Under the pieces are notes generated by a model. That model ran no database searches. It was given only the letters and a program-made list of their open reading frames with translations, and was not told where the DNA came from. A stretch of DNA of 64,000 nt from Halorhabdus sp. BNX81 (GTDB lineage Archaea; Halobacteriota; Halobacteria; Halobacteriales; Haloarculaceae), in contig NZ_CP107254.1 in NCBI RefSeq assembly GCF_029229925.1, positions 2,542,001-2,606,000 on the forward strand, read 5' to 3'. Numbering within the stretch: position 1 is the first letter of the stretch; every line of letters starts with the position of its first letter. The position numbers were made by a program, and so were the translations under genes. Below, one piece after another: positions 1 through 64,000 of the stretch.

Positions 1-1
1 C

Positions 2-1315
2 GTCCCCTATGCCGAGGAGATGACGATCGGGATCCAGGGCGAGGAGACGAGTCGGACGGTCGACATCGAGACGAACGCGACGATTTACGAGCAGTCCGCG
101 GCCGCGCCGAACGGGACGCTGTCGGTCACCGCCAGCGTCGAGACGGAGCCAGTCCCCGGCGCGGTCGTGACGGTCGACGGCGAGAAGGCCGCCTCGACGG
201 ACAGCGAGGGAGACGCGACGGTCCCGTTGCCGCCCTCGGCAGGGCCAGTCGAGATCGGCGTCGAACGGGGGCCAGTCACCGCCGAGCGGGTCGTAGACGT
301 CCCCGAGCCGACAGTCTCTTTCGCCACACCCATGCTGTTCCCCGGATTCCCCGCACACGTCGTCGTCTCGGCCGACGGCGCACCTGTCAGTGACGCACGC
401 GTCGAGATCAGCGGTGAGTCAGTCGCCACGACTGGGGGCGACGGCAGAGCGATGGTCTGGTTGCCGGTCGACGATTCGGCGACCGTGAGGGCGACAGTCG
501 GGACGGAATCGGCGACGACGACGGTCGGCAACCTGTACTTCCGACTCGCTGCCGTGGTCGTGATCGTCCCCGGACTCGTCATCGGCGGCGTCCTGACGTA
601 CCTCAAACTCGCCGCGCTCCGGCAGCGACGCCGTGCCAAAGGCGTCGTCGCCGTCTTCGTCGGGCTCGCCGGCGTCCTCGAAGGGCTCTCCGGCGCGATC
701 GGTCGCCTGCGCCGTTCGCTCGCCGACTGGCCGAAGTCCGTCGCGTCGATCGGCCGTCCGTCGTTGTCCGGACTCGGTGGATGGCGCTTGCCCGCCATCG
801 GAACCGCGATCTCGATGCCGTCGCTGGGTGGGATCGCGGTGTCACTGCCGTCGTTCGGCTCGCTTCGAGACGCCGTCAGCGGCTCGCCGAACGGCTCCAG
901 CACATCGCGTTTGGGCCCCAATCGGCTCGTCGAGTGGCTCAACGGCGACGAGAGCGAGGAAGCCGACGACGTCGTCGAAGAGCCCACAGACACGGACGAG
1001 CCCGCCGTCTCGCTCACCCCGAGAGAGGAGATTCGGGCGGCCTGGCACGGGTTCGTCGACCGGCTCGACCTGAGTCGCCGCGAGACGGTAACGCCCGGGA
1101 CGGTCGCTCGCCGGGCCATCAGAGACGGGTTCCCCGCAGACAGCGTCCGGCGACTCCTCGCGATCGTGCGTGAGGTCGAGTACGGCGGGCGAGAGCCCTC
1201 ACCCGATCGCGTCGCCAGCGCTCGGGCGGCGGCTGGCGACCTGATCACCTTCGAGGACGACGAGGAGGACCCACCGGGAGCGGAGGACGGCTCGACAGGG
1301 GTGAGCGGAGAATGA
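2..1315 (+). CDS. DUF4129-type membrane protein (5' end outside window)
   Basis: The reading frame is open to the window edge (codons before the first ATG at 20 read VPYAEE), so the N-terminus is missing. The visible part has Ig/transthyretin-like beta repeats (about residues 35-165), one membrane segment (about 178-198), a basic stretch, then a long acidic linker and a C-terminal helical domain with LTPREEIRAAWHGFVDRLDL and a YGGREPSPD-like end, typical of DUF4129. It is the first visible gene of a MoxR/DUF58 cluster and overlaps the next gene by ATGA. Such clusters are thought to act in cell-surface or chaperone-like processes; the exact role is unknown. Confidence 0.75.
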   Translation, partial: VPYAEEMTIGIQGEETSRTVDIETNATIYEQSAAAPNGTLSVTASVETEPVPGAVVTVDGEKAASTDSEGDATVPLPPSAGPVEIGVERGPVTAERVVDVPEPTVSFATPMLFPGFPAHVVVSADGAPVSDARVEISGESVATTGGDGRAMVWLPVDDSATVRATVGTESATTTVGNLYFRLAAVVVIVPGLVIGGVLTYLKLAALRQRRRAKGVVAVFVGLAGVLEGLSGAIGRLRRSLADWPKSVASIGRPSLSGLGGWRLPAIGTAISMPSLGGIAVSLPSFGSLRDAVSGSPNGSSTSRLGPNRLVEWLNGDESEEADDVVEEPTDTDEPAVSLTPREEIRAAWHGFVDRLDLSRRETVTPGTVARRAIRDGFPADSVRRLLAIVREVEYGGREPSPDRVASARAAAGDLITFEDDEEDPPGAEDGSTGVSGE

Positions 1316-2109
1316 GCGCTCTCAAGTCACTGATCGACACAGTAGGTCGCTTCCGTCTCGAGAACCCGGAGCGCGTCGGCGTCGGCGTCGTCCTCGTCGG
1401 TGGGACCGCGGCCGTCCTGACGCTACTCGTCGGGAGTTTCGTCGCCGTCTCGGGCACGCTGCTGGGCGTATTACACGGCCTGGCAGTGTTGTTGCCGCTG
1501 ATCGGGACGGCCATCGTGCTGGTGACGGCCTGGTGGGGGCTGAAAGGAGCAGTGACTGAGGAAACCCGACCCGACCCGCTGGTCGACGGTGAGCCGCCGG
1601 AACGTGGCAGCATTCGGTCGGTTCGAGACGTCTCCGCCGGGAATCCGATCGAGCAGGCGGCGACCGACCGGTATCGCTGTCAACGCGACGAGGCCGAAAC
1701 GGACGTCCGGGGCCGATTGCACGACGGGGCGATCCGGACGCTGGTCGCGAACAACGGCCTCGGACGGGAAGCCGCTCGGGACGCGATCCGGACGGGCGAG
1801 TGGACCGACGACCCTGTCGCGGCCGCGTTTCTCTCGCCGACAGTTTCGCCGCCCCTCGCCGAACGACTCCGCGGCGCGATCGACCCGGGCGCAGCTTACA
1901 CCCGCCGGGTTCGACGCACGCTCGCGGCGATCGAGGCGATCGGCGCGACGACGCCCGGCGAGACGGCGGAGACAGCGTCCGACGCGGATCCCTCCGCCGA
2001 GCAGACGGAGACAGCGTCCGGCCCAGAGCGGGCCGCCGAGACGGCGGGGACCACGGCGGAGAGCGGCACAGACCGCACGAATGCAGCCGTTCAGGAGGGG
2101 GCGCGATGA
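1312..2109 (+). CDS. DUF7269-like membrane protein of MoxR/DUF58 cluster
   Basis: 265 residues with two membrane segments (about 22-48 and 52-75), then a soluble part containing a helical domain (about 115-215) and a low-complexity Ala/Glu/Thr tail. The soluble domain (DVRGRLHDGAIRTL ... DDPVAAAFLS ... TRRVRRTLAAIEAI) aligns by eye with the N-terminal 200 residues of the fused protein at 45302-47260, so the two are counterparts. It overlaps its neighbours by ATGA on both sides, which implies a translationally coupled operon. The family name is from memory; function is unknown. Confidence 0.65.
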   Translation: MSALKSLIDTVGRFRLENPERVGVGVVLVGGTAAVLTLLVGSFVAVSGTLLGVLHGLAVLLPLIGTAIVLVTAWWGLKGAVTEETRPDPLVDGEPPERGSIRSVRDVSAGNPIEQAATDRYRCQRDEAETDVRGRLHDGAIRTLVANNGLGREAARDAIRTGEWTDDPVAAAFLSPTVSPPLAERLRGAIDPGAAYTRRVRRTLAAIEAIGATTPGETAETASDADPSAEQTETASGPERAAETAGTTAESGTDRTNAAVQEGAR

Positions 2110-3443
2110 CCGGGCGCACGGTCGATCGGGTCGGGCGCTCCGAGTCGGCGTTCGCGGCGACGCTACTCGTCGCCGGGATCGGGTTCGTCGCCGGAAGTCC
2201 GTTCCTGCTCGTCGCCGCGACGGTGCCGCTCTGGTACGCCGCCGCGAGCGTTGTCGGCACCGAGGAGGACGCGACGGTTCGGGCCACTCGGGAGGTCGCC
2301 GTCGACGGTTCCGCCGGAGACAGTGACTCGACGGCGAGCAGCGACGAGCCGCTCGCTGGCGATCCGGGCGACGTCGTCGCCGTCCGGACGACCGTCGAGA
2401 ACGCCGGTTCGGAACCGATCGTCGACATCCGGGTCGTCGACGGCGTCCCGACGGAACTCCCGGTCATCGAGGGGACCCCCCGGGCCTGCGTGAGTCTCGA
2501 CGCCGGCGAGGCCGTGACCCTCGAGTACGACCTGGAACTCCAGCGCGGCGAGCACACCTTCGACCCGGTGACCGCACGGACGCGGGACCTCACCGGGACC
2601 GTCGTCGAGACCTGGGACGTCGCGGCGACCGGGGCGGACGCACTCAGTTGTGAGCCGCCCATCGAGTCGGTGCCGCTGCGTGATGGGGCCAACGACTTCG
2701 CCGGCACGGTGCCGACCGACGACGGGGGCAGCGGCGTCGAGTTCTACGCCGTGCGGGACTACGAGCCGGGCGACGCCGTGGGCTCGATCGACTGGCGTCG
2801 CTACGCCCGGCGGCGAGAGTTGACGACCGTCGAGTATCGCGCCGAGCGGGCGACCCGGATCGTCTGTCTCGTCGACGCACGGCGCAACCAGTTCCGCGGG
2901 GCGTCCAGGGACCGACTTGCCGCCGCCGAACTGTCGACCGACGCCGCAGAGCGAACCGTCGAGACGCTCGTCGAGGCTGGCCACCCGACCGGGGTCGTCG
3001 CGGTCGGCGACGACGACCACGCCGCCGTCCCGCCGGGAACCGACTCGGGGACCCGGGAAGCCGCCGCGACGTTGCTCGAGTCGGCACGAGCGAGCGAGCG
3101 TCTCACCAACAGTCGCTTCTGGCACTTCGGCGTCTCCACGGACCCGTTCGGGGAGATCGAACCCTCGCTGCCCGGTGAAGCACAGCTCTACCTGTTCTCG
3201 TCGTTCGTCGACGACAGGCCGGTCGAACTGGTCGAGCGCCTCCGAACCCGGGGATACACCGTTCGCGTCGTCTCGCCGGACCCGGTCGACGACGACAGTC
3301 TCGAGCGCCGGTTCGAGGCGGTCGTCCGCCGAACCCGACTCGCCCGTGCCCGGTCTGCGGGGGCCCGCGTCGTCGACTGGGACCGGACGCGACCGCTCGG
3401 AGTCGTCCTGCAGAACGCGATCAGTGGGGTGAGAACACGATGA
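2106..3443 (+). CDS. DUF58 domain protein
   Basis: The start at 2106 is chosen because it forms an ATGA overlap with the upstream stop; a longer frame exists but its 5' part is out-of-frame shadow of the previous gene. The 445-residue protein has two N-terminal membrane segments, a beta-rich CARDB-like region (DIRVVDGVPTELPV) and the DUF58 signature (FYAVRDYEPGDAVGSIDWRR followed by YARRRELTTVEYR) near residues 215-245, then a VWA-like fold region. DUF58 proteins accompany MoxR AAA ATPases; here the ATPase lies convergent at 4898-5866. Confidence 0.8.
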   Translation: MTGRTVDRVGRSESAFAATLLVAGIGFVAGSPFLLVAATVPLWYAAASVVGTEEDATVRATREVAVDGSAGDSDSTASSDEPLAGDPGDVVAVRTTVENAGSEPIVDIRVVDGVPTELPVIEGTPRACVSLDAGEAVTLEYDLELQRGEHTFDPVTARTRDLTGTVVETWDVAATGADALSCEPPIESVPLRDGANDFAGTVPTDDGGSGVEFYAVRDYEPGDAVGSIDWRRYARRRELTTVEYRAERATRIVCLVDARRNQFRGASRDRLAAAELSTDAAERTVETLVEAGHPTGVVAVGDDDHAAVPPGTDSGTREAAATLLESARASERLTNSRFWHFGVSTDPFGEIEPSLPGEAQLYLFSSFVDDRPVELVERLRTRGYTVRVVSPDPVDDDSLERRFEAVVRRTRLARARSAGARVVDWDRTRPLGVVLQNAISGVRTR

Positions 3444-4873
3444 CGGCACGACACGATCGGGACGGTGAGCACACGACAGCCACCCTGGATCCCCGGATAC
3501 CGGAGCCGATCACCGCGGCGGTCGTTATCGCCGCGATCGCCGGCGTGCTATCGCTTGGGATCCACGCCCCCCTCGCGATTCCAGGGGCAGTGCTCGGCAT
3601 CGGGCTGGTCGTCGGAATGGCCGGACTCACGCGCTCGTACTGGCGGATCGGGCTTACGACAGGCCTGTACGTCGCGATCGCCGGGGGTAGTGTCGGACTG
3701 GTCGGCATCGGCGTGACGGGGGCGGACCCGATGGCCGGTGTCCTGGCCCTGGTCGCGATCGTGATCGGCGCTGGGGTCGGGCTGCTCACCGTCGACGGAC
3801 TCACGCCACAATCAGTCGGACGCGGGGGAGTGGCAGCGATGTACGGCGCGGTCGCCGCGACGGTCTGGGCGGCGGTGGTACTCGCCGTCGAGACGGCCGG
3901 CGGCGTCGGGGCGGCGGTGTCGGAGCTGGTGTGGCTCGGCGGGACGGGCAGCCTCGGTCTCAGAGTTTCGATCGTCCTCGCCGCACTCGCAGTCGCGGCG
4001 AGTGCGTTCGCGATCCCGCCCGCCGCGCTCACTCGCCCGGAGACACTCGGGCGGTATCGGACGATCAGGAGAGGGGCCGTCGTCGCACTCGCAATCGCCA
4101 CGGTAGTCCTCGCCGGCGGGGCGTCCGTGAGTCGGTACGTCCCGGGGATGGCTGACGTCGTTGGGACCCTCGCCGGGAGCGCCGTCGTTCGCGTGCCCCT
4201 CGCCGTCACGATCGCGACCGGGACCGCGCTCGCGGCCGTCGGAGCGGTCGTCAGGGAGATGTGGTCGCGGGCGAGCACGCAGCCGAACCTCGCCGTGCCG
4301 ATGCTCGCGGGCGCGCTCCTCGGCGTCGGCGGCTTCGTCGCCCTCGCAGTCTCGTTCGGCGTCGCGACGGGGGAGATGCTCTCCGTTCTGGTGGGTACTG
4401 CCCTGGTCCTGGGTGTCGGCGGCAGCTTCGCGTGGGCCTACGGTGTCGAACGCACCGACGACGCGAGGGGCGCGGCGCTCTCAGCCGCGGCGACGATCGC
4501 CGTCGCGATCGCGCTGGGGATCGGCGGGCTCGTGACCGGTGCGGGCGTCGAACTCGAACGCGGGTTCAGCGTGGCGGCCGCACTCGAAGCGACCGCGGCG
4601 CTGACCCTGTTCGCCACGGCCGCGTTCGTCACGGACGTCGGCAAGTACGGTCGAATCCTCGGCTGGGAAGTCGGTCGCGACGGGGCCAGGCCCCTCCCGC
4701 AGTTCGTCCGCGTTGGCTGGAGTGGAGCGATCGCCGTCGCGGGGTTCGTAGTCGCGGCCCTCGGGTTCGTCGCCGCGGCGCTGTTCGCACCCGTTCTCTC
4801 GGCCCCGGCGATGCTGGCCGTCGTCCTCGGGCTGGGCGCAGTACTGGTCGGCAGCTGGCTCCTGTTCGGCTGA
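3440..4873 (+). CDS. polytopic membrane protein (DUF7519-like)
   Basis: 477 residues with about a dozen predicted hydrophobic segments rich in Ala, Val and Gly and no recognised catalytic motif. It begins with an ATGA overlap after the DUF58 gene. Its position as last gene of the cluster matches the shorter membrane protein at 47257-47760 in the second cluster, so both probably serve as the membrane partner of the MoxR/DUF58 system. The family label is from context and memory. It ends 24 bp from the convergent MoxR gene stop. Confidence 0.65.
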   Translation: MTARHDRDGEHTTATLDPRIPEPITAAVVIAAIAGVLSLGIHAPLAIPGAVLGIGLVVGMAGLTRSYWRIGLTTGLYVAIAGGSVGLVGIGVTGADPMAGVLALVAIVIGAGVGLLTVDGLTPQSVGRGGVAAMYGAVAATVWAAVVLAVETAGGVGAAVSELVWLGGTGSLGLRVSIVLAALAVAASAFAIPPAALTRPETLGRYRTIRRGAVVALAIATVVLAGGASVSRYVPGMADVVGTLAGSAVVRVPLAVTIATGTALAAVGAVVREMWSRASTQPNLAVPMLAGALLGVGGFVALAVSFGVATGEMLSVLVGTALVLGVGGSFAWAYGVERTDDARGAALSAAATIAVAIALGIGGLVTGAGVELERGFSVAAALEATAALTLFATAAFVTDVGKYGRILGWEVGRDGARPLPQFVRVGWSGAIAVAGFVVAALGFVAAALFAPVLSAPAMLAVVLGLGAVLVGSWLLFG

Positions 4874-4897
4874 GGAACGGCGCTACTCGAACGCCGG

Positions 4898-5866
4898 CTA
4901 CTGTTCGGCTGCGGGCTCGTCCATCGCCGGCACCGAGACCGTCCCGAGGACCGACTCGACGATGGACCGTCGGGACACGCCTTCGACACTGGCCTCCGGG
5001 GTCAAGACGAGCCGATGGGCGAGCACGGGGCGGGCGATCCGGCTGACGTCGTCGGGGACGACGAACTCGCGGCCGTCGAGGACGGCCCGGGCGCGAGCGG
5101 CCTCGAACAGCCGCTGGACGCCGCGCGGGGAGACGCCGACCTCGACGCGGCCGTCCTCGCGGGTCGCCCGACAGAGGTCGGCGATGTAGTCCCGAACCGG
5201 ATCCTCGACGGTGATCGTCTCGGCTTCCTCCTGGAAGTCGAGGACAGCCGTCCGATCCACGACACGATCGACCGTCGGGTCCGGGTGGTCGCGATCCGCG
5301 CGGCGGTCGATCAACTCGCGGGTTCCATCGGCGTCGGGGTAGCCCAGCGAGGTCTTGATCATGAAGCGATCGCGCTGGGCCTCGGGGAGTTCGAAGGTCC
5401 CCTCCTGTTCGACGGGGTTCTGGGTCGCGATGACGACGAAGGGCTCCGGGAGGGCGTGGGTCTCGCCGTCGACCGTGACCTGGCCTTCCGCCATCGCCTC
5501 CAGCAGCGCCGACTGGGTCTTCGGCGGCGCGCGGTTGATCTCGTCGGCGAGGACGACGTTCGCGAACACCGGGCCGGGGGTGAAGTGGAACTCCTCGGCC
5601 CCCTCTTCGAAGATGTACGACCCGGTGATGTCGGCGGGCATCAGGTCCGGCGTGAACTGGATCCGGGAAAACTCCAGGCCCAGCGCCGTCGCGAAGGAGC
5701 GTGCGGTCAGTGTCTTTCCCGTCCCGGGGACGTCTTCGAGGAGGACGTGGCCGCGGGCGAGAATGGCGGCGGTGACCTCTTCGAGGACCGTCGGGTCGGC
5801 GATGACCGCCGAGCGGATCTCGTCGATGACCGCCCGGACCGTCTCTGCGGTGTCGGGGACTGCCAT
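4898..5866 (-). CDS. MoxR-family AAA+ ATPase (cluster 1)
   Basis: 322 residues from the ATG at 5866 (MAVPDTAETV); in-frame starts further upstream add 16 residues without family support. Walker A EDVPGTGKT (about residues 43-51), Walker B VVLADEINRAPPKTQ, sensor ATQNPVEQEGTFELPEAQ and the arginine-finger region SPRGVQRL are all present, so it should hydrolyse ATP. MoxR proteins act as chaperone-like partners of DUF58/VWA proteins. It is unusual that it is convergent with, not in line with, the DUF4129-DUF58 genes. Confidence 0.9.
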   Translation of the reverse strand: MAVPDTAETVRAVIDEIRSAVIADPTVLEEVTAAILARGHVLLEDVPGTGKTLTARSFATALGLEFSRIQFTPDLMPADITGSYIFEEGAEEFHFTPGPVFANVVLADEINRAPPKTQSALLEAMAEGQVTVDGETHALPEPFVVIATQNPVEQEGTFELPEAQRDRFMIKTSLGYPDADGTRELIDRRADRDHPDPTVDRVVDRTAVLDFQEEAETITVEDPVRDYIADLCRATREDGRVEVGVSPRGVQRLFEAARARAVLDGREFVVPDDVSRIARPVLAHRLVLTPEASVEGVSRRSIVESVLGTVSVPAMDEPAAEQ

Positions 5867-6015
5867 GCGTGTGTCGCCTCGCCACATCGACATAAAGTTC
5901 CTGATTGCGAACACGATTCCCGGCGGCGTGCTGGCGATGGAGACGACCGGATGGCGAGCAGTGTCTGGTCGAAGGCAGGTGGGACAGAGGTGGCTTTTTG
6001 TCCACAGGCGACTGT

Positions 6016-7920
6016 GTGACGGACGTGCTAGGTGGGCTGGACCCCGGGATGGTGATCGTCTTCGCGATCATCCTCGCGGCACTGGTACTGTTCGCCACGG
6101 AGGCCGTCCCGGTCGACGTCACCGCCATCGGGATCATGATCGCACTGCTGGTCGTCGAGCCGGTCTCGACGATGCTGGTCGAGTGGGGCGTCCTCGAGTC
6201 GGCCGTCTACGTCCTGCGCGCGCCGGGCAGCGAGGTGACGGCCGTCGAGCGCGGGCTCTCAGGATTCGCCAGCGTCGCGACGATCACCGTCCTGGCGATG
6301 TTCATCCTGAGCGCCGGCGTCCGGCGGACCGGCGTGATCCAGATCCTCGGCCGGAAAGTCGGAGCGTTCACCGGCGAGGACGAGACCCGCCAGTTGGGCG
6401 CGACCGTTGGGATCGTCAGCCCGATCTCGGGGTTCATCAACAACACCGCCGCGGTCGCCATCCTCCTGCCGATGGTGACTGATCTCGCCGAGAAGGGCAA
6501 GACTTCCCCCTCGAAACTGCTCCTGCCGCTGTCGTATGCCTCGATGTTCGGCGGGACGCTCACGCTGATCGGCACCTCGACGAACATCCTCGCCAGCGAC
6601 CTCTCGGCCCGGCTGGGCCGCGATCTCGGCATTCCGGAGCTTCACGCCTTCTCGATGTTCGAGTTTACCCACCTCGGCGTGATCATGATGGCCGTCGGGC
6701 TGGTGTATCTCATGACGATCGGGCGACAACTCGTCCCAGCCCGGATCAAACCCGCCGAGGACCTCACCAGCGAGTACGACATGGCCGAATACCTGACCGA
6801 GGTCGTCGTCCGCGATGATTCGCCGGTCGTCGGCCAGCGCGTCGGTGAGGCCCTCGAGGGCACGGACTTCGATGTCGACGTCGTCCAGTTGATCCGGGAG
6901 GACGCGGTCTTTCTGGAGCCACTGGGCCAGAAGGTGATCCAGGCCGGCGACGTCTTCGCGCTCCGGACCGATCGGGACACCCTCGTGGAGCTCATGGACG
7001 TCGACGGGTTCGACCTGCTGGGCGACGTGGCCGTCACTGACACCGAATTGGAGGCCCCCGAGGAAGGCCACAACCTGGTCGAGGTCGTCGTTGCCCCCGG
7101 ATCGTTCCTGGTCGGCGAGACGCTCGCGAGCGCGAACTTCCGGCAACGCTACGACACGACCGTGCTCGCCCTGCGCCGCGGCGGGGCCGTCATCCGCGAC
7201 CGGATGGATCGAACGCGACTCCGGGTCGGCGACACCCTGCTCGTCCAGGGGGCGACCGACAGCATCGACCGTCTCAACAACAACCGCAACTTCATCGTCG
7301 CTCAGGAGGTCGACCGACCCGACTACCGCGAGTCGCGGATCCCCGTCGCCATCGGGATCGTCGCCGCCGTCGTCGGCCTGGCGGCACTGACCCCGATCAA
7401 CATCGCCGTGGCGGCGCTGGCTGGCGCGCTCGGGATGGTCCTCACCGGCTGTCTGAAACCCGCCGAGATGTACGACGCCGTCGAGTGGGACGTCATTTTC
7501 CTGCTCGCCGGCGTCATTCCCCTCGGGATCGCCCTGGAGGTCACCGGCGGCGCGGCACTGCTCGCTGACGGGATCGTCGCCGTTGCCCCCTCGCTCCCAC
7601 CGATCGTCGTCCTCGGGCTGATCTACGTCGTGACGGCGCTGCTGACGAACGTCATCTCGAACAACGCGAGCGTGGTGTTGATGATCCCCGTCGCCGTCGA
7701 GGCGGCCGTCGCGCTCGGAGCCAATCCCTTCTCGTTCGTGCTGTCTGTGACCTTCGCCGCCTCGACGGCGTTCATGACACCCATCGGCTACCAAACCAAT
7801 CTCTTCGTCTACGGGCCCGGCGGCTACGAGTTCATGGACTACGTCAAGGCCGGTGCACCGCTCCAGGCGATCTTCGCCGTCGTCACGACGCTCGGCATCG
7901 CCCTCTTCTGGGGGCTGTAA
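6016..7920 (+). CDS. SLC13-family permease with two TrkA-C domains
   Basis: About 634 residues if translation starts at the GTG at 6016; ATG 6049 (MVIVFAIILAAL) is an alternative. The N-terminal half has the SLC13/DASS membrane core with the conserved SPISGFINNTAAVAIL loop and GTLTLIGTSTNI hairpin, then two cytosolic RCK-C/TrkA-C domains (about residues 245-330 and 345-425), then the second membrane half with LTNVISNNASV and FMTPIGYQTN. Proteins of this layout are usually annotated as sodium-coupled anion (sulfate or dicarboxylate) transporters; the substrate cannot be read here. It is divergent from the MoxR gene. Confidence 0.85.
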   Translation: MTDVLGGLDPGMVIVFAIILAALVLFATEAVPVDVTAIGIMIALLVVEPVSTMLVEWGVLESAVYVLRAPGSEVTAVERGLSGFASVATITVLAMFILSAGVRRTGVIQILGRKVGAFTGEDETRQLGATVGIVSPISGFINNTAAVAILLPMVTDLAEKGKTSPSKLLLPLSYASMFGGTLTLIGTSTNILASDLSARLGRDLGIPELHAFSMFEFTHLGVIMMAVGLVYLMTIGRQLVPARIKPAEDLTSEYDMAEYLTEVVVRDDSPVVGQRVGEALEGTDFDVDVVQLIREDAVFLEPLGQKVIQAGDVFALRTDRDTLVELMDVDGFDLLGDVAVTDTELEAPEEGHNLVEVVVAPGSFLVGETLASANFRQRYDTTVLALRRGGAVIRDRMDRTRLRVGDTLLVQGATDSIDRLNNNRNFIVAQEVDRPDYRESRIPVAIGIVAAVVGLAALTPINIAVAALAGALGMVLTGCLKPAEMYDAVEWDVIFLLAGVIPLGIALEVTGGAALLADGIVAVAPSLPPIVVLGLIYVVTALLTNVISNNASVVLMIPVAVEAAVALGANPFSFVLSVTFAASTAFMTPIGYQTNLFVYGPGGYEFMDYVKAGAPLQAIFAVVTTLGIALFWGL

Positions 7921-8054
7921 CGTCGATTGGGGATGTCAAACAACGTAACGGCGGGTGGGTTCACGGGATCAGTAACCGACGACGCTGGGACGTATACATA
8001 CCTATATAGCATTCATAGTAACTATTACCTAAATCCCTTCTCTGCATCAGTCTG

Positions 8055-8495
8055 ATGCCCTCCATTACTCGACGAGCCTTCCTGGGTAGTTCGAGTGCGG
8101 CGCTTGCCATCGTCGGTGGCTGTATAACGCAGGGATCCTCTTCGACTCCTGCTCACTGGGTGACCGTCTATCTGGGTGAACGCGAGGAGAGCCACGACGT
8201 CAGCGTGACGGTCAAAAACGGGAGTGGGGACGTACTCTTCGCGAAAGACTACCGTCTCTCGGATGCCAACGAAGCCGACGAGGACGCCCCGTTCGAGGCA
8301 TCGACCGACCCCGAGACAGTCACCGTGTCCGTCGACGGAACCCGGTTCGAACGTGACTGGCCCGGCTTTGAACAACCCGAGTTGCCCTGCGATGACCCGA
8401 ATCGCGCGGGCATCGAGCTATGGGTCGAGAACGGGACCGACGGCTCGCCTGGAATCCGAATGGAAGCGGATTGTCAACACGTGACGATGGATTGA
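8055..8495 (+). CDS. small Tat lipoprotein, unknown function
   Basis: 146 residues. The N-terminus TRRAFLGSSSAALAIVGGC is a Tat-type signal with a lipobox (GGC, Cys about 23), so the mature protein is probably anchored on the outer face. The rest is an acidic beta-rich domain (VTVYLGEREESHDVSVTV, DPETVTVSVDG) like the Ig-fold lipoproteins common in haloarchaea. A TATA-like stretch (TATACATACCTATATAG) lies 50-65 bp upstream. No enzymatic motif is visible. Confidence 0.7.
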   Translation: MPSITRRAFLGSSSAALAIVGGCITQGSSSTPAHWVTVYLGEREESHDVSVTVKNGSGDVLFAKDYRLSDANEADEDAPFEASTDPETVTVSVDGTRFERDWPGFEQPELPCDDPNRAGIELWVENGTDGSPGIRMEADCQHVTMD

Positions 8496-8692
8496 CGGGA
8501 TCCACAGACAACTCAGTCCGCTACCTGTATCGAGCGCTCGAGATGAGCAGGTCAAAATGTAGCCAGTCGATGAAGCATCGTGAATAGCAAAGAGACCGAA
8601 GAACGCCACGTCGAGGTACCGGATGCCGGATCAACGGGGCGACTCAAACTGCCTGCAGCACCGGATGTGGTAGTGGGTCCTGTCTTCGAGCC

Positions 8693-10819
8693 TCAGTAGA
8701 TCGACCGGAACAGCGCGAGGACGTCGCCGGCGTCGACCGCCCCGTCGTCGTCGAAGTCGAAGGCGTCGACGTTGTTCTGGACGGCCGGGCTGTTACGGTT
8801 GTTCAACAGCGTCCGGACGTCGGTGACGTCGACCGTCCCGTCGCCGTCGACGTCCTCGGCCAGGCCGTCGCCGTCGTGGTCTTCGGAGACGTCAGGGCCG
8901 AGTGCGGGACCGGCCTCAACCGCGAGCGTCGCGTCGGCGCTGAGCACCGAATCGTCGTGGCCGTTGCGGATCGCGTCGACCTCGGTGTCGGCGTAGTGGC
9001 CGTAGACTGTAACGGCGTCACTCGACGCCGAGAGGCTCTCCAGGGCAGCCGTCTCGACCGTGACGATGAGCCGGTCGTCGGAAAGCGTCGCGTCCGCGAC
9101 GGCGACCGTCTCGGAGTCCTCGTTCATGACCGTGAACGTCGACGCGTTGATCGAGTCGACCGCGTCAGGGACGTCGTAGGTGAGGGTCGTCATCTCGCCC
9201 TCGGCCGCGATCGAGGGGGCCTCGAGGGATCGGGTGACCCGCCGGATCCGGTCCTCCTCGGGCGGCGAGACCGTGCCCTGCTCCTCGATGTAGTTGACGA
9301 CCGCGGTGCCATAGAGGGTGTAATCCTCGTCGACCGTCGGGAGTTGCGCGAGGTCGTCCCAGCCGGCCATGTAGGAGTTGACCGTGACGTCGTAGGTGTC
9401 GTCCATGTCGACCGGGTCGCCGTCGACGTAGACATCGCCGATCGCCGAGGACGCGCCAGGCCGGTCAAGGAACTCGTAGGTCACGCCGCCGACCTGTAGC
9501 TGGGGCTGGCTGCCGTAGTCATCACTCGGGGGCGTGACCTGACTGTCCAGAAGGTCGAGGAGCTGTCGGCCCGTCATCTCCTTGGTCACGAGCGTGTTGC
9601 CGAACGGCAGGGAGGTGTAGACATCGTCGTAAGTGATGTTCCCGTCCTCGATCACGAAGTTCCCGCGAATGCCGCCCGCGTTGGTCACCGCGACGTCGCC
9701 GCCGGTCCGTTCGAGGAACGCGTCGCCGATGATCCGCCCCCAGCCCGTATCGTCGGCGTAGTTCGCGCTCGTCGAATCCAGCGATTGGGTAGTCTCGCCG
9801 GCGACCCGCGAGAGTTGCTCGGCGAAGCCCGCTTCGACGACACTCCGGGCCGACTCGTTGACCGTCCAGTTGCCCTCACCGAGGTCGTGGAGACGGCCGT
9901 CAGTGAAGCCGACGCCGTTCTCGCTGACCGTGACGTTGACCTCGCCGAGGTGGCCGGCCTCACCGCCCGCCTCCACGATGACCGATCCTGACGTGACTTC
10001 CGGCCCGTAGGTGACCTCGTCGTCACCGGAGACGATCACGTCGATGTTGTCCGTCTCGTTGGCGAGTTCGCGTGACTCGGGAATGCCGGTGTGGGTGAGC
10101 GCCACGACGACGTCGACGTTCTCCTCTTTCTCCAAGGTCTCGGCGACCTGGCTGCCGGCGTTCGAGAAGTCAGTGACTTCGTAGCCTTCTTCCTCGAAGT
10201 CGACGGCCGTCTTCGGCTTGACGGCGTCGTCGACGAGGCCGAGGATGCCGATCTTCACGCCGTCGCGTGTGACGGTCGTGTAGTTCTGCGTGCCGGGAAC
10301 GTTCCCGCCGTCCGCGGCGCGGATGTTGGCGACGAGCCACGGGAACTGGGAGGTGTCGCTGACGTTCGAGACCGGTTCGAACCCGTAGTCGAGGTCGTGG
10401 TTGCCGACGACCTCCGCGGCCGGGTTCAGCACGTTCAACACGTCGACCGGGACGCGCCACTCCGAGACGGCCGAGAGTGAACTCGGGCTGATCTCGTCGC
10501 CGCCGCCGACCACGAGCGTCGGATTGTCGAGTGCGGCCTTGCGGTCGTTGATCGCGCCGACGAGCGTCCCCATCGCCTCGCTATCGGCCATCGCCGTCTG
10601 GACGTCGTTGTACTGGATGATCGTCAGGTTGGTCCCGTCGCCGGGATCGACCGACTCGTTGAGGTCGGCCGGCTCGGTGGTCGGGGCGGCTGCCGCTGTG
10701 ACACCGCCCGGACCCACGGCCGCGCCAACGGCCATCAGTGCCATCGCCATCACAACCAACGCGGCGACTTGGCGTCCTCCCGCCGTTCCCGACGATTCAG
10801 GTCGTCGTGACATATCCAT
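8693..10819 (-). CDS. 5'-nucleotidase/UshA-like metallophosphatase with dockerin domain
   Basis: 708 residues. A signal sequence (hydrophobic about 17-43) is followed by a calcineurin-like phosphoesterase domain (about 65-300; GGGDEIS, VVGNHDLDYG, VALTHTG), a 5'-nucleotidase C-terminal domain (about 330-490; NAGGIRGNF, TSLPFGNTLV), a beta domain, and a C-terminal dockerin-like pair of Ca-binding loops ([21 protein letters not shown] and DFDDDGAVDAGDVL). It is therefore an exported enzyme releasing phosphate from nucleotides or related esters. Two usual metal sites are altered: ND-x-H reads NDVQT and the GHxH site reads SGDDEV. Confidence 0.82.
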   Translation of the reverse strand: MDMSRRPESSGTAGGRQVAALVVMAMALMAVGAAVGPGGVTAAAAPTTEPADLNESVDPGDGTNLTIIQYNDVQTAMADSEAMGTLVGAINDRKAALDNPTLVVGGGDEISPSSLSAVSEWRVPVDVLNVLNPAAEVVGNHDLDYGFEPVSNVSDTSQFPWLVANIRAADGGNVPGTQNYTTVTRDGVKIGILGLVDDAVKPKTAVDFEEEGYEVTDFSNAGSQVAETLEKEENVDVVVALTHTGIPESRELANETDNIDVIVSGDDEVTYGPEVTSGSVIVEAGGEAGHLGEVNVTVSENGVGFTDGRLHDLGEGNWTVNESARSVVEAGFAEQLSRVAGETTQSLDSTSANYADDTGWGRIIGDAFLERTGGDVAVTNAGGIRGNFVIEDGNITYDDVYTSLPFGNTLVTKEMTGRQLLDLLDSQVTPPSDDYGSQPQLQVGGVTYEFLDRPGASSAIGDVYVDGDPVDMDDTYDVTVNSYMAGWDDLAQLPTVDEDYTLYGTAVVNYIEEQGTVSPPEEDRIRRVTRSLEAPSIAAEGEMTTLTYDVPDAVDSINASTFTVMNEDSETVAVADATLSDDRLIVTVETAALESLSASSDAVTVYGHYADTEVDAIRNGHDDSVLSADATLAVEAGPALGPDVSEDHDGDGLAEDVDGDGTVDVTDVRTLLNNRNSPAVQNNVDAFDFDDDGAVDAGDVLALFRSIY

Positions 10820-11036
10820 CTGTTTTCCGCTCCGTCAGGGACAAAAGCCTTTCCGTGAAACGGATTTAGAACCCTCCATAGACTATTTAATACGATATAA
10901 CGTTGTTTCTCTATAGATGGCTTCGTCTCTCATCGGATCGCTCCCGATGGCTATGGACGCCTATTGAGCACTGCTCGCGGAGAGGGAGATCGTCGCGAAG
11001 AGTCGCCTGTGGTCGATCACTCCAGTACTGACAGGG

Positions 11037-11315
11037 TCAGAATGCCGCGATGATCACGGCGGGGACGAACGCGACCTCCAGCACCGACAGCAGGATCACA
11101 ACGATTGCGCCGGGCAAGCCCCCGATGGCGACGATCAACAGCACCAGCGGCGATATCGCCACTTCCAGTCCGAGTGCCATCTCGGCGACGAGGAAAACGA
11201 CGAGGCCGATCACCGCGTTCCAGACGAACGGCTTGATTGCCTTGACGATCCAGTACGCGCCAAAGACGACGCCGAGGACGACCACCAGCGCCGCGACTTC
11301 GATACCTGTTACCAT
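11037..11315 (-). CDS. BofA-like small membrane protein
   Basis: 92 residues with three hydrophobic segments. The pattern (AIKPFVWNAVIGLVVFLVAE ... GGLPGAIVVILLS) resembles the pro-sigmaK processing inhibitor BofA family, which archaea possess without any sporulation pathway. It stands alone between the nucleotidase gene and tRNA-Pro. Function in archaea is not known; assignment rests on the hydrophobic pattern and the conserved Asn/Gly positions. Confidence 0.65.
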   Translation of the reverse strand: MVTGIEVAALVVVLGVVFGAYWIVKAIKPFVWNAVIGLVVFLVAEMALGLEVAISPLVLLIVAIGGLPGAIVVILLSVLEVAFVPAVIIAAF

Positions 11316-11573
11316 ATCTGTACTTCTACGTGACGTCGTATGTGCTTTCTGGCCAGTGAGATCGAAAGAGGGATTGAACGGGGAGACTGTCGGTAGAAAC
11401 CGCGTGAAAGCCCCGGACCGTTCGAGTCGGGAGGCTCGCCCATTTCAGTCCCTCCCGTGTCTCCTGGTCGGGCAGCTGGTGTGGGTGAGGCTTTTACGCT
11501 GTCTCCGGTGGTCTCGACTCTAGCAATATTACGAACGAAACGCTTTACCTCGCGTCGTCGTAATTGTGGGTAC

Positions 11574-11646
11574 GGGACCGTGGGGTAGCTTGGTATCCTT
11601 GCGGCCTTGGGTGCCGTTGACCTCGGTTCAAATCCGAGCGGTCCCA
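11574..11646 (+). tRNA. tRNA-Pro (anticodon TGG)
   Basis: A full cloverleaf folds by eye: acceptor GGGACCG/CGGTCCC, D arm with A14, G18G19 and A21, anticodon stem GCGGC/GCCGT with loop CTTGGGT (anticodon TGG), T arm CTCGG-TTCAAAT-CCGAG, discriminator A. CCA is not encoded. No intron is visible. No T-run follows the gene itself; the nearest is about 135 bp on, after a duplicated copy of the tRNA tail, so the primary transcript may include that element. Confidence 0.95.
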
Positions 11647-11692
11647 TGCTTCTGCGAGGAACGGACGTGACGAGCGAAGCATGCAATAGCGA

Positions 11693-11773
11693 GGATTTGA
11701 ACCCTGGAAGTCACGCGCAACGAGCGAAGCGAGTGAGCATGTCTTCCTCTGGTTCAACATCCGAGCGGTCCCA
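11693..11773 (+). repeat. tRNA-tail hairpin element, copy at tRNA-Pro
   Basis: The last 22 nt of tRNA-Pro (11625-11646, from the T arm to the discriminator) recur at 11751-11773 with one inserted base. The 5' part (GGATTTGAACCCTGGAAG from 11693) is an inverted complement of TCTTCCTCTGGTTCAACATCC (11742-11762), so the RNA would form a stem of about 20 bp with a GC-rich loop. A T5 run follows at about 11781. The same architecture occurs after the second tRNA of this window (25415-25622). It is non-coding; function is unknown. Confidence 0.7.
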
Positions 11774-12186
11774 TACCACCTTTTTACGGCGTCGGGTGCG
11801 CCTGCGGCGCACCACTCCTTGTAAAAACGTGGGCGAAAAACGTCCTGCTCGCGAGCCGACGGCTCGCTCGCAGTGAAACGCGCTCGCTTCGCTCACGGTT
11901 CCACCGTTCGCGTTTCCGAGACGCTCCCCCCGGTCGCGTCTCGCTTCGCTCGCGCGTACGCTCAACTGATCCAGTCGTCAGCTCCTCTTCAAAAATAATG
12001 CTCTCCACCGTCTAGGCGTAGGGACCGAAGCGTTTCCCTCCGAGGAGTCGATCGCGTCTTTCTACGCTTCGGAGAGCCCGACTTGTCCGGCCGATGTCGG
12101 CGACGGCTTCGAGAGTTAGTTCGACCAGGGCACCTGAGCCATCGTCTTTCTGCCGGTTGAGTGATCGGCGAAACACCTACAACCCT
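11774..12186. other. intergenic region with GAGCGAAGCGAG-type inverted repeats
   Basis: No convincing gene is seen between the tRNA-Pro element and the VapBC operator. The stretch holds a T5 run (about 11781) and several short inverted repeats built on GCTCGCTTCGCTC-like sequence (for example 11861-11872 and 11879-11900), a common type of haloarchaeal intergenic DNA. Open frames crossing it have poor codon usage. Confidence 0.55.
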
Positions 12187-12203
12187 GTATAATTGAATTA
12201 TAC
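12187..12203. promoter_or_regulatory. 17-bp palindrome, probable VapB operator
   Basis: GTATAATTGAATTATAC has perfect 8-bp arms around one base and ends 2 bp before the antitoxin start codon. Type II antitoxins usually repress their own operon through such a site; the AT-rich sequence may also be part of the promoter. Binding is inferred. Confidence 0.6.
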
Positions 12204-12205
12204 AT

Positions 12206-12409
12206 ATGGGAAGCACAATCCGCGTGTCCGACAACACAAAAGAACTCCTCAACCGGCTCAAGCAGGAAGACGAAACGTACGATGAGTTGCTCTCGCGACT
12301 CGCCCGCGAAAGCGATACGATGAATCCTGGCGTCTGGGACGAAGACCAGGTAGACGCCGCTCGAGAAGTTCTCAAACAGTCCCGGAAGAGTTTCGAGCCT
12401 CACCGATGA
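12206..12409 (+). CDS. vapB: VapB-type antitoxin
   Basis: 67 residues. The N-terminus STIRVSDNTKELLNRLKQEDETYDELLSRLA is a short ribbon-helix-helix-like or DUF7557-type DNA-binding motif, and the C-terminal tail (WDEDQVDAAREVLKQSRKSF) has the loose basic/acidic composition expected of a toxin-wrapping segment. It overlaps the PIN toxin gene by ATGA, the usual arrangement of a VapBC pair. The palindrome just upstream fits autoregulation. Confidence 0.8.
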   Translation: MGSTIRVSDNTKELLNRLKQEDETYDELLSRLARESDTMNPGVWDEDQVDAAREVLKQSRKSFEPHR

Positions 12410-12801
12410 GTTTTCTCGATACGTCCGTCATCATCGACTACTTGGGCGATGTCGACGACGTAGTCGCGTTCGTTGACGATCAAGATACGCTTCTCACCTC
12501 GAGTATCTGCGTCTTCGAAGTCCTCGTCGGCGAGGTCCACGCGCCCGGCCCGACCGATATCTACCAGCGACGCCAGGACTTCGGCCGCGTGCAGGCCATA
12601 GAGTTCTCCGAGACTGTCGCGATAGAGGCGGTGCGATTGCAACAAGAGCTGATGGCAGACGGGGTACAACTGTCCCCCCGGGATATGATGATCGCTGCGA
12701 CGGCACGCTCGACGGGAGCCGAGCTGGTCGTCGCCGATTCGGACTTCGATGTCGATCCCCTCAGGGAGTACATGAACGTCCGCGATTTGCGCTCGGAGTA
12801 G
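12406..12801 (+). CDS. vapC: VapC PIN-domain ribonuclease toxin
   Basis: 131 residues with the four acidic PIN positions: Asp in MSFLDTSVIIDYL (about 5), Glu in CVFEVLVGE (about 38), Asp in LSPRDMMIAATA (about 91) and Asp in ELVVADSDF (about 109). VapC toxins cut tRNA or rRNA; here the antitoxin is encoded directly upstream with a 4-bp overlap. All catalytic residues are present, so the toxin looks active. Confidence 0.88.
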   Translation: MSFLDTSVIIDYLGDVDDVVAFVDDQDTLLTSSICVFEVLVGEVHAPGPTDIYQRRQDFGRVQAIEFSETVAIEAVRLQQELMADGVQLSPRDMMIAATARSTGAELVVADSDFDVDPLREYMNVRDLRSE

Positions 12802-12950
12802 TGGCCGGTTCTCGGCACATTGCCGGACGGAATGAATCTCGACCACTACCCGCGCAAACCCAAACGATAGGTGCGACGGGGACCAACGTTTCAATATGCC
12901 AGACGGCAGGACGTGTTCCGAGCGAGCGACAAGGGGGCCACCCACCAGCG

Positions 12951-13742
12951 ATGATCGTCGCTGACCTCCACGTCCACACGACGCGGTCCGACGGAACCCT
13001 CCCGCCAGAGGCCGTCAGCGACGCCGCCCGAGAAGCCGACCTCAGGGCAGTCGCCGTGACGGACCACGATCGGCTCCCGCCCGTCGACGCGCCGGTCGTC
13101 GAACGCGACGGCGTAACGCTGATCGCCGGGATGGAACTCCGGGTGACGACCGGCGATCAGCGACTCGATCTCCTCGGATACGGCATCGATCCGACGCCGG
13201 CGCTTCGTGCGGAAACCGAGCGCCTGCAGCGCGACCGTATCGAGCGTGCCCGGAAGATCATCGACTGCGTCGAGGATCGCCTCGGCGTCGACCTGGATCT
13301 CGACTGTCACGGCGGAATCGGCCGGCCACACATCGCACGGGCGATCGCCGATACCCATGCTCACTACACCGTCCAGGACGCCTTCGATCAGCTCATCGGC
13401 ACGGACCAACCCTGTTACGTCGCCCGCGACCTCCCCACCGTCGAGCGCGGGCGGGCGCTGCTCGAGGAAGCAGCGGCGCTAGTCGGCCTTGCCCACCCGC
13501 TCCGGTACGACGATCCGGACGCCGCGCTGGCGCACGCTGGGAGTCTCGATTCGATCGAACGGGAGTATCCTTACGAGAGGGCGGTCGATCGAACGCCGGT
13601 CGACGACGCGATCGCCACTCACGACCTCCTCGCGACGGGCGGAAGCGACGCCCACGGGGAAACACTCGGGGCGGCGGGGCTTGGACGGGCGGGCTACGAA
13701 CGCGTCTGCACGGCCCTGGACGCAGTGGTGTCCGGGACATGA
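12951..13742 (+). CDS. PHP-domain metal-dependent phosphoesterase
   Basis: 263 residues from the ATG at 12951; this start places the first metal motif DLHVHTTRSDGTLPPE at residues 4-19 as usual, while the longer open frame adds an unrelated leader. Further PHP motifs are VTDHDRLP, GMELRVT, GLAHPLRY and GGSDAHGETLG. The family includes RNase AM/nucleoside 3',5'-bisphosphate phosphatase-type enzymes acting on nucleotides or RNA 5' ends. The substrate is not determined. Monocistronic by spacing. Confidence 0.82.
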   Translation: MIVADLHVHTTRSDGTLPPEAVSDAAREADLRAVAVTDHDRLPPVDAPVVERDGVTLIAGMELRVTTGDQRLDLLGYGIDPTPALRAETERLQRDRIERARKIIDCVEDRLGVDLDLDCHGGIGRPHIARAIADTHAHYTVQDAFDQLIGTDQPCYVARDLPTVERGRALLEEAAALVGLAHPLRYDDPDAALAHAGSLDSIEREYPYERAVDRTPVDDAIATHDLLATGGSDAHGETLGAAGLGRAGYERVCTALDAVVSGT

Positions 13743-13837
13743 TCGGGGTCCGCTGCTCACCGGGACAGCGCCGACCGTCAGCCGTTCGTCAGACGATAAC
13801 GGTGGCTTGAATGTCTCTGGATTCATAGGTTCGGGAT

Positions 13838-14002
13838 ATGCAGTGTCACTACTGCGAACGGGAAGCGGACGTGGCGGTCGAAAAGGGGGACATCACAGTG
13901 GGGGTCTGTGAGGAACACTTTCGCGAGCAGATGGCGGAGTTGGCCGACGGTGAGTGGCTCGAAACCGTCCAGGACGATCTCGATGTCGAAGGGATCGAGT
14001 GA
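13838..14002 (+). CDS. small CxxC/CxxxH protein (DUF6757-like)
   Basis: A 54-residue frame: MQCHYCEREADVAVEKGD then ITVGVCEEHFREQMAELA and an acidic end. The pairs C3-x2-C6 and C-x2-H (CEEH) form a plausible one-zinc ribbon. I recall the same layout in a conserved small haloarchaeal family (DUF6757). It lies between the PHP gene and the convergent hydrolase gene. Codon third positions are GC-rich, which supports translation. Confidence 0.7.
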   Translation: MQCHYCEREADVAVEKGDITVGVCEEHFREQMAELADGEWLETVQDDLDVEGIE

Positions 14003-14073
14003 CGGGGGCGGCCCCATCGCCAGCAGGGTTCGAAGTCTCACCTGATTGCCTGCCAACCCACCGGTAGCACTCG

Positions 14074-14859
14074 CTATCGTTCCCGCTCCGCGTGTTCGTC
14101 GAGCCACGCGAGTAGTTCGTCGGAGACGGTCGCACTCTCGCTGACGAAAAAGAGGTGGCCACCTTCGACGCGACGATGCTCGCCGCGCGGGAGACGATCG
14201 GCGAGCGCCGCCGTCGCGTCGGGATCGACCACAGCGTCCGCAGTGCCGCTCATCACGAGCGTCGGCGTCGTGATCTCGTAGAGATCATCGAGAGACGCCC
14301 CGAGCCACGCCGCCTGCTGGTCGCGCCACCGGGCCGGTTCGGCGTCGTCTGCCGCTCGCCACTCGGCGATCCGGGCGATGACGTCCGGATGGGCCTCCGG
14401 GACGCCGGGAGCGAACGCCGTTTCGAGCGACTTCTCCAGCGCGTCAGGATCGTCCGTCGGGGCGGCCATGGCCGACAGCGCGTCCTCGTCAACAGCGTCC
14501 CCTGGAGCCGTCCCGAGGATCGTGAGGCTCGCCACCCGGTCGTGGTGGCGGGCGTATTCGAGAGCGATGACGCCTCCCAATCCGGCACCGACGAGGTGGA
14601 CGCGCCGCGAATCGACGGCGGTGACGACTGCCGCGAGATCGGCGACGAGCGACGGGAGCGTGTACGGGCCCTCGGGCGCGTCGGCGTCGCCGGTCCCCCG
14701 AAGATCCCAGACGGTTGCCTCGTAGGGGCCGGCGACGGCGGTGTGCTGGTAGCTCCAGAGCCACGCGCCAAAGCCGACGTCGTTGACGAAGACGACGGCC
14801 GGGCCGGAGCCAGTAGTGTCGTATCGGAGGCTCACGCCATCGGTATCGACTGTCGGCAT
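14074..14859 (-). CDS. alpha/beta-hydrolase fold protein lacking the Ser nucleophile
   Basis: 261 residues from ATG 14859 (MPTVDTDGVSLRYD). The fold is clear: oxyanion region VFVNDVGFGAWLW, strand-helix LVGAGLGGVIALEYA, Asp region LVMSGTADAVVDPD and His in VEGGHLFFVS. The nucleophile elbow that should read GxSxG reads GAGLG, so Ser is replaced by Gly while Asp and His remain. It may be a ligand-binding or non-hydrolytic member, or use other chemistry. It is divergent from the DICT-like gene with about 100 bp between starts. Confidence 0.78.
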   Translation of the reverse strand: MPTVDTDGVSLRYDTTGSGPAVVFVNDVGFGAWLWSYQHTAVAGPYEATVWDLRGTGDADAPEGPYTLPSLVADLAAVVTAVDSRRVHLVGAGLGGVIALEYARHHDRVASLTILGTAPGDAVDEDALSAMAAPTDDPDALEKSLETAFAPGVPEAHPDVIARIAEWRAADDAEPARWRDQQAAWLGASLDDLYEITTPTLVMSGTADAVVDPDATAALADRLPRGEHRRVEGGHLFFVSESATVSDELLAWLDEHAERER

Positions 14860-14959
14860 GTTCCAGCAGTGCTTGCGGTCGGAGAAATGGCTACCGATCG
14901 CAGCCGAATCGTTGCGGCGACCACCGAAGCTATATCCCCGGCTACCCAACCGGGTGCCA

Positions 14960-15706
14960 ATGGGGATCTCTTCGTTTATCGACGCCGTCGAGGACCGGGA
15001 GAAGACGGTGACAGTCCTCAATCGCGAGTCAGTCGATCCGCTCTATCGAATGCTCGAAGGGATGTTCGAGGACGATAGCGTCTCGATTACCGAAAGCCAG
15101 GACCCCGAGGCACCGGGCGACGTCGTCCTCCTGCGGGACCAACAATCCGGCTCGCTGGCGATCTCACAGCTGGGCGAGATCAGCGAGACGCTGTTGCTGG
15201 TCAACTCGGATCTCTACGTGACCGGAACCGTCCCCCTCGAAGACGTCGAGACGCCGGAGGTCGTCGCGCACCTCTCGGACGTGACCTTCACCGTCGCGGA
15301 CAAACAGAAATTTCTGCTGATCCATATCTCCAGGCACATCGAATCGCTGGCGCTCGAAACGGACGGCGGCGTCCTCCACTCGTCGTTCCAGCGGCTCTCA
15401 CGGTTGCGCGACGAACGTGGGACTGCGGCGGCATACGAAACGCTCGCTACGTCGGCCGTTGAGACCCATGTCTACGGCGTCGACGACTGGGACCCACCGG
15501 CATTCGCCGACGAGTTGACCGTCCACGCCGGCGACACCCCGGAGCTCCGGGACTCGTGGTTCGTCGTCCACGATGGCGACGGCGACGAGGATCGCATGGC
15601 TGCCCTCGTCGCCGAAGAGGTCGGGCCGAACGAATACCGCGGGTACTGGACCTTCGAGCCGGGACTGGTAAAAGAGATTCTCGGATACCTCGAATCCACG
15701 TACTAA
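14960..15706 (+). CDS. DICT sensory domain-like protein
   Basis: 248 residues from ATG 14960. The N-terminal half (SSFIDAVEDREKTVTVLNRE ... VVLLRD ... AISQLGEISETLLLVNSDL) resembles the haloarchaeal DICT sensory domain, a soluble alpha/beta input domain found in signalling proteins; the C-terminal half (DELRDSWFVVHDGDGDE-like end, EYRGYWTFEPGLVKEILGYL) is shared by haloarchaeal relatives. No DNA-binding or output enzyme domain is visible. A TATA-like element (CTATATCC) is about 30 bp before the start. Confidence 0.6.
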   Translation: MGISSFIDAVEDREKTVTVLNRESVDPLYRMLEGMFEDDSVSITESQDPEAPGDVVLLRDQQSGSLAISQLGEISETLLLVNSDLYVTGTVPLEDVETPEVVAHLSDVTFTVADKQKFLLIHISRHIESLALETDGGVLHSSFQRLSRLRDERGTAAAYETLATSAVETHVYGVDDWDPPAFADELTVHAGDTPELRDSWFVVHDGDGDEDRMAALVAEEVGPNEYRGYWTFEPGLVKEILGYLESTY

Positions 15707-15816
15707 ACTGCAGTCAGATAGATTCCGTGGCGGAAGTGACGGGCGAACGGCGACCTCAAATATACGAAGCTATTCGTTATCAAAAAACATATCGTCTTGA
15801 GATTTCTACGGTCAGT

Positions 15817-17109
15817 ATGCGCGATTTTTCGTCGTCTCGTCGAGCGTTTCTGACTGCCGCCACGGGGGCTGTAGTCGGGCTCGCCGGCTGTAGTACGTTG
15901 GCTACCGAGCCAGATCCGTGTCATCCGGTCTCGTTCGATCCAGCGCCGACTGACTGGCCGATGGCGAACCACGACATCGGCAACACCAACCGAGCGATCG
16001 ACGCTGCCGCCCCGGATCGACCACTCACGGAACGGTGGCGGCAACCGCTCCCGGAGCGAGACGCCAGTCACGCCGGTCCTGGCCCAGTCGTCGCCGGGAA
16101 CCGGATTCTGGTCGTCTGGACGAGGGAAGATGGCAGTGACTCCTCGACTCGGATGCTCGTCACGTACGATCTTTTCACGGGGGAACCGGGATGGCAGGTA
16201 GCATTGTCCCCTGACCAGGGACCCTTCGATTCGGCATATCTCACAGGGGGCCGACTGCTTCTTGACGACGGAAACGGGAGTCTTTCAGGATTCGACCCGA
16301 CCGATGGGACCAAACAGTGGAACACGACGCTATCGGGACTAGATAAGTCCAAAAGCGAAGCGGGCAGACCCATTCCGTCCGATGATCGTCTCTACGGGAT
16401 TCGCTATGGCGATGGGACCGACGGATCCTCGAAAGATGCAATCCTGACGGCACTCGGTAAGGAGGGGCATGTCTGTTCGAAAACGACAGCGACCTTCGAC
16501 GACTTCGTCAGCGTGACCGCCGCCGGACACGACCGGCTCTACTTCGGCGGGAGTGAACTCCACTCGTACGACCTGCAAGCGGACGAGTTCATTTGGCAAC
16601 GATCGGGTCCGACGAGAGCAGAATCCCTCGTGGTCGGTTCGGACCGCATCTTCGTCGGCTGGACACGATCCGGTGATCAAAGCGGTGCCATTGGCGCGTA
16701 CGATCCAACTGATGGGAGTGTCCTGTGGGAGCGAACCGGCGACGAAACGACCCGACCCTACTGGCCACAAACGATGAGTGTCGGCGACGAGACCCTCCTG
16801 GTGGGCGAGCAACTGGGTCCTGACGGGTTCCAGATTGTCGCGCGGGTGGCAGCAACCGGTGAGCAGCTGTGGTCAGTCGAAACGTCCCGGACGGCAACGC
16901 CCGTGATCGCGGACGACGTCGTCTACGTGGCGCAGGACGATTCGGAGATCGGTCCGAGCCTCGGGCTATACGACCTCGAATCCGGGCAGGAGATCGCCCG
17001 ACATTCGCTTCCGGCGATCGCGTCGGATCCGGTCATCGCGAGTGGTCACGTCCTCCTCATTGCCCGTGACAGCGAATACGGTGACTTTCAGTTGGTCGGG
17101 TTCAGATAA
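15817..17109 (+). CDS. PQQ-like beta-propeller Tat lipoprotein
   Basis: 430 residues from ATG 15817. RRAFLTAATGAVVGLAGCS is a Tat signal with lipobox Cys. The remainder has repeated PQQ/WD-like blades: TERWRQPLP, TYDLFTGEPGWQV, GFDPTDGTKQWNTTL, SYDLQADEFIWQR, AYDPTDGSVLWER, ATGEQLWSVETS, LYDLESGQEI. Such propellers act as outer-surface scaffold or assembly proteins (BamB-like) or quinoprotein relatives; no quinoprotein catalytic residues are obvious. Its upstream region (15770-15800) is AT-rich. Confidence 0.82.
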   Translation: MRDFSSSRRAFLTAATGAVVGLAGCSTLATEPDPCHPVSFDPAPTDWPMANHDIGNTNRAIDAAAPDRPLTERWRQPLPERDASHAGPGPVVAGNRILVVWTREDGSDSSTRMLVTYDLFTGEPGWQVALSPDQGPFDSAYLTGGRLLLDDGNGSLSGFDPTDGTKQWNTTLSGLDKSKSEAGRPIPSDDRLYGIRYGDGTDGSSKDAILTALGKEGHVCSKTTATFDDFVSVTAAGHDRLYFGGSELHSYDLQADEFIWQRSGPTRAESLVVGSDRIFVGWTRSGDQSGAIGAYDPTDGSVLWERTGDETTRPYWPQTMSVGDETLLVGEQLGPDGFQIVARVAATGEQLWSVETSRTATPVIADDVVYVAQDDSEIGPSLGLYDLESGQEIARHSLPAIASDPVIASGHVLLIARDSEYGDFQLVGFR

Positions 17110-17421
17110 GTACATCTAGTTTCACGATCGCGATACGCACGTAGTGGCGGCGCTTTTGACTGAATCAAAAAGGGGTGAAAATCGGGGGGTGAAAGCACCG
17201 TCTGTGAACTGCAACTCCGGGGGATGGAGTCATGGTGCCTCTGACATTGTGGGGGGATTGGGCCGGCGTGCCGACCCACTCGATCATTGTTGGCCGGTAC
17301 TTGTAAAGGGGGGAGACAATTTACTCAGCGTGAATAAACCCCCGCGCTACACCGGCCACACGGAGTCAGCAATCGGAACGCGAGGTGATGGACGCCACGC
17401 GGAAGCCGTCTGTCGATGGGG
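17110..17421. other. convergent intergenic region
   Basis: The 312 bp between the propeller lipoprotein and the end of alaS contain no supported gene. Runs of G (GGGGGGTGAAA) and A are present but no clear hairpin terminator or repeat. Confidence 0.5.
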
Positions 17422-20190
17422 TTAGTTTATAACCTGTCGTAGCACGGCCGGGGCCGCCTCGAGTGCGTCGTCGAGCGCCTCGGCGTCGGGGCCGCCACCC
17501 TGTGCGAAGTCCGGCGGACCGCCGCCGCCCCCACCGACGCGGTCGGCGAGTTCGCTCACGACCGCGCCGGCGTTGACGCCGGTACCCTCGGGGGCAGCCA
17601 CGACGAACTGTGCGCCGTCCACACCCGAACCAACGACCGCGACCGACCCCGATTCGGCGATCGCATTGGCCGTTGCCCGCAGTTCGTCCATCCCGCCATC
17701 GACCCGCTGGATCACCGCCGTCGTTCCGCCAACGTCGACTTCCTCGCCCCCGCTATCACCCGACGCGCGTACTTCGGCGAGTTCCGCCTGTAACTGCTCG
17801 ATCTCCTTACCGCGCGCTTTCCACTCGGTAAAGAAGCGTTCGGCCGTCTCCGGGACGTCCCACGGATCGACATCGAACGCCTCGGCCGCCGCGTAGAGGG
17901 CGTCCTCGGTCTCCTGGGTTGCCTCGATGGCAGCCTCGCCGGCGGCGTACGTCAGCCTGACGACGCCGTCCTGGATGCGCTCGGTCGAGTGGATCTTGAT
18001 CGCCCCGACTTCGCCGGTCCGGGAAACGTGAGTTCCGCCACAGGCCTGGACATCGTCTTCGACGTGGATGAGCCGGATCTGTTCGCCGGCCGGGATCCCG
18101 CCCTGGTAGAGGTCAAAGCCGTACTCGGCTTCGGCCTCGTGGCGGTCAGGCCACTCCTGGGTGACTGCGGCGTTGTCGGTGACGATATCGTTGGCGACCC
18201 GCTCGATCTCCTTGACCTCCTCGCGGGAGACCGGTTCGTAGTGACGGACGTCGATGCGTGCCGAGTCGGTCCCTTTCTGTGCACCGGCCTGGCGGATATG
18301 GTCGCCGAGAACCTGCCGGGCAGCGTGGACGACGATGTGGGTCGCTGTGTGGTGGGCCATGAGTCGGCGTCGCCGCCGGCCGTCGATCTGTCCGCGGACG
18401 AACTCGCCCGTGCCCGGATCGGCGTCAGTTCGGTGGAGGACAACGCCATCACGGATCTGGACATCGGTCACGTCGACCGTCCCGTCGTCCGTCGAGAGCG
18501 TGCCGTGATCCGGCGGTTGGCCCCCACCTTCCGGGTAGAACATCGTCTGATCGAGCACCACATCGTAGCCCTCGGCGCGCTCGATGACGTCGAGGACGAC
18601 GGCTTCGAACTCGGTCCGGGTCTGGTCGTCGTAGTAGAGCTTCTCGGTGTCCGGGAGCTCGAGCAGTCGATCGTCCCGGTCGGTCTCCTCGGTCGACCCG
18701 GGGCCCTCGGCGTCCTCGTGGCGCTCGGCGACCAGCGAGTAGAAGTCCTCCGGGGCGTCGACATCGACACCACGATCGGCGGCGATCTCCTCGACCGTCT
18801 CGGCCTGGATGCCGTGACTGTCGTAGAGTTCGACGAGTTCCGCGGCCGGGATCGGCTCGCCGGAGTCGGCGTACTCCTCGGCCAGCTGTTCGACGCGTCG
18901 GTGGCCACGGTCGAGCGTCTCGCGGTACTTCTCGACTTCCGTGCGGACGATGTCACGGATCGTATCGCGGTTGTCGTAGTCCAGCCGCTCGGCCTGCATG
19001 TCGACGAGTTCGTCCATCGGCGCGTCGACGCCGACCTCGTCGACCAGGCGTTTGGTGCGCCGGAGGACCATCCGCGCGAGATACCCCGTGCCGACGTTGC
19101 TCGGGACGATCCCGTCGCCGAGCATGTACGCGAGCGTCCGGCTGTGGTCGGCGATCGCGTAGATGGATTCGAGGGGTTCGACGAGTTCACGCAACCGCTC
19201 CGTTTCGACGCCGATCTCGCTTGCGATGTCGTCCCGTGCTGCCTCGACATCCTCGGCCTCGTCGATGTCCATCCGGCCCGAGAGCTTCGCAGCCTTGTGA
19301 ACGATTTCCTCCTCGTCGGCAGTATGATCGATCCCCGCGTTGTCCGTGAGGAAGTCGATCATGTCGGGGTAGACGGCCTCGTAGACCGTCGGCGTGCCCT
19401 GTGACATCCAGGTCCAGCGTTCGAGCCCGTAGCCGGTGTCGATGATCCGGCGGTCCATCCGGCTGTAGGTGTTGCCGTCCTTCATCTCGAAGTCGCCGTC
19501 CGGGTCGCGCTCGAACTGCATGAACACCAGCGTCGCGAGTTCCGCGCCCTCGTAGATCACCTCGAAGGCGGGTCCGGCGTTGCCGCCACCGACCCATGGA
19601 TCCTCGATGAGGGTGACATCTTCCCGGTCGGCACCGACCTCGGCGAGTAAGTCCATGCAGTACTCGACGCACTCGTCCTTCCAGTAGACCTCGCCCTCGT
19701 AGGCGTAGTCGGTCCCCTCCTCGGCGTTGAACGCGTGATGGCCCATCATCTCGAAGGCCATGGTGTGTCGGCCGGTGACGCCGACGTTGTCGATGTCCTG
19801 CATCCGGATGCAGGGCTGGCTCACGGCGAGGGGGTTCGCCGGCGGCGGCGACGCGCCGCTGGTGACGTGAGGCTGGAAGTCGTAGATCGACGCCTGGGTC
19901 AGGAGGACGTCCTCCCGCCAGCGGTTGGCCGCGACGGGATAGGGCTCGATGCGCTCGTGATCGTGTTCCTCGAAGAAGGAAAGGAACTGTTCGCGCATCT
20001 CGCCGAGTTCGAATGCCTCGTCGAACCCGGGGTTATCGATGAAGCTGTACTCGTCACAGGGTGGTTCACCGCAGGTTGTCCGCCCCTCGTCGAGCGTCCA
20101 GAAGTGATCCCCACACTCCACACACTCCTTGCGATGGAATCCGTGCTCCTCGAAGTATTCGAGCCGGTATTCCTCCTCGAGATCACTCAT
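17422..20190 (-). CDS. alaS: alanine--tRNA ligase, archaeal type
   Basis: 922 residues. The N-terminal Cys-rich insertion ([23 protein letters not shown]) and length are typical of archaeal AlaRS. The class II aminoacylation core contains [19 protein letters not shown]; the editing domain has [17 protein letters not shown] and [13 protein letters not shown], the zinc-binding residues for deacylating Ser- or Gly-tRNA-Ala. A C-Ala domain ends with a Gly-rich stretch ([16 protein letters not shown]). It charges tRNA-Ala in the cytosol. It is monocistronic. Confidence 0.97.
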
Positions 20191-20360
20191 TCGTTGACTG
20201 TATTGTGGCCCGTCCGGCCCTAAATCAGTTCCGAAGGGGCTGTTCGGGCAGCTAAAGGTGTCCGTGGGCCGAAAACGGGCGCTCCGGCCGCGTCATTGTG
20301 TCGTTCATAGCGGCACGATATGATCGAAAGCGTGTGAGACACACCCAAACGACGACCTGC

Positions 20361-20999
20361 CTACTCGACGGGCGTCAACAATGTACGCGCGAACCGTTCC
20401 ATGCCGGTGGCGAGCAGTTCGAAAACGTGCAGCGAGAAGGCCCAGAGCAACACGCCGACGGGAACCGCGAGCAACGCTTCCAGGAGCGACCCCAGGTGCC
20501 ACCACGGCCCGAACTGAAAGATCTGAACGCCATCGTAGTGCAACGGTGCGGTCACCAGCGCCAGCGAAAGCGCAGTGAGCGTCACGGCGACGGTGAACTG
20601 GATTGCGCCGACTGGCAGCCGAACCAGCGCGAAGGCACACGCGCGCCAGGTCTGCTCATCGGTGCACGCATTCCGAACGTGGGAAATGGGCTCCGAAGGG
20701 GAGGTATCCAGCTTCCACGGGGACTGGATCGTCTCGTCGAGGAATGTCGCGGCCAGGCGTGCCTCGACGATCGTGAGGCAACGCAGGAAGCCGACCGTCC
20801 CGGCGAGGATCGCGATGCCGACGAACAGAACCGAGAGGGCGAGCCCAAGCGAAACCCCGATCACGACGCCGAGAAACGAGAGGATGCCGAGCGGAAAGCC
20901 CAGCACGTGATACACGAGCCGTTTGTACGGCCCGGGATGGAGGACGATACCGAGACCGTCGTCGGAGATGGCGAGGGACCTGCTATCGAGGACGGACAT
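20361..20999 (-). CDS. membrane sensor-domain protein
   Basis: 212 residues with four hydrophobic segments arranged as two pairs (about 30-75 and 125-200). The repeated pattern FPLGILSFLGVVIGVSLGL and RLPVGAIQFTVAVTLTALSL matches the putative sensor domain (PF13796-like) often found alone in haloarchaea. No kinase or output domain is attached. It lies between alaS and rfcS on the same strand but with gaps over 100 bp. Confidence 0.65.
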   Translation of the reverse strand: MSVLDSRSLAISDDGLGIVLHPGPYKRLVYHVLGFPLGILSFLGVVIGVSLGLALSVLFVGIAILAGTVGFLRCLTIVEARLAATFLDETIQSPWKLDTSPSEPISHVRNACTDEQTWRACAFALVRLPVGAIQFTVAVTLTALSLALVTAPLHYDGVQIFQFGPWWHLGSLLEALLAVPVGVLLWAFSLHVFELLATGMERFARTLLTPVE

Positions 21000-21118
21000 C
21001 GACAGAGATGTCAGAACCGTGGACGAAAAAACTATCGGAATATTCGCATCTATCCGAGTGTCTCCGGCTGAGCCCGGTTACCGGCAAAATCACCCGAATA
21101 CGCGAGATCAGATGGCTG

Positions 21119-23404
21119 TCATTCCCGACCGTCGAGTGCGAGCGAAGCGAGCAGGGCCTCGAGCTGGATCCGTTCGCTCGCCCCCTCGGTGATCCGGTAG
21201 TCGGCTTCGCCGACGCGATCGAGGACGCGGACCGCCGCCGCATCCGAGAGGTCGAACTCCCAGACGGTGCGGTGAAGCTGGTCGATGATGTCGCCGCCGG
21301 CGATCCCTTCCTCGGTCAACAGGGTGTCGAGACGCGATCGAGCGGCAGTGAAGTCGCCGTCCAGTGCGAGGTCGACCATCTCGCGGATGTCTTCGGGCCG
21401 GGCTGTCGACGTAATCTCGAAGACCGCTTCCTCGGTGACTGTATCCCCGGACATCGACGCGGCCTGGAGCCCGTTGATCGCCTTTCGCATGTCACCGCCG
21501 GCGACGTAGACCAGCGCCTCGATCCCGTCCTCGGTAACGTCGATGACTTCCTCTTGGGCGATCTGGCGGATCTGGGCCTCGACGGCCTCGTCGGCGAGCG
21601 GCGAGAACCGGAAGACGGCACACCGCGACTGGATCGGGTCGATGATCTGACTGGAGTAGTTACACGAGAGGATAAAGCGGACGTTGTTCGAGAACTGCTC
21701 CATCGTCCGGCGAAGCGCTGACTGGGCGTCGCTAGTATTGTGGGTCAAAATCCCATTGGCGAGCATGAAGTTCGGCGTCCCCTCCATGCTGATGTTGTAC
21801 GCCTTCCCACGATGGCTGTATTCGATATTTCGAACCGTGACCGTTTCGACGGCCTCCAGTCCACCGTCGGTCACGAGAGCAGGTTCGAACTCGTCTCTCT
21901 CGTAGTGTTCGTGATGCGGAAGTTCGCCGTCCCCGACGACGACAAACGTGTACTCCTCACCGTACGTTTCCAGGAATTCCTTCACCTTCTCGGTCTGGCC
22001 CCACAACTTGGCGGAGCCTTTGACCTCCACGACGGTATCGCCGATAAGGAAATCGGGATGGAACACTGATTCGGAGAGTTCAAACTCCGGTTCGTACTCG
22101 TATTCGACGCCTGCATCCTGCAACGCCTTCGCGACCTCGTACTCCCAGTCGGATCGGACGAGATGGCCGAGTTCGTCGCTGTGTCTGATGTTCCCGCCGG
22201 TTGGTTCGTGCCCCTGCAACGCTTCCGAAACCTTCTGTGCGACCTCGGGGTCACGCATCGGGTTGTTATCGCCGGTGATGTCACAGACCGGGTACTCACA
22301 CGCCTCGGTCGCTTTTTGGACGATTTCGTCTTTCCTGTCCTCGTCCAGATTCGCCCACCACTGCGCGCTCGACCGACCGATCCTTTCTTTCACCGCTTCG
22401 GGGTCGGCGTCAACGACCCACTCGTCCCACGAAGTCCCGGATCGTTTCTCGCTAAGATTGTCACAGAAGCGTTCGATGCTTTCTTCGTCCATTTCCCAGA
22501 CGGAGACACCGTGGAAATCGCCCCCGTAGTTCGGGTTGTCTTCACCTTCAAGTCTCCCGTCGGAGAGCTTCTCAACGATTTTCTCGCGTCGTTCCGCGGA
22601 CCACTCCGTCCCATACATGGGATTGCCCTCACCTTGCATCTCACGACTGTGTCCCTGGTCCTTGCAGGAAACCGAACAGAACCGTCCCGCGGTCCAGTCG
22701 CTACAGGATTCACACCGCGAAACGCCGATGTCGTCTTTGAAGTCCGCGATCTCGTCACCCGGCTCCAGTTCCTGTAGCTCTTTCTCGACGAGTTTCCCAC
22801 CTTCATCGACCACGAAAAACGGATGCGAGAGGCTCGCCTGGATGGTCCGTCCATCCGCAAGTTCGAGTTCAAAGAAATCCGCGACGCCGGAATCGACACG
22901 GTGTCCCTTGTCGGATTGGATCTCGTTGGTCTCGAAATCGACGGATGGAATCGGCTCTCCGTCTTCCGCCACGTCTTCGATATTTTTTACCTCCGGTTTT
23001 GACGGATATCCCGTAACAACCTCAGTTCCAGGCGGCACGCATAGTGCGTCGGCCTCGTCGAGGAATATAATTCGGTAGTCGTAGCCGCCAAAAGAAGTGC
23101 GCGCGAAACTCTTGACGCGGTCGCGAACGACGTCGATCCCGCGCTCGTCAGAGGCGTTGAGTTCGAGGAAGTTCTCCTCCCAGTCCTCGCCGTAGAGTTC
23201 GCGGGCGATGGCGGTCGCAGCGGTCGTCTTGCCGACGCCGGCCGGCCCGGCGAACAGCATGTGGCTGAGGTCGTTGCGTGAGACGTAGCTGCCCAGTCGC
23301 TCGACGATGGCCTCGTGGCCCGCGATGTCTTCGAGGGTTTGTGGGCGGTACTTCTCGATCCAGACTTCCTGTCGACCCGCCCGGGTTGACTCGGCCTCGC
23401 TCAT
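21119..23404 (-). CDS. rfcS: replication factor C small subunit with intein
   Basis: 761 residues from ATG 23404; removing the intein leaves a 326-residue protein of normal RfcS size. N-extein (1-121): Walker A GPAGVGKTT, Walker B IIFLDEADAL. C-extein (557-761): TSDAQSALRRTMEQFSNNVR with the SRC box (QSRCAVFRF). RFC loads the PCNA clamp on DNA during replication. The intein occupies residues 122-556, splitting the gene directly after the Walker B motif, so splicing is needed for activity. GAGCGAAGCGAG-type repeats fill the upstream region. Confidence 0.96.
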   Translation of the reverse strand: MSEAESTRAGRQEVWIEKYRPQTLEDIAGHEAIVERLGSYVSRNDLSHMLFAGPAGVGKTTAATAIARELYGEDWEENFLELNASDERGIDVVRDRVKSFARTSFGGYDYRIIFLDEADALCVPPGTEVVTGYPSKPEVKNIEDVAEDGEPIPSVDFETNEIQSDKGHRVDSGVADFFELELADGRTIQASLSHPFFVVDEGGKLVEKELQELEPGDEIADFKDDIGVSRCESCSDWTAGRFCSVSCKDQGHSREMQGEGNPMYGTEWSAERREKIVEKLSDGRLEGEDNPNYGGDFHGVSVWEMDEESIERFCDNLSEKRSGTSWDEWVVDADPEAVKERIGRSSAQWWANLDEDRKDEIVQKATEACEYPVCDITGDNNPMRDPEVAQKVSEALQGHEPTGGNIRHSDELGHLVRSDWEYEVAKALQDAGVEYEYEPEFELSESVFHPDFLIGDTVVEVKGSAKLWGQTEKVKEFLETYGEEYTFVVVGDGELPHHEHYERDEFEPALVTDGGLEAVETVTVRNIEYSHRGKAYNISMEGTPNFMLANGILTHNTSDAQSALRRTMEQFSNNVRFILSCNYSSQIIDPIQSRCAVFRFSPLADEAVEAQIRQIAQEEVIDVTEDGIEALVYVAGGDMRKAINGLQAASMSGDTVTEEAVFEITSTARPEDIREMVDLALDGDFTAARSRLDTLLTEEGIAGGDIIDQLHRTVWEFDLSDAAAVRVLDRVGEADYRITEGASERIQLEALLASLALDGRE
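21737..23041 (-). mobile_element. RfcS intein with NUMOD3 and PD-(D/E)XK endonuclease-like domain
   Basis: 435-residue intein. It begins with Cys (CVPPGTEVVTGYP), block B is SLSHPFFVV, and it ends FMLANGILTHN before Thr as +1 residue. The insert is not LAGLIDADG-like: it has a Cys4 zinc finger (C110, C113, C122, C126), NUMOD3-type repeats (GEGNPMYGTEWSAERREKI about 137; GEDNPNYGG about 166; GDNNPMRDPEVAQKV about 257) and a nuclease core LVRSDWEYEVAKAL ... FHPDFLI ... VVEVKG with E300, D330, E339 and K341. This is the pattern of a PD-(D/E)XK nuclease. The intein is a homing element at a conserved ATPase motif. Confidence 0.9.
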
Positions 23405-23807
23405 GGAGGAAGGGAGGGAGTGTGTTGGCATAAAGGCGGGGATAACGAGGCCGAACGAAGTGAGGCCTCGGAATTGCGAGCGGGGAACGGAGTGACCCGC
23501 GAGCAGCAAGAGCGAGGCCGAGTGAGCGAGGCGAACGAACCCTCGAAAAACGCGAACGGGGAGCGAAGCGACCCGTGAGAACGACGTGACTCGAGAGTGT
23601 AGCAAGCCGTGAGAGCTGCAGGCCGTGAGCCGCGGCCGACCGACGGGAGGCAGCGAATAGCATGACAGTCGATGCCGGCAGCATGGATCGTCTCGAAGGC
23701 AACCGGTTCAGGCAGGTTCGCAGTGACAGTCTCGTCTTCAGTCACCTCAACCCGGTAGTGAAAATCACACTCTTTCTGGACAACAGGCTCGTGACTTCCC
23801 ATCCATT
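23405..23807. other. intergenic region with serial GAACGAAGTGAG-type hairpins
   Basis: No supported gene. From about 23446 to 23580 there are successive short inverted repeats with GAACGAAGTGAG/GAGCGAAGCGAC-like cores (for example GAGGCC...GGCCTC). The part from 23640 to 23802 is open on the minus strand (GSHEPVVQKECDFHYRVEV ...) and could be the relic of a gene, but it runs into repeat DNA and has no family I recognise. Confidence 0.45.
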
Positions 23808-24080
23808 TCAGAAGGCTCGCTGCCAGAGGAACACAAAACTGGCAACCACGAGGTAGCCAGCAATTCCATACAGGAATGAGGAAAGAATAGTGTGAGTCAC
23901 ATGGACGAAAGTCCCGCTAACGCCACCATAGATCAGTGCGTGCGCACCGATATAGCCCCATGAGTCCTCTTCGAAGAAAGAAAGCGGTTGCAGACGATCG
24001 ATAGCGAAAATCGCGACTGCCCACCCCATTCCGATAATGAATGCAATGGCTGTGTTCGGCAATTGGGAGAGGTGAAACAT
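23808..24080 (-). CDS. small membrane protein, unknown
   Basis: 90 residues with three hydrophobic segments (about 9-26, 44-60, 64-87). It contains few acidic residues and its GC content is lower than its neighbours. An AT-rich promoter-like stretch (ATTTATATGTCC-like, 24100-24120) lies upstream. I do not recognise a family; the gene could be a recent acquisition. Confidence 0.5.
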   Translation of the reverse strand: MFHLSQLPNTAIAFIIGMGWAVAIFAIDRLQPLSFFEEDSWGYIGAHALIYGGVSGTFVHVTHTILSSFLYGIAGYLVVASFVFLWQRAF

Positions 24081-24630
24081 ACCAAGGGGTTGAATTCCAA
24101 GATTTATATGTCCGACTATTATCCAGATATATGGACTTGTTTAGATGCTTGATCTCACTGCGCTCACGGTCGCTATTGAGAAGCGGGTGAAAGCCCACAC
24201 CAGCTCGCGTGTCGTCACTTCGTTCCTCCCGCTCGCTAGACGCCGGACTCCGTTGCCTCCCTTCGGTCGGCAACGCGGCTCGCGGCCGCTGAGTGACATA
24301 CGCTCGCTTCGCTCGAATAGGGGCCGGGTGGCGGCAGGGAGACGGCGTACGCCGTCTCCATTCGAGGCCGGTGCACCGGCCTCGCGGCCGCCACGGTATG
24401 AAGCAGTCGGTAAAACCGACCGCCCACGTAGCGACGCGCGAGGGGGATTCGCCCTTTCGATCCACCAGGACGCACTCGGCGAAGACCGGCTATGCAACCG
24501 AATGCCTGGTGGACCGAGAGAGGTTCTACTGAATCCGAAGAGCGATTCTACCGCCAGGAATTCGCGGGTAAACAAGACCGATTGAACAGAACCCCGAAGC
24601 GCTCATGGTCACGCACGCGAACGAACGGAT
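24081..24630. other. non-coding region with two perfect palindromes
   Basis: 550 bp without a supported gene. It contains GAGACGGCGTACGCCGTCTC at 24339-24358 and, 4 bp later, a 22-bp perfect palindrome at 24363-24384 (arms CGAGGCCGGTG). A 16-bp imperfect inverted repeat (TCCACCAGG / CCTGGTGGA) lies at about 24461-24515. Open frames here have non-haloarchaeal codon usage. Confidence 0.55.
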
Positions 24631-24831
24631 ATGGAGGTCACGGTGGAGCTGGTCGACGAGGCCACGCGCGAGTTCGACGTCGAGCCGGGGACGACCTACG
24701 GCGAGTTGCTCGCGGACTTCGACGTGAGTCCACACGAGGTGTCGGTGCTCGTCGACGGACGGCCGGTCCCCGAGGACGAAGCGGTAGACGCCGAACACGT
24801 GCGCGTCGTCCGGCTGATCAAGGGTGGCTGA
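24631..24831 (+). CDS. samp2: small archaeal modifier protein 2 (ubiquitin-like)
   Basis: 66 residues of beta-grasp fold ending in the diglycine LIKGG, with the conserved SPHEVSVLVDGRPVPEDEAV block seen in haloarchaeal SAMP2. SAMP2 is adenylated by UbaA, conjugated to lysines of target proteins and also carries sulfur for tRNA thiolation. The ThiS/MoaD-like C-terminal tail is intact. It overlaps the acetyltransferase gene by one base (TGATG), so both are probably translated together. Confidence 0.9.
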   Translation: MEVTVELVDEATREFDVEPGTTYGELLADFDVSPHEVSVLVDGRPVPEDEAVDAEHVRVVRLIKGG

Positions 24832-25223
24832 TGGCGATTCGCACCGCCCAGGATGGCGATCTCGTCGGTGTCTTGAACGTCCTCGACGGGGCCGACCTGG
24901 CGACTGACCACGACCAGGTACAGACAGCCATCGAGCGTGGGGATGTCTTCGTCGCTGTACCGGACGAGGATCGGGACGGTTCGCCAGTCGTCGGTGCGGT
25001 GGTACTCGACGGCGAGGAAATCGTGAACGTGGCCGTGCGCCGGCGACGTCGGGATCAGGGGATCGGAAGTGTACTCGTCGAGCGAGCGATGCAGGAGCGG
25101 GAACGACTCGTCGCCGAGTTCGATACCGATGTGCGGCCGTTTTACGAGTCGCTGGGGTTCGACATCGCGGCGGCGGGTGACGGGCGGTGTCGAGGCGTGT
25201 GGCGGTTGGGCGACGGCGGATAG
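24831..25223 (+). CDS. GNAT-family N-acetyltransferase
   Basis: 130 residues from ATG 24831. The acetyl-CoA loop appears as VAVRRRRRDQGIGSVLVERAM (Q/R-x-x-G-x-G/A type) and the C-terminal motif as VRPFYESLGFDI, both standard for GNAT enzymes. It is coupled to samp2 by a one-base overlap, a linkage I recall from other haloarchaea, which suggests a role in modifying or regulating the SAMP pathway; the substrate is not known. Confidence 0.85.
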   Translation: MAIRTAQDGDLVGVLNVLDGADLATDHDQVQTAIERGDVFVAVPDEDRDGSPVVGAVVLDGEEIVNVAVRRRRRDQGIGSVLVERAMQERERLVAEFDTDVRPFYESLGFDIAAAGDGRCRGVWRLGDGG

Positions 25224-25292
25224 ATGGAAGGGACGCGTCGCGGTATTCGGAGACGGTACAGTTTAGTTCGCGGACGGAAAAAGCGGGGATGA

Positions 25293-25367
25293 GGGCCCGT
25301 ATCTCAGTCTGGTTAGAGAGAGCGGCTCATAACCGCTTCGTCCTTGGTTCAAATCCGAGCGGGCCCA
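25293..25367 (+). tRNA. tRNA with CAT anticodon (elongator Met or Ile2)
   Basis: Cloverleaf: acceptor GGGCCCG/CGGGCCC, D arm TCTC/GAGA, anticodon stem AGCGG/CCGCT with loop CTCATAA (CAT), T arm CTTGG-TTCAAAT-CCGAG, discriminator A. CCA is not encoded and no intron is seen. It lacks the AGCGGG start of initiator tRNA. The acceptor is close to that of archaeal tRNA-Ile, so an Ile2 tRNA with modified C34 is as likely as elongator Met. Confidence 0.92.
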
Positions 25368-25414
25368 TACAGCGTGCCGCGAACGACAGTGAGCGGCCGC
25401 TGTATCACCACCGA

Positions 25415-25501
25415 GGATTTGAGCCCTGGAAGTCACAGCCCGCGCAGGACCGGAGGTCCGAGCAGGAATGTCTTCCTCCGGTTCAAATCCGAGCGGACCC
25501 A
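25415..25501 (+). repeat. tRNA-tail hairpin element, first copy at tRNA(CAT)
   Basis: The 22-nt tail of the tRNA (25346-25367) recurs at 25480-25501 with one mismatch (GGACCCA for GGGCCCA). GGATTTGAGCCCTGGAAGTC at 25415 is the inverted complement of TCTTCCTCCGGTTCAAATCC (25471-25490). Flanks and stem match the element after tRNA-Pro closely (GGATTTGARCCCTGGAAGTCAC, GTCTTCCTC), although the two tRNAs differ. Confidence 0.7.
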
Positions 25502-25549
25502 TGTGCGTGGCGTGAGCAAACTCGCGAGCGCCCGCTACTGGAAAAGCAA

Positions 25550-25622
25550 GGATTTGAATGAGACCTGACGCGCACAGCGAAGCGAGCACGTCAGGGCGTG
25601 GTTCACAATCCGAGCGGGCCCA
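25550..25622 (+). repeat. tRNA-tail hairpin element, second copy at tRNA(CAT)
   Basis: A third tail copy lies at 25600-25622 with a one-base insertion in the T loop part (TTCACAATCC) and an intact GGGCCCA end. GGATTTGAATGAGACCTGAC (25550) is an imperfect inverted complement of the segment ending GTGGTTCACAATCC, giving a third hairpin, with loop CGCACAGCGAAGCGAGCAC. The stem sequence differs from the other two, with paired changes. Confidence 0.6.
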
Positions 25623-26071
25623 GTCAACTATTAGGCGTTCTGTGGCCGCCCAAATCCAGAGTAAGGGGCACTCAATCTGCCAATATCGGCAAGAACGCAT
25701 TTTTGGGAACGGGGGTGCGAAATCGGCGGTCAACAAAAATCACCGTCGGACCCATCACGTCGGTCGACTGCCGTAACCGGAGGGATGCCCGGTGAGTCGT
25801 TCTGCACAGACTTCGATCAACGCAGATGCCGAGAGAGCAGTCCGGAACCAATCACAGGACGCCCATGTACCGATCGCTGCGCCGGGGAGACCAGGGCGAT
25901 CACCGTCGCGAGAACAACACTCCGGGAGATCGGTTCTTGAGGAGTCATTAAGGCTACTTCCCTAAAACACACCGCCTGCAGTTGCGAAAATCGAGCCAGA
26001 GCGGACCCCTTGCAGGTCGTACAAATTTAGAGATACATCTAATCTTGAAATGGACTACGGCACTACCAGTA
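25623..26071. other. intergenic region, no supported gene
   Basis: 450 bp. A T5 run (about 25697) may terminate the tRNA transcript. A short minus-strand frame (25817-25948, 43 residues, hydrophobic centre SVVLATVIALVSPA) looks like a truncated relic at best. The 3' end of the region is AT-rich and belongs to the neighbouring low-GC gene. Confidence 0.4.
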
Positions 26072-26584
26072 TCATTGAATAATAGCGAGGAGTGTGGATA
26101 TATTTAAATAAATGAGTTCAAGAATCGGGATAGATAGTGAGGCGATGGAAAGACCGAGATAATACAACAGAAGTAGTCTTTCTTTTGTCCAGTTTTGCTC
26201 CCAAGAATCCTCGCGGTAGTCTGCTGGAGCCGAGAAAAACTGATCCGGAGAATCAACCGTTTCGAAATCAAAATTCACGTTTTCAAACTCATTTATTATA
26301 TCTTCTAGATGATTGGATATTTCCTTTCGGCTATTTAAGTATGTCCTTGTCCAAAGAAACATGGCCAAAAAGACCCCTGAGGCAAAGATTGAAAGGATAC
26401 CCCTAGTCAAAAATGTAGAGCTTTGTGGGAGTACTCCAACCAAGGCCCCGAAAACGACAATACTAATATAGAAGGTTGTGTGTATTATCTCGTTTGTTGT
26501 CATTTGTTCCTCGACAAGCTGACTGTATCTATCCATTAGAAAATCGAGTTTCATTTCGTCTTCCTGACCACTTGAACTGGGCAT
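26072..26584 (-). CDS. low-GC membrane protein, unknown function
   Basis: 170 residues from ATG 26584. It has two membrane segments (about 40-60 and 63-85), a cytosolic stretch rich in Asn, Phe and Asp, and a C-terminal pair (about 135-168). The small soluble head followed by 2+2 segments resembles SLATT-like or phage-exclusion membrane effectors in general layout, but no motif confirms this. Base composition is markedly more AT-rich than the surrounding genes, a sign of transfer. Confidence 0.55.
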   Translation of the reverse strand: MPSSSGQEDEMKLDFLMDRYSQLVEEQMTTNEIIHTTFYISIVVFGALVGVLPQSSTFLTRGILSIFASGVFLAMFLWTRTYLNSRKEISNHLEDIINEFENVNFDFETVDSPDQFFSAPADYREDSWEQNWTKERLLLLYYLGLSIASLSIPILELIYLNISTLLAIIQ

Positions 26585-26903
26585 TGTTGCATTCACCTCC
26601 TCACATTTCAGTATACAGTCTAAAGAAAAAGTATTGCCGATTTATGATAAGTTACCGCACGTGTATTCGAATCGGCTATCTCGTGGGGCCGATACGCCAC
26701 AAACACGTACACTCCGCCCTCACGCCGAAGCCGGTCGTAGTACTTCCGAAACCCCCGAAAGCGTCTCTCCCTGCCGTTGGCTCGCTCGATTCGGCTTCTA
26801 TCAGCCGCTTCCGAAGAAGAGTAGGATATTGGTGATTACCGCCCGAAGAGGGGATAAATCGATTGATAAAGTACTATACTCCATGATATTGAATTGCTAG
26901 AAG
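26585..26903. other. AT-rich intergenic region and ferredoxin promoter
   Basis: The 319 bp contain no supported gene. The 3' end (ATAAATCGATTGATAAAGTAC, about 26855-26880) is AT-rich and 25-45 bp before the ferredoxin start, consistent with its promoter. Confidence 0.45.
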
Positions 26904-27293
26904 ATGCCTAAAGTAGAATACCTCAATTTCGACGTGGTCGACGAGAACGGCTGGGACATCGAGGACGAGAACATTTTCGAGAAGGCTGCCGCTGCCGACC
27001 TCGACGACGAGGATTACGGCGTCCTGGAGGTCGAGGAGGGCGAGTTCATTCTCGATGCGGCCGAAGACGAGGGATACCACTGGCCGTTTTACTGCCGGGA
27101 GGGGAAATGTGCGGTCTGTGGGGCACGGGTACTCGATGGGGAAATCGAAATGCCCGATCAAGAAATCATCACAGAGCAGGAGAAAAAAGAGGGCAACGTT
27201 CGACTGACCTGTGGAGGCACGCCGGTCGAAGACGACACGAAGATCATCTACAACGCCAAACATCTGAATCTGGATTGGTATAGCTACGTTTAG
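26904..27293 (+). CDS. halophilic 2Fe-2S ferredoxin
   Basis: 129 residues, the size of haloarchaeal plant-type ferredoxins. The N-terminal acidic insertion (LDDEDYGVLEVEEGEFIL) is the known salt-adaptation domain; cluster ligands are in YCREGKCAVCGARVL and the later RLTCGGTPV. It transfers electrons to pyruvate/2-oxoacid oxidoreductases and other redox enzymes in the cytosol. It is monocistronic. Confidence 0.95.
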   Translation: MPKVEYLNFDVVDENGWDIEDENIFEKAAAADLDDEDYGVLEVEEGEFILDAAEDEGYHWPFYCREGKCAVCGARVLDGEIEMPDQEIITEQEKKEGNVRLTCGGTPVEDDTKIIYNAKHLNLDWYSYV

Positions 27294-27420
27294 GACAGAT
27301 ACAGTCGGTATCTATCCCGTGCGCCTGGCAAAGCTCGAGACAGGACCGATGGTGTCAATTTTGAGTTGCGAGCCCGCTACACAGTACTGACGGCCCGACC
27401 GGAGGCGGTGTCCGAAGCCG

Positions 27421-28260
27421 TCACGACGTCGCTTCCGCTCGTTCTCCGCCGCGCTGGATCGCGTCGGCGAGCAGTGGGCGCATCATGCCAACGAGCGGGG
27501 CGGTATCGCCGTCGGTCCAGACCGCGCGGTGTTTGCGGACGCCGGGCAGCGACGTCTGGATGTCGGCACTGACGAGCAACTGAGCGCCGTCGACCATGAG
27601 GATCGCGCTGACGGCACCGGGTTGGATCGGGTGGGAGTCCCACCACGTCCAGGTTTCCAGCACGCGGGCGTCGGGCAGGGCCGTGCGAAGCCGCTCGCGA
27701 ACGGGCTCGGCGGGTGAGCCGATCACGATGTCGACACCGCGATCGCTGGCCGCCCGCAGCGCCGTGAGCAACTCGTCGGTCAGCAACTCCTCGACCGCGA
27801 TGGCGAGCAAGACCTCGTCGGTCGCGTCGTCGAGCAGGCCTTCCATGCGCTCGCTGACCTCCGCGTCGCCCTCCATGACCCAGACGTCGCCGTCCTCCTC
27901 GTCGGCCGCCGGCGACTGGAGTCGGGGGAGCAGCGTGCCGATCCGATCGAGTACCGTCGACAGACGGCGGTCGAGCATCGATACCGCCTCGTCGGGATCG
28001 ACGGCCCGGAACTCCCGGGGGGTCCCCTGCTGAACATCGACCAGCCCCCGCTCTTTGAGCCCGTCCATACAGTCATAGACACGAGCGCGCGGGACGTCGG
28101 CGACCTCGCTGACTTCCTTTGCCGTCCCCTGGCAGAGACGCTCCAGCCCGACGAAACAGCGTGCCTCATACTCGGTAAAATCAAGCGTTTCGAGCAACTC
28201 GACGACCTCCTCGACGACGGATCGATCCTCCGCAGTCGAATCAGATAGTTCCCCTGTCAT
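27421..28260 (-). CDS. TrmB-family transcriptional regulator
   Basis: 279 residues. An N-terminal winged helix (LLETLDFTEYEARCFVGLER ... GTAKEVSEVADVPRARVYDC) is followed by a coiled linker and a TrmB C-terminal domain with phospholipase-D-like fold features (EVLLAIAVEELLTDELL, VDIVIGSPAE, ILMVDGAQLLVSA). TrmB proteins sense sugars or other metabolites. It is divergent from the TFB gene and may control it or a distant target; no operator could be defined. Confidence 0.88.
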   Translation of the reverse strand: MTGELSDSTAEDRSVVEEVVELLETLDFTEYEARCFVGLERLCQGTAKEVSEVADVPRARVYDCMDGLKERGLVDVQQGTPREFRAVDPDEAVSMLDRRLSTVLDRIGTLLPRLQSPAADEEDGDVWVMEGDAEVSERMEGLLDDATDEVLLAIAVEELLTDELLTALRAASDRGVDIVIGSPAEPVRERLRTALPDARVLETWTWWDSHPIQPGAVSAILMVDGAQLLVSADIQTSLPGVRKHRAVWTDGDTAPLVGMMRPLLADAIQRGGERAEATS

Positions 28261-28530
28261 TGTGGTGTGAACGCCCCGTCGGTTGGAAACGATTGGTCCT
28301 CCGTCTGAATAATCCTTTGGACGTTTCTACGGTAATCGTAACATACGTGACGACCCGGACGACCGGCTGAAACGCGATATACCCGCCAACCTGGCCGAGA
28401 AGCCGGGATAACGTATCGAATAGTACGATCGGAGTACCCACGTTGTTTCTACTGGAGTAAAAAATAGACGTAACATCTAAATGCACCCGTCGACTACGTA
28501 CGGACACACGAGGCAGGCGGCAGTACCATC

Positions 28531-29535
28531 ATGTCAGGAACCAATTCGGTACGAACGGTATCCGAGCACCGCGCAACCGAGCGGAACGCCGAAAGCAAGC
28601 AGTCCGGCCGGGTCGAGACCTGTCCGGAGTGTGGCGGGACAGTCACAACCGACGACGGGCGTGGCGAGCGTGTCTGCGAGCAGTGTGGTGTCGTCGTCGA
28701 GAGTGACGCGATCGATCATGGGCCGGAGTGGCGGGCGTTTACCCCCGCCGAGAAGGACGAACGGAGCCGGGTCGGGTCGCCGACGACGAAGCTCCTCCAC
28801 GACGAGGGGCTCTCGACGAGCATCGGCTGGGCGGACAAGGACGCAAGCGGCCGCACGCTCTCGTCGTCCCAGCGCGAGAAGATGAGTCGGCTTCGGGTCT
28901 GGGACGAGCGCTTTCGTGCGACGGACTCCCGGGATCGCAATCTCAAGCAAGCGCTTGGCGAAATCGACCGGATGGCCAGTGCGCTTGGCCTCCCGGAGAA
29001 CGTTCGGGAAACCGCGAGCGTGATCTATCGCCGGGCCTTGGACGAGAATCTCCTGCCCGGTCGGTCGATCGAGGGGATGGCGACGGCGTCGCTGTATGCC
29101 GCCGCCCGCCAGGCCGGGACGCCCCGGAGTCTCGACGAGTTCGAGCCCATCAGTCGCGTCCGCCGCCAGAAGTATTCCCGCGCCTATCGGTATCTTGCCC
29201 GCCAACTCGAACTCGGGATCGCCCCGGCCGATCCGGCGGAGTACCTGCCGCGGTTCACGTCCGACCTCGAACTGGGCGATGAACTCGAACGACAGGCACG
29301 GGAACTACTCTCGGAACTCAAAAAGACGGGCGAACACAGCGGGAAAAACCCGACCGGCCTTGCTGCCGGTGCGATCTACGCCGCCGGACTGCTGACCGGT
29401 GACCGCATCACCCAGCAGGAAGTCGCCGAGACGGCCGACGTCAGCGAAGTCACGATCCGGGACCGGTACTCCGAGTTGCTCGAAGCCCTCGAAGGCGATC
29501 AGATCGACGCTCGCAGCGAACGCGGCGGGAACTGA
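28531..29535 (+). CDS. tfb: transcription initiation factor IIB (TFB)
   Basis: 334 residues. The N-terminal zinc ribbon CPECGGTVTTDDGRGERVCEQC is followed by the B-reader-like segment and two cyclin repeats (about 130-225 and 230-325; MASALGLPENVRETASVIYR, PTGLAAGAIYAAGLLTG). It recruits RNA polymerase to TBP-bound promoters with BRE elements. Haloarchaea have several TFBs; this paralogue cannot be numbered from the sequence. The 270-bp upstream region contains an AT-rich promoter (GTAAAAAATAGACG). Confidence 0.95.
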   Translation: MSGTNSVRTVSEHRATERNAESKQSGRVETCPECGGTVTTDDGRGERVCEQCGVVVESDAIDHGPEWRAFTPAEKDERSRVGSPTTKLLHDEGLSTSIGWADKDASGRTLSSSQREKMSRLRVWDERFRATDSRDRNLKQALGEIDRMASALGLPENVRETASVIYRRALDENLLPGRSIEGMATASLYAAARQAGTPRSLDEFEPISRVRRQKYSRAYRYLARQLELGIAPADPAEYLPRFTSDLELGDELERQARELLSELKKTGEHSGKNPTGLAAGAIYAAGLLTGDRITQQEVAETADVSEVTIRDRYSELLEALEGDQIDARSERGGN

Positions 29536-29739
29536 TACAGCGACATCGGAGAGGGCCACTCGAGCGCCCGTTTTTCGCAGTGTATTGTTGTCGTGACGGG
29601 CTGACAGAGTAGACGAGGGCGATCGCTGCCTCGACCAGGCGCCCCGTCGCCGACTGGCGTGACGACAGGTATAATCGGATCGGGGCGCATGCCTCCGAAC
29701 GTCCGAAGCCATGGCGGGAATCGATCGAGGGGGACGGCA

Positions 29740-30999
29740 ATGAGCGAGGGGGTCGATCACGCCGCCCGCGCCCGGGAAGCGCTCGGGTTCTCGCGGTGGT
29801 GGCTGGTACTCGCGGCCGCGGCCATGATGGCCGTCGTCGGGCCCTACCAGTACGTCTGGAGCAGTCTCAGAGAGCCCGTCGCGACCAACCTGGGGATCGA
29901 CAGCGCCGCCCTCTCGACGGTCTTTACGCTGTACGTCGTGATCCAGGCCGGCAGCCAGTTCCCCGTCGGCTGGTGGCGCGACCGCCACGGCCCGCGAGCG
30001 CTCGGCATCCTCGCGGCCGTCCTCGCCGGCGGCGGCTACCTCGCGCTGTCGGTCGCGGAGACGGTCTGGGGGATCTATCTCGCCTACTCGCTAGGTGCCT
30101 TCGGGGTCGGCATCGTCTACACCGTCGCCGTCAACACCGCGCTGAAGTGGTTCCCGGACCGTCGGGGCCTCACGGCCGGCGTCGGCACGATGGCCTTCGC
30201 CGGCGGGAGCGCCGCGCTTGTCCCGTACGTCCGGGCGAACGCGGGGCCCGGGAGCCCAGTCACGGCCTACGTCGACGTGCTCCAGCACGTCGGCGTGCTG
30301 ATCTTCGCCGTCGTGTTCGTCGGCGCGCTGGTGCTTCAGGACCCGCCCGAAGAGTGGCGCTCCGATGGCAACGGCGACAGCGTGACCCACACCGGCCGGC
30401 AGTTCACCTGGCGGGAGATGTTGCATACGCGGCAGTTCTGGCTCATGTACGCGATGTTCGTCGCCGTCGCCAGCGCCGAACTCATGCTGATCGAGAAGGT
30501 CGTCTCCTACGCGGGGACGCTCGGCCTCGCCGCGACCATCGCCACCGCGGCCGCGACGTTGCTCCCGGTCGCCAGCGCGGTAGGCCGACTGACAGTCGGC
30601 GGGCTCAGCGACCGCGTGGGTCGGACCGCGACGATGACGGGCACGTTCGCCCTGGCCGGGATCGGCCTGTTCGCCGTCGTCGGCTTCGGCCGGGGCGGCG
30701 TCGGCGCGGCGTTCGTCGGCGCGGTCGTCTTCAGCGTCTTCTTCTCGAGTCCGCAGTACACGCTGTTTCCGAGCGCAGTCGCGGACTTTTACGGCGAGAA
30801 ACACTCGAGTGCCAACTACGCGCTGCTGTACTCCGCGAAGATCTGGGGCGGCGTCTTCGGCGGGACCGTCACCGGCGCGGCCGTCGTCACCCTGGGGTGG
30901 AACCAGACGTTCCTGCTCGGCGGCGGCCTCGCCCTGTTCGCCGCCGCCGGCGCGCTCGTCCTCGACCCGCCAACGGTCTCTCGAGCCGACGACGCCTAG
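29740..30999 (+). CDS. MFS transporter, OFA-like
   Basis: 419 residues from ATG 29740, with 12 hydrophobic segments. The A-motif-like loop GWWRDRHGPRALG after segment 2, KWFPDRRGLTAG after segment 4 and GGLSDRVGRTATM after segment 8 fit the major facilitator superfamily; QYVWSSLREP and the KWFPDRRGLTAG loop fit the oxalate/formate antiporter (OFA) subgroup. It moves a small organic anion across the membrane; the substrate is unknown. Confidence 0.85.
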   Translation: MSEGVDHAARAREALGFSRWWLVLAAAAMMAVVGPYQYVWSSLREPVATNLGIDSAALSTVFTLYVVIQAGSQFPVGWWRDRHGPRALGILAAVLAGGGYLALSVAETVWGIYLAYSLGAFGVGIVYTVAVNTALKWFPDRRGLTAGVGTMAFAGGSAALVPYVRANAGPGSPVTAYVDVLQHVGVLIFAVVFVGALVLQDPPEEWRSDGNGDSVTHTGRQFTWREMLHTRQFWLMYAMFVAVASAELMLIEKVVSYAGTLGLAATIATAAATLLPVASAVGRLTVGGLSDRVGRTATMTGTFALAGIGLFAVVGFGRGGVGAAFVGAVVFSVFFSSPQYTLFPSAVADFYGEKHSSANYALLYSAKIWGGVFGGTVTGAAVVTLGWNQTFLLGGGLALFAAAGALVLDPPTVSRADDA

Positions 31000-31100
31000 C
31001 CGGACGGCGAGCGTAGCGAAGCCACCGGGCCGCGGCGCGGGCCGGCGGATGCAACCTGAAGCGACGGACCCAAACCCGGCGACGCACAACGACGACGCGA

Positions 31101-32333
31101 ATGAAGCTCCGGTTTCTGGGCGGCGCTGGCGAGGTGGGCCGGAGTGCGATCCTCGTCAACGAGTCGCTGCTGCTGGATTACGGGATGAAGACCGAGACCC
31201 CGCCGCAGTTTCCGGTCGGCACCGTCGAGCCCGAGGCCGCCGTCGCCTCCCACGGCCACCTCGATCACGTCGGCTCGATCCCGTCGCTGCTCTCGGGCGA
31301 TCGACGCCCGCCGATCCACTGGACGCCGCCGACCCGGGAACTCGCGCTGACGCTCGCCCGGGACACGCTGAAACTCCACGGCGGCACCTACGACTGCCCG
31401 TTCACGGAAGTCGACGTCAGGCGCGTCACGCAGGTCAGCGAGACCCACGGCTATCGCGAGTCCTTCGAGGCGGCCGGCCACGAGGTCACCTTCTTCAACG
31501 CCGGCCACATCCCCGGCAGCGCCCACGTCCTCGTCGACGACGGCGAGACGCGCCTGCTGTACACCGGCGATTTCCATACTGACAACCAACGCTTAGTCGC
31601 AGGCACGACCGCCCGCCCCGACGCGGACGTGGTGCTCACCGAGAGCACCTATTCGGACGTCTCCCACGAGGACCGGGCGACCCTCGAGGAGCGCTTCGCC
31701 GAGAGCGTCAAGACGGCGCTGTGGGAGGGCGGCACCGTCGTGATCCCCGCCTTCGCCATCGGTCGCACCCAGGAGATGCTCATGATCTGTGAAGCCCACG
31801 ACATCCCTTGCTACGTCGACGGGATGGGAAAGCAGGTGACGAAGATGCTCCGCCGGCATCCGGAGTTCGTCCGGGATTCCGACGCTCTCCAGCGCGCCAA
31901 ATCACACGCCCGGTTCGTCGACGGTCGCGACGGCCAGCGGAAACGCATCGCGGCACAGAACACGGCGATCGTCACCACCAGCGGGATGCTCAGCGGTGGC
32001 CCCGCGATGACCTACATCCCCGAAATTCGGGATCGGCCGGTCAACAAGATCGCGCTCACAGGGTATCAGGTCGAGGGGACGCCGGGCCGGGACCTGCTGG
32101 AGACGGGCAGCGCCGAGATCGACGGTCAGCGGATGCCAGTCGCCGCGCAGGTCGAGTCCTACGACTTCTCCGCGCACGCCGACCGGGACGGCCTGCACGC
32201 GTTTCTCGAATCCTACCGTGACACCCCGCTCCTTGTCAACCATGGGGACAAATGCGAGCAGTACGCGACCGAACTCGCCGGCGACGGTTTCGACGCGACG
32301 GCACCCTCGATCGGTGAGACGATCGACATCTGA
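31101..32333 (+). CDS. beta-CASP metallo-beta-lactamase RNase (aCPSF-like)
   Basis: 410 residues. Motifs in order: GGAGEVGRSAILV, metal motif ASHGHLDHVG, FFNAGHIPGS, YTGDFHTD, ESTYSD, beta-CASP AFAIGRTQEML, TTSGMLSGGPA, and C-terminal SYDFSAHADRDGLHAFL. No KH domains precede the core, as expected for aCPSF2-type or RNase J-type archaeal enzymes rather than aCPSF1. It probably cleaves RNA endonucleolytically or 5'-3' in mRNA turnover. It follows the MFS gene by 100 bp. Confidence 0.88.
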   Translation: MKLRFLGGAGEVGRSAILVNESLLLDYGMKTETPPQFPVGTVEPEAAVASHGHLDHVGSIPSLLSGDRRPPIHWTPPTRELALTLARDTLKLHGGTYDCPFTEVDVRRVTQVSETHGYRESFEAAGHEVTFFNAGHIPGSAHVLVDDGETRLLYTGDFHTDNQRLVAGTTARPDADVVLTESTYSDVSHEDRATLEERFAESVKTALWEGGTVVIPAFAIGRTQEMLMICEAHDIPCYVDGMGKQVTKMLRRHPEFVRDSDALQRAKSHARFVDGRDGQRKRIAAQNTAIVTTSGMLSGGPAMTYIPEIRDRPVNKIALTGYQVEGTPGRDLLETGSAEIDGQRMPVAAQVESYDFSAHADRDGLHAFLESYRDTPLLVNHGDKCEQYATELAGDGFDATAPSIGETIDI

Positions 32334-32351
32334 GGATGAGCCGTCGACACC

Positions 32352-34637
32352 CTAAGAGCGAGACGAATCGGCACCGCGACCGCAATCGACCCCGTCGAAC
32401 GCCGACAGCGTCGCGTCCCGTTCGCCGGCGAGTGCGTCCCGGACGTCCGCGTCCGTCCAGTCCAGCGGGCCGAGGACGCCGACCGCGGCCCTGATCGCCG
32501 CCTCGCGGTAGTAGCCCGCGTCGTAGTCGCTCTCGTCGTCGATCTCCGACGCCAGCCGCACTCGGTCCATCCCCTCTCTGTCGTCGTCGCGAACGACGTA
32601 GACCACGTCTTGACCCGGCGCGTAGTCTAGCCCCATTGCCCCACCGCGCTCCAGCGCGGCGACGGTGCGGGTCCGGTGGGTGTAGGCGTCGACATCCTTC
32701 GAAGCGCGATTCCGGACGAGCAGGTCCGTCGTCGGGACATCGCCGGCCGCAAGAGTTGCGAGGTGGGCCGCGAGCGTGTCGATCACCGCGCTCGGATCGC
32801 GCGTCCCGTCGAACGTCTCGATGAGCGACCGCTGAAGCCCCGCGACCCACGCCGGGGTCGAGCGCTGCCGGCAGGCGAGCCCGCGAACCTTGAAGGGGTC
32901 GTCCCCGTCCGGATCGCGCCGACTGCCGAAGTACTTCGTCAGCGCCCCGCCCTCGCCGTCGCGTCGGGGGCAGAACGCCACCCAGTCGAAGGCCCCCTCG
33001 TGCTCCAGGGCGATCCCGACATCGTCGGTGATTTCCGCAGCGATAGGGTCGAGTGGCTCCTGGGTCGCCCCCTCGCGGGGCGTCACCCAGATCGAGTCGA
33101 CGATGCCGTGCAGGACCGACCAGCCGCCGGCTTCCAGGCGTTCTTTGGCCGAGAGGAGGACGTCGCGTGCGTGGGCGTTGATCGCCTCGTGGACCTCGAT
33201 CCGGCCGAACTTGGCGTTGCTGAACCCCTGATACCCGAAACACGAGACGAGGATCCACTTCAGGGCGTCCACTTGCCCGGAGAGTGCGCGTCGCTCGGCG
33301 GCCGAGAGGTCGTCCTCGGCCAGCCGGCGTTTCATCTCCGCACGGTCGTCGATGATCGGCTCGAGGACGTCGGGGAGATAGCCCTCGCGATCACAGACGG
33401 AATAGCCCAACTCGAGCACGTCCTCGCCATCGTGACACCCACACCGGACCGTCTCGGGCGAGAGATTGTGTTCGCAGATGATGTTGGGGTACATCGACGC
33501 GAAGTCGAGTTCGTGGACGGTGTCGTGAACGCCGACGATCGGTGAGAGCGTGGTTCCGCCCCGATCGGCGTCGTGGAGCGTCCGGGCGGTCTTGAACCGC
33601 TCCGGTCGCCAGGCCCGCCACTGGACGAGGACATCCCGCTTTCGGACGGCCCGGATCTGGATCGCCGTGAGCACATTGCCTATCGACGCCCAGGACAGTT
33701 CCTGCAGCGGCTTGCCCGACCGGGCAACGAGGTCGAGTGCCCCCGCGAGGTTCGTCTCGCCGAGGAAGAACGTGTTCGAACGGTCGATCACGACCCGGCC
33801 GGGGACGTTGTACCGCGCCGGGGAGTGCATCCGTCGCCCGTAGGACTCGAAGGTCGACGCCCCCGCGAGTTGCTGGACGGCCGGGATTTCGTCCCGCGAT
33901 TCACGGCTCGGGACGCGCTGGAGGCCGAGGTCGACGCCGTGCTCGGTGGCCGCCTCGTCGAGCAACGGGAGGATGTCACTCCGTTCGACCCAGAGAACGT
34001 CCGGGTCCTCGACCGCCAGCCGCCGCCGGAGCGTCGAAAGCGTCTCCTCGACGGTGTCGCCGGCCGGCTGCGTCGCCGCCGACGTGGGCTCGGCAGTGAC
34101 CGTCGGGGCCGTCGTTCGCGCGCCGATCGCCAGTGCGGTGAGATCGCCCGCAGCCGCGGCAGTCCGGGGCAGATCCAGCCGAAGGACGCGCGGGGGCCGC
34201 TCCGGCGTCGGATCGGTGCCGGTTTCCAGACAGTACCGGAACTCCGACGAGAAGTCCACGTCGAACGCCCGGAAGGGAACGCGACCGGGCGGCCCGCGAT
34301 CCTCGACGAAGCGGGCGACTTCCCGGACCGCATCGACCCGGTCGACGTCGATCCGGAGGACGGGCTGATCGGCAAAGCGAAACCCCGGCGACTTCCACTC
34401 GAAACGAAGGTCTGCAACCGCCGGATGCATGTCGAGATCCGCCCGGAGATCGTTCAAATCGGCGATGCAGGCCTCGCGGTCGGGGTCGCGGTCGGTCATC
34501 CCACGCGCCGCGACCGCGTACACCGTCGGGCGATACGCGGCCGCGCGCGACGCCGACCAGGACGGCTGCTCAACGGTGCCGTCGAGCGACCACACGAGCG
34601 GGTCGCCGTCGCCGAGGAAGTCGATCGTGAAGACCAT
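32352..34637 (-). CDS. polB2: family B DNA polymerase, PolB2-like
   Basis: 761 residues from ATG 34637; an in-frame GTG at 34652 overlaps the previous stop (GTGA). Motif A HELDFASMYPNII (Asp about 378), motif B KWILVSCFGYQGFSNAKFG, motif C HGIVDSIWV (Asp about 514). In motif C the usual first Asp of DTDS is replaced by Ile-Val, and canonical exonuclease motifs are not recognisable. These traits fit archaeal PolB2, a divergent polymerase linked to damage tolerance rather than bulk replication. It is the third gene of an operon with a RecA-like and a coiled-coil protein. Confidence 0.88.
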   Translation of the reverse strand: MVFTIDFLGDGDPLVWSLDGTVEQPSWSASRAAAYRPTVYAVAARGMTDRDPDREACIADLNDLRADLDMHPAVADLRFEWKSPGFRFADQPVLRIDVDRVDAVREVARFVEDRGPPGRVPFRAFDVDFSSEFRYCLETGTDPTPERPPRVLRLDLPRTAAAAGDLTALAIGARTTAPTVTAEPTSAATQPAGDTVEETLSTLRRRLAVEDPDVLWVERSDILPLLDEAATEHGVDLGLQRVPSRESRDEIPAVQQLAGASTFESYGRRMHSPARYNVPGRVVIDRSNTFFLGETNLAGALDLVARSGKPLQELSWASIGNVLTAIQIRAVRKRDVLVQWRAWRPERFKTARTLHDADRGGTTLSPIVGVHDTVHELDFASMYPNIICEHNLSPETVRCGCHDGEDVLELGYSVCDREGYLPDVLEPIIDDRAEMKRRLAEDDLSAAERRALSGQVDALKWILVSCFGYQGFSNAKFGRIEVHEAINAHARDVLLSAKERLEAGGWSVLHGIVDSIWVTPREGATQEPLDPIAAEITDDVGIALEHEGAFDWVAFCPRRDGEGGALTKYFGSRRDPDGDDPFKVRGLACRQRSTPAWVAGLQRSLIETFDGTRDPSAVIDTLAAHLATLAAGDVPTTDLLVRNRASKDVDAYTHRTRTVAALERGGAMGLDYAPGQDVVYVVRDDDREGMDRVRLASEIDDESDYDAGYYREAAIRAAVGVLGPLDWTDADVRDALAGERDATLSAFDGVDCGRGADSSRS

Positions 34638-34648
34638 CGCCCGAAATT

Positions 34649-35020
34649 TCACCCTGTTCTTTCGTGTGGAGATGTCCCATTCCCCGCCGAGATTTCGTCG
34701 GATTGGTGCCCGAGATCGTCGATCTGTGCTTCGAGGGCGTCGACGCGATCCGCCTGCTCGCCGATCTCCCCTTCGAGTTCGTCGAGTCGCGCTTCGAGCT
34801 CGTCGATCCGCCGTTCCTGGGCGAGCGCGATCGCGAGCAGGACCGGCACGATCGGGGAATGGTGGTTCAGGTTACCCGCCGCGTCGGCGTGCGTTCGGGC
34901 GTCCCCGAGGAGCTGATCGAAGCGCTGCTGGTCCTCGTAGCGCAACGCCCGCCGGAAGGGGGCCCAGCGGTCCTCGACCGACCGGAGCACGTCCCGGAAC
35001 GTGGGGTTGGTCCGTCCCAT
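34649..35020 (-). CDS. coiled-coil protein of polB2 operon
   Basis: About 123 residues from ATG 35020 (MGRTNPTFRDVLRSVEDRW); a GTG at 35029 overlaps the upstream stop. The N-terminal half is helical (RRALRYEDQQRFDQLLGDARTHAD) and contains LNHHSPIVPVLLAIALAQERR; the C-terminal half is a heptad-repeat coiled coil (IDELEARLDELEGEIGEQ). I recall this protein as a regular companion of haloarchaeal PolB2. It may bridge polymerase and RecA-like protein; this is inference. Confidence 0.7.
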   Translation of the reverse strand: MGRTNPTFRDVLRSVEDRWAPFRRALRYEDQQRFDQLLGDARTHADAAGNLNHHSPIVPVLLAIALAQERRIDELEARLDELEGEIGEQADRVDALEAQIDDLGHQSDEISAGNGTSPHERTG

Positions 35021-35025
35021 CGTGG

Positions 35026-35970
35026 TCACCTGATTGCCGCCGGCCCGATAGTGAGTGACTGTGCGGTCGATCCGGATCCACTTGCCCCGACGGAGCCGCC
35101 GGACGCGAGAGAGGGATGCCGAGCCCGGAGGATCTCCGCCCAGTAGGTGATCGTCGTCTGGTGGACGCCCTCCTCAACGCGGTAGACCAGCGTCTCGAAG
35201 TCGAGGTCGTCGCACTCGAATCGGGGGCCGAACTGGGTTTCTTCGAGGGCGATCGTCGTGGCAGCCGCCTCGATCGGAGCCGCGTCGCCGGGGTCCCTGG
35301 ACCGCGTCAGCACGACCGGGATGTCGTGCTCGCGGGCGATCGCAGCGAGGGTCGCCAGCGAATGGGAGAGAAGGCGTCCGGCGTCGCCATCCCGGAGTTC
35401 CCCCTTGCGATAGAGCGCGTCGAGTGCCGGGGCGACGACAATTGCGGGGCGGTCCGTCGCCGGCGCGCCGAAGGGCGAATCGCCATCGCTGTCGTCGGCC
35501 AGCCACCGGCCGAGTTGCTCGACCAAGGTGTAGTGCTGGTGGGTCGTGAACGCGCGGGCGACGTGGACGCGATCGAGCGCACGCTCGGCGGGGGCGACGC
35601 GGGCGAAGGCGTGCGTCGTGGCGTGGCCCCCCGCGTCGACCCAGACAACGTCGCCGCCCGCCGAGAGCGCGGTATCGAGTGCGAGCGCGTGAAGCGGGCC
35701 GACGACGGCATCGCGTCGCGATCTCGCGGTTCCCACGTCGGGTTCCAGCAGATAGAGGTCGTCTTCGAGCGTCGGGAGTTCCGGGAGGGCGAGGCCGTCG
35801 GCAACGTCCACGGCGGTCGCCGCGTCGTCGATTCCGCCACTGGATCGTTGTCGGGCACGCTGGCCCGGGAGGTCCTCGCGACTCGAACCCGGCCATCGTG
35901 GATCGCTGAACGACGATCCGCCTCGCCGGCTGTCCGCTCCCATCCGTCCGGTGATCGCGTCGTGTTCCAT
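35026..35970 (-). CDS. RecA/Rad51-superfamily protein without Walker A
   Basis: 314 residues from ATG 35970. VVWVDAGGHATTHAFARVAP followed by VARAFTTHQHYTLVEQL mirrors the RadA/RadB stretch IDTEGTF...VARAYNSDHQ, and PAIVVAPALDALYRKGEL ... IPVVLTRS mirrors the Walker B and L2-flanking region. No GxxxxGKT P-loop is present, so it likely does not hydrolyse ATP. It heads the polB2 operon, a situation similar in logic to ImuA with ImuB/DnaE2 in bacteria. CCGGAAAC motifs precede it. Confidence 0.72.
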   Translation of the reverse strand: MEHDAITGRMGADSRRGGSSFSDPRWPGSSREDLPGQRARQRSSGGIDDAATAVDVADGLALPELPTLEDDLYLLEPDVGTARSRRDAVVGPLHALALDTALSAGGDVVWVDAGGHATTHAFARVAPAERALDRVHVARAFTTHQHYTLVEQLGRWLADDSDGDSPFGAPATDRPAIVVAPALDALYRKGELRDGDAGRLLSHSLATLAAIAREHDIPVVLTRSRDPGDAAPIEAAATTIALEETQFGPRFECDDLDFETLVYRVEEGVHQTTITYWAEILRARHPSLASGGSVGASGSGSTAQSLTIGPAAIR

Positions 35971-36020
35971 ACGACAACGATCCGCCGGGACCGTCAAACC
36001 GACTGGTGTGTCGTTTCATG

Positions 36021-36123
36021 GTTTCCGGATCGGCCGAAAACAGGGTGAAACCGGGTGACTGCACCGCTATCGGCGTCGTTTCCGGGTCGGTTCCGGATGC
36101 CGGGCCGCCATGCGGGTTTCCGG
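36021..36123 (-). promoter_or_regulatory. CCGGAAAC motif cluster upstream of polB2 operon
   Basis: On the minus strand CCGGAAAC occurs exactly at 36116-36123, 36078-36085 and 36021-36028, with a one-mismatch copy at 36089-36096. All lie in the 169-bp gap before the RecA-like gene. The extended 12-mer CCCGGAAACGAC (36075-36086) is also found upstream of the Orc1/Cdc6 gene. A shared binding protein is inferred. Confidence 0.6.
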
Positions 36124-36139
36124 AAGCGTCACATGCGAC

Positions 36140-37702
36140 TCACTCCCAGAGGTCCTCGATCCCGACCCGGATCGTGACCGGCCCGTCGGGCGATTCGAGG
36201 ATCACGGGCGAGCGATCCGCGATGTCTCCCGCTATACTGACCTCGTACGTCGGGGTTTCGAGGCGCACGGTCCCGACGCCGGGCTCGAGCAGGCCGATGG
36301 CGTTCCGGAGCCCCGTCGCGTAATCGACAGTCATGATCTGTTCCGGGAGGACTCGCTCGTCGGTCTCGGCCTCTGGGGCGCGCTCGACGGTGAGCCGGTG
36401 GTTCCGCCGGCTGGTGTCGACCTCGGGATGGACCGCCTCGATGGTGTCACCGCCGCGTTCGATGGACAGATCCGTGGCCGGCGTCACCGCGACCGGGTCG
36501 CCGTCGAGTTCGAGTAGCGCCGCGTAGCAGCGGTACGTGTCCTCGAACATGAGGTCACGCGCGTAGGCGTACAGCCCCGGCCCGAGGTACGGAACCGTCC
36601 GCCGGTAGCTGTCGTCCGTGTCGTCGAATCCGGGCGGACCGCCGAGCCGCCGCCCGTTGAACAGTGTATGTGTTTTCCGAGCGATGCTCCCGGGCTGGAG
36701 CGATCCCCCTGGCAGCGGAATGTTCTGGGGTGCAATATGATACCACATGTCGTCGTGCAATTTGTACAGTCCCCAGTTGTACGGGTTGAGCCCGAACGCC
36801 TGCTCGACGGTGTGATTGACGAGCGTGAAGTCAACCCGTAGCGGGAGGGTTCCCGCCTCCGTCTCCGGGTGGAGGAAAACCGGCGTCTCGGGACCGGCCT
36901 CGTGGTACCAGACCCTCTTAGTCACGTCTTCGCGGGCGGGGGGCGGCGGCGGGACGTCCCGGCCCGCGTGGATGGATTCCTCGCTCGGCCCGGGCGCTGT
37001 CCGGTCCCAGATGCCGATCGACAGGTGGACTTCGGAGGTGTCGGCGGTGCTGTATCGCCCGGGGACGGGCACTCGGCCGTCAAACTCGACGGTGTCGGCG
37101 ACGAGCGCCCACTGCCCGTAGATGGTCTGGCCCGGGGCAAGGCGCAGGTAGTCCGGAATATCATGATCGGCGTGCTCCCGGACCCGCCAGACGCCCTCGC
37201 CGTCGCGGTGGAACGACGACTCCCTGTCGGCGAAGTCGTGTGCCGCCGTCGGCTCCAGCAGATGCACAAAGTCACGTTCCCTGCCCGGGATCGACACGTC
37301 CAGATAGCCGTCCGGCCGGAACCAGCCGGTCCCGTCGAACAGCGAGAGCTCCTCGAAGGCGATCACGCGCTCGAAGTCGCCCTCGTTGGTGAGCGTCCCC
37401 TCGACGAGCGCGGGGCCGTCGGCGTCCGGTTCCGAGACGAACTGGAAGCTGTCCCACAACCACTCCTCGTCACCGCCCCCACCGCCCGCGCCCAGCGCGT
37501 AGACCCGGTCGGTGGCCGCGGCCGTCACGAGCTGCGAGCCCTCCGCCTGGAACGGTTCGCGCTCCGGGTCAGGCTCGGGCGGGGTCACCACCGTCGGCCC
37601 CGCGACGGTCGTCGTTGCCCCAGGCGTCTCGTCGCTCGCGGGGGCCGTACACCCGGCCAGCCCGGCGGCGAGGACCGTCCCGAGGAAGGTACGCCGGCGC
37701 AT
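36140..37702 (-). CDS. large Tat lipoprotein, unknown function
   Basis: 520 residues. RRRTFLGTVLAAGLAGCTAP is a Tat signal with lipobox. The body has beta-rich segments (QFVSEPDADGPALVEGTL ... LVNHTVEQAFGLNPYNWGLY) and many Trp/Tyr residues but no enzyme motif I recognise. Repeated mentions of hydrogen-bonding loops (PGPGLYAYARD-like, VEQAFGLNPY) suggest an Ig-like extracellular protein. It sits between the polB2 and cdc6 units on the same strand but with over 130-bp gaps. Confidence 0.65.
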   Translation of the reverse strand: MRRRTFLGTVLAAGLAGCTAPASDETPGATTTVAGPTVVTPPEPDPEREPFQAEGSQLVTAAATDRVYALGAGGGGGDEEWLWDSFQFVSEPDADGPALVEGTLTNEGDFERVIAFEELSLFDGTGWFRPDGYLDVSIPGRERDFVHLLEPTAAHDFADRESSFHRDGEGVWRVREHADHDIPDYLRLAPGQTIYGQWALVADTVEFDGRVPVPGRYSTADTSEVHLSIGIWDRTAPGPSEESIHAGRDVPPPPPAREDVTKRVWYHEAGPETPVFLHPETEAGTLPLRVDFTLVNHTVEQAFGLNPYNWGLYKLHDDMWYHIAPQNIPLPGGSLQPGSIARKTHTLFNGRRLGGPPGFDDTDDSYRRTVPYLGPGLYAYARDLMFEDTYRCYAALLELDGDPVAVTPATDLSIERGGDTIEAVHPEVDTSRRNHRLTVERAPEAETDERVLPEQIMTVDYATGLRNAIGLLEPGVGTVRLETPTYEVSIAGDIADRSPVILESPDGPVTIRVGIEDLWE

Positions 37703-37839
37703 GAACCGGGAGTTCGTCCGGTACCGGCATAAGTTTTCATCGGAATATCAGTTCCGGCACGTGGGCTCGATCTGGCGAGTGGGCCGTTACCGCTCAGCGA
37801 TGCGGTGCGATCGCTCCCAGAAGGTGGACGAACGCACAG

Positions 37840-38850
37840 CTACTCCTCGGCGATGACGCGATACGTCCGGGTCGGGCCACTCCCGTCGGCCTCGACCAGG
37901 TTGTACTGTTCGAGTTTCTGGAGCCACGACCGGACCGTCCGCTTCGTCCGGGGATCCGTGACCGCCGCGACGTAGCGATCGTAGACCTCCCGCGGCGGGA
38001 GCCCGTCGCTCTTCTGGAGGATTTCGAATACTTTCCGTTGCTCCTTGTGCAGTGCGTCGAGGGCCCGCGACCGGACCTCCTGGCGGGCTTCGGGAATCGC
38101 GGCCTCGATGTGGGACGCGGCGATGGCATCGGCACCGTCGCGGTCGGCCCGCCGTGCGGCACTCCGGAGGATGCTCAACCCGACCCGGGCGTCGCCGGCG
38201 GCGGCGTCGGCGATCCAGCGAAGCTGGTCGAAGTCGACGGCATCAGCGGAAAGCCCGTGGTCGACGCGGTCGGCCATGATGTCGGTCAGCTCGTCGACGT
38301 CGTAGCGGTCGAAGTGGATCGTCTGGGCAGTGTGAAGCCGGGAGCGGACGCGCTCGTCGAGGCCGGCCAGCAGTTCCTCCTCGTCGTTGGTGATCAGGAC
38401 GACGGCGAAGGCGGGGAGGCGATAGAGGTCATAGATCAGGTGGCCGTCTTCGAGCTGGTCGACCTCGTCGAGCGTGACGATCACCGGCGGGCCGTCGTAG
38501 GCTTCGAGCCGATCGAGGAGTTCGTCGTGGGGCGTCGACTGGCGGTGGACGTCGATCGTCCGGCCGAGACCCTCGAGAATCCGGTAAAGGGCTTTGAATC
38601 TGGTATACGATTGCCAGCAGTTGACGTGGATCGACTCGACGTCGAGGGCGGTCTCCCGGAGGCGGCCGACGACGAACTTCGCGATGGTGGTCTTGCCGGC
38701 TCCCGAGGGGCCCGTGAGCAGCGCGGACTCGGGCGGCTGGCCCTCGACGACCGGTTCGAGGACGGCCGAGAGCGCGTCGACCTCGCCGTCGCGGTGGACG
38801 ACGTCGTTCGGGACGAACTCCTCGCGGAGCACGCGGGCGTCCTCGATCAT
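37840..38850 (-). CDS. cdc6: Orc1/Cdc6-family replication initiator
   Basis: 336 residues. AAA+ core: Walker A GPSGAGKTT (about 47-55), Walker B VIVTLDEVDQL, sensor I VVLITND, sensor II region DARVGLSILRSAA; then a winged-helix domain (KVFEILQKSDGLPPREVYDR, RTVRSWLQKLEQYNLVEA). Length is slightly short for a main haloarchaeal Orc1 but complete. These proteins bind origin recognition boxes and start replication, or act as regulators in multi-copy sets. Iterated CCGGAAAC motifs and an AT-rich stretch lie directly upstream. Confidence 0.92.
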   Translation of the reverse strand: MIEDARVLREEFVPNDVVHRDGEVDALSAVLEPVVEGQPPESALLTGPSGAGKTTIAKFVVGRLRETALDVESIHVNCWQSYTRFKALYRILEGLGRTIDVHRQSTPHDELLDRLEAYDGPPVIVTLDEVDQLEDGHLIYDLYRLPAFAVVLITNDEEELLAGLDERVRSRLHTAQTIHFDRYDVDELTDIMADRVDHGLSADAVDFDQLRWIADAAAGDARVGLSILRSAARRADRDGADAIAASHIEAAIPEARQEVRSRALDALHKEQRKVFEILQKSDGLPPREVYDRYVAAVTDPRTKRTVRSWLQKLEQYNLVEADGSGPTRTYRVIAEE

Positions 38851-38890
38851 CAGGCGACGATTTCGCGGCGAGCGTCATAAGCGGCCGGGG

Positions 38891-38924
38891 GTCGTTTCCG
38901 GGTTTCCGAGTTTCTAGTTTCCGG
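38891..38924 (-). repeat. four tandem CCGGAAAC-type iterons upstream of cdc6
   Basis: Reading the minus strand: CCGGAAAC, TAGAAAC, TCGGAAAC, CCGGAAAC in direct succession with 7-8 bp spacing (38917-38924, 38910-38916, 38902-38909, 38894-38901). They start 41 bp before the cdc6 ATG. The GGAAAC core is shared with haloarchaeal origin recognition boxes. Followed further upstream by AT-rich DNA (38989-39032). Confidence 0.6.
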
Positions 38925-38988
38925 CTTCAGGATCGGCGATATCCGGAACGCTCGCGAACGGCCACCCGAAACGGAGAGCTAAACACGA

Positions 38989-39032
38989 ATCTGATACATT
39001 TTATGTAATAACTGAAATTATATAAGACGCAA
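38989..39032. other. AT-rich stretch between cdc6 iterons and accessory island
   Basis: About 80% A+T over 44 bp (GATACATTTTATGTAATAAC and following). It could be the unwinding element of an origin, the cdc6 promoter, or just the edge of the low-GC island. Confidence 0.4.
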
Positions 39033-39037
39033 TATAC

Positions 39038-39694
39038 TCACGGATCAGAACCGGGAGTCGCCAACACGCGCTCACTCCACTCGAGTGCCTCGCTCTTGTC
39101 AAGTTCTGTGAGGATCGTGTCGAACTCCGATTGCCGGTAAGTAATCCGGCGAGTTAGCGAGAGACTCCGGAGATCACGGATTGTGTCAGGATCGATGGGT
39201 TGATTGGCTGCATCCGCGAGATGAGCGATAAATTTCGAACTTTGATAGAATTCCTCCTCATTAGCCCACGCCATGACTGGATGTGGCGCACCCGCTGCCT
39301 CTACCGACTCGAAATACTGCATGGCGGTTTGATACGCATCTGGATCGTCTAGCCCTGCGATCCGTCGCAGATCGCCAATATGTTCGTGTGCGAGCCCGGA
39401 CCAGGCTTGTCGCTCCACCTCGTCGCCTTCAATACGACCCGCAAGAACGTCCTCACAAATCAATACCCCTTGTCGAGCGACGTTTTCACACCGCTCGTCG
39501 TTTCCTTCGATTCTATAGCAGACGGCAGCGTGTTTCATATTATTCAGGTGTAGAAGCACCTTCTGGGGTGTGAGCGCGGCATTACCGATCCGAACGTAGC
39601 TGAGCTGGAGATACCGATCGCCGCTGATGGATAGCTTTCCGGCCTTCCTGGCGTCCTCTGCTTCCTGATGGATCGCCACCCAGTCTTTAATCAT
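39038..39694 (-). CDS. putative immunity protein A (helical paralogue family)
   Basis: 218 residues, predicted all-helical and TPR-like. It shares with the protein at 41920-42591 long blocks such as NDERCENVARQGVLICEDVL, VERQAWSGLAHEHIGDLRRI and DDPDAYQTAMQYFESVEAA, and with two further genes the core A-x-CYRI-x-G and LI-x-x-D-x-L pattern. It is the last gene of the island and has no toxin-like frame directly upstream, so it would be an orphan immunity gene. The role is inferred only from the array architecture. Confidence 0.6.
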   Translation of the reverse strand: MIKDWVAIHQEAEDARKAGKLSISGDRYLQLSYVRIGNAALTPQKVLLHLNNMKHAAVCYRIEGNDERCENVARQGVLICEDVLAGRIEGDEVERQAWSGLAHEHIGDLRRIAGLDDPDAYQTAMQYFESVEAAGAPHPVMAWANEEEFYQSSKFIAHLADAANQPIDPDTIRDLRSLSLTRRITYRQSEFDTILTELDKSEALEWSERVLATPGSDP

Positions 39695-39939
39695 TGTGAG
39701 GAGTCGAACAGTGTCTATTCTCGATTTTCAACCTGAAGGTCATATGCAACGATTCTCAGGTCGGACCCATAATCGTTTCTTGCCGGTGTCTCCGTCTTCT
39801 CTGGATTGCACTCTTGAAATCGCTGGGGTCCATACCAATCCCCAGGTCTGGACGTTCCATTGAATATCCGGCCTCAATCAATGGCTAACTTCTCTCGTCG
39901 AGATGGCATTCGAAGGTGTGCCGAGTGACCGCTTCAATC

Positions 39940-40572
39940 CTATTCGAGTGGCCATTCACCTTGTGCTTCCAGTTGATCAAGATACGCAGGAAGCCGTTCG
40001 CGCTTGTATTCGAGCCAGTCGGTCATGGTAGGGCCCATTGGTTGGAGTTCGAGTGCGTCATTCGATATATCGTGGCCGAGCCCCCGACGGACGCTTTCGA
40101 AGAAACTCGTAAGTCGCATATGTTCCTGTTCACCGGTCGAGATTTCGTAGTCGCCGGCCGACGCATAGATCTCGTGGGCCCGGTCGTAGGCTTTATCGGC
40201 GTTCTCTCGCTGTGCGATCGTCCGGAGATCCCCGATGAATTCGGGCCATGCACCGCGTCGAAAAGCGCCAAACGACTGAGGACCGAATTCCTGGCGCTCA
40301 ATATACTCCAGGTAGTCTTCAGCGAGCAAGATACCCATATCACAGCGGTTCTGCGTGCGGAAATCGTCGCCTGCGATTCGATAGCAGAGCGCAGCCGAAC
40401 CTAACACACTGACTGCTCCCCGTGTTCGATCTGTTTCCGGAAAGATGTGTTCTGTGACTGTACCGGCGTGTTCGTGTGCTGCCGCAGTATACAGATTCCC
40501 CGATTGTATCAGATCTCCCGAATCGCGGGCTTTTCGCGCATCCTGGCTTAATTTTCTTGCTTGTTCTTTCAT
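39940..40572 (-). CDS. putative immunity protein B (helical paralogue family)
   Basis: 210 residues from ATG 40572. It begins 2 bp after the stop of the truncated toxin-like frame (TGA-CA-ATG), the same spacing as the toxin-to-partner junction at 42594/42591. N-terminal pattern DARKARDSGDLIQSGNLY and CYRIAGDDFRTQNRCDMGIL mark it as a paralogue of the three other helical proteins, but the C-terminal half diverges, as expected if it matches a different toxin. Confidence 0.6.
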   Translation of the reverse strand: MKEQARKLSQDARKARDSGDLIQSGNLYTAAAHEHAGTVTEHIFPETDRTRGAVSVLGSAALCYRIAGDDFRTQNRCDMGILLAEDYLEYIERQEFGPQSFGAFRRGAWPEFIGDLRTIAQRENADKAYDRAHEIYASAGDYEISTGEQEHMRLTSFFESVRRGLGHDISNDALELQPMGPTMTDWLEYKRERLPAYLDQLEAQGEWPLE

Positions 40573-40574
40573 TG

Positions 40575-41051
40575 TCAACAGTCTATATTTCGGTTTGGTT
40601 CTCTTCCATTTTCTTCATCTTTGATGTCGTCAACTGCATCGTCCATCGAATCGTACAGGCTACCATCATCATCTGTAAGCTGTGTGATCAACTCATAGAG
40701 GTTGTCAAATTTACCGTGTTTCCCAGTCACAATCACCCCGTATCCATCATCGAATTGTTTGATCAAATATCTATTATTGGAATAATCGAGGATCCTATCT
40801 GGGTTCCTGATTATCTCGTCAATCTTGTCGATGTCGTTTATCGGCTTTTCGTCGCGAATCGTGTGTTCTGGATTTCCTTCTCCTCCTCGATTATTGTCGG
40901 TTTCGACGACAAAGTCATTCGTGTTGCACGTTGCTTCATTAGATTCGTGTTCGACAGCACGATCAAACTCTTCGGCGGCGACCGCCACGCCACCGATGAT
41001 CGTCAGAATTGCTTTGTCCTTCTCGGATAGTGGATCGCCGATGACGTGCTT
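40575..41051 (-). pseudogene. 5'-truncated toxin-like orphan cassette
   Basis: The frame is closed by a TGA just upstream of about 41051 and has no ATG; the longest usable frame starts at a GTG at 40988. The first 26 codons (KHVIGDPLSEKDKAIL then TIIGGVAVAAE) match the precursor at 42763-43326 almost exactly, after which the sequence is different: an acidic linker and the domain IIRNPDRILDYSNNRYLIKQ ... YGVIVTGKHG. No signal peptide remains. It looks like a silent toxin C-terminal module kept with its own partner gene B, as in orphan CdiA-CT cassettes. It could also be a small expressed protein. Confidence 0.6.
40971..41051 (-). repeat. junction repeat, copy in orphan cassette
   Basis: 81 bp are nearly identical (by eye only a handful of differences) to 42934-43014, at a fixed offset of 1963. 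It encodes the conserved hinge VIGD-x-LSEKDKAILTII then GGVAVAAE in both. Similarity stops abruptly on both sides. Confidence 0.75.
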
Positions 41052-41176
41052 TCGGTAGTATGGTCAACATCATTTTCAGTTTTCCGACAAACGATGGGTC
41101 TCTAGATTGCTCAATCTGATTCCCGGACGGGTACCTGTACAAATACTATTCCAGCCCAGAAATGCCTGATATCCTT

Positions 41177-41779
41177 CTAAAATGATTTTTCAAAGTCCCA
41201 TTCGCCGTCATAAATCAGTTCACTGACCATATCCCCAAAGGTATTCTCTTTAAAGTCCGCTCGATCAATAGGATTTCTATGAATCACATCCCAATCACTG
41301 GGCTGGTGTGAACTACTATCACCAACCCGCCGAAAAAACGCATACACCCAATCGAAGGCCATTTCCGATTGCCACATATCTAAGTGGTTTGCCTTCGAGT
41401 ATTCTTCAATGGCGTTTTGATATAATCCGCCTTCCTCTTCGCCAGAGATCGTTTTGAGGTCTGCTTCGAATTCTTTTATTAGACCCCGGAGTGCGGCTTC
41501 ATCACAGTTATAACCTAACAAGTCTGACGCGATTAACGAACCTTGTCGATATCGGTTTTTGGACCGCTGTGCTTGCCCCCCAATTCTATAACATAATGTT
41601 GAACTTAGATGACAGTAGAGGAACTGGCCAAAATTTCCGCTCTCCAGATCATCCCCGTATGTTGTTTCACTTATAAATCCAAAGGCAGCCCTTGTGAATC
41701 CATCTCCTGCGGAAATATACTGCCCCTCTGCCCGTTTCTGGTCTGCGGCTTCCCGAATATCAACAAATCTATCTTTCAT
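41177..41779 (-). CDS. putative immunity protein C (helical paralogue family)
   Basis: 200 residues from ATG 41779, chosen because MKDRFVDIREAADQKRAEGQ aligns with the starts of the paralogues; an upstream ATG at 41827 would add 16 residues. Core motif LCYRIGGQAQRSKNRYRQGSLIASDLL is shared with A, B and D. Its neighbour on the 5' side is D, not a toxin frame. AT-rich codon use separates it from the flanking chromosome. Confidence 0.58.
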   Translation of the reverse strand: MKDRFVDIREAADQKRAEGQYISAGDGFTRAAFGFISETTYGDDLESGNFGQFLYCHLSSTLCYRIGGQAQRSKNRYRQGSLIASDLLGYNCDEAALRGLIKEFEADLKTISGEEEGGLYQNAIEEYSKANHLDMWQSEMAFDWVYAFFRRVGDSSSHQPSDWDVIHRNPIDRADFKENTFGDMVSELIYDGEWDFEKSF

Positions 41780-41919
41780 ATCAGTAACACCCTGTGTCTG
41801 GTGACTCGTCAACTCTGTCTGGGTCATCTGGCTGCCGCTTTCGACGATAATTCATGGCATTGTTTGATTGATCGGTGCAATTTTTTCAATCGATCTAGAA
41901 AACACCATTCAAAACAGAG

Positions 41920-42591
41920 TCACAGGTGGGATGATTCTTCGTCATCTGGAATTGCAAGCGGGTTACCGGTCCACTCGAGCAAATCATTTTGATCAAGTTG
42001 TGTCAGGATGTCGCCGAAGGAAGACTGTCGAAACGTAATCCGACGAGTCAGCGAGAGACTCCGGAGGTCCCGAATTGTCTCAGGATCGATAGATTGGCCA
42101 GCCGCATCCGCAAGATGAGCGATATATTTCGAGCTCTGATAGAATTCGTTCTCGTTGGCCCACGCCATGACCAGATCTAGCGTGCTGGCTGCCTCTACCG
42201 ATTCGTAGTACTGTTTGGCTGTTTGATACGCGTCTGGATCGTCTATCCCTGCGATCCGTCGCAGATCGCCGATGTGTTCGTGGGCAAGGCCAGACCAGGC
42301 TTGCCGTTCCACGTCGTCGCCGTCGATACGATCCGCGAGAACGTCTTCACAGATCAATATCCCCTGTCGAGCAATGTTTTCACACCGCTCGTCGTTTCCC
42401 GCGACTCTATAGCAGACGACAGCGTATTTCATGTTAGTCAAACTCGATAGCATACCAACATGGTGGAGGCCAGAGTTGACAATTCCATAGTGGGTGAGTT
42501 GCAGAAGTTTCTCCCCCGCTTCGATTAAGTCTCCACTCTCACGAGCGCTTTCTGCCTCACGATAAAGTTCAGATCGATTGTTATATTTCAT
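41920..42591 (-). CDS. putative immunity protein D (helical paralogue family)
   Basis: 223 residues from ATG 42591, starting 2 bp after the stop of the toxin-like C-terminal frame (TGA-AC-ATG). N-terminal SELYREAESARESGDLIEAGE and NDERCENIARQGILICEDVL make it the closest relative of A (39038-39694). Predicted helical, soluble and acidic. Position directly behind the exported precursor is the usual place of the cognate immunity gene. Biochemical role is inferred. Confidence 0.62.
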   Translation of the reverse strand: MKYNNRSELYREAESARESGDLIEAGEKLLQLTHYGIVNSGLHHVGMLSSLTNMKYAVVCYRVAGNDERCENIARQGILICEDVLADRIDGDDVERQAWSGLAHEHIGDLRRIAGIDDPDAYQTAKQYYESVEAASTLDLVMAWANENEFYQSSKYIAHLADAAGQSIDPETIRDLRSLSLTRRITFRQSSFGDILTQLDQNDLLEWTGNPLAIPDDEESSHL

Positions 42592-42593
42592 GT

Positions 42594-42806
42594 TCAGCAG
42601 TCATACTCTCGGTATCCGTCGTCCTCCAGGTGATCATGCACGTATTCTGCATCATCCCAATCAAAATCTTCCCCAAGATCAGTTAAGCTAGTACTGACAA
42701 TAAGATTGACGAATGGGTTGTCCGGGCTCACCCTCTCGATGTGCCATACGCCGTTTGATGCTTCATATATATGCATAGAGGTACCCGTTTGTCCAGATAT
42801 TTCCAT
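42594..42806 (-). CDS. frameshifted C-terminal part of toxin-like precursor
   Basis: The 70-residue frame overlaps the end of the precursor frame. Reading it as a continuation after removal of one G from the GGG at about 42788-42790 gives GNIWTNG-TSMHIYEASNGVWHIERV, a smooth join that parallels NRYLIKQFDDGYGVIV in the orphan cassette. The frame ends EDDGYREYDC; both toxin-like frames end in Asp-Cys. It is more likely the 3' part of a disrupted gene than an independent protein. Confidence 0.5.
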   Translation of the reverse strand: MEISGQTGTSMHIYEASNGVWHIERVSPDNPFVNLIVSTSLTDLGEDFDWDDAEYVHDHLEDDGYREYDC

Positions 42807-43326
42807 CGGCGGTATTTTTTAGTGCATCGATGATGTCGTCCTTGGTGATTCCATCCTTGTACGGATGAGGATTTGCCGACTCATCTGGAATGTGGACCTT
42901 CCTTCCACAGGTATCAGTCACTGACTCATAGCTTTCGGCGGCGACCGCCACACCACCGATGATCGTCAGAATTGCTTTGTCCTTCTCGGACAGGGTATCG
43001 CCGATGACGTGCTTGTTGTGGCCGTATTCGACAACTGTCCCGGTTTCGATGACGTGCTGGACATCCGCCTGCGAAAGACTCGTCGTTTGGGCGATGTACT
43101 CCCAGCCGAAACCACGTGTGTACTCGCGTCCGTCCGAGATTTCAGACGCGTAGAGTGCTCCTGCTGGGAGCGTGACTTCTAGCCCATTTGGAGTCTGCCA
43201 GACACCTTCCGTAGGCGTCGCCGGCACTTCGATAGACACTCTCTCAGACGTGTGAGCACCGCTGACGGATTCGGCAGACAGCGCCATCGCACCGCCCACC
43301 ACCGTTGCGCCGACCGTCACTCCCAA
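42763..43326 (-). CDS. exported toxin-like precursor, N-terminal part
   Basis: 187 residues if the TTG at 43326 is used (GTG 43320 is an alternative). A hydrophobic N-terminus (VTVGATVVGGAMALSAESVSG) predicts export. A beta-rich domain follows (WQTPNGLEVTLPAGALYASE ... GRGFGWEYIAQTT-like), then the hinge KHVIGDTLSEKDKAIL/TIIGGVAVAAE and the start of a variable C-terminal domain. An ATG at 43337 lies at a good distance from a TATA box but reads only seven codons; one extra G there would join it to this frame (MGLGLGVTV). The gene thus appears frameshifted at both ends, or starts at a rare codon. Confidence 0.58.
   Translation of the reverse strand: MGVTVGATVVGGAMALSAESVSGAHTSERVSIEVPATPTEGVWQTPNGLEVTLPAGALYASEISDGREYTRGFGWEYIAQTTSLSQADVQHVIETGTVVEYGHNKHVIGDTLSEKDKAILTIIGGVAVAAESYESVTDTCGRKVHIPDESANPHPYKDGITKDDIIDALKNTADGNIWTNGYLYAYI
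42934..43014 (-). repeat. junction repeat, copy in full-length precursor
   Basis: Near-identical partner of 40971-41051. It marks the border between the conserved export part and the variable C-terminal domain, and could support recombination that swaps toxin domains. Confidence 0.75.
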
Positions 43327-43368
43327 TCCAGACCCATCACCCCTTTCTCCGGCAGAAAATCCTATACA

Positions 43369-43377
43369 ATTATAAAC
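43369..43377. promoter_or_regulatory. shared TATA box, MoxR cluster 2 / toxin-like precursor
   Basis: AATTATAAA on the plus strand reads TTTATAATT on the minus strand. It is 26-31 bp before the MoxR ATG at 43402, fitting leaderless transcription, and about 35 bp before ATG 43337 in the other direction. Confidence 0.55.
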
Positions 43378-43401
43378 GTGGACGGGCCGTCACCACATGA
43401 C

Positions 43402-44367
43402 ATGGATATCGACGCGGCGGCAACGCAGTGTCGGGAGGTAATCGACCTGTTGAACGAGGCGGTCGTCGCCGACCGGACGTTCTTCGAGGACCTCCTCGTC
43501 GGGTTGCTGGCCGGGGGACACGTGCTGATCGAGGACGTACCGGGGACGGGCAAGACGCTGACAGCGCGCTCGACGGCGACGGTGCTGGGGCTGTCGTTCT
43601 CGCGCGTCCAGCTCACGCCGGACCTCCTGCCGGCGGACGTCATGGGCAGTCAGGTGTTCAACCAGCGCGACCGGGAGTTCGAGTTCCGCCAGGGGCCACT
43701 CTTTGCGAACGTCGTGCTGGCGGACGAACTCAACCGCGCCCCGCCGAAGACCCAGTCGGCGCTGCTGGAAGCCATGGAGGAGGGCCAGGTCACCATCGAG
43801 GGCGACACCCACCCGCTGCCCGCCCCCTTCTTCGTGATCGCGACCCAGAACCCGATCGAGGAGAGCGGGACGTTCGAACTGCCCGAGGCCCAGAAGGACC
43901 GCTTCCTGATCAAGACCCAGCTCGGCTATCCCGATCGCGGCGGCGAGCGCACGATCCTGGATCGCCGACTTGCCCGCGACGCGGCGACGCCGTCGGTCGA
44001 GAAATTACTCGAATCCGGGACAGTCCAATCCCTCCGAGACGTCCCCGAGACGGTCAGCGTCGAGGGAGACCTCCGGGAGTTCATGCTCGACGTCACGCGG
44101 GAGACGCGCTCGCACCACCACATTCGAACCGGGGTCTCCCCACGGGGGACCCAGCGCCTGCTGGAGGCCAGCCGGGCCTACGCCGTGATCGAGGGGCGGG
44201 ACTACGTCGTTCCGGACGACGTCACCCGGATGGCAGAGCCGGTCCTGGCACACCGGCTGGTGCTCACGCCCGAGGCCACCGTCCAGGAGATCGAAAAGCG
44301 CGAGCTCGTCCGGGAGATCGTCGAGGACACGCCGGTCCCGACAGTCCAGGCGGACGCGAGTGCGTAA
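43402..44367 (+). CDS. MoxR-family AAA+ ATPase (cluster 2)
   Basis: 321 residues from ATG 43402 (MDIDAAATQCREV). Walker A EDVPGTGKT, Walker B VVLADELNRAPPKTQ, sensor ATQNPIEESGTFELPEAQ and SPRGTQRLLEA are intact. It is colinear with the DUF4129 gene 6 bp downstream, unlike in cluster 1. The two MoxR proteins are clearly paralogous but not recent duplicates. Expected role: AAA chaperone for the DUF58 protein. Confidence 0.9.
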   Translation: MDIDAAATQCREVIDLLNEAVVADRTFFEDLLVGLLAGGHVLIEDVPGTGKTLTARSTATVLGLSFSRVQLTPDLLPADVMGSQVFNQRDREFEFRQGPLFANVVLADELNRAPPKTQSALLEAMEEGQVTIEGDTHPLPAPFFVIATQNPIEESGTFELPEAQKDRFLIKTQLGYPDRGGERTILDRRLARDAATPSVEKLLESGTVQSLRDVPETVSVEGDLREFMLDVTRETRSHHHIRTGVSPRGTQRLLEASRAYAVIEGRDYVVPDDVTRMAEPVLAHRLVLTPEATVQEIEKRELVREIVEDTPVPTVQADASA

Positions 44368-44372
44368 GGAGG

Positions 44373-45305
44373 ATGGCTGAGAACCGCACCCAGGGAGCGA
44401 TCGCCCTGCTGGCTATCCTCGCCGTGATCCTCGCCGCCGTGGCGGTCGGACCGCTGTTCACCGCCGAGCAGGGCGGCGACCGGGTGGGGCTCGAACAGCC
44501 CCCGCTGGACGGCGGGGATACCCAACCCGAGGCGGTCGAAACGCTGTTGCGCCCGATCCTGACCGCGATGGTCCTGATCGGACTGCTGGCGACGCTCGTG
44601 CAGTTCGCCAGCGAGCCCTGGGAAAGCTTCAAGCTGCTCGTCGGCATTGCGGCCGGGACAGCGGCGTTCGCCGCCGGATTCTGGCTGCTTGTCATGTTGC
44701 TCAACAATCTATCGACCGGCGGGCCGCCGACGCCGGACAGGTCGCTAACGCCGCAAACACCCTCGACCCCCCAGGGAACGACGGGGTTCGGGGAGGGGTC
44801 CGGGACGCCGCTGGCCCTTCCGGCCGGGGGGGCAACGACGATCATCATCGTCGGGGGTGTCGTGGCCGTCCTCGCCTTCCTCGCCTGGCGGTCCGACGCG
44901 CTCAGGTCGGTCCTGTCCGCCGAGGCGGGTAGCGAGACGGGCGCTGTCGACGCCGAACTGTCCAGCCTCGCGACGGTCGCCGGCGACACCGCTGATCGCA
45001 TCGAGGCCGCCGAAACGCCGCGGGCGGCCGACAACGCGATCTATCGGGCCTGGGGGACGATGGTCACGCTGCTGGGTGTCGGCGATCCCCAGGAGTCGAC
45101 CCCGAGACAGTTCGAAACGGCGGCGATCGAGGCGGGGATGGATCCCGACGACGTCGGCGTCCTCACCGAGACGTTCGAGGAGGTTCGGTACGGTGACGCG
45201 CCGTTGACCGACGAGCGCCGAGAGCGTGCCGTCGCCGCGCTCGAACGTATCGAGGCCACGCACGGTCCCGAGCAGGCGGCGGCTGAAGGAGGTGAGGGTT
45301 CGTGA
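44373..45305 (+). CDS. DUF4129-type membrane protein
   Basis: 310 residues from ATG 44373, preceded by an AGGAGG sequence that abuts the start. Three membrane segments (about 9-28, 60-80, 85-107) and one more (about 150-170) precede a cytosolic helical domain AIYRAWGTMVTLLGVGDPQE ... YGDAPLTDERRERAVAALER, the DUF4129 signature. Loop regions are rich in Pro, Thr and Gly. It ends in a GTGA overlap with the next gene. Confidence 0.78.
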   Translation: MAENRTQGAIALLAILAVILAAVAVGPLFTAEQGGDRVGLEQPPLDGGDTQPEAVETLLRPILTAMVLIGLLATLVQFASEPWESFKLLVGIAAGTAAFAAGFWLLVMLLNNLSTGGPPTPDRSLTPQTPSTPQGTTGFGEGSGTPLALPAGGATTIIIVGGVVAVLAFLAWRSDALRSVLSAEAGSETGAVDAELSSLATVAGDTADRIEAAETPRAADNAIYRAWGTMVTLLGVGDPQESTPRQFETAAIEAGMDPDDVGVLTETFEEVRYGDAPLTDERRERAVAALERIEATHGPEQAAAEGGEGS

Positions 45306-47260
45306 ACGATGGACTGCGCAGGTTCGCGGTCGTGATCGGGCTCACGTCGCTGGCCGGCGGGGGCGTGGCGATCATGACCACTACCGCGGGTGGTGTCTCG
45401 GGTCTGACAGGAGTGTTGTATGCGGGCGGCGGGGTACTCGCCGGTGTGATGGCGCTGCTGGTCTACCGCGACTGGCGGACGGCAAGCGACGTCGAACCCC
45501 CGGCGGTCGAGCGAACGCCCACACCGCCGACACCGGGGAACGCATTCGACCGGAGGCTCGCGCAGTTCGACGGCAGTGGAACCGGCTATCTCCCGGATCG
45601 CGCCAACATCCACGATCGGCTTCGGGAACTCGCGGCCAGAATCCTCGCCCGCCAACGGGGGACGACCCCGGAGGCTGCGATGGCCGCGATCGACGCCGGC
45701 GACTGGCCACGGGACGGGCCGACCTCGGCGTTCTTGCGAAACGCTGACGCGGAGATCGCCGAGGGGCTTTCCGGGCGCGTTCGTGGCGTCCTGCGCGAGG
45801 ACCCTTCGGACTTCCAGCGCCTCGTGAGGCGGACAGTCGCCACGCTCGAAGGCGAATCCGAGCTCATCGAAGGGAAAGGCAAGGGACGTCTCGCCCTCGA
45901 AGAGGACCGAGACACCGAGGAGCGACACTCGACTGCCGATCTCGCGGTGGGGACGGTTGGCGGCCGTCAGCTGTACGACGTCGTCACCGCCGCGCGGTTT
46001 CGACCGCTGGTCCCGCTTGGCGTCGCGTTGGTCGGCCTCGGCCTGTTCGTCCAGGATTCCGGGGTCGTACTCGCCGGGGCAGTCCCGATCGGCGTCCTGG
46101 CGTTCGCCCGGTTCGTGACGCCACCGGACGCCACGCTGACCGTCGAGCGGACGCTCGACCCCCGCCATCCCGATCCCGGGGACGAGGTCACGGTGACGAC
46201 GACGGTTCGCAACGACGGCGACCGGACGCTACCCGACCTCCGGGTCGTCGACGGCGTCCCGGAGGGCCTCTCAGTGACCGAGGGATCGCCCCGACGCGGG
46301 ACGGCGCTTCGCCCCGGCGAGGCGACGACCGTCGAGTACACCGTCACTGCCCGCCGGGGAACCCACGAGTTCGATCCCGTCTACGCGATCGTCCGGGATT
46401 ACGCGGGTCGGTCGGCGCGCACGCACCTCGTTGAGGCCGTCGAAGACGCCGACACGTCGCTTTCCTGTATTCCGGCGTTGCAGGCCACGCCCGTGAACGT
46501 CCCGCTGTTCGAACACGCAAGCGAGTCACTGGGGCGGATCCCCGCCGAGGGCGGTGAAGGTGTGGCGTTCTACGCGACCCGGGAGTATCGATCGGGCGAC
46601 CCGACGAATCGCATCGACTGGAAACGCCTGGCGCGGTCGCCAAGCGAGGAACTCACGACGATCGAGTTCAGGGAAGAACAAGCCGCGTCGGTCGCAATCG
46701 CCATCGAGACCGCCGGATCGTCGTATACAGCCCCGAAACCGAACGAGCCGACCGCACTCGAACGGTCGATCGCCGCTGCCAGACGGGTGTGTGGGTCGTT
46801 GTTGGGGACCGGCGACCGGGTCGGCATCGCTGCACTCGGACCGACGCCGGTGTGGATCCCACCGGGGACGGGGTACGATCACCGCGAGCACGTCGAGCGT
46901 GCCCTGGCGACAGCGGACGCGTTCCCGGCGACGACGCCCGACAGCGATACCTTTAGCCCACGCTGGGTCCGGGAGTTCCACCGCCGGTTCCCCGAGGAGA
47001 CCCAGGTCGTGCTGGTGTCGGCGCTCACCGACCCCACCTACCGCTTCGTGATCCACCGGCTGCGCGCGTACGGCCATCCGGTCACGGTGCTGAGTCCGGA
47101 CGTGACGACGGGTGACACCGTCGGCGAGCGACTCGTCCGCCTCGAACGGCGCCACCGGATCGAGGCGTTACGGGAGGCCGGCGTCCGGGTCATCGACTGG
47201 GCGGACGGGGAGGAACTGGGCGTTGCACTCACGCGGGCCGGATCGAGGTGGTCGGCATGA
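45302..47260 (+). CDS. DUF7269-DUF58 fusion protein
   Basis: 652 residues, GTG start overlapping the previous stop. Residues 1-200 contain two membrane segments and a helical domain (LRELAARILARQRG ... FQRLVRRTVATLEG) that corresponds to the separate gene 1312-2109. Residues about 225-270 are a second membrane hairpin, then a CARDB-like domain (LRVVDGVPEGLSVTEGSP) and the DUF58 signature FYATREYRSGDPTNRIDWKR. The fusion supports direct contact between the two proteins in cluster 1. Confidence 0.82.
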   Translation: MNDGLRRFAVVIGLTSLAGGGVAIMTTTAGGVSGLTGVLYAGGGVLAGVMALLVYRDWRTASDVEPPAVERTPTPPTPGNAFDRRLAQFDGSGTGYLPDRANIHDRLRELAARILARQRGTTPEAAMAAIDAGDWPRDGPTSAFLRNADAEIAEGLSGRVRGVLREDPSDFQRLVRRTVATLEGESELIEGKGKGRLALEEDRDTEERHSTADLAVGTVGGRQLYDVVTAARFRPLVPLGVALVGLGLFVQDSGVVLAGAVPIGVLAFARFVTPPDATLTVERTLDPRHPDPGDEVTVTTTVRNDGDRTLPDLRVVDGVPEGLSVTEGSPRRGTALRPGEATTVEYTVTARRGTHEFDPVYAIVRDYAGRSARTHLVEAVEDADTSLSCIPALQATPVNVPLFEHASESLGRIPAEGGEGVAFYATREYRSGDPTNRIDWKRLARSPSEELTTIEFREEQAASVAIAIETAGSSYTAPKPNEPTALERSIAAARRVCGSLLGTGDRVGIAALGPTPVWIPPGTGYDHREHVERALATADAFPATTPDSDTFSPRWVREFHRRFPEETQVVLVSALTDPTYRFVIHRLRAYGHPVTVLSPDVTTGDTVGERLVRLERRHRIEALREAGVRVIDWADGEELGVALTRAGSRWSA

Positions 47261-47760
47261 GCGCCCCGTCGCGGTTTACCCACCAGCCAGGGGCCGTCCT
47301 CAGGGCGGGCGCGCTGGTGGCCGCACTCGGCGTCACACTGGTCGTGGCCCCGATCACGACGGTCTCGCTGGTCGGATGTGTGATCGGCGTCGCCGGCCTC
47401 GCGGTCGGGCTGACGCGACATATGCGAACGGTGACGGGACTCGGGGCAGTTGCAGTGGTCGGGGCCGTGATCGCCACCGCGTTCGTCGGGATTGCCGTCG
47501 AGCGGTTGCTCCCGGCGGTCGTGGGCAGCGTCCTCGCCTGGGAGTTCGCGCTGGGGGCGTTCACGATCGACGCCGAACTCGACGGTGGGAGCGTCGAACG
47601 CGCCGAGTTCCTCCACGTCGCGATCGTGACCGTCGTCGCATCACTGGTCGCGATGGTCGCCTACGTCGCCTACGAGACGCTTTCGGTCGGGGTCTCACTC
47701 CCCGGCGTGGCACTGCTGGTCGTCGCCGCGACGACCCTGGCGCTTGGCCTGCGGGACTGA
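47257..47760 (+). CDS. membrane protein of MoxR/DUF58 cluster 2 (DUF7519-like)
   Basis: 167 residues from ATG 47257 (ATGA overlap). It has five to six hydrophobic segments and little else, and takes the same last position as the 477-residue membrane protein of cluster 1, being about a third of its length. Family assignment rests on context and memory. Confidence 0.6.
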   Translation: MSAPSRFTHQPGAVLRAGALVAALGVTLVVAPITTVSLVGCVIGVAGLAVGLTRHMRTVTGLGAVAVVGAVIATAFVGIAVERLLPAVVGSVLAWEFALGAFTIDAELDGGSVERAEFLHVAIVTVVASLVAMVAYVAYETLSVGVSLPGVALLVVAATTLALGLRD

Positions 47761-47880
47761 CGTGACAATAGCTGACGTCTCAAGGACGTTGCGCCGACCT
47801 CGATCGTCGGCGGCCGTCATCGCGGCGACGCCCGGACCACCGGTAAACGTTAGGGGCATGACCGCGAACTCGGCCGTACT

Positions 47881-48585
47881 GTGTCACGAGCGCATACACT
47901 CAGACGGAGTTTCGTGGCGGGGCTGTTTCTCGTCGCCCCGCTCGTGGTCACGATCGTCGCCCTCAGACTGCTGATCGGCTGGCTGTCGGGGTTCGTCGAT
48001 CCGATCGTCTCGACGACTGCGCTGGCCCAGTACACGGGCAACATCACGCTCGTCGCCCAGGTCATCACGTTCCTGACACTGATATTCGTGATCACTTCCC
48101 TGGGGTATCTCACCCAGCGGTCGATCGGCGATTGGGCGTTCTCGTGGTTCGACCGGGCGTTCGGGATCGTCCCCGTCGTGCGGGTCATCTACACGAGCGT
48201 CCGCCAGATGACCCAGGCGCTGCGCAACCGGGAGAACCGCTACGAGAACGTCGTCCTGATCGAATATCCCCGTGAAGGGCTGTTCGCCATCGGGTTCGTC
48301 ACCGGCGAGAGCCCGGCCTCGACCCAGTCAGCCACCGGGAAGGCCTACAACGTCTTCGTCCCGCACAGCCCGAACATCACCGGCGGCCGACTCGTGCTCG
48401 CGCCGGAAGACACCATCCACGAGATCGACATCAGCGTCCGCCGGGCCATCCGACTGCTGATGACGACCGGCATCGCCGAGGAACAGTCAGACGTCGACGC
48501 ACTCGCCTCGGAGACGAACGTCGATATCCCCGACGTCACGGACTTCGAGAGCTCGACGACAACCGCTGCTGGCGACGATACATGA
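47881..48585 (+). CDS. DUF502-family membrane protein
   Basis: 234 residues, GTG start. Two membrane segments (about 10-32 and 55-77) are followed by the DUF502 core: GIVPVVRVIYTSVRQMTQAL, VVLIEYPREGLFAIGFVTGE, VFVPHSPNITGGRLVLAPED and a helical SVRRAIRLLMTTGI. The family is widespread in bacteria and archaea, membrane-bound, and of unknown function. The C-terminus is acidic and Ser/Thr-rich. Confidence 0.88.
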   Translation: MSRAHTLRRSFVAGLFLVAPLVVTIVALRLLIGWLSGFVDPIVSTTALAQYTGNITLVAQVITFLTLIFVITSLGYLTQRSIGDWAFSWFDRAFGIVPVVRVIYTSVRQMTQALRNRENRYENVVLIEYPREGLFAIGFVTGESPASTQSATGKAYNVFVPHSPNITGGRLVLAPEDTIHEIDISVRRAIRLLMTTGIAEEQSDVDALASETNVDIPDVTDFESSTTTAAGDDT

Positions 48586-48655
48586 TCGCGAGCTCCCCAC
48601 GGACGAATCAACGCGTCCACCGCTGAAAGCACGCATGTGTCCCGATCGCCACGTT

Positions 48656-48671
48656 TTTAGGCTACCCTAAA
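48656..48671. promoter_or_regulatory. iron-box-like palindrome upstream of RGP-like glycosyltransferase
   Basis: TTTAGGCTACCCTAAA has perfect 6-bp arms (TTTAGG/CCTAAA) and lies 16 bp before the ATG at 48687. It matches the palindromes at 49927 and 61729. The arms are those of DtxR/Idr-type iron-dependent repressor sites. Confidence 0.65.
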
Positions 48672-48686
48672 CAATCGGGAGTACCG

Positions 48687-49844
48687 ATGACTACCCAAGA
48701 TATCTGCGTCGTCGTCCCGACGATCAGAAACCACGAGTTCCTCCGGGCGTACGCCGAGAACGCCCGCGAGCACGGGTTCGATCTGGATCGACTCTTCGTC
48801 GTCCTCGTCACCGAGGACTTCTGTGATACCGCGGCGATGGAAGCGATGCTCGACGAGGAGGGCCTCGACGGGGCAGTCTTCGACGGAAGTGGCCGCCAAG
48901 ACTGGTTCGAGGCACAGGGGATCAGCGAGTACGGGCACCTGATTCCCGACGCCAGTCACGCACAGACGTCCTTCGGCCTACTGTATCTTTGGGCGCACGA
49001 ACGCTTCGAGTACGGCGTCTTCCTCGACGACGACACCGCCCCACACGACGATATCGACTTCTTCGGAACCCACCTCGACAACCTCGCCTACGAGGGCGAC
49101 CTCACGGCCGTCGAATCCGACGAGCAGTGGGTGAACGTCCTCCAGGGGGCCAAGGACCTCTATCCGCGCGGGTATCCCTACAGCGCGATGGACGAAGAGC
49201 GGACGGTCACGACCGAGCGCGTCGAGCGCGTCGTCGCCTCTCAAGGCCTGTGGACCAACGTCCCGGACCTCGATGCGGTCCGGATCCTCATGGACGGCGA
49301 CCTCCAGGGACAGGCCCAGACCCGCACGACACGGGACGATTTCGGGGACGACTTCGTCGCGGGACGTGGGAATTATCTCACCGTCTGCTCGATGAACCTG
49401 GCCTTTCGCCGGGAGGTCGTCCCGGCGTTCTACCAGTTCCCGATGGACGACAACCCCTGGGACGTCGGGCGCTTCGACGACATCTGGTCGGGCCTCCTCC
49501 TGAAGCGTGCTGCCGACGTCCTCGGCGGACGGATCTACAACGGCGCGCCGCTGTGTGACCACAACAAGGCACCGCGGTCGACCTTCGGCGACCTGGCCAA
49601 CGAGGTGGCCGGCCTCGAACTCAACGAACACGTCTGGAAACTCGTCGACCGCGCCGGCGCGGACGCCGATTCCTACGCCGAGGTGGCCCGCGCCGTCGCC
49701 ACGGAACTCAAGACCGGCGCGGACGACGAGTGGGAGAACGCCGAGTTCCTCGCGTACTGTGGTGAGTACCTCGACGACTGGGTGGACTGCCTGGCGGAAC
49801 TCGATGCCGACGGGCGGCGGGAAACGGCGGTGGTCGCGGAATGA
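48687..49844 (+). CDS. reversibly glycosylated polypeptide-like glycosyltransferase
   Basis: 385 residues. CVVVPTIRNHEFLRAYAENA starts a GT-A fold; YGVFLDDDTAPHDDIDFFG contains the DxD-type acidic motif; later NLAFRREVVPAFYQFPMDDN and GRFDDIWSGLLLKRAAD with NGAPLCDHNKAPRS are typical of the GT75/RGP (alpha-1,4-glucan-protein synthase-like) group. Such proteins bind or mutate UDP-sugars. An iron-box-like palindrome directly before the start suggests derepression under iron limitation, which is unexpected for this family. Confidence 0.75.
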   Translation: MTTQDICVVVPTIRNHEFLRAYAENAREHGFDLDRLFVVLVTEDFCDTAAMEAMLDEEGLDGAVFDGSGRQDWFEAQGISEYGHLIPDASHAQTSFGLLYLWAHERFEYGVFLDDDTAPHDDIDFFGTHLDNLAYEGDLTAVESDEQWVNVLQGAKDLYPRGYPYSAMDEERTVTTERVERVVASQGLWTNVPDLDAVRILMDGDLQGQAQTRTTRDDFGDDFVAGRGNYLTVCSMNLAFRREVVPAFYQFPMDDNPWDVGRFDDIWSGLLLKRAADVLGGRIYNGAPLCDHNKAPRSTFGDLANEVAGLELNEHVWKLVDRAGADADSYAEVARAVATELKTGADDEWENAEFLAYCGEYLDDWVDCLAELDADGRRETAVVAE

Positions 49845-49926
49845 CCGATCGTGACGACCGGTCCGGCCGCGACGAAGACGGAAAGACGCCGGCGAACCCC
49901 GGACGAAATCACGGAGTTTATACGTA

Positions 49927-49942
49927 TTTAGGCAAACCTAAA
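49927..49942. promoter_or_regulatory. iron-box-like palindrome upstream of iron ABC transporter
   Basis: TTTAGGCAAACCTAAA sits 6 bp before ATG 49949 and just after a TATA-like TTTATACGTA (49917-49926), so a bound repressor would block transcription. Arms are identical to the sites at 48656 and 61729. Confidence 0.75.
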
Positions 49943-49948
49943 CCCAAC

Positions 49949-51112
49949 ATGACACGGAGATCGACGAGTCGGCGGCGGTTCCTGGGGGCGGCCGGCGCAG
50001 CTGCGCTGGGCGGGCTGGCGGGCTGTGCAAACCCCTTCGGGGGCGAGACGACGGAGGGGAGCGGCGAGGAACTGGGCGTGCCGTCGCTGTCGGAGTTCCG
50101 CGGATCGGGCGCGATCGTCGACGGGCGACCGGCCCCCGGCGGCACGTCGATCGACGAACTGCCGGATCTCTCGGGATCGTTGAATCTCTACATCGGCGGC
50201 GGCGAGGGCGGCATCTACAAGGGCTTTATCGGGATGTTAGAGGATATCTATCCGGAGTTCTCCGTCCTCGACAGCAATTCGCCCTCGGCATCGCTGGCCC
50301 AGACGATCGTCGAGGAGGTCGAAGCCGGGGCCACGCAGGCCGATCTCTTCTGGTCGATCGACGCCGCCTCGCTCGGCTTCGTGGCTGAAAACGACGCCTA
50401 CGAGCCACTCGCTGACGAGGCACTCGAACCCGTTCCGGCGGACTTTCGGGGTGCTGACAACGCGTGGGTCGGCGTCGCCGGCCGCGCCCGGAGCGTCCCC
50501 TACAACACCGACGTGATCAGCGAGAGCGAGATCCCGGAGAAAGTCGCACAGTTCCCCGAGACCGAGGCCCTTCGGGGAACGATGGGGTGGGCACCGACCT
50601 ACGGCGCGTTCAAGGCCTTCGTGACCGCGATGCGGCTCCAGAAGGGGCCCGAGACGACCCGCCAGTGGCTGGAAGCGATGCGGGAGGCCGGCACCGATCG
50701 CCATCGCAACGAGTACCTCGTCACCCAGGCGGTGGCCGACGGTGACCTGACCGCCGGGTTCGCCAACCATTACTACGCGATGCGGGTGAAAAACCAGCGC
50801 CCCGACGCCCCGCTGGATCTCGCGTTCACGAACGGCGACGCCGGGGGCCTGGTCAACGTCGCCGGGGTTCTCCAGGTCAAAGGAACGGAGAAAGACGACC
50901 TGATCACGAACTTCGTGCGACACCTGCTCTCGGCGGAGGCCCAGGAGTTCTTCGCCACCGTGAGTTACGCCTATCCGATGATTCCCGGCGTCGAACCGGT
51001 CGGCGGCCTACCGACCGTCGACGAGTTGAATCCCCCGGACATCAATCTGGCTGACCTGGCGGATCTCGAACCGACGCTGGAACTGATGTCCGAGGCCGGC
51101 GTCTCGGGATGA
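49949..51112 (+). CDS. iron(III) ABC transporter substrate-binding lipoprotein
   Basis: 387 residues from ATG 49949; the open frame extends upstream but the operator and TATA box fix the promoter here. Tat signal SRRRFLGAAGAAALGGLAGC with lipobox. The mature part is a type 2 periplasmic-binding fold (LNLYIGGGEGGIYKGFIGML, DLFWSIDAASLGF, RSVPYNTDVISE, GGLVNVAGVLQVKGTEKDD) of the FbpA/FutA iron group. It delivers ferric iron to the permease encoded next, with which it shares an ATGA overlap. Confidence 0.88.
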   Translation: MTRRSTSRRRFLGAAGAAALGGLAGCANPFGGETTEGSGEELGVPSLSEFRGSGAIVDGRPAPGGTSIDELPDLSGSLNLYIGGGEGGIYKGFIGMLEDIYPEFSVLDSNSPSASLAQTIVEEVEAGATQADLFWSIDAASLGFVAENDAYEPLADEALEPVPADFRGADNAWVGVAGRARSVPYNTDVISESEIPEKVAQFPETEALRGTMGWAPTYGAFKAFVTAMRLQKGPETTRQWLEAMREAGTDRHRNEYLVTQAVADGDLTAGFANHYYAMRVKNQRPDAPLDLAFTNGDAGGLVNVAGVLQVKGTEKDDLITNFVRHLLSAEAQEFFATVSYAYPMIPGVEPVGGLPTVDELNPPDINLADLADLEPTLELMSEAGVSG

Positions 51113-52743
51113 GCACGAAGGGTCGACTATCGCGCCTTCGCAAGCGCCTCCCGGGAGAGTCCCGCTTCCGACGCCCCTCGGGGCTGACGTTGCTCGCGGC
51201 CGCCATCGCCGTCGCGCTGGTCGTACCCTTAGCCTGGCTGTTCGAGGAGGCCCTGAACCTCGGCCCGCGCGCACTGGCGCTCACAGTCGATCCCCGAACG
51301 ATCGAGATCCTCCTCCGCAGCGTCGCACTCGTCACCATCGTCACGGCGGCGAGCGTCCTCGTTGGGGTCCCCATTGCCCTGCTGACGGCCCGGACTGACC
51401 TCCCGTTCGCTCGGTTGTTCACCGTCCTCGCAGCCCTTCCCCTGGCGATCCCCAGCTATCTCGGGGCGCTTGCGGTCCTCTCGGCCTTTGGCTCGGGCGG
51501 CATCCTCACGGGCGTGCTCGCCCCACTCGGGATCGAACAGCTCCCCTTGATCGACGGGTTTGCCGGCGCGGCGATCGTCCTGACGCTTTACACCTACCCG
51601 TACGTCCTGTTGACGACGCGAGCGTCACTGCTGTCGCTTGATACCTCCCTCATCGAGGCCGCCAGGACGCTCGACGCCGGGCGACTCGAAGCGTTCCGGC
51701 GGGTGACGCTGCCACAGATCGCCCCCGGGATCGCCGCCGGCGCGCTGTTGGTCGCGCTGTACACCCTCGCGGACTTCGGGACACCCAGTTTCATGGGCGT
51801 CGAAGTGTTCACCCAGGCGATCTACGCGCGCTACAATACGATGCGCCCGTGGGCCGCCCTGCTGTCCATCCAGTTGCTCGGCGTGACGGCTGTGATCCTC
51901 TACCTCGAATCGAAGGTCGGAGCCGACGACGAGGGAGCCTATCAGAGCCGTGGAACCAGTGGCGGTGCCGTGATCGAACTCGGCGCGTGGCGATACGTCG
52001 CCGCGTTGTTCCCCCTCATCGTGGCTGCCCTCGCTATCGCGGTCCCGGTGGCCGTCTTCGGATTGTTGCTGTTCAGCGACGCGGGTGCCTATACGGCCGG
52101 CGGGCTGGCCTTTTCCTGGACGTACGGCTGGAACTCGCTGTATCTGGCCGGCTTCGCTGCCGGCGGGTCGCTGCTGGTCGCGCTGCCGGTGGCGGTCGCG
52201 GCCGCACGGGGTCGCTCCCGGCTGGCGACGCTGGCTGATCGTCTCTCGTACGTCGGCTACGCCACGCCGGGGATCGTGCTCGCATTCGCGCTGGTCCTGT
52301 TCACGCTGCATGGCCTGCCTCCGTCGGTGACGGAAGCCGCCGACGATCTGCTCCTGATTCTCGTCTTCGCGTACGTCGTCCGATTCGTTCCGCAGGCGAT
52401 CGGTGCGATCCGGACCTCGACGATGCAGGTCGATCGCCGCCTCATCGAGGCCGCCCGGACGCTCGGACGTACCCGGACGGAGGCCTTCCGGGCAGTGACG
52501 CTCCCGCTGATCGCCCCCGGCATCGCGACCGGGGCGGCTCTGGTCTTCCTAACGACCATGAAGGAACTGCCGGCGACGCTACTCTTACGGCCGTTCTGGT
52601 TCGATCATACCCTAGTGACGTATATCTGGGAAGTGCGGGAAGCCGGCCTCTACGGTCGCGCGGCCGTGCCCGCGCTCGTCTTGATCGTCATCTCCGCGCT
52701 CTCGATGGCCGTCATCCTCAGCCAGGAGGGTTCGAACACGTGA
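51109..52743 (+). CDS. iron ABC transporter permease (double module)
   Basis: 544 residues with about 12 membrane segments and two copies of the binding-protein-dependent transport module; the EAA loops are IEAARTLDAGRLEAFRRVTL and IEAARTLGRTRTEAFRAVTL. This is the FbpB-type fused permease. The N-terminus is basic. It overlaps the binding protein gene (ATGA) and the ATPase gene (GTGA), giving a three-gene transport operon. Confidence 0.93.
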   Translation: MSTKGRLSRLRKRLPGESRFRRPSGLTLLAAAIAVALVVPLAWLFEEALNLGPRALALTVDPRTIEILLRSVALVTIVTAASVLVGVPIALLTARTDLPFARLFTVLAALPLAIPSYLGALAVLSAFGSGGILTGVLAPLGIEQLPLIDGFAGAAIVLTLYTYPYVLLTTRASLLSLDTSLIEAARTLDAGRLEAFRRVTLPQIAPGIAAGALLVALYTLADFGTPSFMGVEVFTQAIYARYNTMRPWAALLSIQLLGVTAVILYLESKVGADDEGAYQSRGTSGGAVIELGAWRYVAALFPLIVAALAIAVPVAVFGLLLFSDAGAYTAGGLAFSWTYGWNSLYLAGFAAGGSLLVALPVAVAAARGRSRLATLADRLSYVGYATPGIVLAFALVLFTLHGLPPSVTEAADDLLLILVFAYVVRFVPQAIGAIRTSTMQVDRRLIEAARTLGRTRTEAFRAVTLPLIAPGIATGAALVFLTTMKELPATLLLRPFWFDHTLVTYIWEVREAGLYGRAAVPALVLIVISALSMAVILSQEGSNT

Positions 52744-53879
52744 CTGCATCACAACCATCAACACCAGTCGACGCACAGCCCCAGACGACCGGCACAGCCG
52801 AAACAGCCGGCGAAAACCGCACGGCAGTCCTCGAACTCGACGGCGTCACCCGGACGTTCGGCACGGAAACTGCCGTCGACGAGCTGAGCCTGACGGTTCA
52901 AGACGGCGAACTGCTCACGCTGTTGGGGCCGTCGGGCTGTGGGAAAACGACGACCCTCCGGTTGCTCGCGGGACTCGACGAACCCGACGCCGGCGCGATC
53001 CGGGTCGCCGGGGATCGCGTCGCGGGCGAAGGCACGTTCGTCAAGCCCGAAAACCGCGACGTGGGCCTGGTCTTCCAGGAGTTCGCGCTGTTTCCCCACC
53101 TCACCGTGGGCGAGAACGTCGCCTTCGGCATTCAACAGCGACCGCAGGACGAGATCGACGAGCGGGTGGCCGACCTGCTCGAACTCGTCGGCCTCGGGGA
53201 CTACGAGAACGCCAGCCCGGAGGACCTCTCGGGCGGCCAGCGCCAGCGGGTCGCACTCGCGCGCTCGCTCGCCCCCGAACCCGACGTGCTCCTGCTCGAC
53301 GAACCCTTCTCGAACCTCGACGTCGGCCTGCGCGAGGAGATGCGCCGGGAGGTCCGCCGGATCATCAAGGAGACCGGCGTCACCGCCGTCTCCGTCACCC
53401 ACGACCAGGAGGAGGCGCTCTCGATCAGCGACCGCGTGGCCGTCATCGACGGCGGGCAAATCGAGCAGATCGGCCGCCCGGAGGTCGTCTTCCAGCAACC
53501 AGAATCGCGCTTCGTCGCCGAGTTCCTCGGCCAGGCCGGGTTCGTCTCCGGGACCCTTGCCGAGGGCTGTGTCGACACGCCGCTGGGCTGTCTCGACGCC
53601 GACCGGATCGAGGGCCTCGACACCGAATACGAGGGAGCCGATGTTGACGTGCTCGTTCGACCCGACGACATCCGGGCCGTGCCGGCCGATCCGGCGGGCA
53701 CCAACGGTCGGATCGTCGATCGGCAGTACACCGGCCCCTCGTTCGTCTACACCGTCGAACTCGACTCCGGGGCCATCCTGCACTGTGAGCACAACCACGC
53801 CGAGGAACTCGGGATGGACAAGCGCGTCCGGGTCCGCCTGGCGACCGACCACCCCCTGGCCTGGTTTCCCGCCGAGTGA
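52740..53879 (+). CDS. iron ABC transporter ATP-binding protein
   Basis: 379 residues, GTG start. Walker A GPSGCGKTT, Q-loop VFQEFALFPHL, signature LSGGQRQRVALARSL, Walker B VLLLDEPFSNLD, H-loop SVTHDQEEAL; a C-terminal TOBE-like domain (DVLVRPDDIRAV) follows as in FbpC/PotA-type ATPases. It powers the permease encoded immediately upstream. Its stop overlaps the next start (TGATG), so the ArnT-like gene is in the same transcript. Confidence 0.94.
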   Translation: MTASQPSTPVDAQPQTTGTAETAGENRTAVLELDGVTRTFGTETAVDELSLTVQDGELLTLLGPSGCGKTTTLRLLAGLDEPDAGAIRVAGDRVAGEGTFVKPENRDVGLVFQEFALFPHLTVGENVAFGIQQRPQDEIDERVADLLELVGLGDYENASPEDLSGGQRQRVALARSLAPEPDVLLLDEPFSNLDVGLREEMRREVRRIIKETGVTAVSVTHDQEEALSISDRVAVIDGGQIEQIGRPEVVFQQPESRFVAEFLGQAGFVSGTLAEGCVDTPLGCLDADRIEGLDTEYEGADVDVLVRPDDIRAVPADPAGTNGRIVDRQYTGPSFVYTVELDSGAILHCEHNHAEELGMDKRVRVRLATDHPLAWFPAE

Positions 53880-55891
53880 TGGACCGACGCCGCTTTCGCC
53901 TCGCGACGCTCACGATCGCAATCGCCGGCGCACTCGCCGTCTGGCTCGTCTCGACGAACCTCTTTCCATACCATTCACTGAATCACGACGAGGGCGTCTA
54001 CCTCCAGCAGGCCGCGATGCTGCTGGAGGGCAAACTCACCCTCACCCCGCCCGTCGAGGGCGTCTTCCGGCCGTGGTTCTTCGTCGAGAGCGAGGGGTTC
54101 TACCCGAAGTACAACCCAGTCCCCGCCGGGCTGTTCGCCCTCGGGGAACTGCTCGGGGGCTATCGGCTGGCACTGCCCACCATCGCGGCCGGGATCCTCG
54201 CGGGCGTCGCGGGTGTTGTAAGCGAAGTGTTCGACCGCCGAACTGGACTCCTTGCAGCTGTTTTCGTGCTCGCCTCGCCGCTCTTCCTCCTCGATACCGC
54301 AACCTTCCTGCCGTACGCGCCGACGACGCTGCTGAATCTGGCCTTCGCCTACGGGTACCTTCGGGCAGACCGGACCGGCGACTGGCGGTGGGCAGCGGCG
54401 GCAGGTGCGGCGATCGGCCTCGCCTTTTTCGCCCGACCGTACACCGCGGTCCTCTTCGCCGCGCCGTTCGTGGCTCACGCGCTGTGGACGCTCGCCCGGG
54501 ACTGGTGGACGGCGATCCCCCGGCAGGCGGCGACCGCCGCGCTGGGGCTGGTCGGCGTCGGACTAACCCTCGCGTACAACGCCGCCGTCACCGGCTCACC
54601 CCTGACGTTCCCCTACGAGGCGTTCGCGCCGCTGGACGGCCTCGGGTTCGGACACCGCGAACTCCTCAACCACGGCGTCGAATACACGCCCGGGCTTGCA
54701 CTGCAGGCCAACTGGAACGTCCTCGCGACGTTCGTCGACCGCTGGATCGCCGGCGGGATCGTCGGCGCGGCGCTCGCGGTCGCCGGACTCGGCGTGGCGG
54801 CCCGGCGAGGGCTGGACGCCAGGCAAGCCACCCTGGCAGCCGTCGGCGTCTCCGTCCCGCTCGGAAACCTCTACTTCTGGGGGAACTACAACCTGCTCGG
54901 CGACCTCGACGCGGCCGGCGACGGCCTGATCGCCTCGCTGGGTCCGTACTACCACTTCGACCTGCTGGTCCCGACGGCCGCCTTCGGGGCCGTCGCCGCC
55001 CTGGCCACCGTCGACACCCTCCGGGACGCCCTCGGGGCACGCTTCGAGCGCCGAACGGCGTTGGCAGCCCTCGCCGCGATCACCCTCGTGAGTACGCTCG
55101 TCCTCGGCGGGATCACGGCCGGTGGGGCCGCCGCACCCGTCGAGCGCAACGCCGACGTGACCGACACCTACGAACTGACCTACGCGCCGTTCGAGCCCGA
55201 ACCACCGGCCAACGCCGTCGTGCTGACGCCGACGCCGTACGGCCCCTGGCTCAACCACCCCTTCCAGGCGCTGCGGAACGATCCGGGCTACGACGGCCGG
55301 ACCGTCTACGCGATGGACGGTCGTCCGTTCGCGATCAGCGAGGCGTTCCCCGACCGCGATCTCTACCGGTTCGGCTTTCGGGGCGTCTGGGATCCACTCG
55401 GCGATTCGCCGGAAGCCGCCCGACTCCAGCGCGTCCAGGAGCGCTCGGGCGAATCCGTCACGCTAAACGCCAGCGTCGGCCTCCCCGAGCGCGTCACGAG
55501 CGCGACAGTCACCGTCGAGACCGACGACGGCACGGCCCACTACGTCCCGAGAGAGACTGGCGACGAGCTGCAGTTCCGGCTCGTTATCGGCGACACCGTC
55601 CGAGCGGTCGGCCTCCTCGAAGCCGGCAGCGAGGAACAGCCTGCGATCGACGGACGTGAGGCGGTCGACGTGACGGTCTTCGCTGACGACGGGGTGGGCG
55701 GGTTCGAATACCGGCTGTCGGTTCCAGTCGAAGCCGGGGGCGGGCAGGTGCGCGCGCTGACCCCCCGCGTCGAATACTGCTTCGACGCCCAGGCGTGTGG
55801 CGGCGCGGCGACGTACGTGCCCGAAGAATCGCCGGACGGCGTCTTCGTCCGGACAGAACTGCGAGCGACGAACGAGACACAGGAGCCCTGA
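53879..55891 (+). CDS. ArnT/PMT-like membrane glycosyltransferase
   Basis: About 670 residues from ATG 53879. The N-terminal loop after the first membrane segment has HSLNHDEGVYLQQA, the acidic motif of GT39/GT83-type dolichyl-sugar transferases; about ten membrane segments follow to residue 420, then a soluble beta-rich domain with Cys pair (YCFDAQACGG). It probably transfers a sugar from a lipid carrier to a surface acceptor. Its coupling to the iron transporter operon is unusual. Confidence 0.72.
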   Translation: MDRRRFRLATLTIAIAGALAVWLVSTNLFPYHSLNHDEGVYLQQAAMLLEGKLTLTPPVEGVFRPWFFVESEGFYPKYNPVPAGLFALGELLGGYRLALPTIAAGILAGVAGVVSEVFDRRTGLLAAVFVLASPLFLLDTATFLPYAPTTLLNLAFAYGYLRADRTGDWRWAAAAGAAIGLAFFARPYTAVLFAAPFVAHALWTLARDWWTAIPRQAATAALGLVGVGLTLAYNAAVTGSPLTFPYEAFAPLDGLGFGHRELLNHGVEYTPGLALQANWNVLATFVDRWIAGGIVGAALAVAGLGVAARRGLDARQATLAAVGVSVPLGNLYFWGNYNLLGDLDAAGDGLIASLGPYYHFDLLVPTAAFGAVAALATVDTLRDALGARFERRTALAALAAITLVSTLVLGGITAGGAAAPVERNADVTDTYELTYAPFEPEPPANAVVLTPTPYGPWLNHPFQALRNDPGYDGRTVYAMDGRPFAISEAFPDRDLYRFGFRGVWDPLGDSPEAARLQRVQERSGESVTLNASVGLPERVTSATVTVETDDGTAHYVPRETGDELQFRLVIGDTVRAVGLLEAGSEEQPAIDGREAVDVTVFADDGVGGFEYRLSVPVEAGGGQVRALTPRVEYCFDAQACGGAATYVPEESPDGVFVRTELRATNETQEP

Positions 55892-55894
55892 TCC

Positions 55895-56434
55895 ATGAGC
55901 CACGAACTCACCAGACGGGACGCGATCGCGGCGCTGTCGGCCGTCGGGGCGTCGCTGGCCGGCTGCGTCGCCCCCGCGACAGACGGCGAGGGCACCGAGA
56001 CGGACCGACCGCTCACCGACCACGACCGCGAGACGCTTTCGGCCGCCGCCGAGGTGCTCTACCCCGACGATGTGAGCGAGATCGAGCCGTTCGTCGCACG
56101 CTACGCCGGCGGCCGGACGGCCGACCGCCCCGAACACGCCGAGGGGATCGCCGACGCCGTGGCCTACCTCGACGAGTACTGTCAGGCGTGGTTCGAGAGC
56201 GACTTCGCGGCGCTGTCGCCCGACGAGCGCGACGAGGCACTCCGGCGGATGGGGGCCGAGAAGGCCGATTCCGATCCGAATGGGGAGGACACCGAACGCC
56301 TGCGCTATTTCGTGATCAACGACCTGTTGCTCGCGCTGTACGCCTCACCGACCGGCGGCGAGTTGGTCGGGATCGAGAATCCCCCGGGTCACCCGGGCGG
56401 ACTCGCGAGTTATCAGCGGGGGCCGGAGTCGTGA
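55895..56434 (+). CDS. gluconate 2-dehydrogenase subunit 3-like protein
   Basis: 179 residues. An N-terminal Tat-type motif (TRRDAIAALSAVGASLAGC) precedes the helical domain DHDRETLSAAAEVLYPDDVS ... RRMGAEKADSD ... GELVGIENPPGHPGGLASY, which is the small-subunit pattern of membrane gluconate/sugar dehydrogenases. It overlaps the GMC oxidoreductase gene by GTGA and is probably needed for its export through the Tat system. Confidence 0.82.
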   Translation: MSHELTRRDAIAALSAVGASLAGCVAPATDGEGTETDRPLTDHDRETLSAAAEVLYPDDVSEIEPFVARYAGGRTADRPEHAEGIADAVAYLDEYCQAWFESDFAALSPDERDEALRRMGAEKADSDPNGEDTERLRYFVINDLLLALYASPTGGELVGIENPPGHPGGLASYQRGPES

Positions 56435-58068
56435 GCGCCGATCGCACGCCGAGCGACGGGGTTGCCGTCTGCGTGATCGGGGCAGGACCGGCCGGCGCGC
56501 TGATCGCCCATCGACTGGCCGCCGGTGGCCACGAAGTGACCGTTTTGGAGGCTGGCCCGCGATTCGACCCCGAGCAGCGAATCGAACAGATGGAGGACGC
56601 CCTGCGCCCGGCCCACGGCCGGCCCGATATCTGGGGGATGGGCGGGGAGCGCGACGCCTTCACGTCGAGCGGCGATCGGCACTATCCGCTGAACCACACC
56701 CGGGTGAAGGGCGTCGGCGGGTCGACGCTGCACTGGCAAGGCATGGTGATGCGGCTCCACGAACGCGACTTCGCGGTCGCGTCGCGGGACGGCGTCGCCG
56801 CCGACTGGCCGATCGAGTACGACGACCTCCGGCCGTACTACGCGGCGGCGGAGCGAGCACTCGGCGTCGCCGGCGCGAGCGACAACCCCTTCGAACCGCC
56901 ACGCGAGGATCCCCATCCGATGCCGGCGTTCGACCCCTCACACAGCGACTCGATCTTCGCCGAGGCCTGTGAGGCCCTGGGAATTACCACTCACTCGGTT
57001 CCCAACGCCCGCAACTCCGAACGGTATGACGATCGATCGGCCTGCGTGGGATATGGCACCTGCCAGCCTGTCTGTCCCTCCGGCGCGAAGTACGACGCCA
57101 CGAGCCACGTCGAGAAGGCTGAGGACGCGGGCGCGCGAGTGATCGACCGTGTCCCGGTCCAGCGCCTCGAACACGACGACGCGGGCGAGCGGGTCACGGC
57201 CGCGGTCTACGCCACGCCCGATGGCGAGACGCACCGCCAGGAGGCGCGGGAGTTCGTCCTCGCCGCCGGCGGCGTCGAGACGCCCCGACTCCTCCTGCTG
57301 TCGGAGTCACCGCAGTACCCCGACGGCCTGGCGAATTCGAGCGGGGTCGTGGGTCGGTACTTCCACGAGCACCTGTTTGCGGGCACGAGCGGCGTGATCG
57401 ACCGGGAGACCCGCCAGCACCACGTCGGGTTCAACACCACCGAGTCCCACCAGTTCTACGACGAGCCGGCGGCCGGAACGGACCGGGGAATCCCTGCGGC
57501 TGACGCCGGCGCGGACGATCTCGGGCCGATCAAGCTCGAATTCCGCAACTACGGCGGCCCCTCACCCGTTGGAGTTGCACTGTCCGACGGCGGGTGGGGC
57601 GACGAACTTCGTGATCGGATCAGTGACACGTACGGCAGCCACCTCACGGTGGGAGCCCTGGTCGAGCAAACGCCGCGCCGGGAGAACCGCGTAACGCTCG
57701 ACCCCTCGCGGACCGACGACCACGGCAATCCCGTCCCGGAGATTCACTGGGGGCTGGACGATCGCACCCGGCGGACGCTCCGGCGAGCCAACGCGATCCA
57801 GGAAGCCATTCTTGATGAACTCGACGCGGAGATCACCTGGCAGATCGGCCCCGAGAATACCGGGCCGGCGTTCCATCACATGGGCACGACGCGGATGGGA
57901 ACCGATCCGGACGGGAGCGTCGTCGACGCCCGAGGGCAAACTCACGACCTCGCGAACTGCTGGATCGCAGGGTCCAGCGTCTTCCCGACCGGCGGCGCGA
58001 TGAACCCGACGCTAACCATCGCCGCGCTGTCGTTGCGGGCAGCCGATCACGTCGAAAAGCGGCTGTGA
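56431..58068 (+). CDS. GMC-family FAD oxidoreductase
   Basis: 545 residues, GTG 56431 in overlap with the small subunit. FAD motif VCVIGAGPAGALIAHRLA, GMC stretch VKGVGGSTLHWQGMVMR, a Cys pair CVGYGTCQPVCPSGAKYD, and C-terminal HHMGTTRMGTDPDGSVVD with SSVFPTGGAMNPTLTIAAL. It is the large subunit of a sugar or polyol dehydrogenase passing electrons to the respiratory chain. No cytochrome subunit is seen here. Confidence 0.88.
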   Translation: MSADRTPSDGVAVCVIGAGPAGALIAHRLAAGGHEVTVLEAGPRFDPEQRIEQMEDALRPAHGRPDIWGMGGERDAFTSSGDRHYPLNHTRVKGVGGSTLHWQGMVMRLHERDFAVASRDGVAADWPIEYDDLRPYYAAAERALGVAGASDNPFEPPREDPHPMPAFDPSHSDSIFAEACEALGITTHSVPNARNSERYDDRSACVGYGTCQPVCPSGAKYDATSHVEKAEDAGARVIDRVPVQRLEHDDAGERVTAAVYATPDGETHRQEAREFVLAAGGVETPRLLLLSESPQYPDGLANSSGVVGRYFHEHLFAGTSGVIDRETRQHHVGFNTTESHQFYDEPAAGTDRGIPAADAGADDLGPIKLEFRNYGGPSPVGVALSDGGWGDELRDRISDTYGSHLTVGALVEQTPRRENRVTLDPSRTDDHGNPVPEIHWGLDDRTRRTLRRANAIQEAILDELDAEITWQIGPENTGPAFHHMGTTRMGTDPDGSVVDARGQTHDLANCWIAGSSVFPTGGAMNPTLTIAALSLRAADHVEKRL

Positions 58069-58085
58069 CGTGATGGGTGACGGAG

Positions 58086-59126
58086 TCAGTGCACGTCGAC
58101 GCCGGTGATCTCGAAGCGTGCCCCGCCGGCCTCGCTGTCGGTCACGCGGACGTCCCAGCCGTGGGCCTCGGCGATCCCCTCGACGATCATGAGACCGAAT
58201 CCCGTCCCACCCTCGGAGGTCGAGTACCCCATCTCGAACACCTGCTCGCGGTCGTCGGCGGAGATGCCGGGGCCGTCGTCCGCCACGTAGAACCCGTCGG
58301 CGAGGTCGCCGAGCGTGATCGTCACGGCTGCCCCGCCGTGCTCGATCGAGTTTCTGAGGAGGTTGCTGAGGAGTTCCTGCAGGCGACTCCCGTCGGCACG
58401 GACGGTCGCGTCAGTGTCGACGATCACGGCCGCGTCGGCCGTGTCGACGTTCTCCCTGCAGCCCTCGGCGACGACGTCGAGGCGGACGGTCGACAGGTCA
58501 TCGATGGTCCGGCCCTGCTGGGCCAGCGTCAGGAGGTCCTCGATCAGGGCCTCCATCCGATCGAGCGCCCGCGAGGCGGTCTCGAGGTGGTCGTTGTCGG
58601 CCTCGTCCCGCAGGATGTTCACCCGGGCGTGGGCAACGTTGAGCGGGTTCCGCAGATCGTGGGAGACGACGCTGGTGAACTCCTCTAAGCGCTCGTTCTG
58701 GAGGCGAAGCTGGGCTTCCTGCCGGTGTCGCTCGACCGCGTAGCGCAGCGACCGGGCGAGATCGTCCGCGTCGAGATCGTCCTTCAGCAGGTAGTCCTGG
58801 GCCCCGCGTTGGATCGCCGTGACGGCGGTCTCCCGATCGTCCAGGCCGGTGAGCACGACGATCGGAACGCGTGGGTCCTCGTCCTGGACGGTCCCAAGCG
58901 TCGCCAGCCCGGTGCTCTCGGGCAACCCTAGATCGAGAAACAGGATGTCGTGTCGGCCCGTTTCGATCGCCCGGAGCCCCTCGGCGAGCGTCTCCTCGTG
59001 TTCGAGGGTGACGTCGCCGACGATGTCGGCCACGTGGGATTCGTTGAGATGGTGCTCGACGAGGCGGGCGTCGCCGGGATTGTCCTCGATCAACAGGACG
59101 TCGATCGATGTGCCTGCGTCGGGCAT
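58086..59126 (-). CDS. hybrid response regulator-histidine kinase
   Basis: 346 residues. An N-terminal receiver (acid pocket IEDNPGD, phosphoacceptor Asp about 65 in ILFLDLGLPES, Lys in DYLLKDD) is followed by a HisKA domain with His about 156 (SVVSHDLRNPLN) and a HATPase domain (LLRNSIEHGG, DDGPGIS, GTGFGLMIVEGIAEAHG). It is soluble, so its input must come by phosphotransfer to the receiver or through partners. It is the third gene of a signalling group on the minus strand. Confidence 0.92.
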   Translation of the reverse strand: MPDAGTSIDVLLIEDNPGDARLVEHHLNESHVADIVGDVTLEHEETLAEGLRAIETGRHDILFLDLGLPESTGLATLGTVQDEDPRVPIVVLTGLDDRETAVTAIQRGAQDYLLKDDLDADDLARSLRYAVERHRQEAQLRLQNERLEEFTSVVSHDLRNPLNVAHARVNILRDEADNDHLETASRALDRMEALIEDLLTLAQQGRTIDDLSTVRLDVVAEGCRENVDTADAAVIVDTDATVRADGSRLQELLSNLLRNSIEHGGAAVTITLGDLADGFYVADDGPGISADDREQVFEMGYSTSEGGTGFGLMIVEGIAEAHGWDVRVTDSEAGGARFEITGVDVH

Positions 59127-59129
59127 GGG

Positions 59130-59570
59130 TCACTTCGGTGGCATCTTGACGACTGATAGCCAGAACTCCTCTAAGCTCCTGACGACGTCCATGAACCCCG
59201 AGTAATCGACGGGCTTGCTCAGGTAGGCGTTGGCCTGCAGGTCGTATGATTTCACGATGTCCGACTCGGCTTCGGAACTCGTGAGCACGATCACGGGGAT
59301 CCGGCGCAGTTCCGGGTCGTCGTTGATCTCTTCGAGGACGTCCCAACCATCTTTTTTCGGCATGTTGAGGTCGAGCAACACCAGATCAGGTCGCGTCTTC
59401 TCGGCGTACTCGCCGCGCTGGTTGAGGAAGTCCATCGCCTCGGCACCGTCTTCGACGACGTGGAGATTGTTGAGGATGTTCCCCTCCTCGAAGGCCTTCT
59501 GGGTGAGTTTGGCGTCCCCCGGGTTGTCCTCCGCGAGGAGGATCTCGACCGGCTGGCCGGTCTCACTCAT
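59130..59570 (-). CDS. stand-alone response regulator
   Basis: 146 residues from ATG 59570. Receiver fold with ILLAEDNPGDAKL, phosphoacceptor Asp about 67 in LVLLDLNMPKKDGWDVL, SS in VLTSSEAE and Lys in AYLSKPVDY. It is similar to Rcp-type regulators linked to phytochrome-like or PAS kinases. The start overlaps the upstream kinase stop by 8 bp, so the two are coupled. Confidence 0.92.
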   Translation of the reverse strand: MSETGQPVEILLAEDNPGDAKLTQKAFEEGNILNNLHVVEDGAEAMDFLNQRGEYAEKTRPDLVLLDLNMPKKDGWDVLEEINDDPELRRIPVIVLTSSEAESDIVKSYDLQANAYLSKPVDYSGFMDVVRSLEEFWLSVVKMPPK

Positions 59571-60720
59571 GGTCGACACCCTCCGATTCGGCGACGTTCA
59601 GTCCCTTGGGGATGGTGAATTTGAACGCCGCGCCTTCTCCCTGCTCGGATTCGATCCAGATCTCGCCGCCGTGGCGTTGCACGATCCGGCGGGTGATCGC
59701 CAGCCCGATCCCGGTGTTGCCGGCCTCGGCGTTCGCCCCTTGCCTGAAGATCTCGAAGACGTCGTCCTGTTCGTCGGCCGGGATCCCCGGCCCGTTGTCC
59801 GAGACGGCGAACTCGTAGGCGTCCGGGCGGTCGGTGGCCGTCACGTCGATCCGTGGGGTTCCGTCCTTCTCGGCGTGCTCCACGGCATTTTTGACGAGGT
59901 TCTGGAAGACCTGGCCGAGCTGGTCGCGGTCGGCGCTGACGGTCGGCAGGTCCCCGACCGTGATCTCGGCGCTGTGGTCGGCGATCAGCAGTTCCAGGTC
60001 CTGGCGGGCGCTTTCGAACACCTCGGCGGCGTCGACCTCGTCGAACTCCTCGGCCTGGGTGTGGACGCGGGAGTACTCCAGCAGCGAGTTGATCATCCGC
60101 TTCATCCGCTTTGCGCCGTTGACGGCGAATTCCATGTACTCCTCGGCCTCGTCGTCGAACTGGTCGCCGTATTCCCGTTCGAGCAGGTCGACGTAGCTCG
60201 ACACCATTCGCAGTGGTTCCTGAAGGTCGTGAGAAGCGATGTAGGCAAACTCCCGGAGGCTCTCGTTAGATTTCTCCAGGGCCTCCCGGTGGTGTTCGAG
60301 TTCCCGCTGGTATTCCTTCCGGCGGGTGATGTCGCGGGTGTACCCGGCGAGAGCGGTCACTTCGCCCGCTTCGTCGACCACCGGTTTGCCCTGGACCCAG
60401 ACCCAGGTCCCGTAGTCCTCGGCCGGATCGACGCGAAACTCCAGATCGGTCGACTCGCCGGCGGACAATTGTTCCATCCCGTCGGCGACCCGTTCTCGGT
60501 CGTCGGGATGGACCGCGTCGAGAAAGCTCGTCGGGTCCGCCTCGAGGGACGCCACCGGCTCACCGAAAATATCCTCGTACGTCGAATTGGCGAAGATGAC
60601 GTTCTCCCAGTCCGGGGTGAACATCCACAGAGAGTCGTCCGTGTACTCCGTCAGCTGTAAGAGAAGGTCCAGATCATCCGGGACCACACGGTTCTCGTCG
60701 TCAGTTCGAGCACTGTTCAT
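59563..60720 (-). CDS. PAS-domain sensor histidine kinase
   Basis: 385 residues from ATG 60720. A PAS/PAC domain (about 20-138; SLWMFTPDWENVIFANSTYE ... GYTRDITRRKEYQREL) is joined by a coiled coil to HisKA with His about 164 (FAYIASHDLQEPLRMVSSYV) and HATPase (NLVKNAVEHAE, DNGPGIPADEQ, GNTGIGLAITRRIVQRHGG). It is cytosolic and senses an unknown signal, possibly redox or light through the PAS pocket. It is divergent from the heliorhodopsin gene with 205 bp between starts. Confidence 0.93.
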   Translation of the reverse strand: MNSARTDDENRVVPDDLDLLLQLTEYTDDSLWMFTPDWENVIFANSTYEDIFGEPVASLEADPTSFLDAVHPDDRERVADGMEQLSAGESTDLEFRVDPAEDYGTWVWVQGKPVVDEAGEVTALAGYTRDITRRKEYQRELEHHREALEKSNESLREFAYIASHDLQEPLRMVSSYVDLLEREYGDQFDDEAEEYMEFAVNGAKRMKRMINSLLEYSRVHTQAEEFDEVDAAEVFESARQDLELLIADHSAEITVGDLPTVSADRDQLGQVFQNLVKNAVEHAEKDGTPRIDVTATDRPDAYEFAVSDNGPGIPADEQDDVFEIFRQGANAEAGNTGIGLAITRRIVQRHGGEIWIESEQGEGAAFKFTIPKGLNVAESEGVDHE

Positions 60721-60925
60721 TATATGTGATGGGGAGAAACGTGGACTTGAGTGTCCCCCTCGACGAATCAGAATTGATAACCTCCCCAGGGAAGCTATCG
60801 GCGACGACTCGTCAGATCTCACCAGCCGAATCAGGCCTCCCCTGGCACGTGCCGGGATTTCCTGGCCGGCACAGAGACCGGACAGTCGGGCAAAGAATGA
60901 TTATAATCCGCTGAGAAGCACGATC

Positions 60926-61702
60926 ATGGCTACATCAGACGCCAGCGACTGGAATCTTCGACGGTTCAACGCGGCGATGGCCGTCCTGCACTTCGTCCAG
61001 GGCGCGCTGATGGTCTACCTGAGCTCCTCCCGGGAGTGGACGATCACAGCCGTCTACCAGGAGTTCGATACGACCACCGAGACACTCTCGCCCGTTATGG
61101 AGTCGATCGGGACCATCGAACTCGCGTATCTGGCCGCCGGGTTCCTGTTCATCTCCGCGATCGCACACGCATTGATTTCGACGGTGCTGTACGATCGGTA
61201 CGTCGCCTATCTGGAGCAGGGGATGAACCCCTACAGATGGTACGAGTACGCCGTCAGCGCGTCGCTGATGATCGTCCTGATCGCGATGCTCGCCGGGGTC
61301 TGGGATCTGGGCACGCTGATCGCGCTGTTCGGCCTGGTCGCCGTGATGAACCTCTGTGGGCTGGTGATGGAACGCCACAACCGACTGACCGGGGAAACGG
61401 ACTGGAGCGCCTTCGTCGTCGGTTCGCTGGCCGGGATCGTCCCCTGGATCGCGATTGCCGTCACCATCATCGGCACCTTCACTTTCGGCGAGGGGAGCCC
61501 GCCGGACTTCGTGATCGTGATCTACGTCTCACTCTTTGTCCTGTTCAACCTCTTTGCGATCAACATGCTGTTGCAGTACCGGGGCGTCTGGAAGTGGAAA
61601 GACTACCTCTTCGGCGAAGTCGGCTACATCGTCTTGAGTCTCGTCGCGAAGTCACTGCTGGCCTGGCAGGTGTACTTCGGCGCGCTGAACTCGCCGGTGT
61701 AG
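60926..61702 (+). CDS. heliorhodopsin
   Basis: 258 residues with seven membrane segments. Segment 7 reads LSLVAKSLLAWQVYFG with the retinal Schiff-base Lys at 242; segment 3 reads YRWYEYAVSASLMIVLIAML with the counterion Glu at 107. Both positions agree with known heliorhodopsins (Glu107/Lys241 in the founding member), and the type 1 rhodopsin DxxxxK signature is absent. It is a light-sensing membrane protein without ion pumping in most cases. The divergent kinase/response-regulator cluster is a plausible signalling partner. Confidence 0.93.
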   Translation: MATSDASDWNLRRFNAAMAVLHFVQGALMVYLSSSREWTITAVYQEFDTTTETLSPVMESIGTIELAYLAAGFLFISAIAHALISTVLYDRYVAYLEQGMNPYRWYEYAVSASLMIVLIAMLAGVWDLGTLIALFGLVAVMNLCGLVMERHNRLTGETDWSAFVVGSLAGIVPWIAIAVTIIGTFTFGEGSPPDFVIVIYVSLFVLFNLFAINMLLQYRGVWKWKDYLFGEVGYIVLSLVAKSLLAWQVYFGALNSPV

Positions 61703-61728
61703 CGGACGGTTCGCTAACGAACTCCTTC

Positions 61729-61744
61729 TTTAGGCAAACCTAAA
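61729..61744. promoter_or_regulatory. iron-box-like palindrome upstream of GT2 gene
   Basis: TTTAGGCAAACCTAAA, identical over 16 bp to the site at 49927-49942, lies 31 bp before ATG 61776. It is also just after the heliorhodopsin stop. Confidence 0.68.
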
Positions 61745-61775
61745 GCTCAAGTGTTCCCGGACGAACAGTGGCGTA

Positions 61776-62537
61776 ATGAGCGATGAGAAAGCCAGCGGGG
61801 ACGGCTATACGTTTTCGGACGTCAGCGTCGTGATGGGGACGTACAACGAACGCGAGGCGATCGGCACAGTACTGGCGGACATCGAGCGCGTGACCGACGG
61901 GCAGGCCGAAGTCGTCTGTGTCGACAGTTCGACCGACGGGACGGCGGAGGTGGCTCGCGAGCACGGCGCGCGCGTGATCGAGCAGGAGCCACAGGGCTAC
62001 GGCGTGGCAGTACAGACGGCGATCACGACACCCGACCGGCCGGTAGTCGTCACGACCGACTGCGACGACACCTACCCGATGGAACGCCTCCCGGACTTTC
62101 TGGACGCGATCAACGACGGCTACGACATGGTTAGCGGCGACCGCCTCACCGGCGGGGCCGGGACGATGCCCCGTTTCAATCGCCTGGGGAACCACGCCTT
62201 CGCGTGGCTGGCGAGTGCGCTGATCGGCGAGCGCGTCCACGACACCACCACGGGAATGCGGGCCTATCGCCGCGAGGTCATCGACTCGATCGAGTGGACC
62301 GAGAACACCGGGCTCTCAGCCGAGTTGCTCCTTCGGCCGGTCGTGCGCGGGTATCGCGTCACGGAGATCCCGATCGACTACCGCGAGCGCGTGGGGGAGA
62401 CGACGCTCGACCCACTCGCCGGCGGGGCTGCGATCGCGAAGTCGATCGGCAAAGTCGCCCTCGAAGAACAGTGGCGGAAGTGGGCCGGAACGGAACCGCC
62501 GGAAATCGAACGGACAGTCGACAGTCAGTCGCGATAG
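61776..62537 (+). CDS. family 2 glycosyltransferase (dolichyl-phosphate sugar synthase-like)
   Basis: 253 residues. SVVMGTYNEREAIGTVLADI, VVCVDSSTDGTAEVA, VVVTTDCDDTYPMERLPDFL (DxD) and MVSGDRLTGGAGTMPRFNRL follow the DPM1/DolP-glucose synthase pattern; HDTTTGMRAYRREVI and EIPIDYRERVGETTL complete it. It makes a lipid-linked sugar that a membrane transferase such as the ArnT-like protein could use. The iron-box-like operator links it to the transporter operon. Confidence 0.85.
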   Translation: MSDEKASGDGYTFSDVSVVMGTYNEREAIGTVLADIERVTDGQAEVVCVDSSTDGTAEVAREHGARVIEQEPQGYGVAVQTAITTPDRPVVVTTDCDDTYPMERLPDFLDAINDGYDMVSGDRLTGGAGTMPRFNRLGNHAFAWLASALIGERVHDTTTGMRAYRREVIDSIEWTENTGLSAELLLRPVVRGYRVTEIPIDYRERVGETTLDPLAGGAAIAKSIGKVALEEQWRKWAGTEPPEIERTVDSQSR

Positions 62538-62579
62538 CCCGCGAGGAGACAGAGACAACGCCGCCGGACGGGAGAACGG

Positions 62580-62984
62580 TCACTTCCGGAGGAAATCGGG
62601 CAGCTCCTCGCGTTCGAGGCCGTCCTCTAAGCGCTGTTCGAGCATCTCGATGGAGTCGAGCGCCGGCGGGAGCGAGTCACGACGGTCAGGAACGTCCGTC
62701 TCGTCGACCGTCGTCTTCTCCCCGTCAGGTTCGACGAGTTCCGCCCAGACCCCGGCCGACTCCTCGAACTCGCCGCGTCGCCCCGACGCCTTGCGTTTGC
62801 CTTCCTGATAGGCGAGTTCGATGAGACTCCGATCGTAGGAGGTGCCGGTCGTCCCCAGAACCCGCTCGTATTCCTCGGGATCAGGCTCGCCGAGCACCGC
62901 CGCCACGCCGAGTGCGAACGCCCGCTCGGTCGCCTCGTCCTTCCCGAGTGTCTCCCAGTCTGTGCCGTAGGTGCGTTCGTACAT
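62580..62984 (-). CDS. haloarchaeal hypothetical protein coupled to KaiC-like ATPase
   Basis: 134 residues, acidic. The N-terminal half is helical (TERAFALGVAAVLGEPDPEE ... SLIELAYQEGKRK), the middle is a short beta region, and the end (SIEMLEQRLEDGLEREELPD) is helical. It starts in a TAATG overlap with the upstream ATPase gene, so the two are expressed together. I know no function; it may be the ATPase partner. Confidence 0.62.
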   Translation of the reverse strand: MYERTYGTDWETLGKDEATERAFALGVAAVLGEPDPEEYERVLGTTGTSYDRSLIELAYQEGKRKASGRRGEFEESAGVWAELVEPDGEKTTVDETDVPDRRDSLPPALDSIEMLEQRLEDGLEREELPDFLRK

Positions 62985-63670
62985 TATGTCTGAACCTTGC
63001 TATCGGGGAACACCCGCAAGCCCTGCTCGGAGAAGCCGATCTCGCGGATGTCACAGTCGATGGCGGTCCCGCGCATCTTGATGACCTGCACGCCGCGGGT
63101 CATGCTTCCCGAGTCCAGGAAATTATGGAAGAAGATAACGCCGTGTGCGAGGTAATGTTCGTCGGAGTAGGCGCTGGGATCGGTCATCTCGGAGATCAGG
63201 ACGATCGTCGCGTCGGTCTGTTTGAGTGCCGACAGAAAGCCCGTGATCTCCTCGGACACGTCGGTGAAAAAGTGCTGGAGCAGCATCGTCGAGTCGATGA
63301 CCGCGCGGTCGATGTCGTTGGCTTCGATATACGCGACCAGCCGATTTGTCAAACCGCCATCGCTCCCGAACTGCGAGATGGTTCGCTTGCCACTCTCGGT
63401 CACGAGGTTCAGAAACTGGACCGTATTCGACTGCATGGCCCGGTCGAACCCGAATTCGAACCCGGCCATATCCTGGCTCAATTCGGACTTCGTCTCGTGC
63501 ATCGTCACGTACAGACAGGTCTCCCCCTCTTTGGCACCCTGGGTGATGAACATCGACGAGAATGTGGTCTTCCCGCTGCCCGGTGGCCCACTTACCACGT
63601 AGAGCCGATTCGGCAGCAATCCACCCTCGACGAGTTCGTCGAACCCCGGCACGCCACTGGCCAGACGCAT
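62984..63670 (-). CDS. RAD55/KaiC-like ATPase
   Basis: 228 residues from ATG 63670 (MRLASGVPGFDELVEGGLLP). Walker A SGPPGSGKTTF, Walker B-like IDRAVIDSTMLL and the IVLISEMTD/GVIFFHNF strands give a single KaiC-type RecA fold. Single-domain haloarchaeal KaiC homologues are regulatory ATPases of unknown output. A single ATPase domain is present, not the double of KaiC. Confidence 0.85.
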   Translation of the reverse strand: MRLASGVPGFDELVEGGLLPNRLYVVSGPPGSGKTTFSSMFITQGAKEGETCLYVTMHETKSELSQDMAGFEFGFDRAMQSNTVQFLNLVTESGKRTISQFGSDGGLTNRLVAYIEANDIDRAVIDSTMLLQHFFTDVSEEITGFLSALKQTDATIVLISEMTDPSAYSDEHYLAHGVIFFHNFLDSGSMTRGVQVIKMRGTAIDCDIREIGFSEQGLRVFPDSKVQT

Positions 63671-63740
63671 ACGTGAAGAAGACACTGTCGCCACTAAGGT
63701 GTTTCTTCATCGTTCTCAGGACTGATATCGTCGAGTTCGG

Positions 63741-64000
63741 CTACCGGTATTCCCTGGCACAGGCCCGACAATAGGTGTAACTCGGATCGAATTCGTTTAC
63801 AGCCCCGCAGTGTCGACACCGTATCGTCTCGCCCGGTTCGAGGCTGTCGAGATCCCGCGGCTCGATCGTCCGCGATCCGCGCTCCCGGTCGGTGGAATCC
63901 GGGGTCGTCCGCTCGATCGACGTGCCGGCCTCCCCGAGATACCAGTAGATGAGCAACTGAAAGAGCAGAAATCCCAGGACGTATGCGACGATCCAGCCCC
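63741..64000 (-). CDS. membrane protein with C-terminal zinc ribbon (truncated by window edge)
   Basis: The frame runs off the right edge; the visible part starts GWIVAYVLGFLLFQLLIYWY (a membrane segment), then an acidic linker, then the zinc ribbon IRCRHCGAVNEFDPSYTYCRAC ending AREYR. This is the DUF7577-type ribbon common at haloarchaeal C-termini. The role is unknown. Confidence 0.7.
   Translation of the reverse strand, partial: GWIVAYVLGFLLFQLLIYWYLGEAGTSIERTTPDSTDRERGSRTIEPRDLDSLEPGETIRCRHCGAVNEFDPSYTYCRACAREYR

Follow-up and report, generated by a model that had tools for sequence, protein, structure and literature searches.

The closest described systems each share some features with the sequences reported here. 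The casposase of A. boonei reads the TCAAATC of the T-loop (PMC6614799). In haloarchaea, the PATEs, MITEs and SMRs of Haloquadratum are transposase-free, and for viruses and islands that integrate at tRNA genes repeats of 22–43 nt have been reported (both PMC3119063). We analysed a stretch of 64,000 nucleotides from Halorhabdus sp. BNX81 (contig NZ_CP107254.1, positions 2,542,001–2,606,000; referred to below as the window), in which a tRNA-Pro gene is followed by a hairpin and a copy of its own 3' tail. Open-access papers yielded no description of such elements. At gathering score only the two tRNAs of the window match Rfam 15, and none of its described RNA families matches the element. In our view, the arrangement probably represents a haloarchaea-wide family of small non-coding insertion elements (~90–190 bp) which target the 3' ends of tRNA genes and rebuild the tail of the gene that they enter.

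The target gene, tRNA-Pro(TGG), occupies positions 11574–11646 of the forward strand (ARAGORN, Rfam), on which the remaining features of the locus also lie, and its last 22 nt, GGTTCAAATCCGAGCGGTCCCA, are found at 11625–11646. An earlier note on this DNA had all 22 of these nucleotides recurring downstream. The tail does recur, at 11751–11773, but the copy, GGTTCAACATCCGAGCGGTCCCA, is 23 nt long and contains one inserted C; the exact block shared by tail and copy is 16 nt, the two occurrences being 127 nt apart. The note had also drawn the element as 11574–11785. A hairpin with a tail copy indeed stands behind tRNA-Pro, but the natural unit is 11647–11773, a 127 bp insertion made up of head, arm, core and tail copy. 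The head hairpin (11647–11681) has an outer part that is able to extend the pairing into the 3' end of the tRNA. The left arm, CGAGGATTTGAACC (11690–11703), is the reverse complement of the T-loop and the start of the T-stem 3' strand of the tRNA; the inverted complement described ahead of the copy is present within it, with GGATTTGAACC at 11693–11703 being the reverse complement of GGTTCAAATCC in tRNA-Pro. The core hairpin (11690–11765), which is closed by the left arm and the tail copy, scores 67.2 bits (E = 3e-15) with our covariance model R1.

Behind the unit lies the original flank of the tRNA (11774–11790), with a T-run at 11781–11785, past the tail copy as had been noted, which is the likely terminator. 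This T-run is probably the terminator of the tRNA displaced downstream, because it is found directly behind the tRNA in a genome of the same genus (G006), and its position after the unit makes it plausible that the unit is transcribed together with the tRNA. The proposal that the 5' arm could pair with either copy agrees with our analysis of sequence complementarity, which finds both pairings: arm with tail copy, giving the hairpin 11690–11765, and a joint pairing of arm and head with the tail of the tRNA itself (11625–11652 with 11676–11703, 79% complementary). Treated as RNA, 11574–11790 folds better than 200 of 200 shuffled sequences (z = -3.1); the fold of 11647–11790 alone is not exceptional compared with shuffles (z = -1.4). 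We note that two mechanically called open reading frames, 11309–11686 (-) and 11607–11876 (+), cross the tRNA and the element (GPLGFEPRS..., ...EDLNPGS...); frames of this sort could be mistaken for small proteins in annotation. Some 400 bp behind the element, at 12206–12801 (+), a VapB-type antitoxin (PF02697) is paired with a PIN-domain (VapC-like) protein, any link to the element being hypothetical; tRNA is often the cleavage substrate of VapC toxins.

The limits of the unit are defined exactly by its absence from a close relative. At tRNA-Pro of G006 the flank lies directly behind the tRNA and exactly 127 bp, tail copy included, are absent, with positions 128–251 downstream of the tRNA in the window corresponding to positions 1–124 in G006 at 98.4% identity. 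At tRNA-Asn 160 bp are absent in G006 and the flank is again joined straight to the tRNA. At five other tRNAs (Arg-ccg, Thr-ggt, Gly-gcc, Ser-tga and Met) the two genomes have a unit in common, 95–99% alike, and one genome of the pair has one or two extra units between the tRNA and the shared unit. Comparison with G004 adds further cases of extra units at Val-tac, Ala-ggc, Ala-cgc, Asp and a second Met. The polarity of these additions is nearly consistent, with the extra unit adjoining the tRNA in about ten cases and lying clearly inside the array in one (Val-tac in G006). Of the unit entries compared within the genus, 18 of 60 are shared in one species comparison and 8 of 63 in another, and shared units are 95–100% identical between species. 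A 111-nt unit behind tRNA-Gln is identical in G000 and G004, whose sequences upstream of it are 78% alike. Loss of a unit by deletion between tail repeats would mimic a missing insertion, so single cases are no proof of direction; the new heads and cores beside the tRNA, together with the identical 111-nt unit next to upstream DNA of 78% likeness, argue for gain. A fixed regulatory trailer accounts less well than an insertion element for the presence and absence of units in close species, their tandem stacking and their fast turnover.

Many relatives of the tRNA-Pro stretch were found by sequence search in the same genome (2.83 Mb, one contig, 41 tRNAs), and those examined sit behind tRNAs. 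When the last 16 nt of each tRNA were sought within 420 nt downstream, 22 of the 41 tRNAs were followed by a copy of their own tail, with 30 copies in total, compared with eight positives in 1566 control tests (0.5%) using the tails of other tRNAs; this background rejects a chance repeat. No own-tail copies were found upstream of the 41 tRNAs. Under a rule that takes both arm and copy, there are 29 units at 24 tRNAs, and about half of the tRNAs are without a unit. The units are ~90–190 bp in length, with no coding room, and distal copies decay. The second target in the window is tRNA-Met(CAT) (25293–25367, +; ARAGORN, Rfam), behind which two units stand in tandem on the same strand, each with a terminal tail copy: the first at 25368–25501 (hairpin 25412–25493; R1 74.3 bits) and the second at 25502–25622 (hairpin 25547–25614; R1 31.1 bits). 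Some tail copies of this genome contain a second kind of short double-hairpin sequence between the T-loop and the acceptor part (loci L038, L047, L049, L054 and L063, behind tRNAs Ala, Asp, Gln, Val and Arg), past which only ~14 nt of tail reappear; this may be a separate small mobile repeat.

Both the tail and the arm of a unit are fitted to the tRNA that it follows. Specificity of the tail copy for its tRNA extends from position ~52/53 to the discriminator (~22 nt), with an identity per position of 96–100%; after shuffling of the tRNAs most stem positions give 33–56%. Identity drops sharply just 5' of GG-TTC; as units were picked partly by their tail match, it is the edges and not the absolute identity values that are informative. 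The arms, which were located by a generic motif, are tRNA-specific genome-wide, showing 63 mismatches with their own tRNAs, whereas 20,000 shuffles gave 104 on average and never fewer than 82. Where the T-arm varies between tRNAs the arm varies with it, as exemplified by the arms at Gln (GGATTCGAA), Gly (GGAATTGAA) and Asn (GGACTCGAA). The paired core is common to different tRNAs: in the Halorhabdus genome Lys-ttt and Arg-ccg have a near-identical core with arms fitted to each tRNA, and across genera similarity scores of 0.92–0.96 are reached between the cores of Gly and Arg and of Pro and Leu. Nearest-neighbour isotype agreement for cores is 17.9%, which is inside the shuffled range (maximum 21.4%). 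For heads, the nearest neighbour in another genus is at the same tRNA isotype in 29.8% of cases compared with 7.0% after shuffling (maximum 20.2%), and this greater likeness at the same tRNA type favours target-tied lineages or a guide-like choice. The 3' end of the head also appears complementary to the acceptor part of its own tail (310.5 compared with 293.7 in 1000 shuffles, s.d. 7.2, maximum 317); this is no more than suggestive, being visible by eye in many units but with a weak statistic, and plays no part in our interpretation. The main core type is CCCTGGAAGTCGCAG...CCGTCTTCCTCYGG, and other core types have paired loop motifs of their own (GTAGA...GCGTGG, TCACG...CATCGGG and TCAGGGA...CGACCGTGG).

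Conservation of the paired bases, on which the earlier note had staked its reading, is observed, and it is accompanied by compensatory changes. In the consensus hairpin nine of the 13 predicted pairs show a double change that preserves pairing. Among 76 matches, the alignment of which was fitted to the covariance model and thus favours the pairing signal, 95.8% of cells are paired and 88 cells carry double changes compared with 25.8 in shuffles, a signal that is lost when the partners are slid. Most of the paired variation is in the inner stem, a part that is not copied from the tRNA, so copying of the target does not explain the pairing. Among imperfect pairs there are 16 G-U and seven A-C; this excess is a weak hint, only suggestive, at RNA rather than DNA, and compensatory pairs are equally expected from a folded DNA strand.

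The covariance model, which was built on the hairpin, matches 190 of 194 sampled Halobacteria genomes and 62 of their 65 genera, often with at least 24 matches per genome. In a sample of the phylum, matches are confined to the same order (31 of 33 genomes, and none of 164 others). As the earlier note had anticipated, the element stands behind many other haloarchaeal tRNAs: all 30 loci fetched from covariance matches lie directly behind a tRNA and nearly all have tail copies, with five such copies in two of the arrays. A pattern of arm and core run against the GTDB collection matched 38 stretches, all from haloarchaea, and 35 of 39 matches are 34–343 nt behind a tRNA on the same strand. The remaining four comprise two behind partial tRNAs and two at the cut start of one locus, where the hairpin spacing agrees with that of a tRNA-Phe array which is complete elsewhere. 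The units of Halosimplex salinum (L162, 3640–4000; L191, 2120–2300) follow truncated 3' parts of tRNA-Thr and tRNA-Phe, which are perhaps att remnants of larger unit-carrying elements. The hairpin is missing from four Halobacteria genomes (G031, G032, G048 and G081), all of which have Y1 transposases; in two hairpin-free genomes no tail copy is found at any of 30 tRNAs, indicating that the two features are gained and lost in concert. Viral contigs, phages and plasmids gave no match to one exact pattern and one blastn query, searches that divergent carriers could escape.

These observations suggest the following course of events. Insertion would place head, arm and core straight after the tRNA, and the unit would end in a fresh copy of the tRNA's own tail, comprising the T-loop, the 3' strands of the T-stem and acceptor stem, and the discriminator. 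The tRNA gene would be left whole and its terminator shifted away. The tail copy keeps the tRNA intact, which makes stacking possible, and newer units would enter beside the tRNA to give arrays with the newest member nearest the gene. The polarity suggests a need for something that is found only at the real tRNA, such as a complete T-arm or body. The units would then be mobile DNA, a recombinase would recognise the folded hairpins and the arm may help to choose or hold the target. The arm may be a guide, a hairpin wall that is kept matching by repair or a by-product of tRNA-specific lineages. A bolder version, which we regard as possible but doubtful, makes the arm a target guide: the element would pair with the T-arm, take target sequence into its arm and right end and retarget between tRNAs, as a sequence-matched, polarised and tRNA-anchored array system run by a common haloarchaeal host enzyme.

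Against the insertion reading it can be said that a function, too, would lead to near-universal presence and a strong constraint on pairing; the absence of Y1 transposase, Cas1 and reverse transcriptase from unit-rich genomes, detailed below, also counts against it. One such function, close to the interpretation in the earlier note, which is partly supported overall, is that of an RNA trailer: the unit would be transcribed as a 3' extension of the tRNA, and precursor processing, folding or stability would depend on whether the arm pairs with the copy or with the tRNA. This would account for the compensatory changes in the hairpin, the 16 G-U compared with seven A-C pairs, the T-run found only past the unit, the z of -3.1 for the whole stretch, the occurrence of units in nearly all Halobacteria and the 95–100% identity of shared units between species. 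However, about half of the tRNAs are unit-free, the same tRNA has different units in species of the same genus, two genomes have no units at all and distal copies decay, so that we consider a trailer unlikely. Replication errors offer an account that needs no transposase, since repeated template switching at T-arm hairpins could copy the tail forward and backward and give the order tail, inverted tail, tail. It is hardly credible here as a full explanation, since it would not yield a core of one consensus, 92–96% alike at different tRNAs in different genera, with compensatory changes.

Two other readings concern known kinds of mobile element. Tail repeats at tRNA 3' ends mark the recombination of integrase-borne elements or proviruses in haloarchaea (PMC3119063, PMC7230728), and the units could be remnants of these, with the tail repeats as attL and attR. 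A direct repeat of the tRNA 3' end is present at the far junction and tyrosine recombinases occur in all genomes tested, but the uniform small size (~90–190 bp), with no cargo or integrase gene between the repeats, and the single conserved hairpin at nearly all tRNA types, with its inverted arm, make this origin very unlikely; furthermore, a circle carries one tail, which would not be the correct one for other tRNAs, so that each lineage would have to keep to one tRNA. We regard as highly improbable that the units are non-autonomous, PATE-like ends of IS200/IS605-type single-stranded DNA transposons, in which the arm would be an unusually long guide, the core the right-end hairpin and the tail the sequence cleaved on both sides. 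This would fit the hairpin, which has a conserved mismatch and lies behind a sequence able to pair with the flanking junction on either side, the subterminal imperfect hairpins (head and core) and the abundance of PATEs in haloarchaea (PMC3119063). However, no match to the Y1 transposase (PF01797) was found in the Halorhabdus genome, G002, G059, G063 or G158, all of which are unit-rich, and Y1 is present in all four unit-free genomes tested, which rejects it as a constant partner although it may have been present in the past. The pairing, of at least 10 nt, is far beyond the 4–5 nt known for IS200/IS605 guides.

Other enzymes are also inconstant. Cas1 is absent from G158, G059, G011, G033, G173 and others, all with many units, and is thus rejected as a constant partner, as is the reverse transcriptase that a retroelement would need, no match to RVT_1 having been found in 13 genomes that include unit-rich ones. 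Among the families tested only tyrosine recombinases are found in every genome examined, and the Halorhabdus genome has just two; their ubiquity means that presence neither supports nor excludes a role, and a host recombinase is a possible candidate for the mover of the units.

If our reading is correct, an unnamed family of elements occupies a large share of tRNA genes in nearly all haloarchaea, each fitted to its own tRNA, and target-matched insertion that spares the host gene would have a new and simple model in them. It would explain many of the partial tRNA tails and doubtful small open reading frames behind haloarchaeal tRNAs, and would open to direct test both the identity of the enzyme that moves the units and the possible presence of long hairpin trailers on haloarchaeal tRNA precursors. 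The guide version, if true, would be a new category.

Comparison with known systems shows likenesses to several of them. The genome-wide mobile REP/BIME hairpins of bacteria and the cassette arrays of integrons, which grow beside a fixed site, can both be likened to the units; to our knowledge neither is anchored to tRNA genes or carries target sequence. CRISPR arrays resemble the units in having the newest member beside a fixed leader and in copying the repeat at each addition. Casposons likewise insert at tRNA 3' ends with target duplication, but the duplication is 14–15 bp, whereas the haloarchaeal units copy ~22 nt starting at the T-loop. Casposons also have terminal inverted repeats, which the units lack, the arm being internal (22–86 nt from the left end), and they use a Cas1-type integrase, whereas several unit-rich genomes have no Cas1. 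Viruses and islands that integrate at tRNA genes resemble the units in that the 3' end of the tRNA is repeated at their far junction, but carry kilobases of cargo and an integrase; the units are ~130 bp, gene-free and found at dozens of tRNAs per genome. The PATEs, MITEs and SMRs of Haloquadratum are, like the units, short, transposase-free, hairpin-bearing and abundant in haloarchaea (PMC3119063), but they have no tie to tRNA genes and no target-derived copy. PATEs have Y1 as their mobiliser, which genomes with units need not have, and MITEs are characterized by terminal inverted repeats combined with a short duplication of the target, which is not seen in the units. Each of the nearest systems (casposons, att repeats of integrated viruses and PATEs/MITEs/SMRs) thus fails at least one tested defining feature, and the best reading of the units, which match no described family found, is that they are small non-autonomous insertion elements at tRNA genes.

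Follow-up and report, generated by a model that had tools for sequence, protein, structure and literature searches.

The minus strand of the 64,000-nucleotide stretch of the Halorhabdus sp. BNX81 genome analyzed here (hereafter, the window) encodes a divergent DNA polymerase, a small coiled-coil protein and a RecA-like protein in adjacent genes, which raises the questions of what these proteins do together and how their expression is controlled. The trio itself has already been described, as the "PolB2 mutasome", in work that regards the three proteins as an archaeal translesion complex (Makarova 2014; Timinskas 2025). The results presented below make it highly probable that the window encodes the haloarchaeal version of this system and that the same operator controls both this system and an Orc1/Cdc6 paralogue.

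Gene order and conservation of the trio

In the order of transcription, the locus (32352-35970) consists of the genes for iRadA (35026..35970, minus strand; 314 aa), PPB2 (34649..35020, minus strand) and PolB2 (32352..34652, minus strand; 766 aa, GTG start). The coordinates and gene order in the initial annotation are correct, the best start of iRadA (ATG 35970) falling exactly on the limit given there. Because the genes are tightly packed, with a 4 nt overlap between PolB2 and PPB2 and a gap of a few nt between iRadA and PPB2, they are probably co-transcribed.

The trio is kept across Halobacteria. The sample of 65 loci includes the window and two loci that repeat the same contigs, so that 63 are distinct; among the latter, PPB2 is found near PolB2 in 59 and iRadA in 58, with PPB2 on the PolB2 strand in 59/59 and at most 100 nt from PolB2 in 50 of these 59. 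The linkage of the three genes, a lack of which had been named beforehand as a possible refutation of the initial annotation, is thus strong and far above chance. PolB2 was detected in 192 of the 292 genomes searched (E 1e-20), and 110 PLSDB plasmid records contain it. A viral origin of the system was considered and rejected: none was found in the viral contig collection searched, and the only matches among the phages searched are four Leptospira records, which are about 31% identical. The lipoprotein-like gene located between the orc and iRadA genes (36140-37702) is confined, among the 65 loci, to the window and two Halorhabdus relatives and was therefore excluded from the system.

The three proteins and their relation to known mutasomes

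The polymerase belongs to the PRK05761 subfamily (NCBIfam NF004418, 1160.7 bits against a cut-off of 692; Pfam DNA_pol_B, E 1.6e-19), and its motifs A and C read ELDFASMYPN and HGIVDS, respectively. The first Asp of motif C is replaced (HG[I/L]VDS) in 65/65 aligned PolB2 sequences, a set that includes the window and the two repeated loci. The loss of this residue in all 65 sequences, the inactivation predicted in earlier papers and the dispensability of polB2 in Halobacterium and Haloferax would all fit a relic without catalytic activity that serves a structural purpose or regulates replication. Given, however, that the motif A Asp (D383), the second Asp of motif C (D519), the motif B Lys465 and the K-x-R-G stretch are invariant in all 65 sequences, and that Sulfolobus Dpo2, which carries Ile in place of the first Asp, is an active extender, such a relic appears unlikely. 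Experimental support for the polymerase comes from Sulfolobus, in which Dpo2 is a damage-inducible translesion extender. The structure model of PolB2 (pLDDT 43) is too poor to use, for example, for judging decay of the exonuclease domain.

The C-terminal ATLSAF stretch of PolB2 resembles a degenerate PCNA-binding motif. The strict clamp motif Qxx[LIVM]xx[FYW][FYWL] is present in 1 of 63 PolB2 C-termini and in none of 56 iRadA sequences; a looser class, in which the Q is replaced, was found in 54 of the 63 PolB2 (shuffled mean 9.2, largest 17 in 300 shuffles) and in 16 of the 56 iRadA (shuffled mean 3.1, largest 9), which is only a hint of clamp binding by these proteins.

The small helical, coiled-coil protein of the operon is PPB2 (arCOG07300 family), found in 61 of the 65 loci. 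It starts with MGRTNPTFRD at ATG 35020, where the conserved MGRT begins, rather than at the GTG at 35029; the N-terminus is MGRT in 54 of the 61 proteins, VGRT in 4 and MGRS in 3. The N-terminal MGRT arm expected of a PolB2 mutasome PPB2 is thus present in the window copy.

Single-sequence matches of iRadA are weak (Rad51, E 0.006; RadB, E 1e-4), and the profile match to a solved RadA has an E-value of 4.4e-6. The core of its low-confidence AlphaFold model (pLDDT 49) matches RadA/Rad51 at Z 13-14; the weak model counts only together with the sequence, and in this combination it supports a RadA fold. The Walker A pattern [AG]x4GK[ST] is absent from all 57 iRadA sequences examined (60 were found, and three short or odd frames were left out), and the Walker B Asp is replaced as well, the VDS stretch of RadA aligning to APA. 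The RadA of the same genome, unlike iRadA, has an intact Walker A (GEFGAGKS). Lacking the P-loop, iRadA does not qualify as an active RadA or RadB recombinase. The initial annotation, which described an ATPase-dead RecA relative and named a P-loop in close homologues as its other possible refutation, is borne out on this point.

The window proteins show no difference from the published PolB2 mutasome, with which they share the gene set, the order iRadA-PPB2-PolB2, the lost ATPase motifs, the altered DxD, the MGRT arm of PPB2 and the orc1/cdc6 neighbour (Makarova 2014; Timinskas 2025). The published comparison is to Pol V (UmuC-UmuD'-RecA): the E. coli enzyme (UmuC-UmuD'2-RecA) likewise combines a polymerase, a small oligomeric partner and a RecA-fold subunit docked in a filament-like manner (Timinskas 2025), but differs in its Y-family polymerase, active RecA and control by LexA. 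According to the published model, iRadA would dock in place of a RadA filament subunit, the N-terminal arm of PPB2 together with the ATPase-dead iRadA would hold PolB2 at damaged DNA, and PolB2 would extend primers past lesions. An iRadA-PPB2-PolB2 complex probably forms in this organism, too.

The bacterial ImuA-ImuB-DnaE2 system, to which the initial annotation likened the trio, is an operon of a polymerase and a RecA-like accessory protein involved in damage-induced mutagenesis, with a C-family polymerase and the Y-family ImuB. The polymerase of the trio, in contrast, is of the B family, the operon contains no DnaE2 or Y-family partner, and iRadA is a RadA/Rad51 derivative whose best relatives are RadA/Rad51. 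ImuA was not found among the NCBIfam matches at E up to 1 and none was seen among the structure-search matches listed, although the latter absence proves nothing. Membership in this system was rejected, the families matched by the proteins of the operon being those of B-family polymerases and RadA and not those of C- or Y-family polymerases. The proposed translesion complex agrees with the published view, has experimental backing for the polymerase in Sulfolobus and is unaffected by either possible refutation, whereas the likeness to ImuA-ImuB-DnaE2 extends at most to working in a similar way.

A promoter signal shared with an Orc1/Cdc6 paralogue

The initial annotation overlooked an Orc1/Cdc6 paralogue encoded nearby (37840..38850, minus strand; 336 aa; TIGR02928, 196.9 bits against a cut-off of 181.3) and a promoter signal that it shares with the mutasome operon. 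The paralogue, a candidate regulator, has intact Walker A and B motifs, which are also found in 28/28 and, by the pattern used, 27/28 of its close homologues, respectively. The signal has the form GGAA-N4/5-GGAA-N14-TATA-like and lies approximately 25 nt upstream of the start codon. The orc gene carries the full operator and TATA-like box, GGAAACCCGGAAACGACCCCCGGCCGCTTAT (38877..38907, minus strand), 26 nt before ATG 38850; this is the single match to GGAAN{4,5}GGAAN{13,14}BTTAW in the whole genome, with none for the reversed-pattern control. The mutasome operon has a degenerate copy, GGAA-N4-TGAA-N14-GGTTT (35996..36026, minus strand), 25 nt before ATG 35970; the corresponding pattern was written after the site had been seen and hence constitutes no test. 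In the two Halorhabdus relatives, the site is placed as in the window, and all three copies are below the matrix threshold described below.

Across the sampled loci, GGAA-N4/5-GGAA occurs in the sense orientation in 23 of 55 iRadA upstream regions (antisense, 1; Markov mean 1.1, largest 5 of 200) and in 13 of 28 orc upstream regions (antisense, 2; Markov mean 0.27, largest 3). When the orc upstream regions are aligned on the start codon, the information content of individual columns is weak because the distance from the signal to the start varies by one to several nt, and a matrix approach was used instead. The matrix, trained on 29 orc-promoter sites alone and with the threshold set at the 99th percentile of the Markov null, scored 38 of the 55 iRadA upstream regions above threshold compared to 2/55 for the antisense strand, with exactly 25 nt between the end of most sites and an in-frame start; the remaining 17 upstream regions have no significant site. 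The mutasome and orc promoters thus share an operator with a fixed geometry, which is new as far as we searched; the text consulted of the published descriptions of the PolB2 mutasome does not mention it. The Halobacterium UV-B motif TTTCACTTTCA (PMC2556686), a repeat that precedes the TATA box in UV-induced haloarchaeal genes, differs from the signal in sequence and in the genes concerned (radA1, top6B, vng17, vng280).

The signal is also found before iRadA-PPB2 operons, a PolB2 gene and PPB2 genes that stand alone. At 30 loci that were not hand-chosen, 17/30 strict matches have orc, iRadA or PolB2 at most 80 nt downstream; 60 regions picked because they looked genuine contain 69 strict matches, of which 52 lie before a gene of the four families, whereas the other 17 lack such a gene downstream. 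Chance would account for about a third of all strict matches (a hand-summed total of about 159, compared to 58 with the pattern reversed). Five of the 17 other matches have a phage-integrase ORF downstream, and three resemble orc remnants, one of which gave a weak match.

The core of the operator, CGGAAAC(GA), resembles the genome's own oriC1 repeat, CGAAACGAAGGGG, as well as a published ORB-like element. Given that ORB-like elements are common beside haloarchaeal orc/cdc6 genes and that one of them shares CGGAAAC, the GGAA repeats could be replication origin elements rather than promoter operators. This possibility seems very unlikely, considering that, in two different genes, the gap to the TATA-like box is a constant 14 nt and the start codon lies approximately 25 nt away, that the signal occurs before iRadA, PolB2 and PPB2 without an orc gene just downstream, and that the ORB G-string is absent after the repeat.

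Candidate regulator of the mutasome operon

Among 194 genomes, 102 have both PolB2 and the orc paralogue, 24 PolB2 only, 23 the orc paralogue only and 45 neither (Fisher p 1e-10, not corrected for kinship). The strict motif shows no significant association with PolB2 across genomes (68/97 with the motif, 58/97 without it, p 0.18). Under the mechanism that we favor, the mutasome operon would be controlled jointly with the Orc1/Cdc6 paralogue via the common operator, located a short distance upstream of the TATA-like box. This operator would most likely be read by the paralogue itself, which would then regulate its own gene, act as the haloarchaeal counterpart of Sulfolobus Orc1-2 and activate mutagenic bypass upon DNA damage. 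The damage regulon of Sulfolobus islandicus Orc1-2 similarly involves a non-initiator Orc1/Cdc6 that has a site in the promoter of its own gene, together with a damage-inducible PolB2 (Dpo2); the window paralogue has intact AAA+ motifs and sites in its own and the PolB2 promoters, the latter site being degenerate. The two systems differ in the site, ANTTTC in Sulfolobus and GGAA-N4/5-GGAA here, and the target set of the haloarchaeal signal looks much smaller. By this analogy, we infer that the operator is read by an Orc-type regulator, and that the trio is probably induced by damage. Against this, polB, orc and cdc6 were not found in the main text of two Halobacterium UV array papers.

Alternatively, the signal could be read by an unlinked transcription factor, the orc paralogue being merely another target of that factor, with the PolB2 mutasome itself no less real. 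The strict motif is present in 10 of the 24 genomes that have PolB2 but no close orc paralogue, and the motif lacks the ORB G-string, both of which suit such a factor. Conversely, the motif occurs most regularly before the orc gene, the genomes with the orc paralogue but without PolB2 often hold the strict motif (15/23), as autoregulation predicts, and Sulfolobus Orc1-2 binds its own promoter. An unlinked reader is therefore a serious but somewhat doubtful alternative. Control by the paralogue, our tentative preference, which we regard as quite possible rather than established, would amount to a compact SOS-like circuit, in which a non-initiator Orc1/Cdc6 paralogue reads GGAA-N4/5-GGAA-N14-TATA-N25-start in its own and the iRadA-PPB2-PolB2 promoters, even when these are on separate contigs, and thereby activates mutagenic bypass. 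In this case, the operator may also have been acquired by some integrative elements that encode phage-type integrases.

The PolB2 mutasome is thus confirmed as a widespread and conserved system of haloarchaea, and the shared promoter signal may be the switch that turns on its genes. With its defined site of 31-32 bp, an identified candidate for the regulator and a short list of predicted targets, the signal turns the control of archaeal lesion bypass outside Sulfolobus into a direct test.

The iRadA–PPB2–PolB2 operon and its linkage in Halobacteria

The three genes iRadA, PPB2 and PolB2 occupy positions 32352-35970 on the minus strand of a haloarchaeal genome of 2.83 Mb, the nearest named relative of which, judged by PolB2 (73% identical), is Halorhabdus amylolytica. 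Profile matches identify PolB2 as a B-family polymerase; PPB2 is small, with a C-terminal coiled coil that accounts for its numerous weak coiled-coil matches, and iRadA is weakly similar to RadB, Dmc1 and RadA. The best start codons are ATG 35970 for iRadA and ATG 35020 for PPB2, and the PolB2 and PPB2 reading frames share 4 nt. A beta-CASP metallo-hydrolase gene (31101-32333, plus strand), which matched the aCPSF1 and type VII CRISPR Cas14 models, both below the cut-off, converges on PolB2 and ends 19 nt from its stop codon.

Our comparison took in 64 PolB2 loci. Most stand for a single genus each among the matches listed, and the rest comprise some second copies and the four loci from the nearest-relative search; the window brings the set to 65, two of which duplicate the same contigs. 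Profile search detected PolB2 in 65, PPB2 in 61 and iRadA in 60 of these loci, or 63, 59 and 58 with the duplicates removed. The lack of conserved linkage that the initial annotation had named as evidence against a joint complex was sought and not found, PPB2 and iRadA being present in 59 and 58 of the 63 distinct loci. PPB2 lies on the PolB2 strand in 59/59 cases, at no more than 100 nt in 50 and at 0.7-4.5 kb in the other nine (loci L078, L086, L094, L096, L091, L074, L070, L089 and L072). On pNRC200 of Halobacterium, polB2 has a transposase gene of the IS200/IS605 type upstream of it.

Conserved residues and the translesion interpretation

The absence of Walker A from the RecA-like protein, noted in the initial annotation, extends to its homologues: none of the 57 iRadA proteins of at least 200 aa contains a P-loop, unlike the RadA encoded in the genome of the window (GEFGAGKS). 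The other result named as contrary evidence in the initial annotation, a P-loop in close homologues, was likewise looked for without success. A profile of five iRadA sequences matched solved structures of RadA, Rad51, RAD51D, Dmc1 and RadB (best E 4.4e-6), the remaining matches being designed barrels and a peptidase (E 0.09 or worse). The alignment with RadA begins downstream of the P-loop and places APA of iRadA opposite the Walker B VDS. The AlphaFold model of iRadA is weak (pLDDT 49), with RadA/Rad51 as the best fold (Z 13-14 over ~140-157 residues). In PolB2, the motif A Asp, motif B Lys465 and the second motif C Asp are invariant (65/65); the first motif C Asp is replaced by Ile or Leu in all 65, which bears out the reported change in this motif. 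PPB2 starts with MGRT in 54 of 61 sequences, VGRT in four and MGRS in three. The PolB2 C-terminus (32352-32430, minus strand) includes the stretch ATLSAF; the pattern xx[LIVM]xx[FYW], found in 54/63 PolB2, resembles a PCNA-binding motif with the Gln replaced.

The proteins and the operon are already known. The gene set was described by Makarova and colleagues (PMC4104785). Timinskas and colleagues (PMC11791011) modelled PolB2, iRadA and three PPB2 as one complex; they report that DxD is altered and the ATPase site dead, and describe the MGRT arm, the order of the genes and their orc1/cdc6 neighborhood. Sulfolobus islandicus Dpo2 is described as damage-inducible, responsible for targeted mutagenesis and efficient in extending mispaired and lesion-facing ends. 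Given these published data on the genes, the complex and Dpo2, a translesion role is in line with the literature. In Halobacterium NRC-1 and Haloferax volcanii, polB2 is reported to be dispensable. The proposed likeness to ImuA-ImuB-DnaE2 holds as an analogy and no further.

A putative operator shared with an orc paralogue

Upstream of iRadA in many genomes, two GGAA elements 8 or 9 nt apart are followed after 14 nt by a TATA-like box, BTTAW, and after another ~25 nt by the start codon. This spacing is the layout expected of leaderless haloarchaeal transcripts. The same arrangement is found in front of a closely related group of Orc1/Cdc6 paralogues, often encoded just upstream of iRadA. In the window, the full operator (38877-38907) precedes the orc paralogue (37840-38850, minus strand), and the iRadA operator (35996-36026) is degenerate. 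Searches covering the main texts of an open-access library found no description of this operator.

Sense-strand GGAA-N4/5-GGAA was detected in 23 of 55 iRadA upstream regions (antisense 1; Markov mean 1.1) and in 13 of 28 orc upstream regions (antisense 2; Markov mean 0.27). The strict pattern, GGAAN{4,5}GGAAN{13,14}BTTAW, occurs once in the host genome (reversed-pattern control, 0) and at least once in 97 of the 194 genomes of the class, with ~159 matches in total vs 58 for the control (summed by hand). Among 30 strict matches at loci not chosen by hand, 17 are followed by orc, iRadA or PolB2 within 80 nt; of the 69 sites in 60 hand-picked regions, 52 stand in front of orc, iRadA, PPB2 or PolB2, usually at a distance of 25-29 nt. 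A matrix trained on 29 orc-promoter sites only, with the threshold at the 99th percentile of a Markov null, was exceeded by 38/55 iRadA upstream regions and 2/55 antisense controls; the other 17/55 lack a significant site, and the iRadA sites of the window and of two Halorhabdus relatives are below the threshold. Part of the matrix score derives from the TATA-like box, possibly common to any promoter; that the box explains the entire score is unlikely because the strict pattern is nearly absent elsewhere in the host genome.

PolB2 and the orc paralogue co-occur in 102/194 genomes (Fisher p 1e-10, kinship ignored). The orc paralogue is present in 73/97 genomes with the strict motif vs 52/97 without it (p 0.003); for PolB2 the association is not significant (68/97 vs 58/97, p 0.18). 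A strict match is still found in 14/45 genomes lacking both genes, which fits chance matches.

Operator-like sites also lie close before the start of a stand-alone polB2 (L178) and of stand-alone PPB2 genes (L172, L174). At L132, a radical SAM gene, followed by an ORF of ~400 aa, begins ~110 nt after such a site. Orc-type operators precede apparently decayed orc genes at L160, L165 and L180, with a weak orc match in L165 only. At L138, L154, L157, L161 and L166, an ORF containing a phage-integrase domain lies ~0.2-1 kb downstream of a strict operator match; these matches may be host operators captured by integrative elements or may be due to chance.

A candidate regulator

We favor the orc paralogue as the protein that would bind the operator, considering that it is the most regular operator carrier, retains its AAA+ motifs (Walker A in 28/28 and Walker B in 27/28, by the patterns used) and has a parallel in Sulfolobus Orc1-2, a non-initiator Orc protein reported to bind its own promoter, and that the operator core, CGGAAAC, resembles a published ORB-like element, TAACAGCGGAAACAGTGGGG, and the oriC1 repeat of this genome, CGAAACGAAGGGG; the operator is unrelated to the published haloarchaeal UV-B motif, TTTCACTTTCA. 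Recognition by an unlinked factor is possible. The shared operator, as a sequence-based prediction, offers a new lead on the control of the mutasome.
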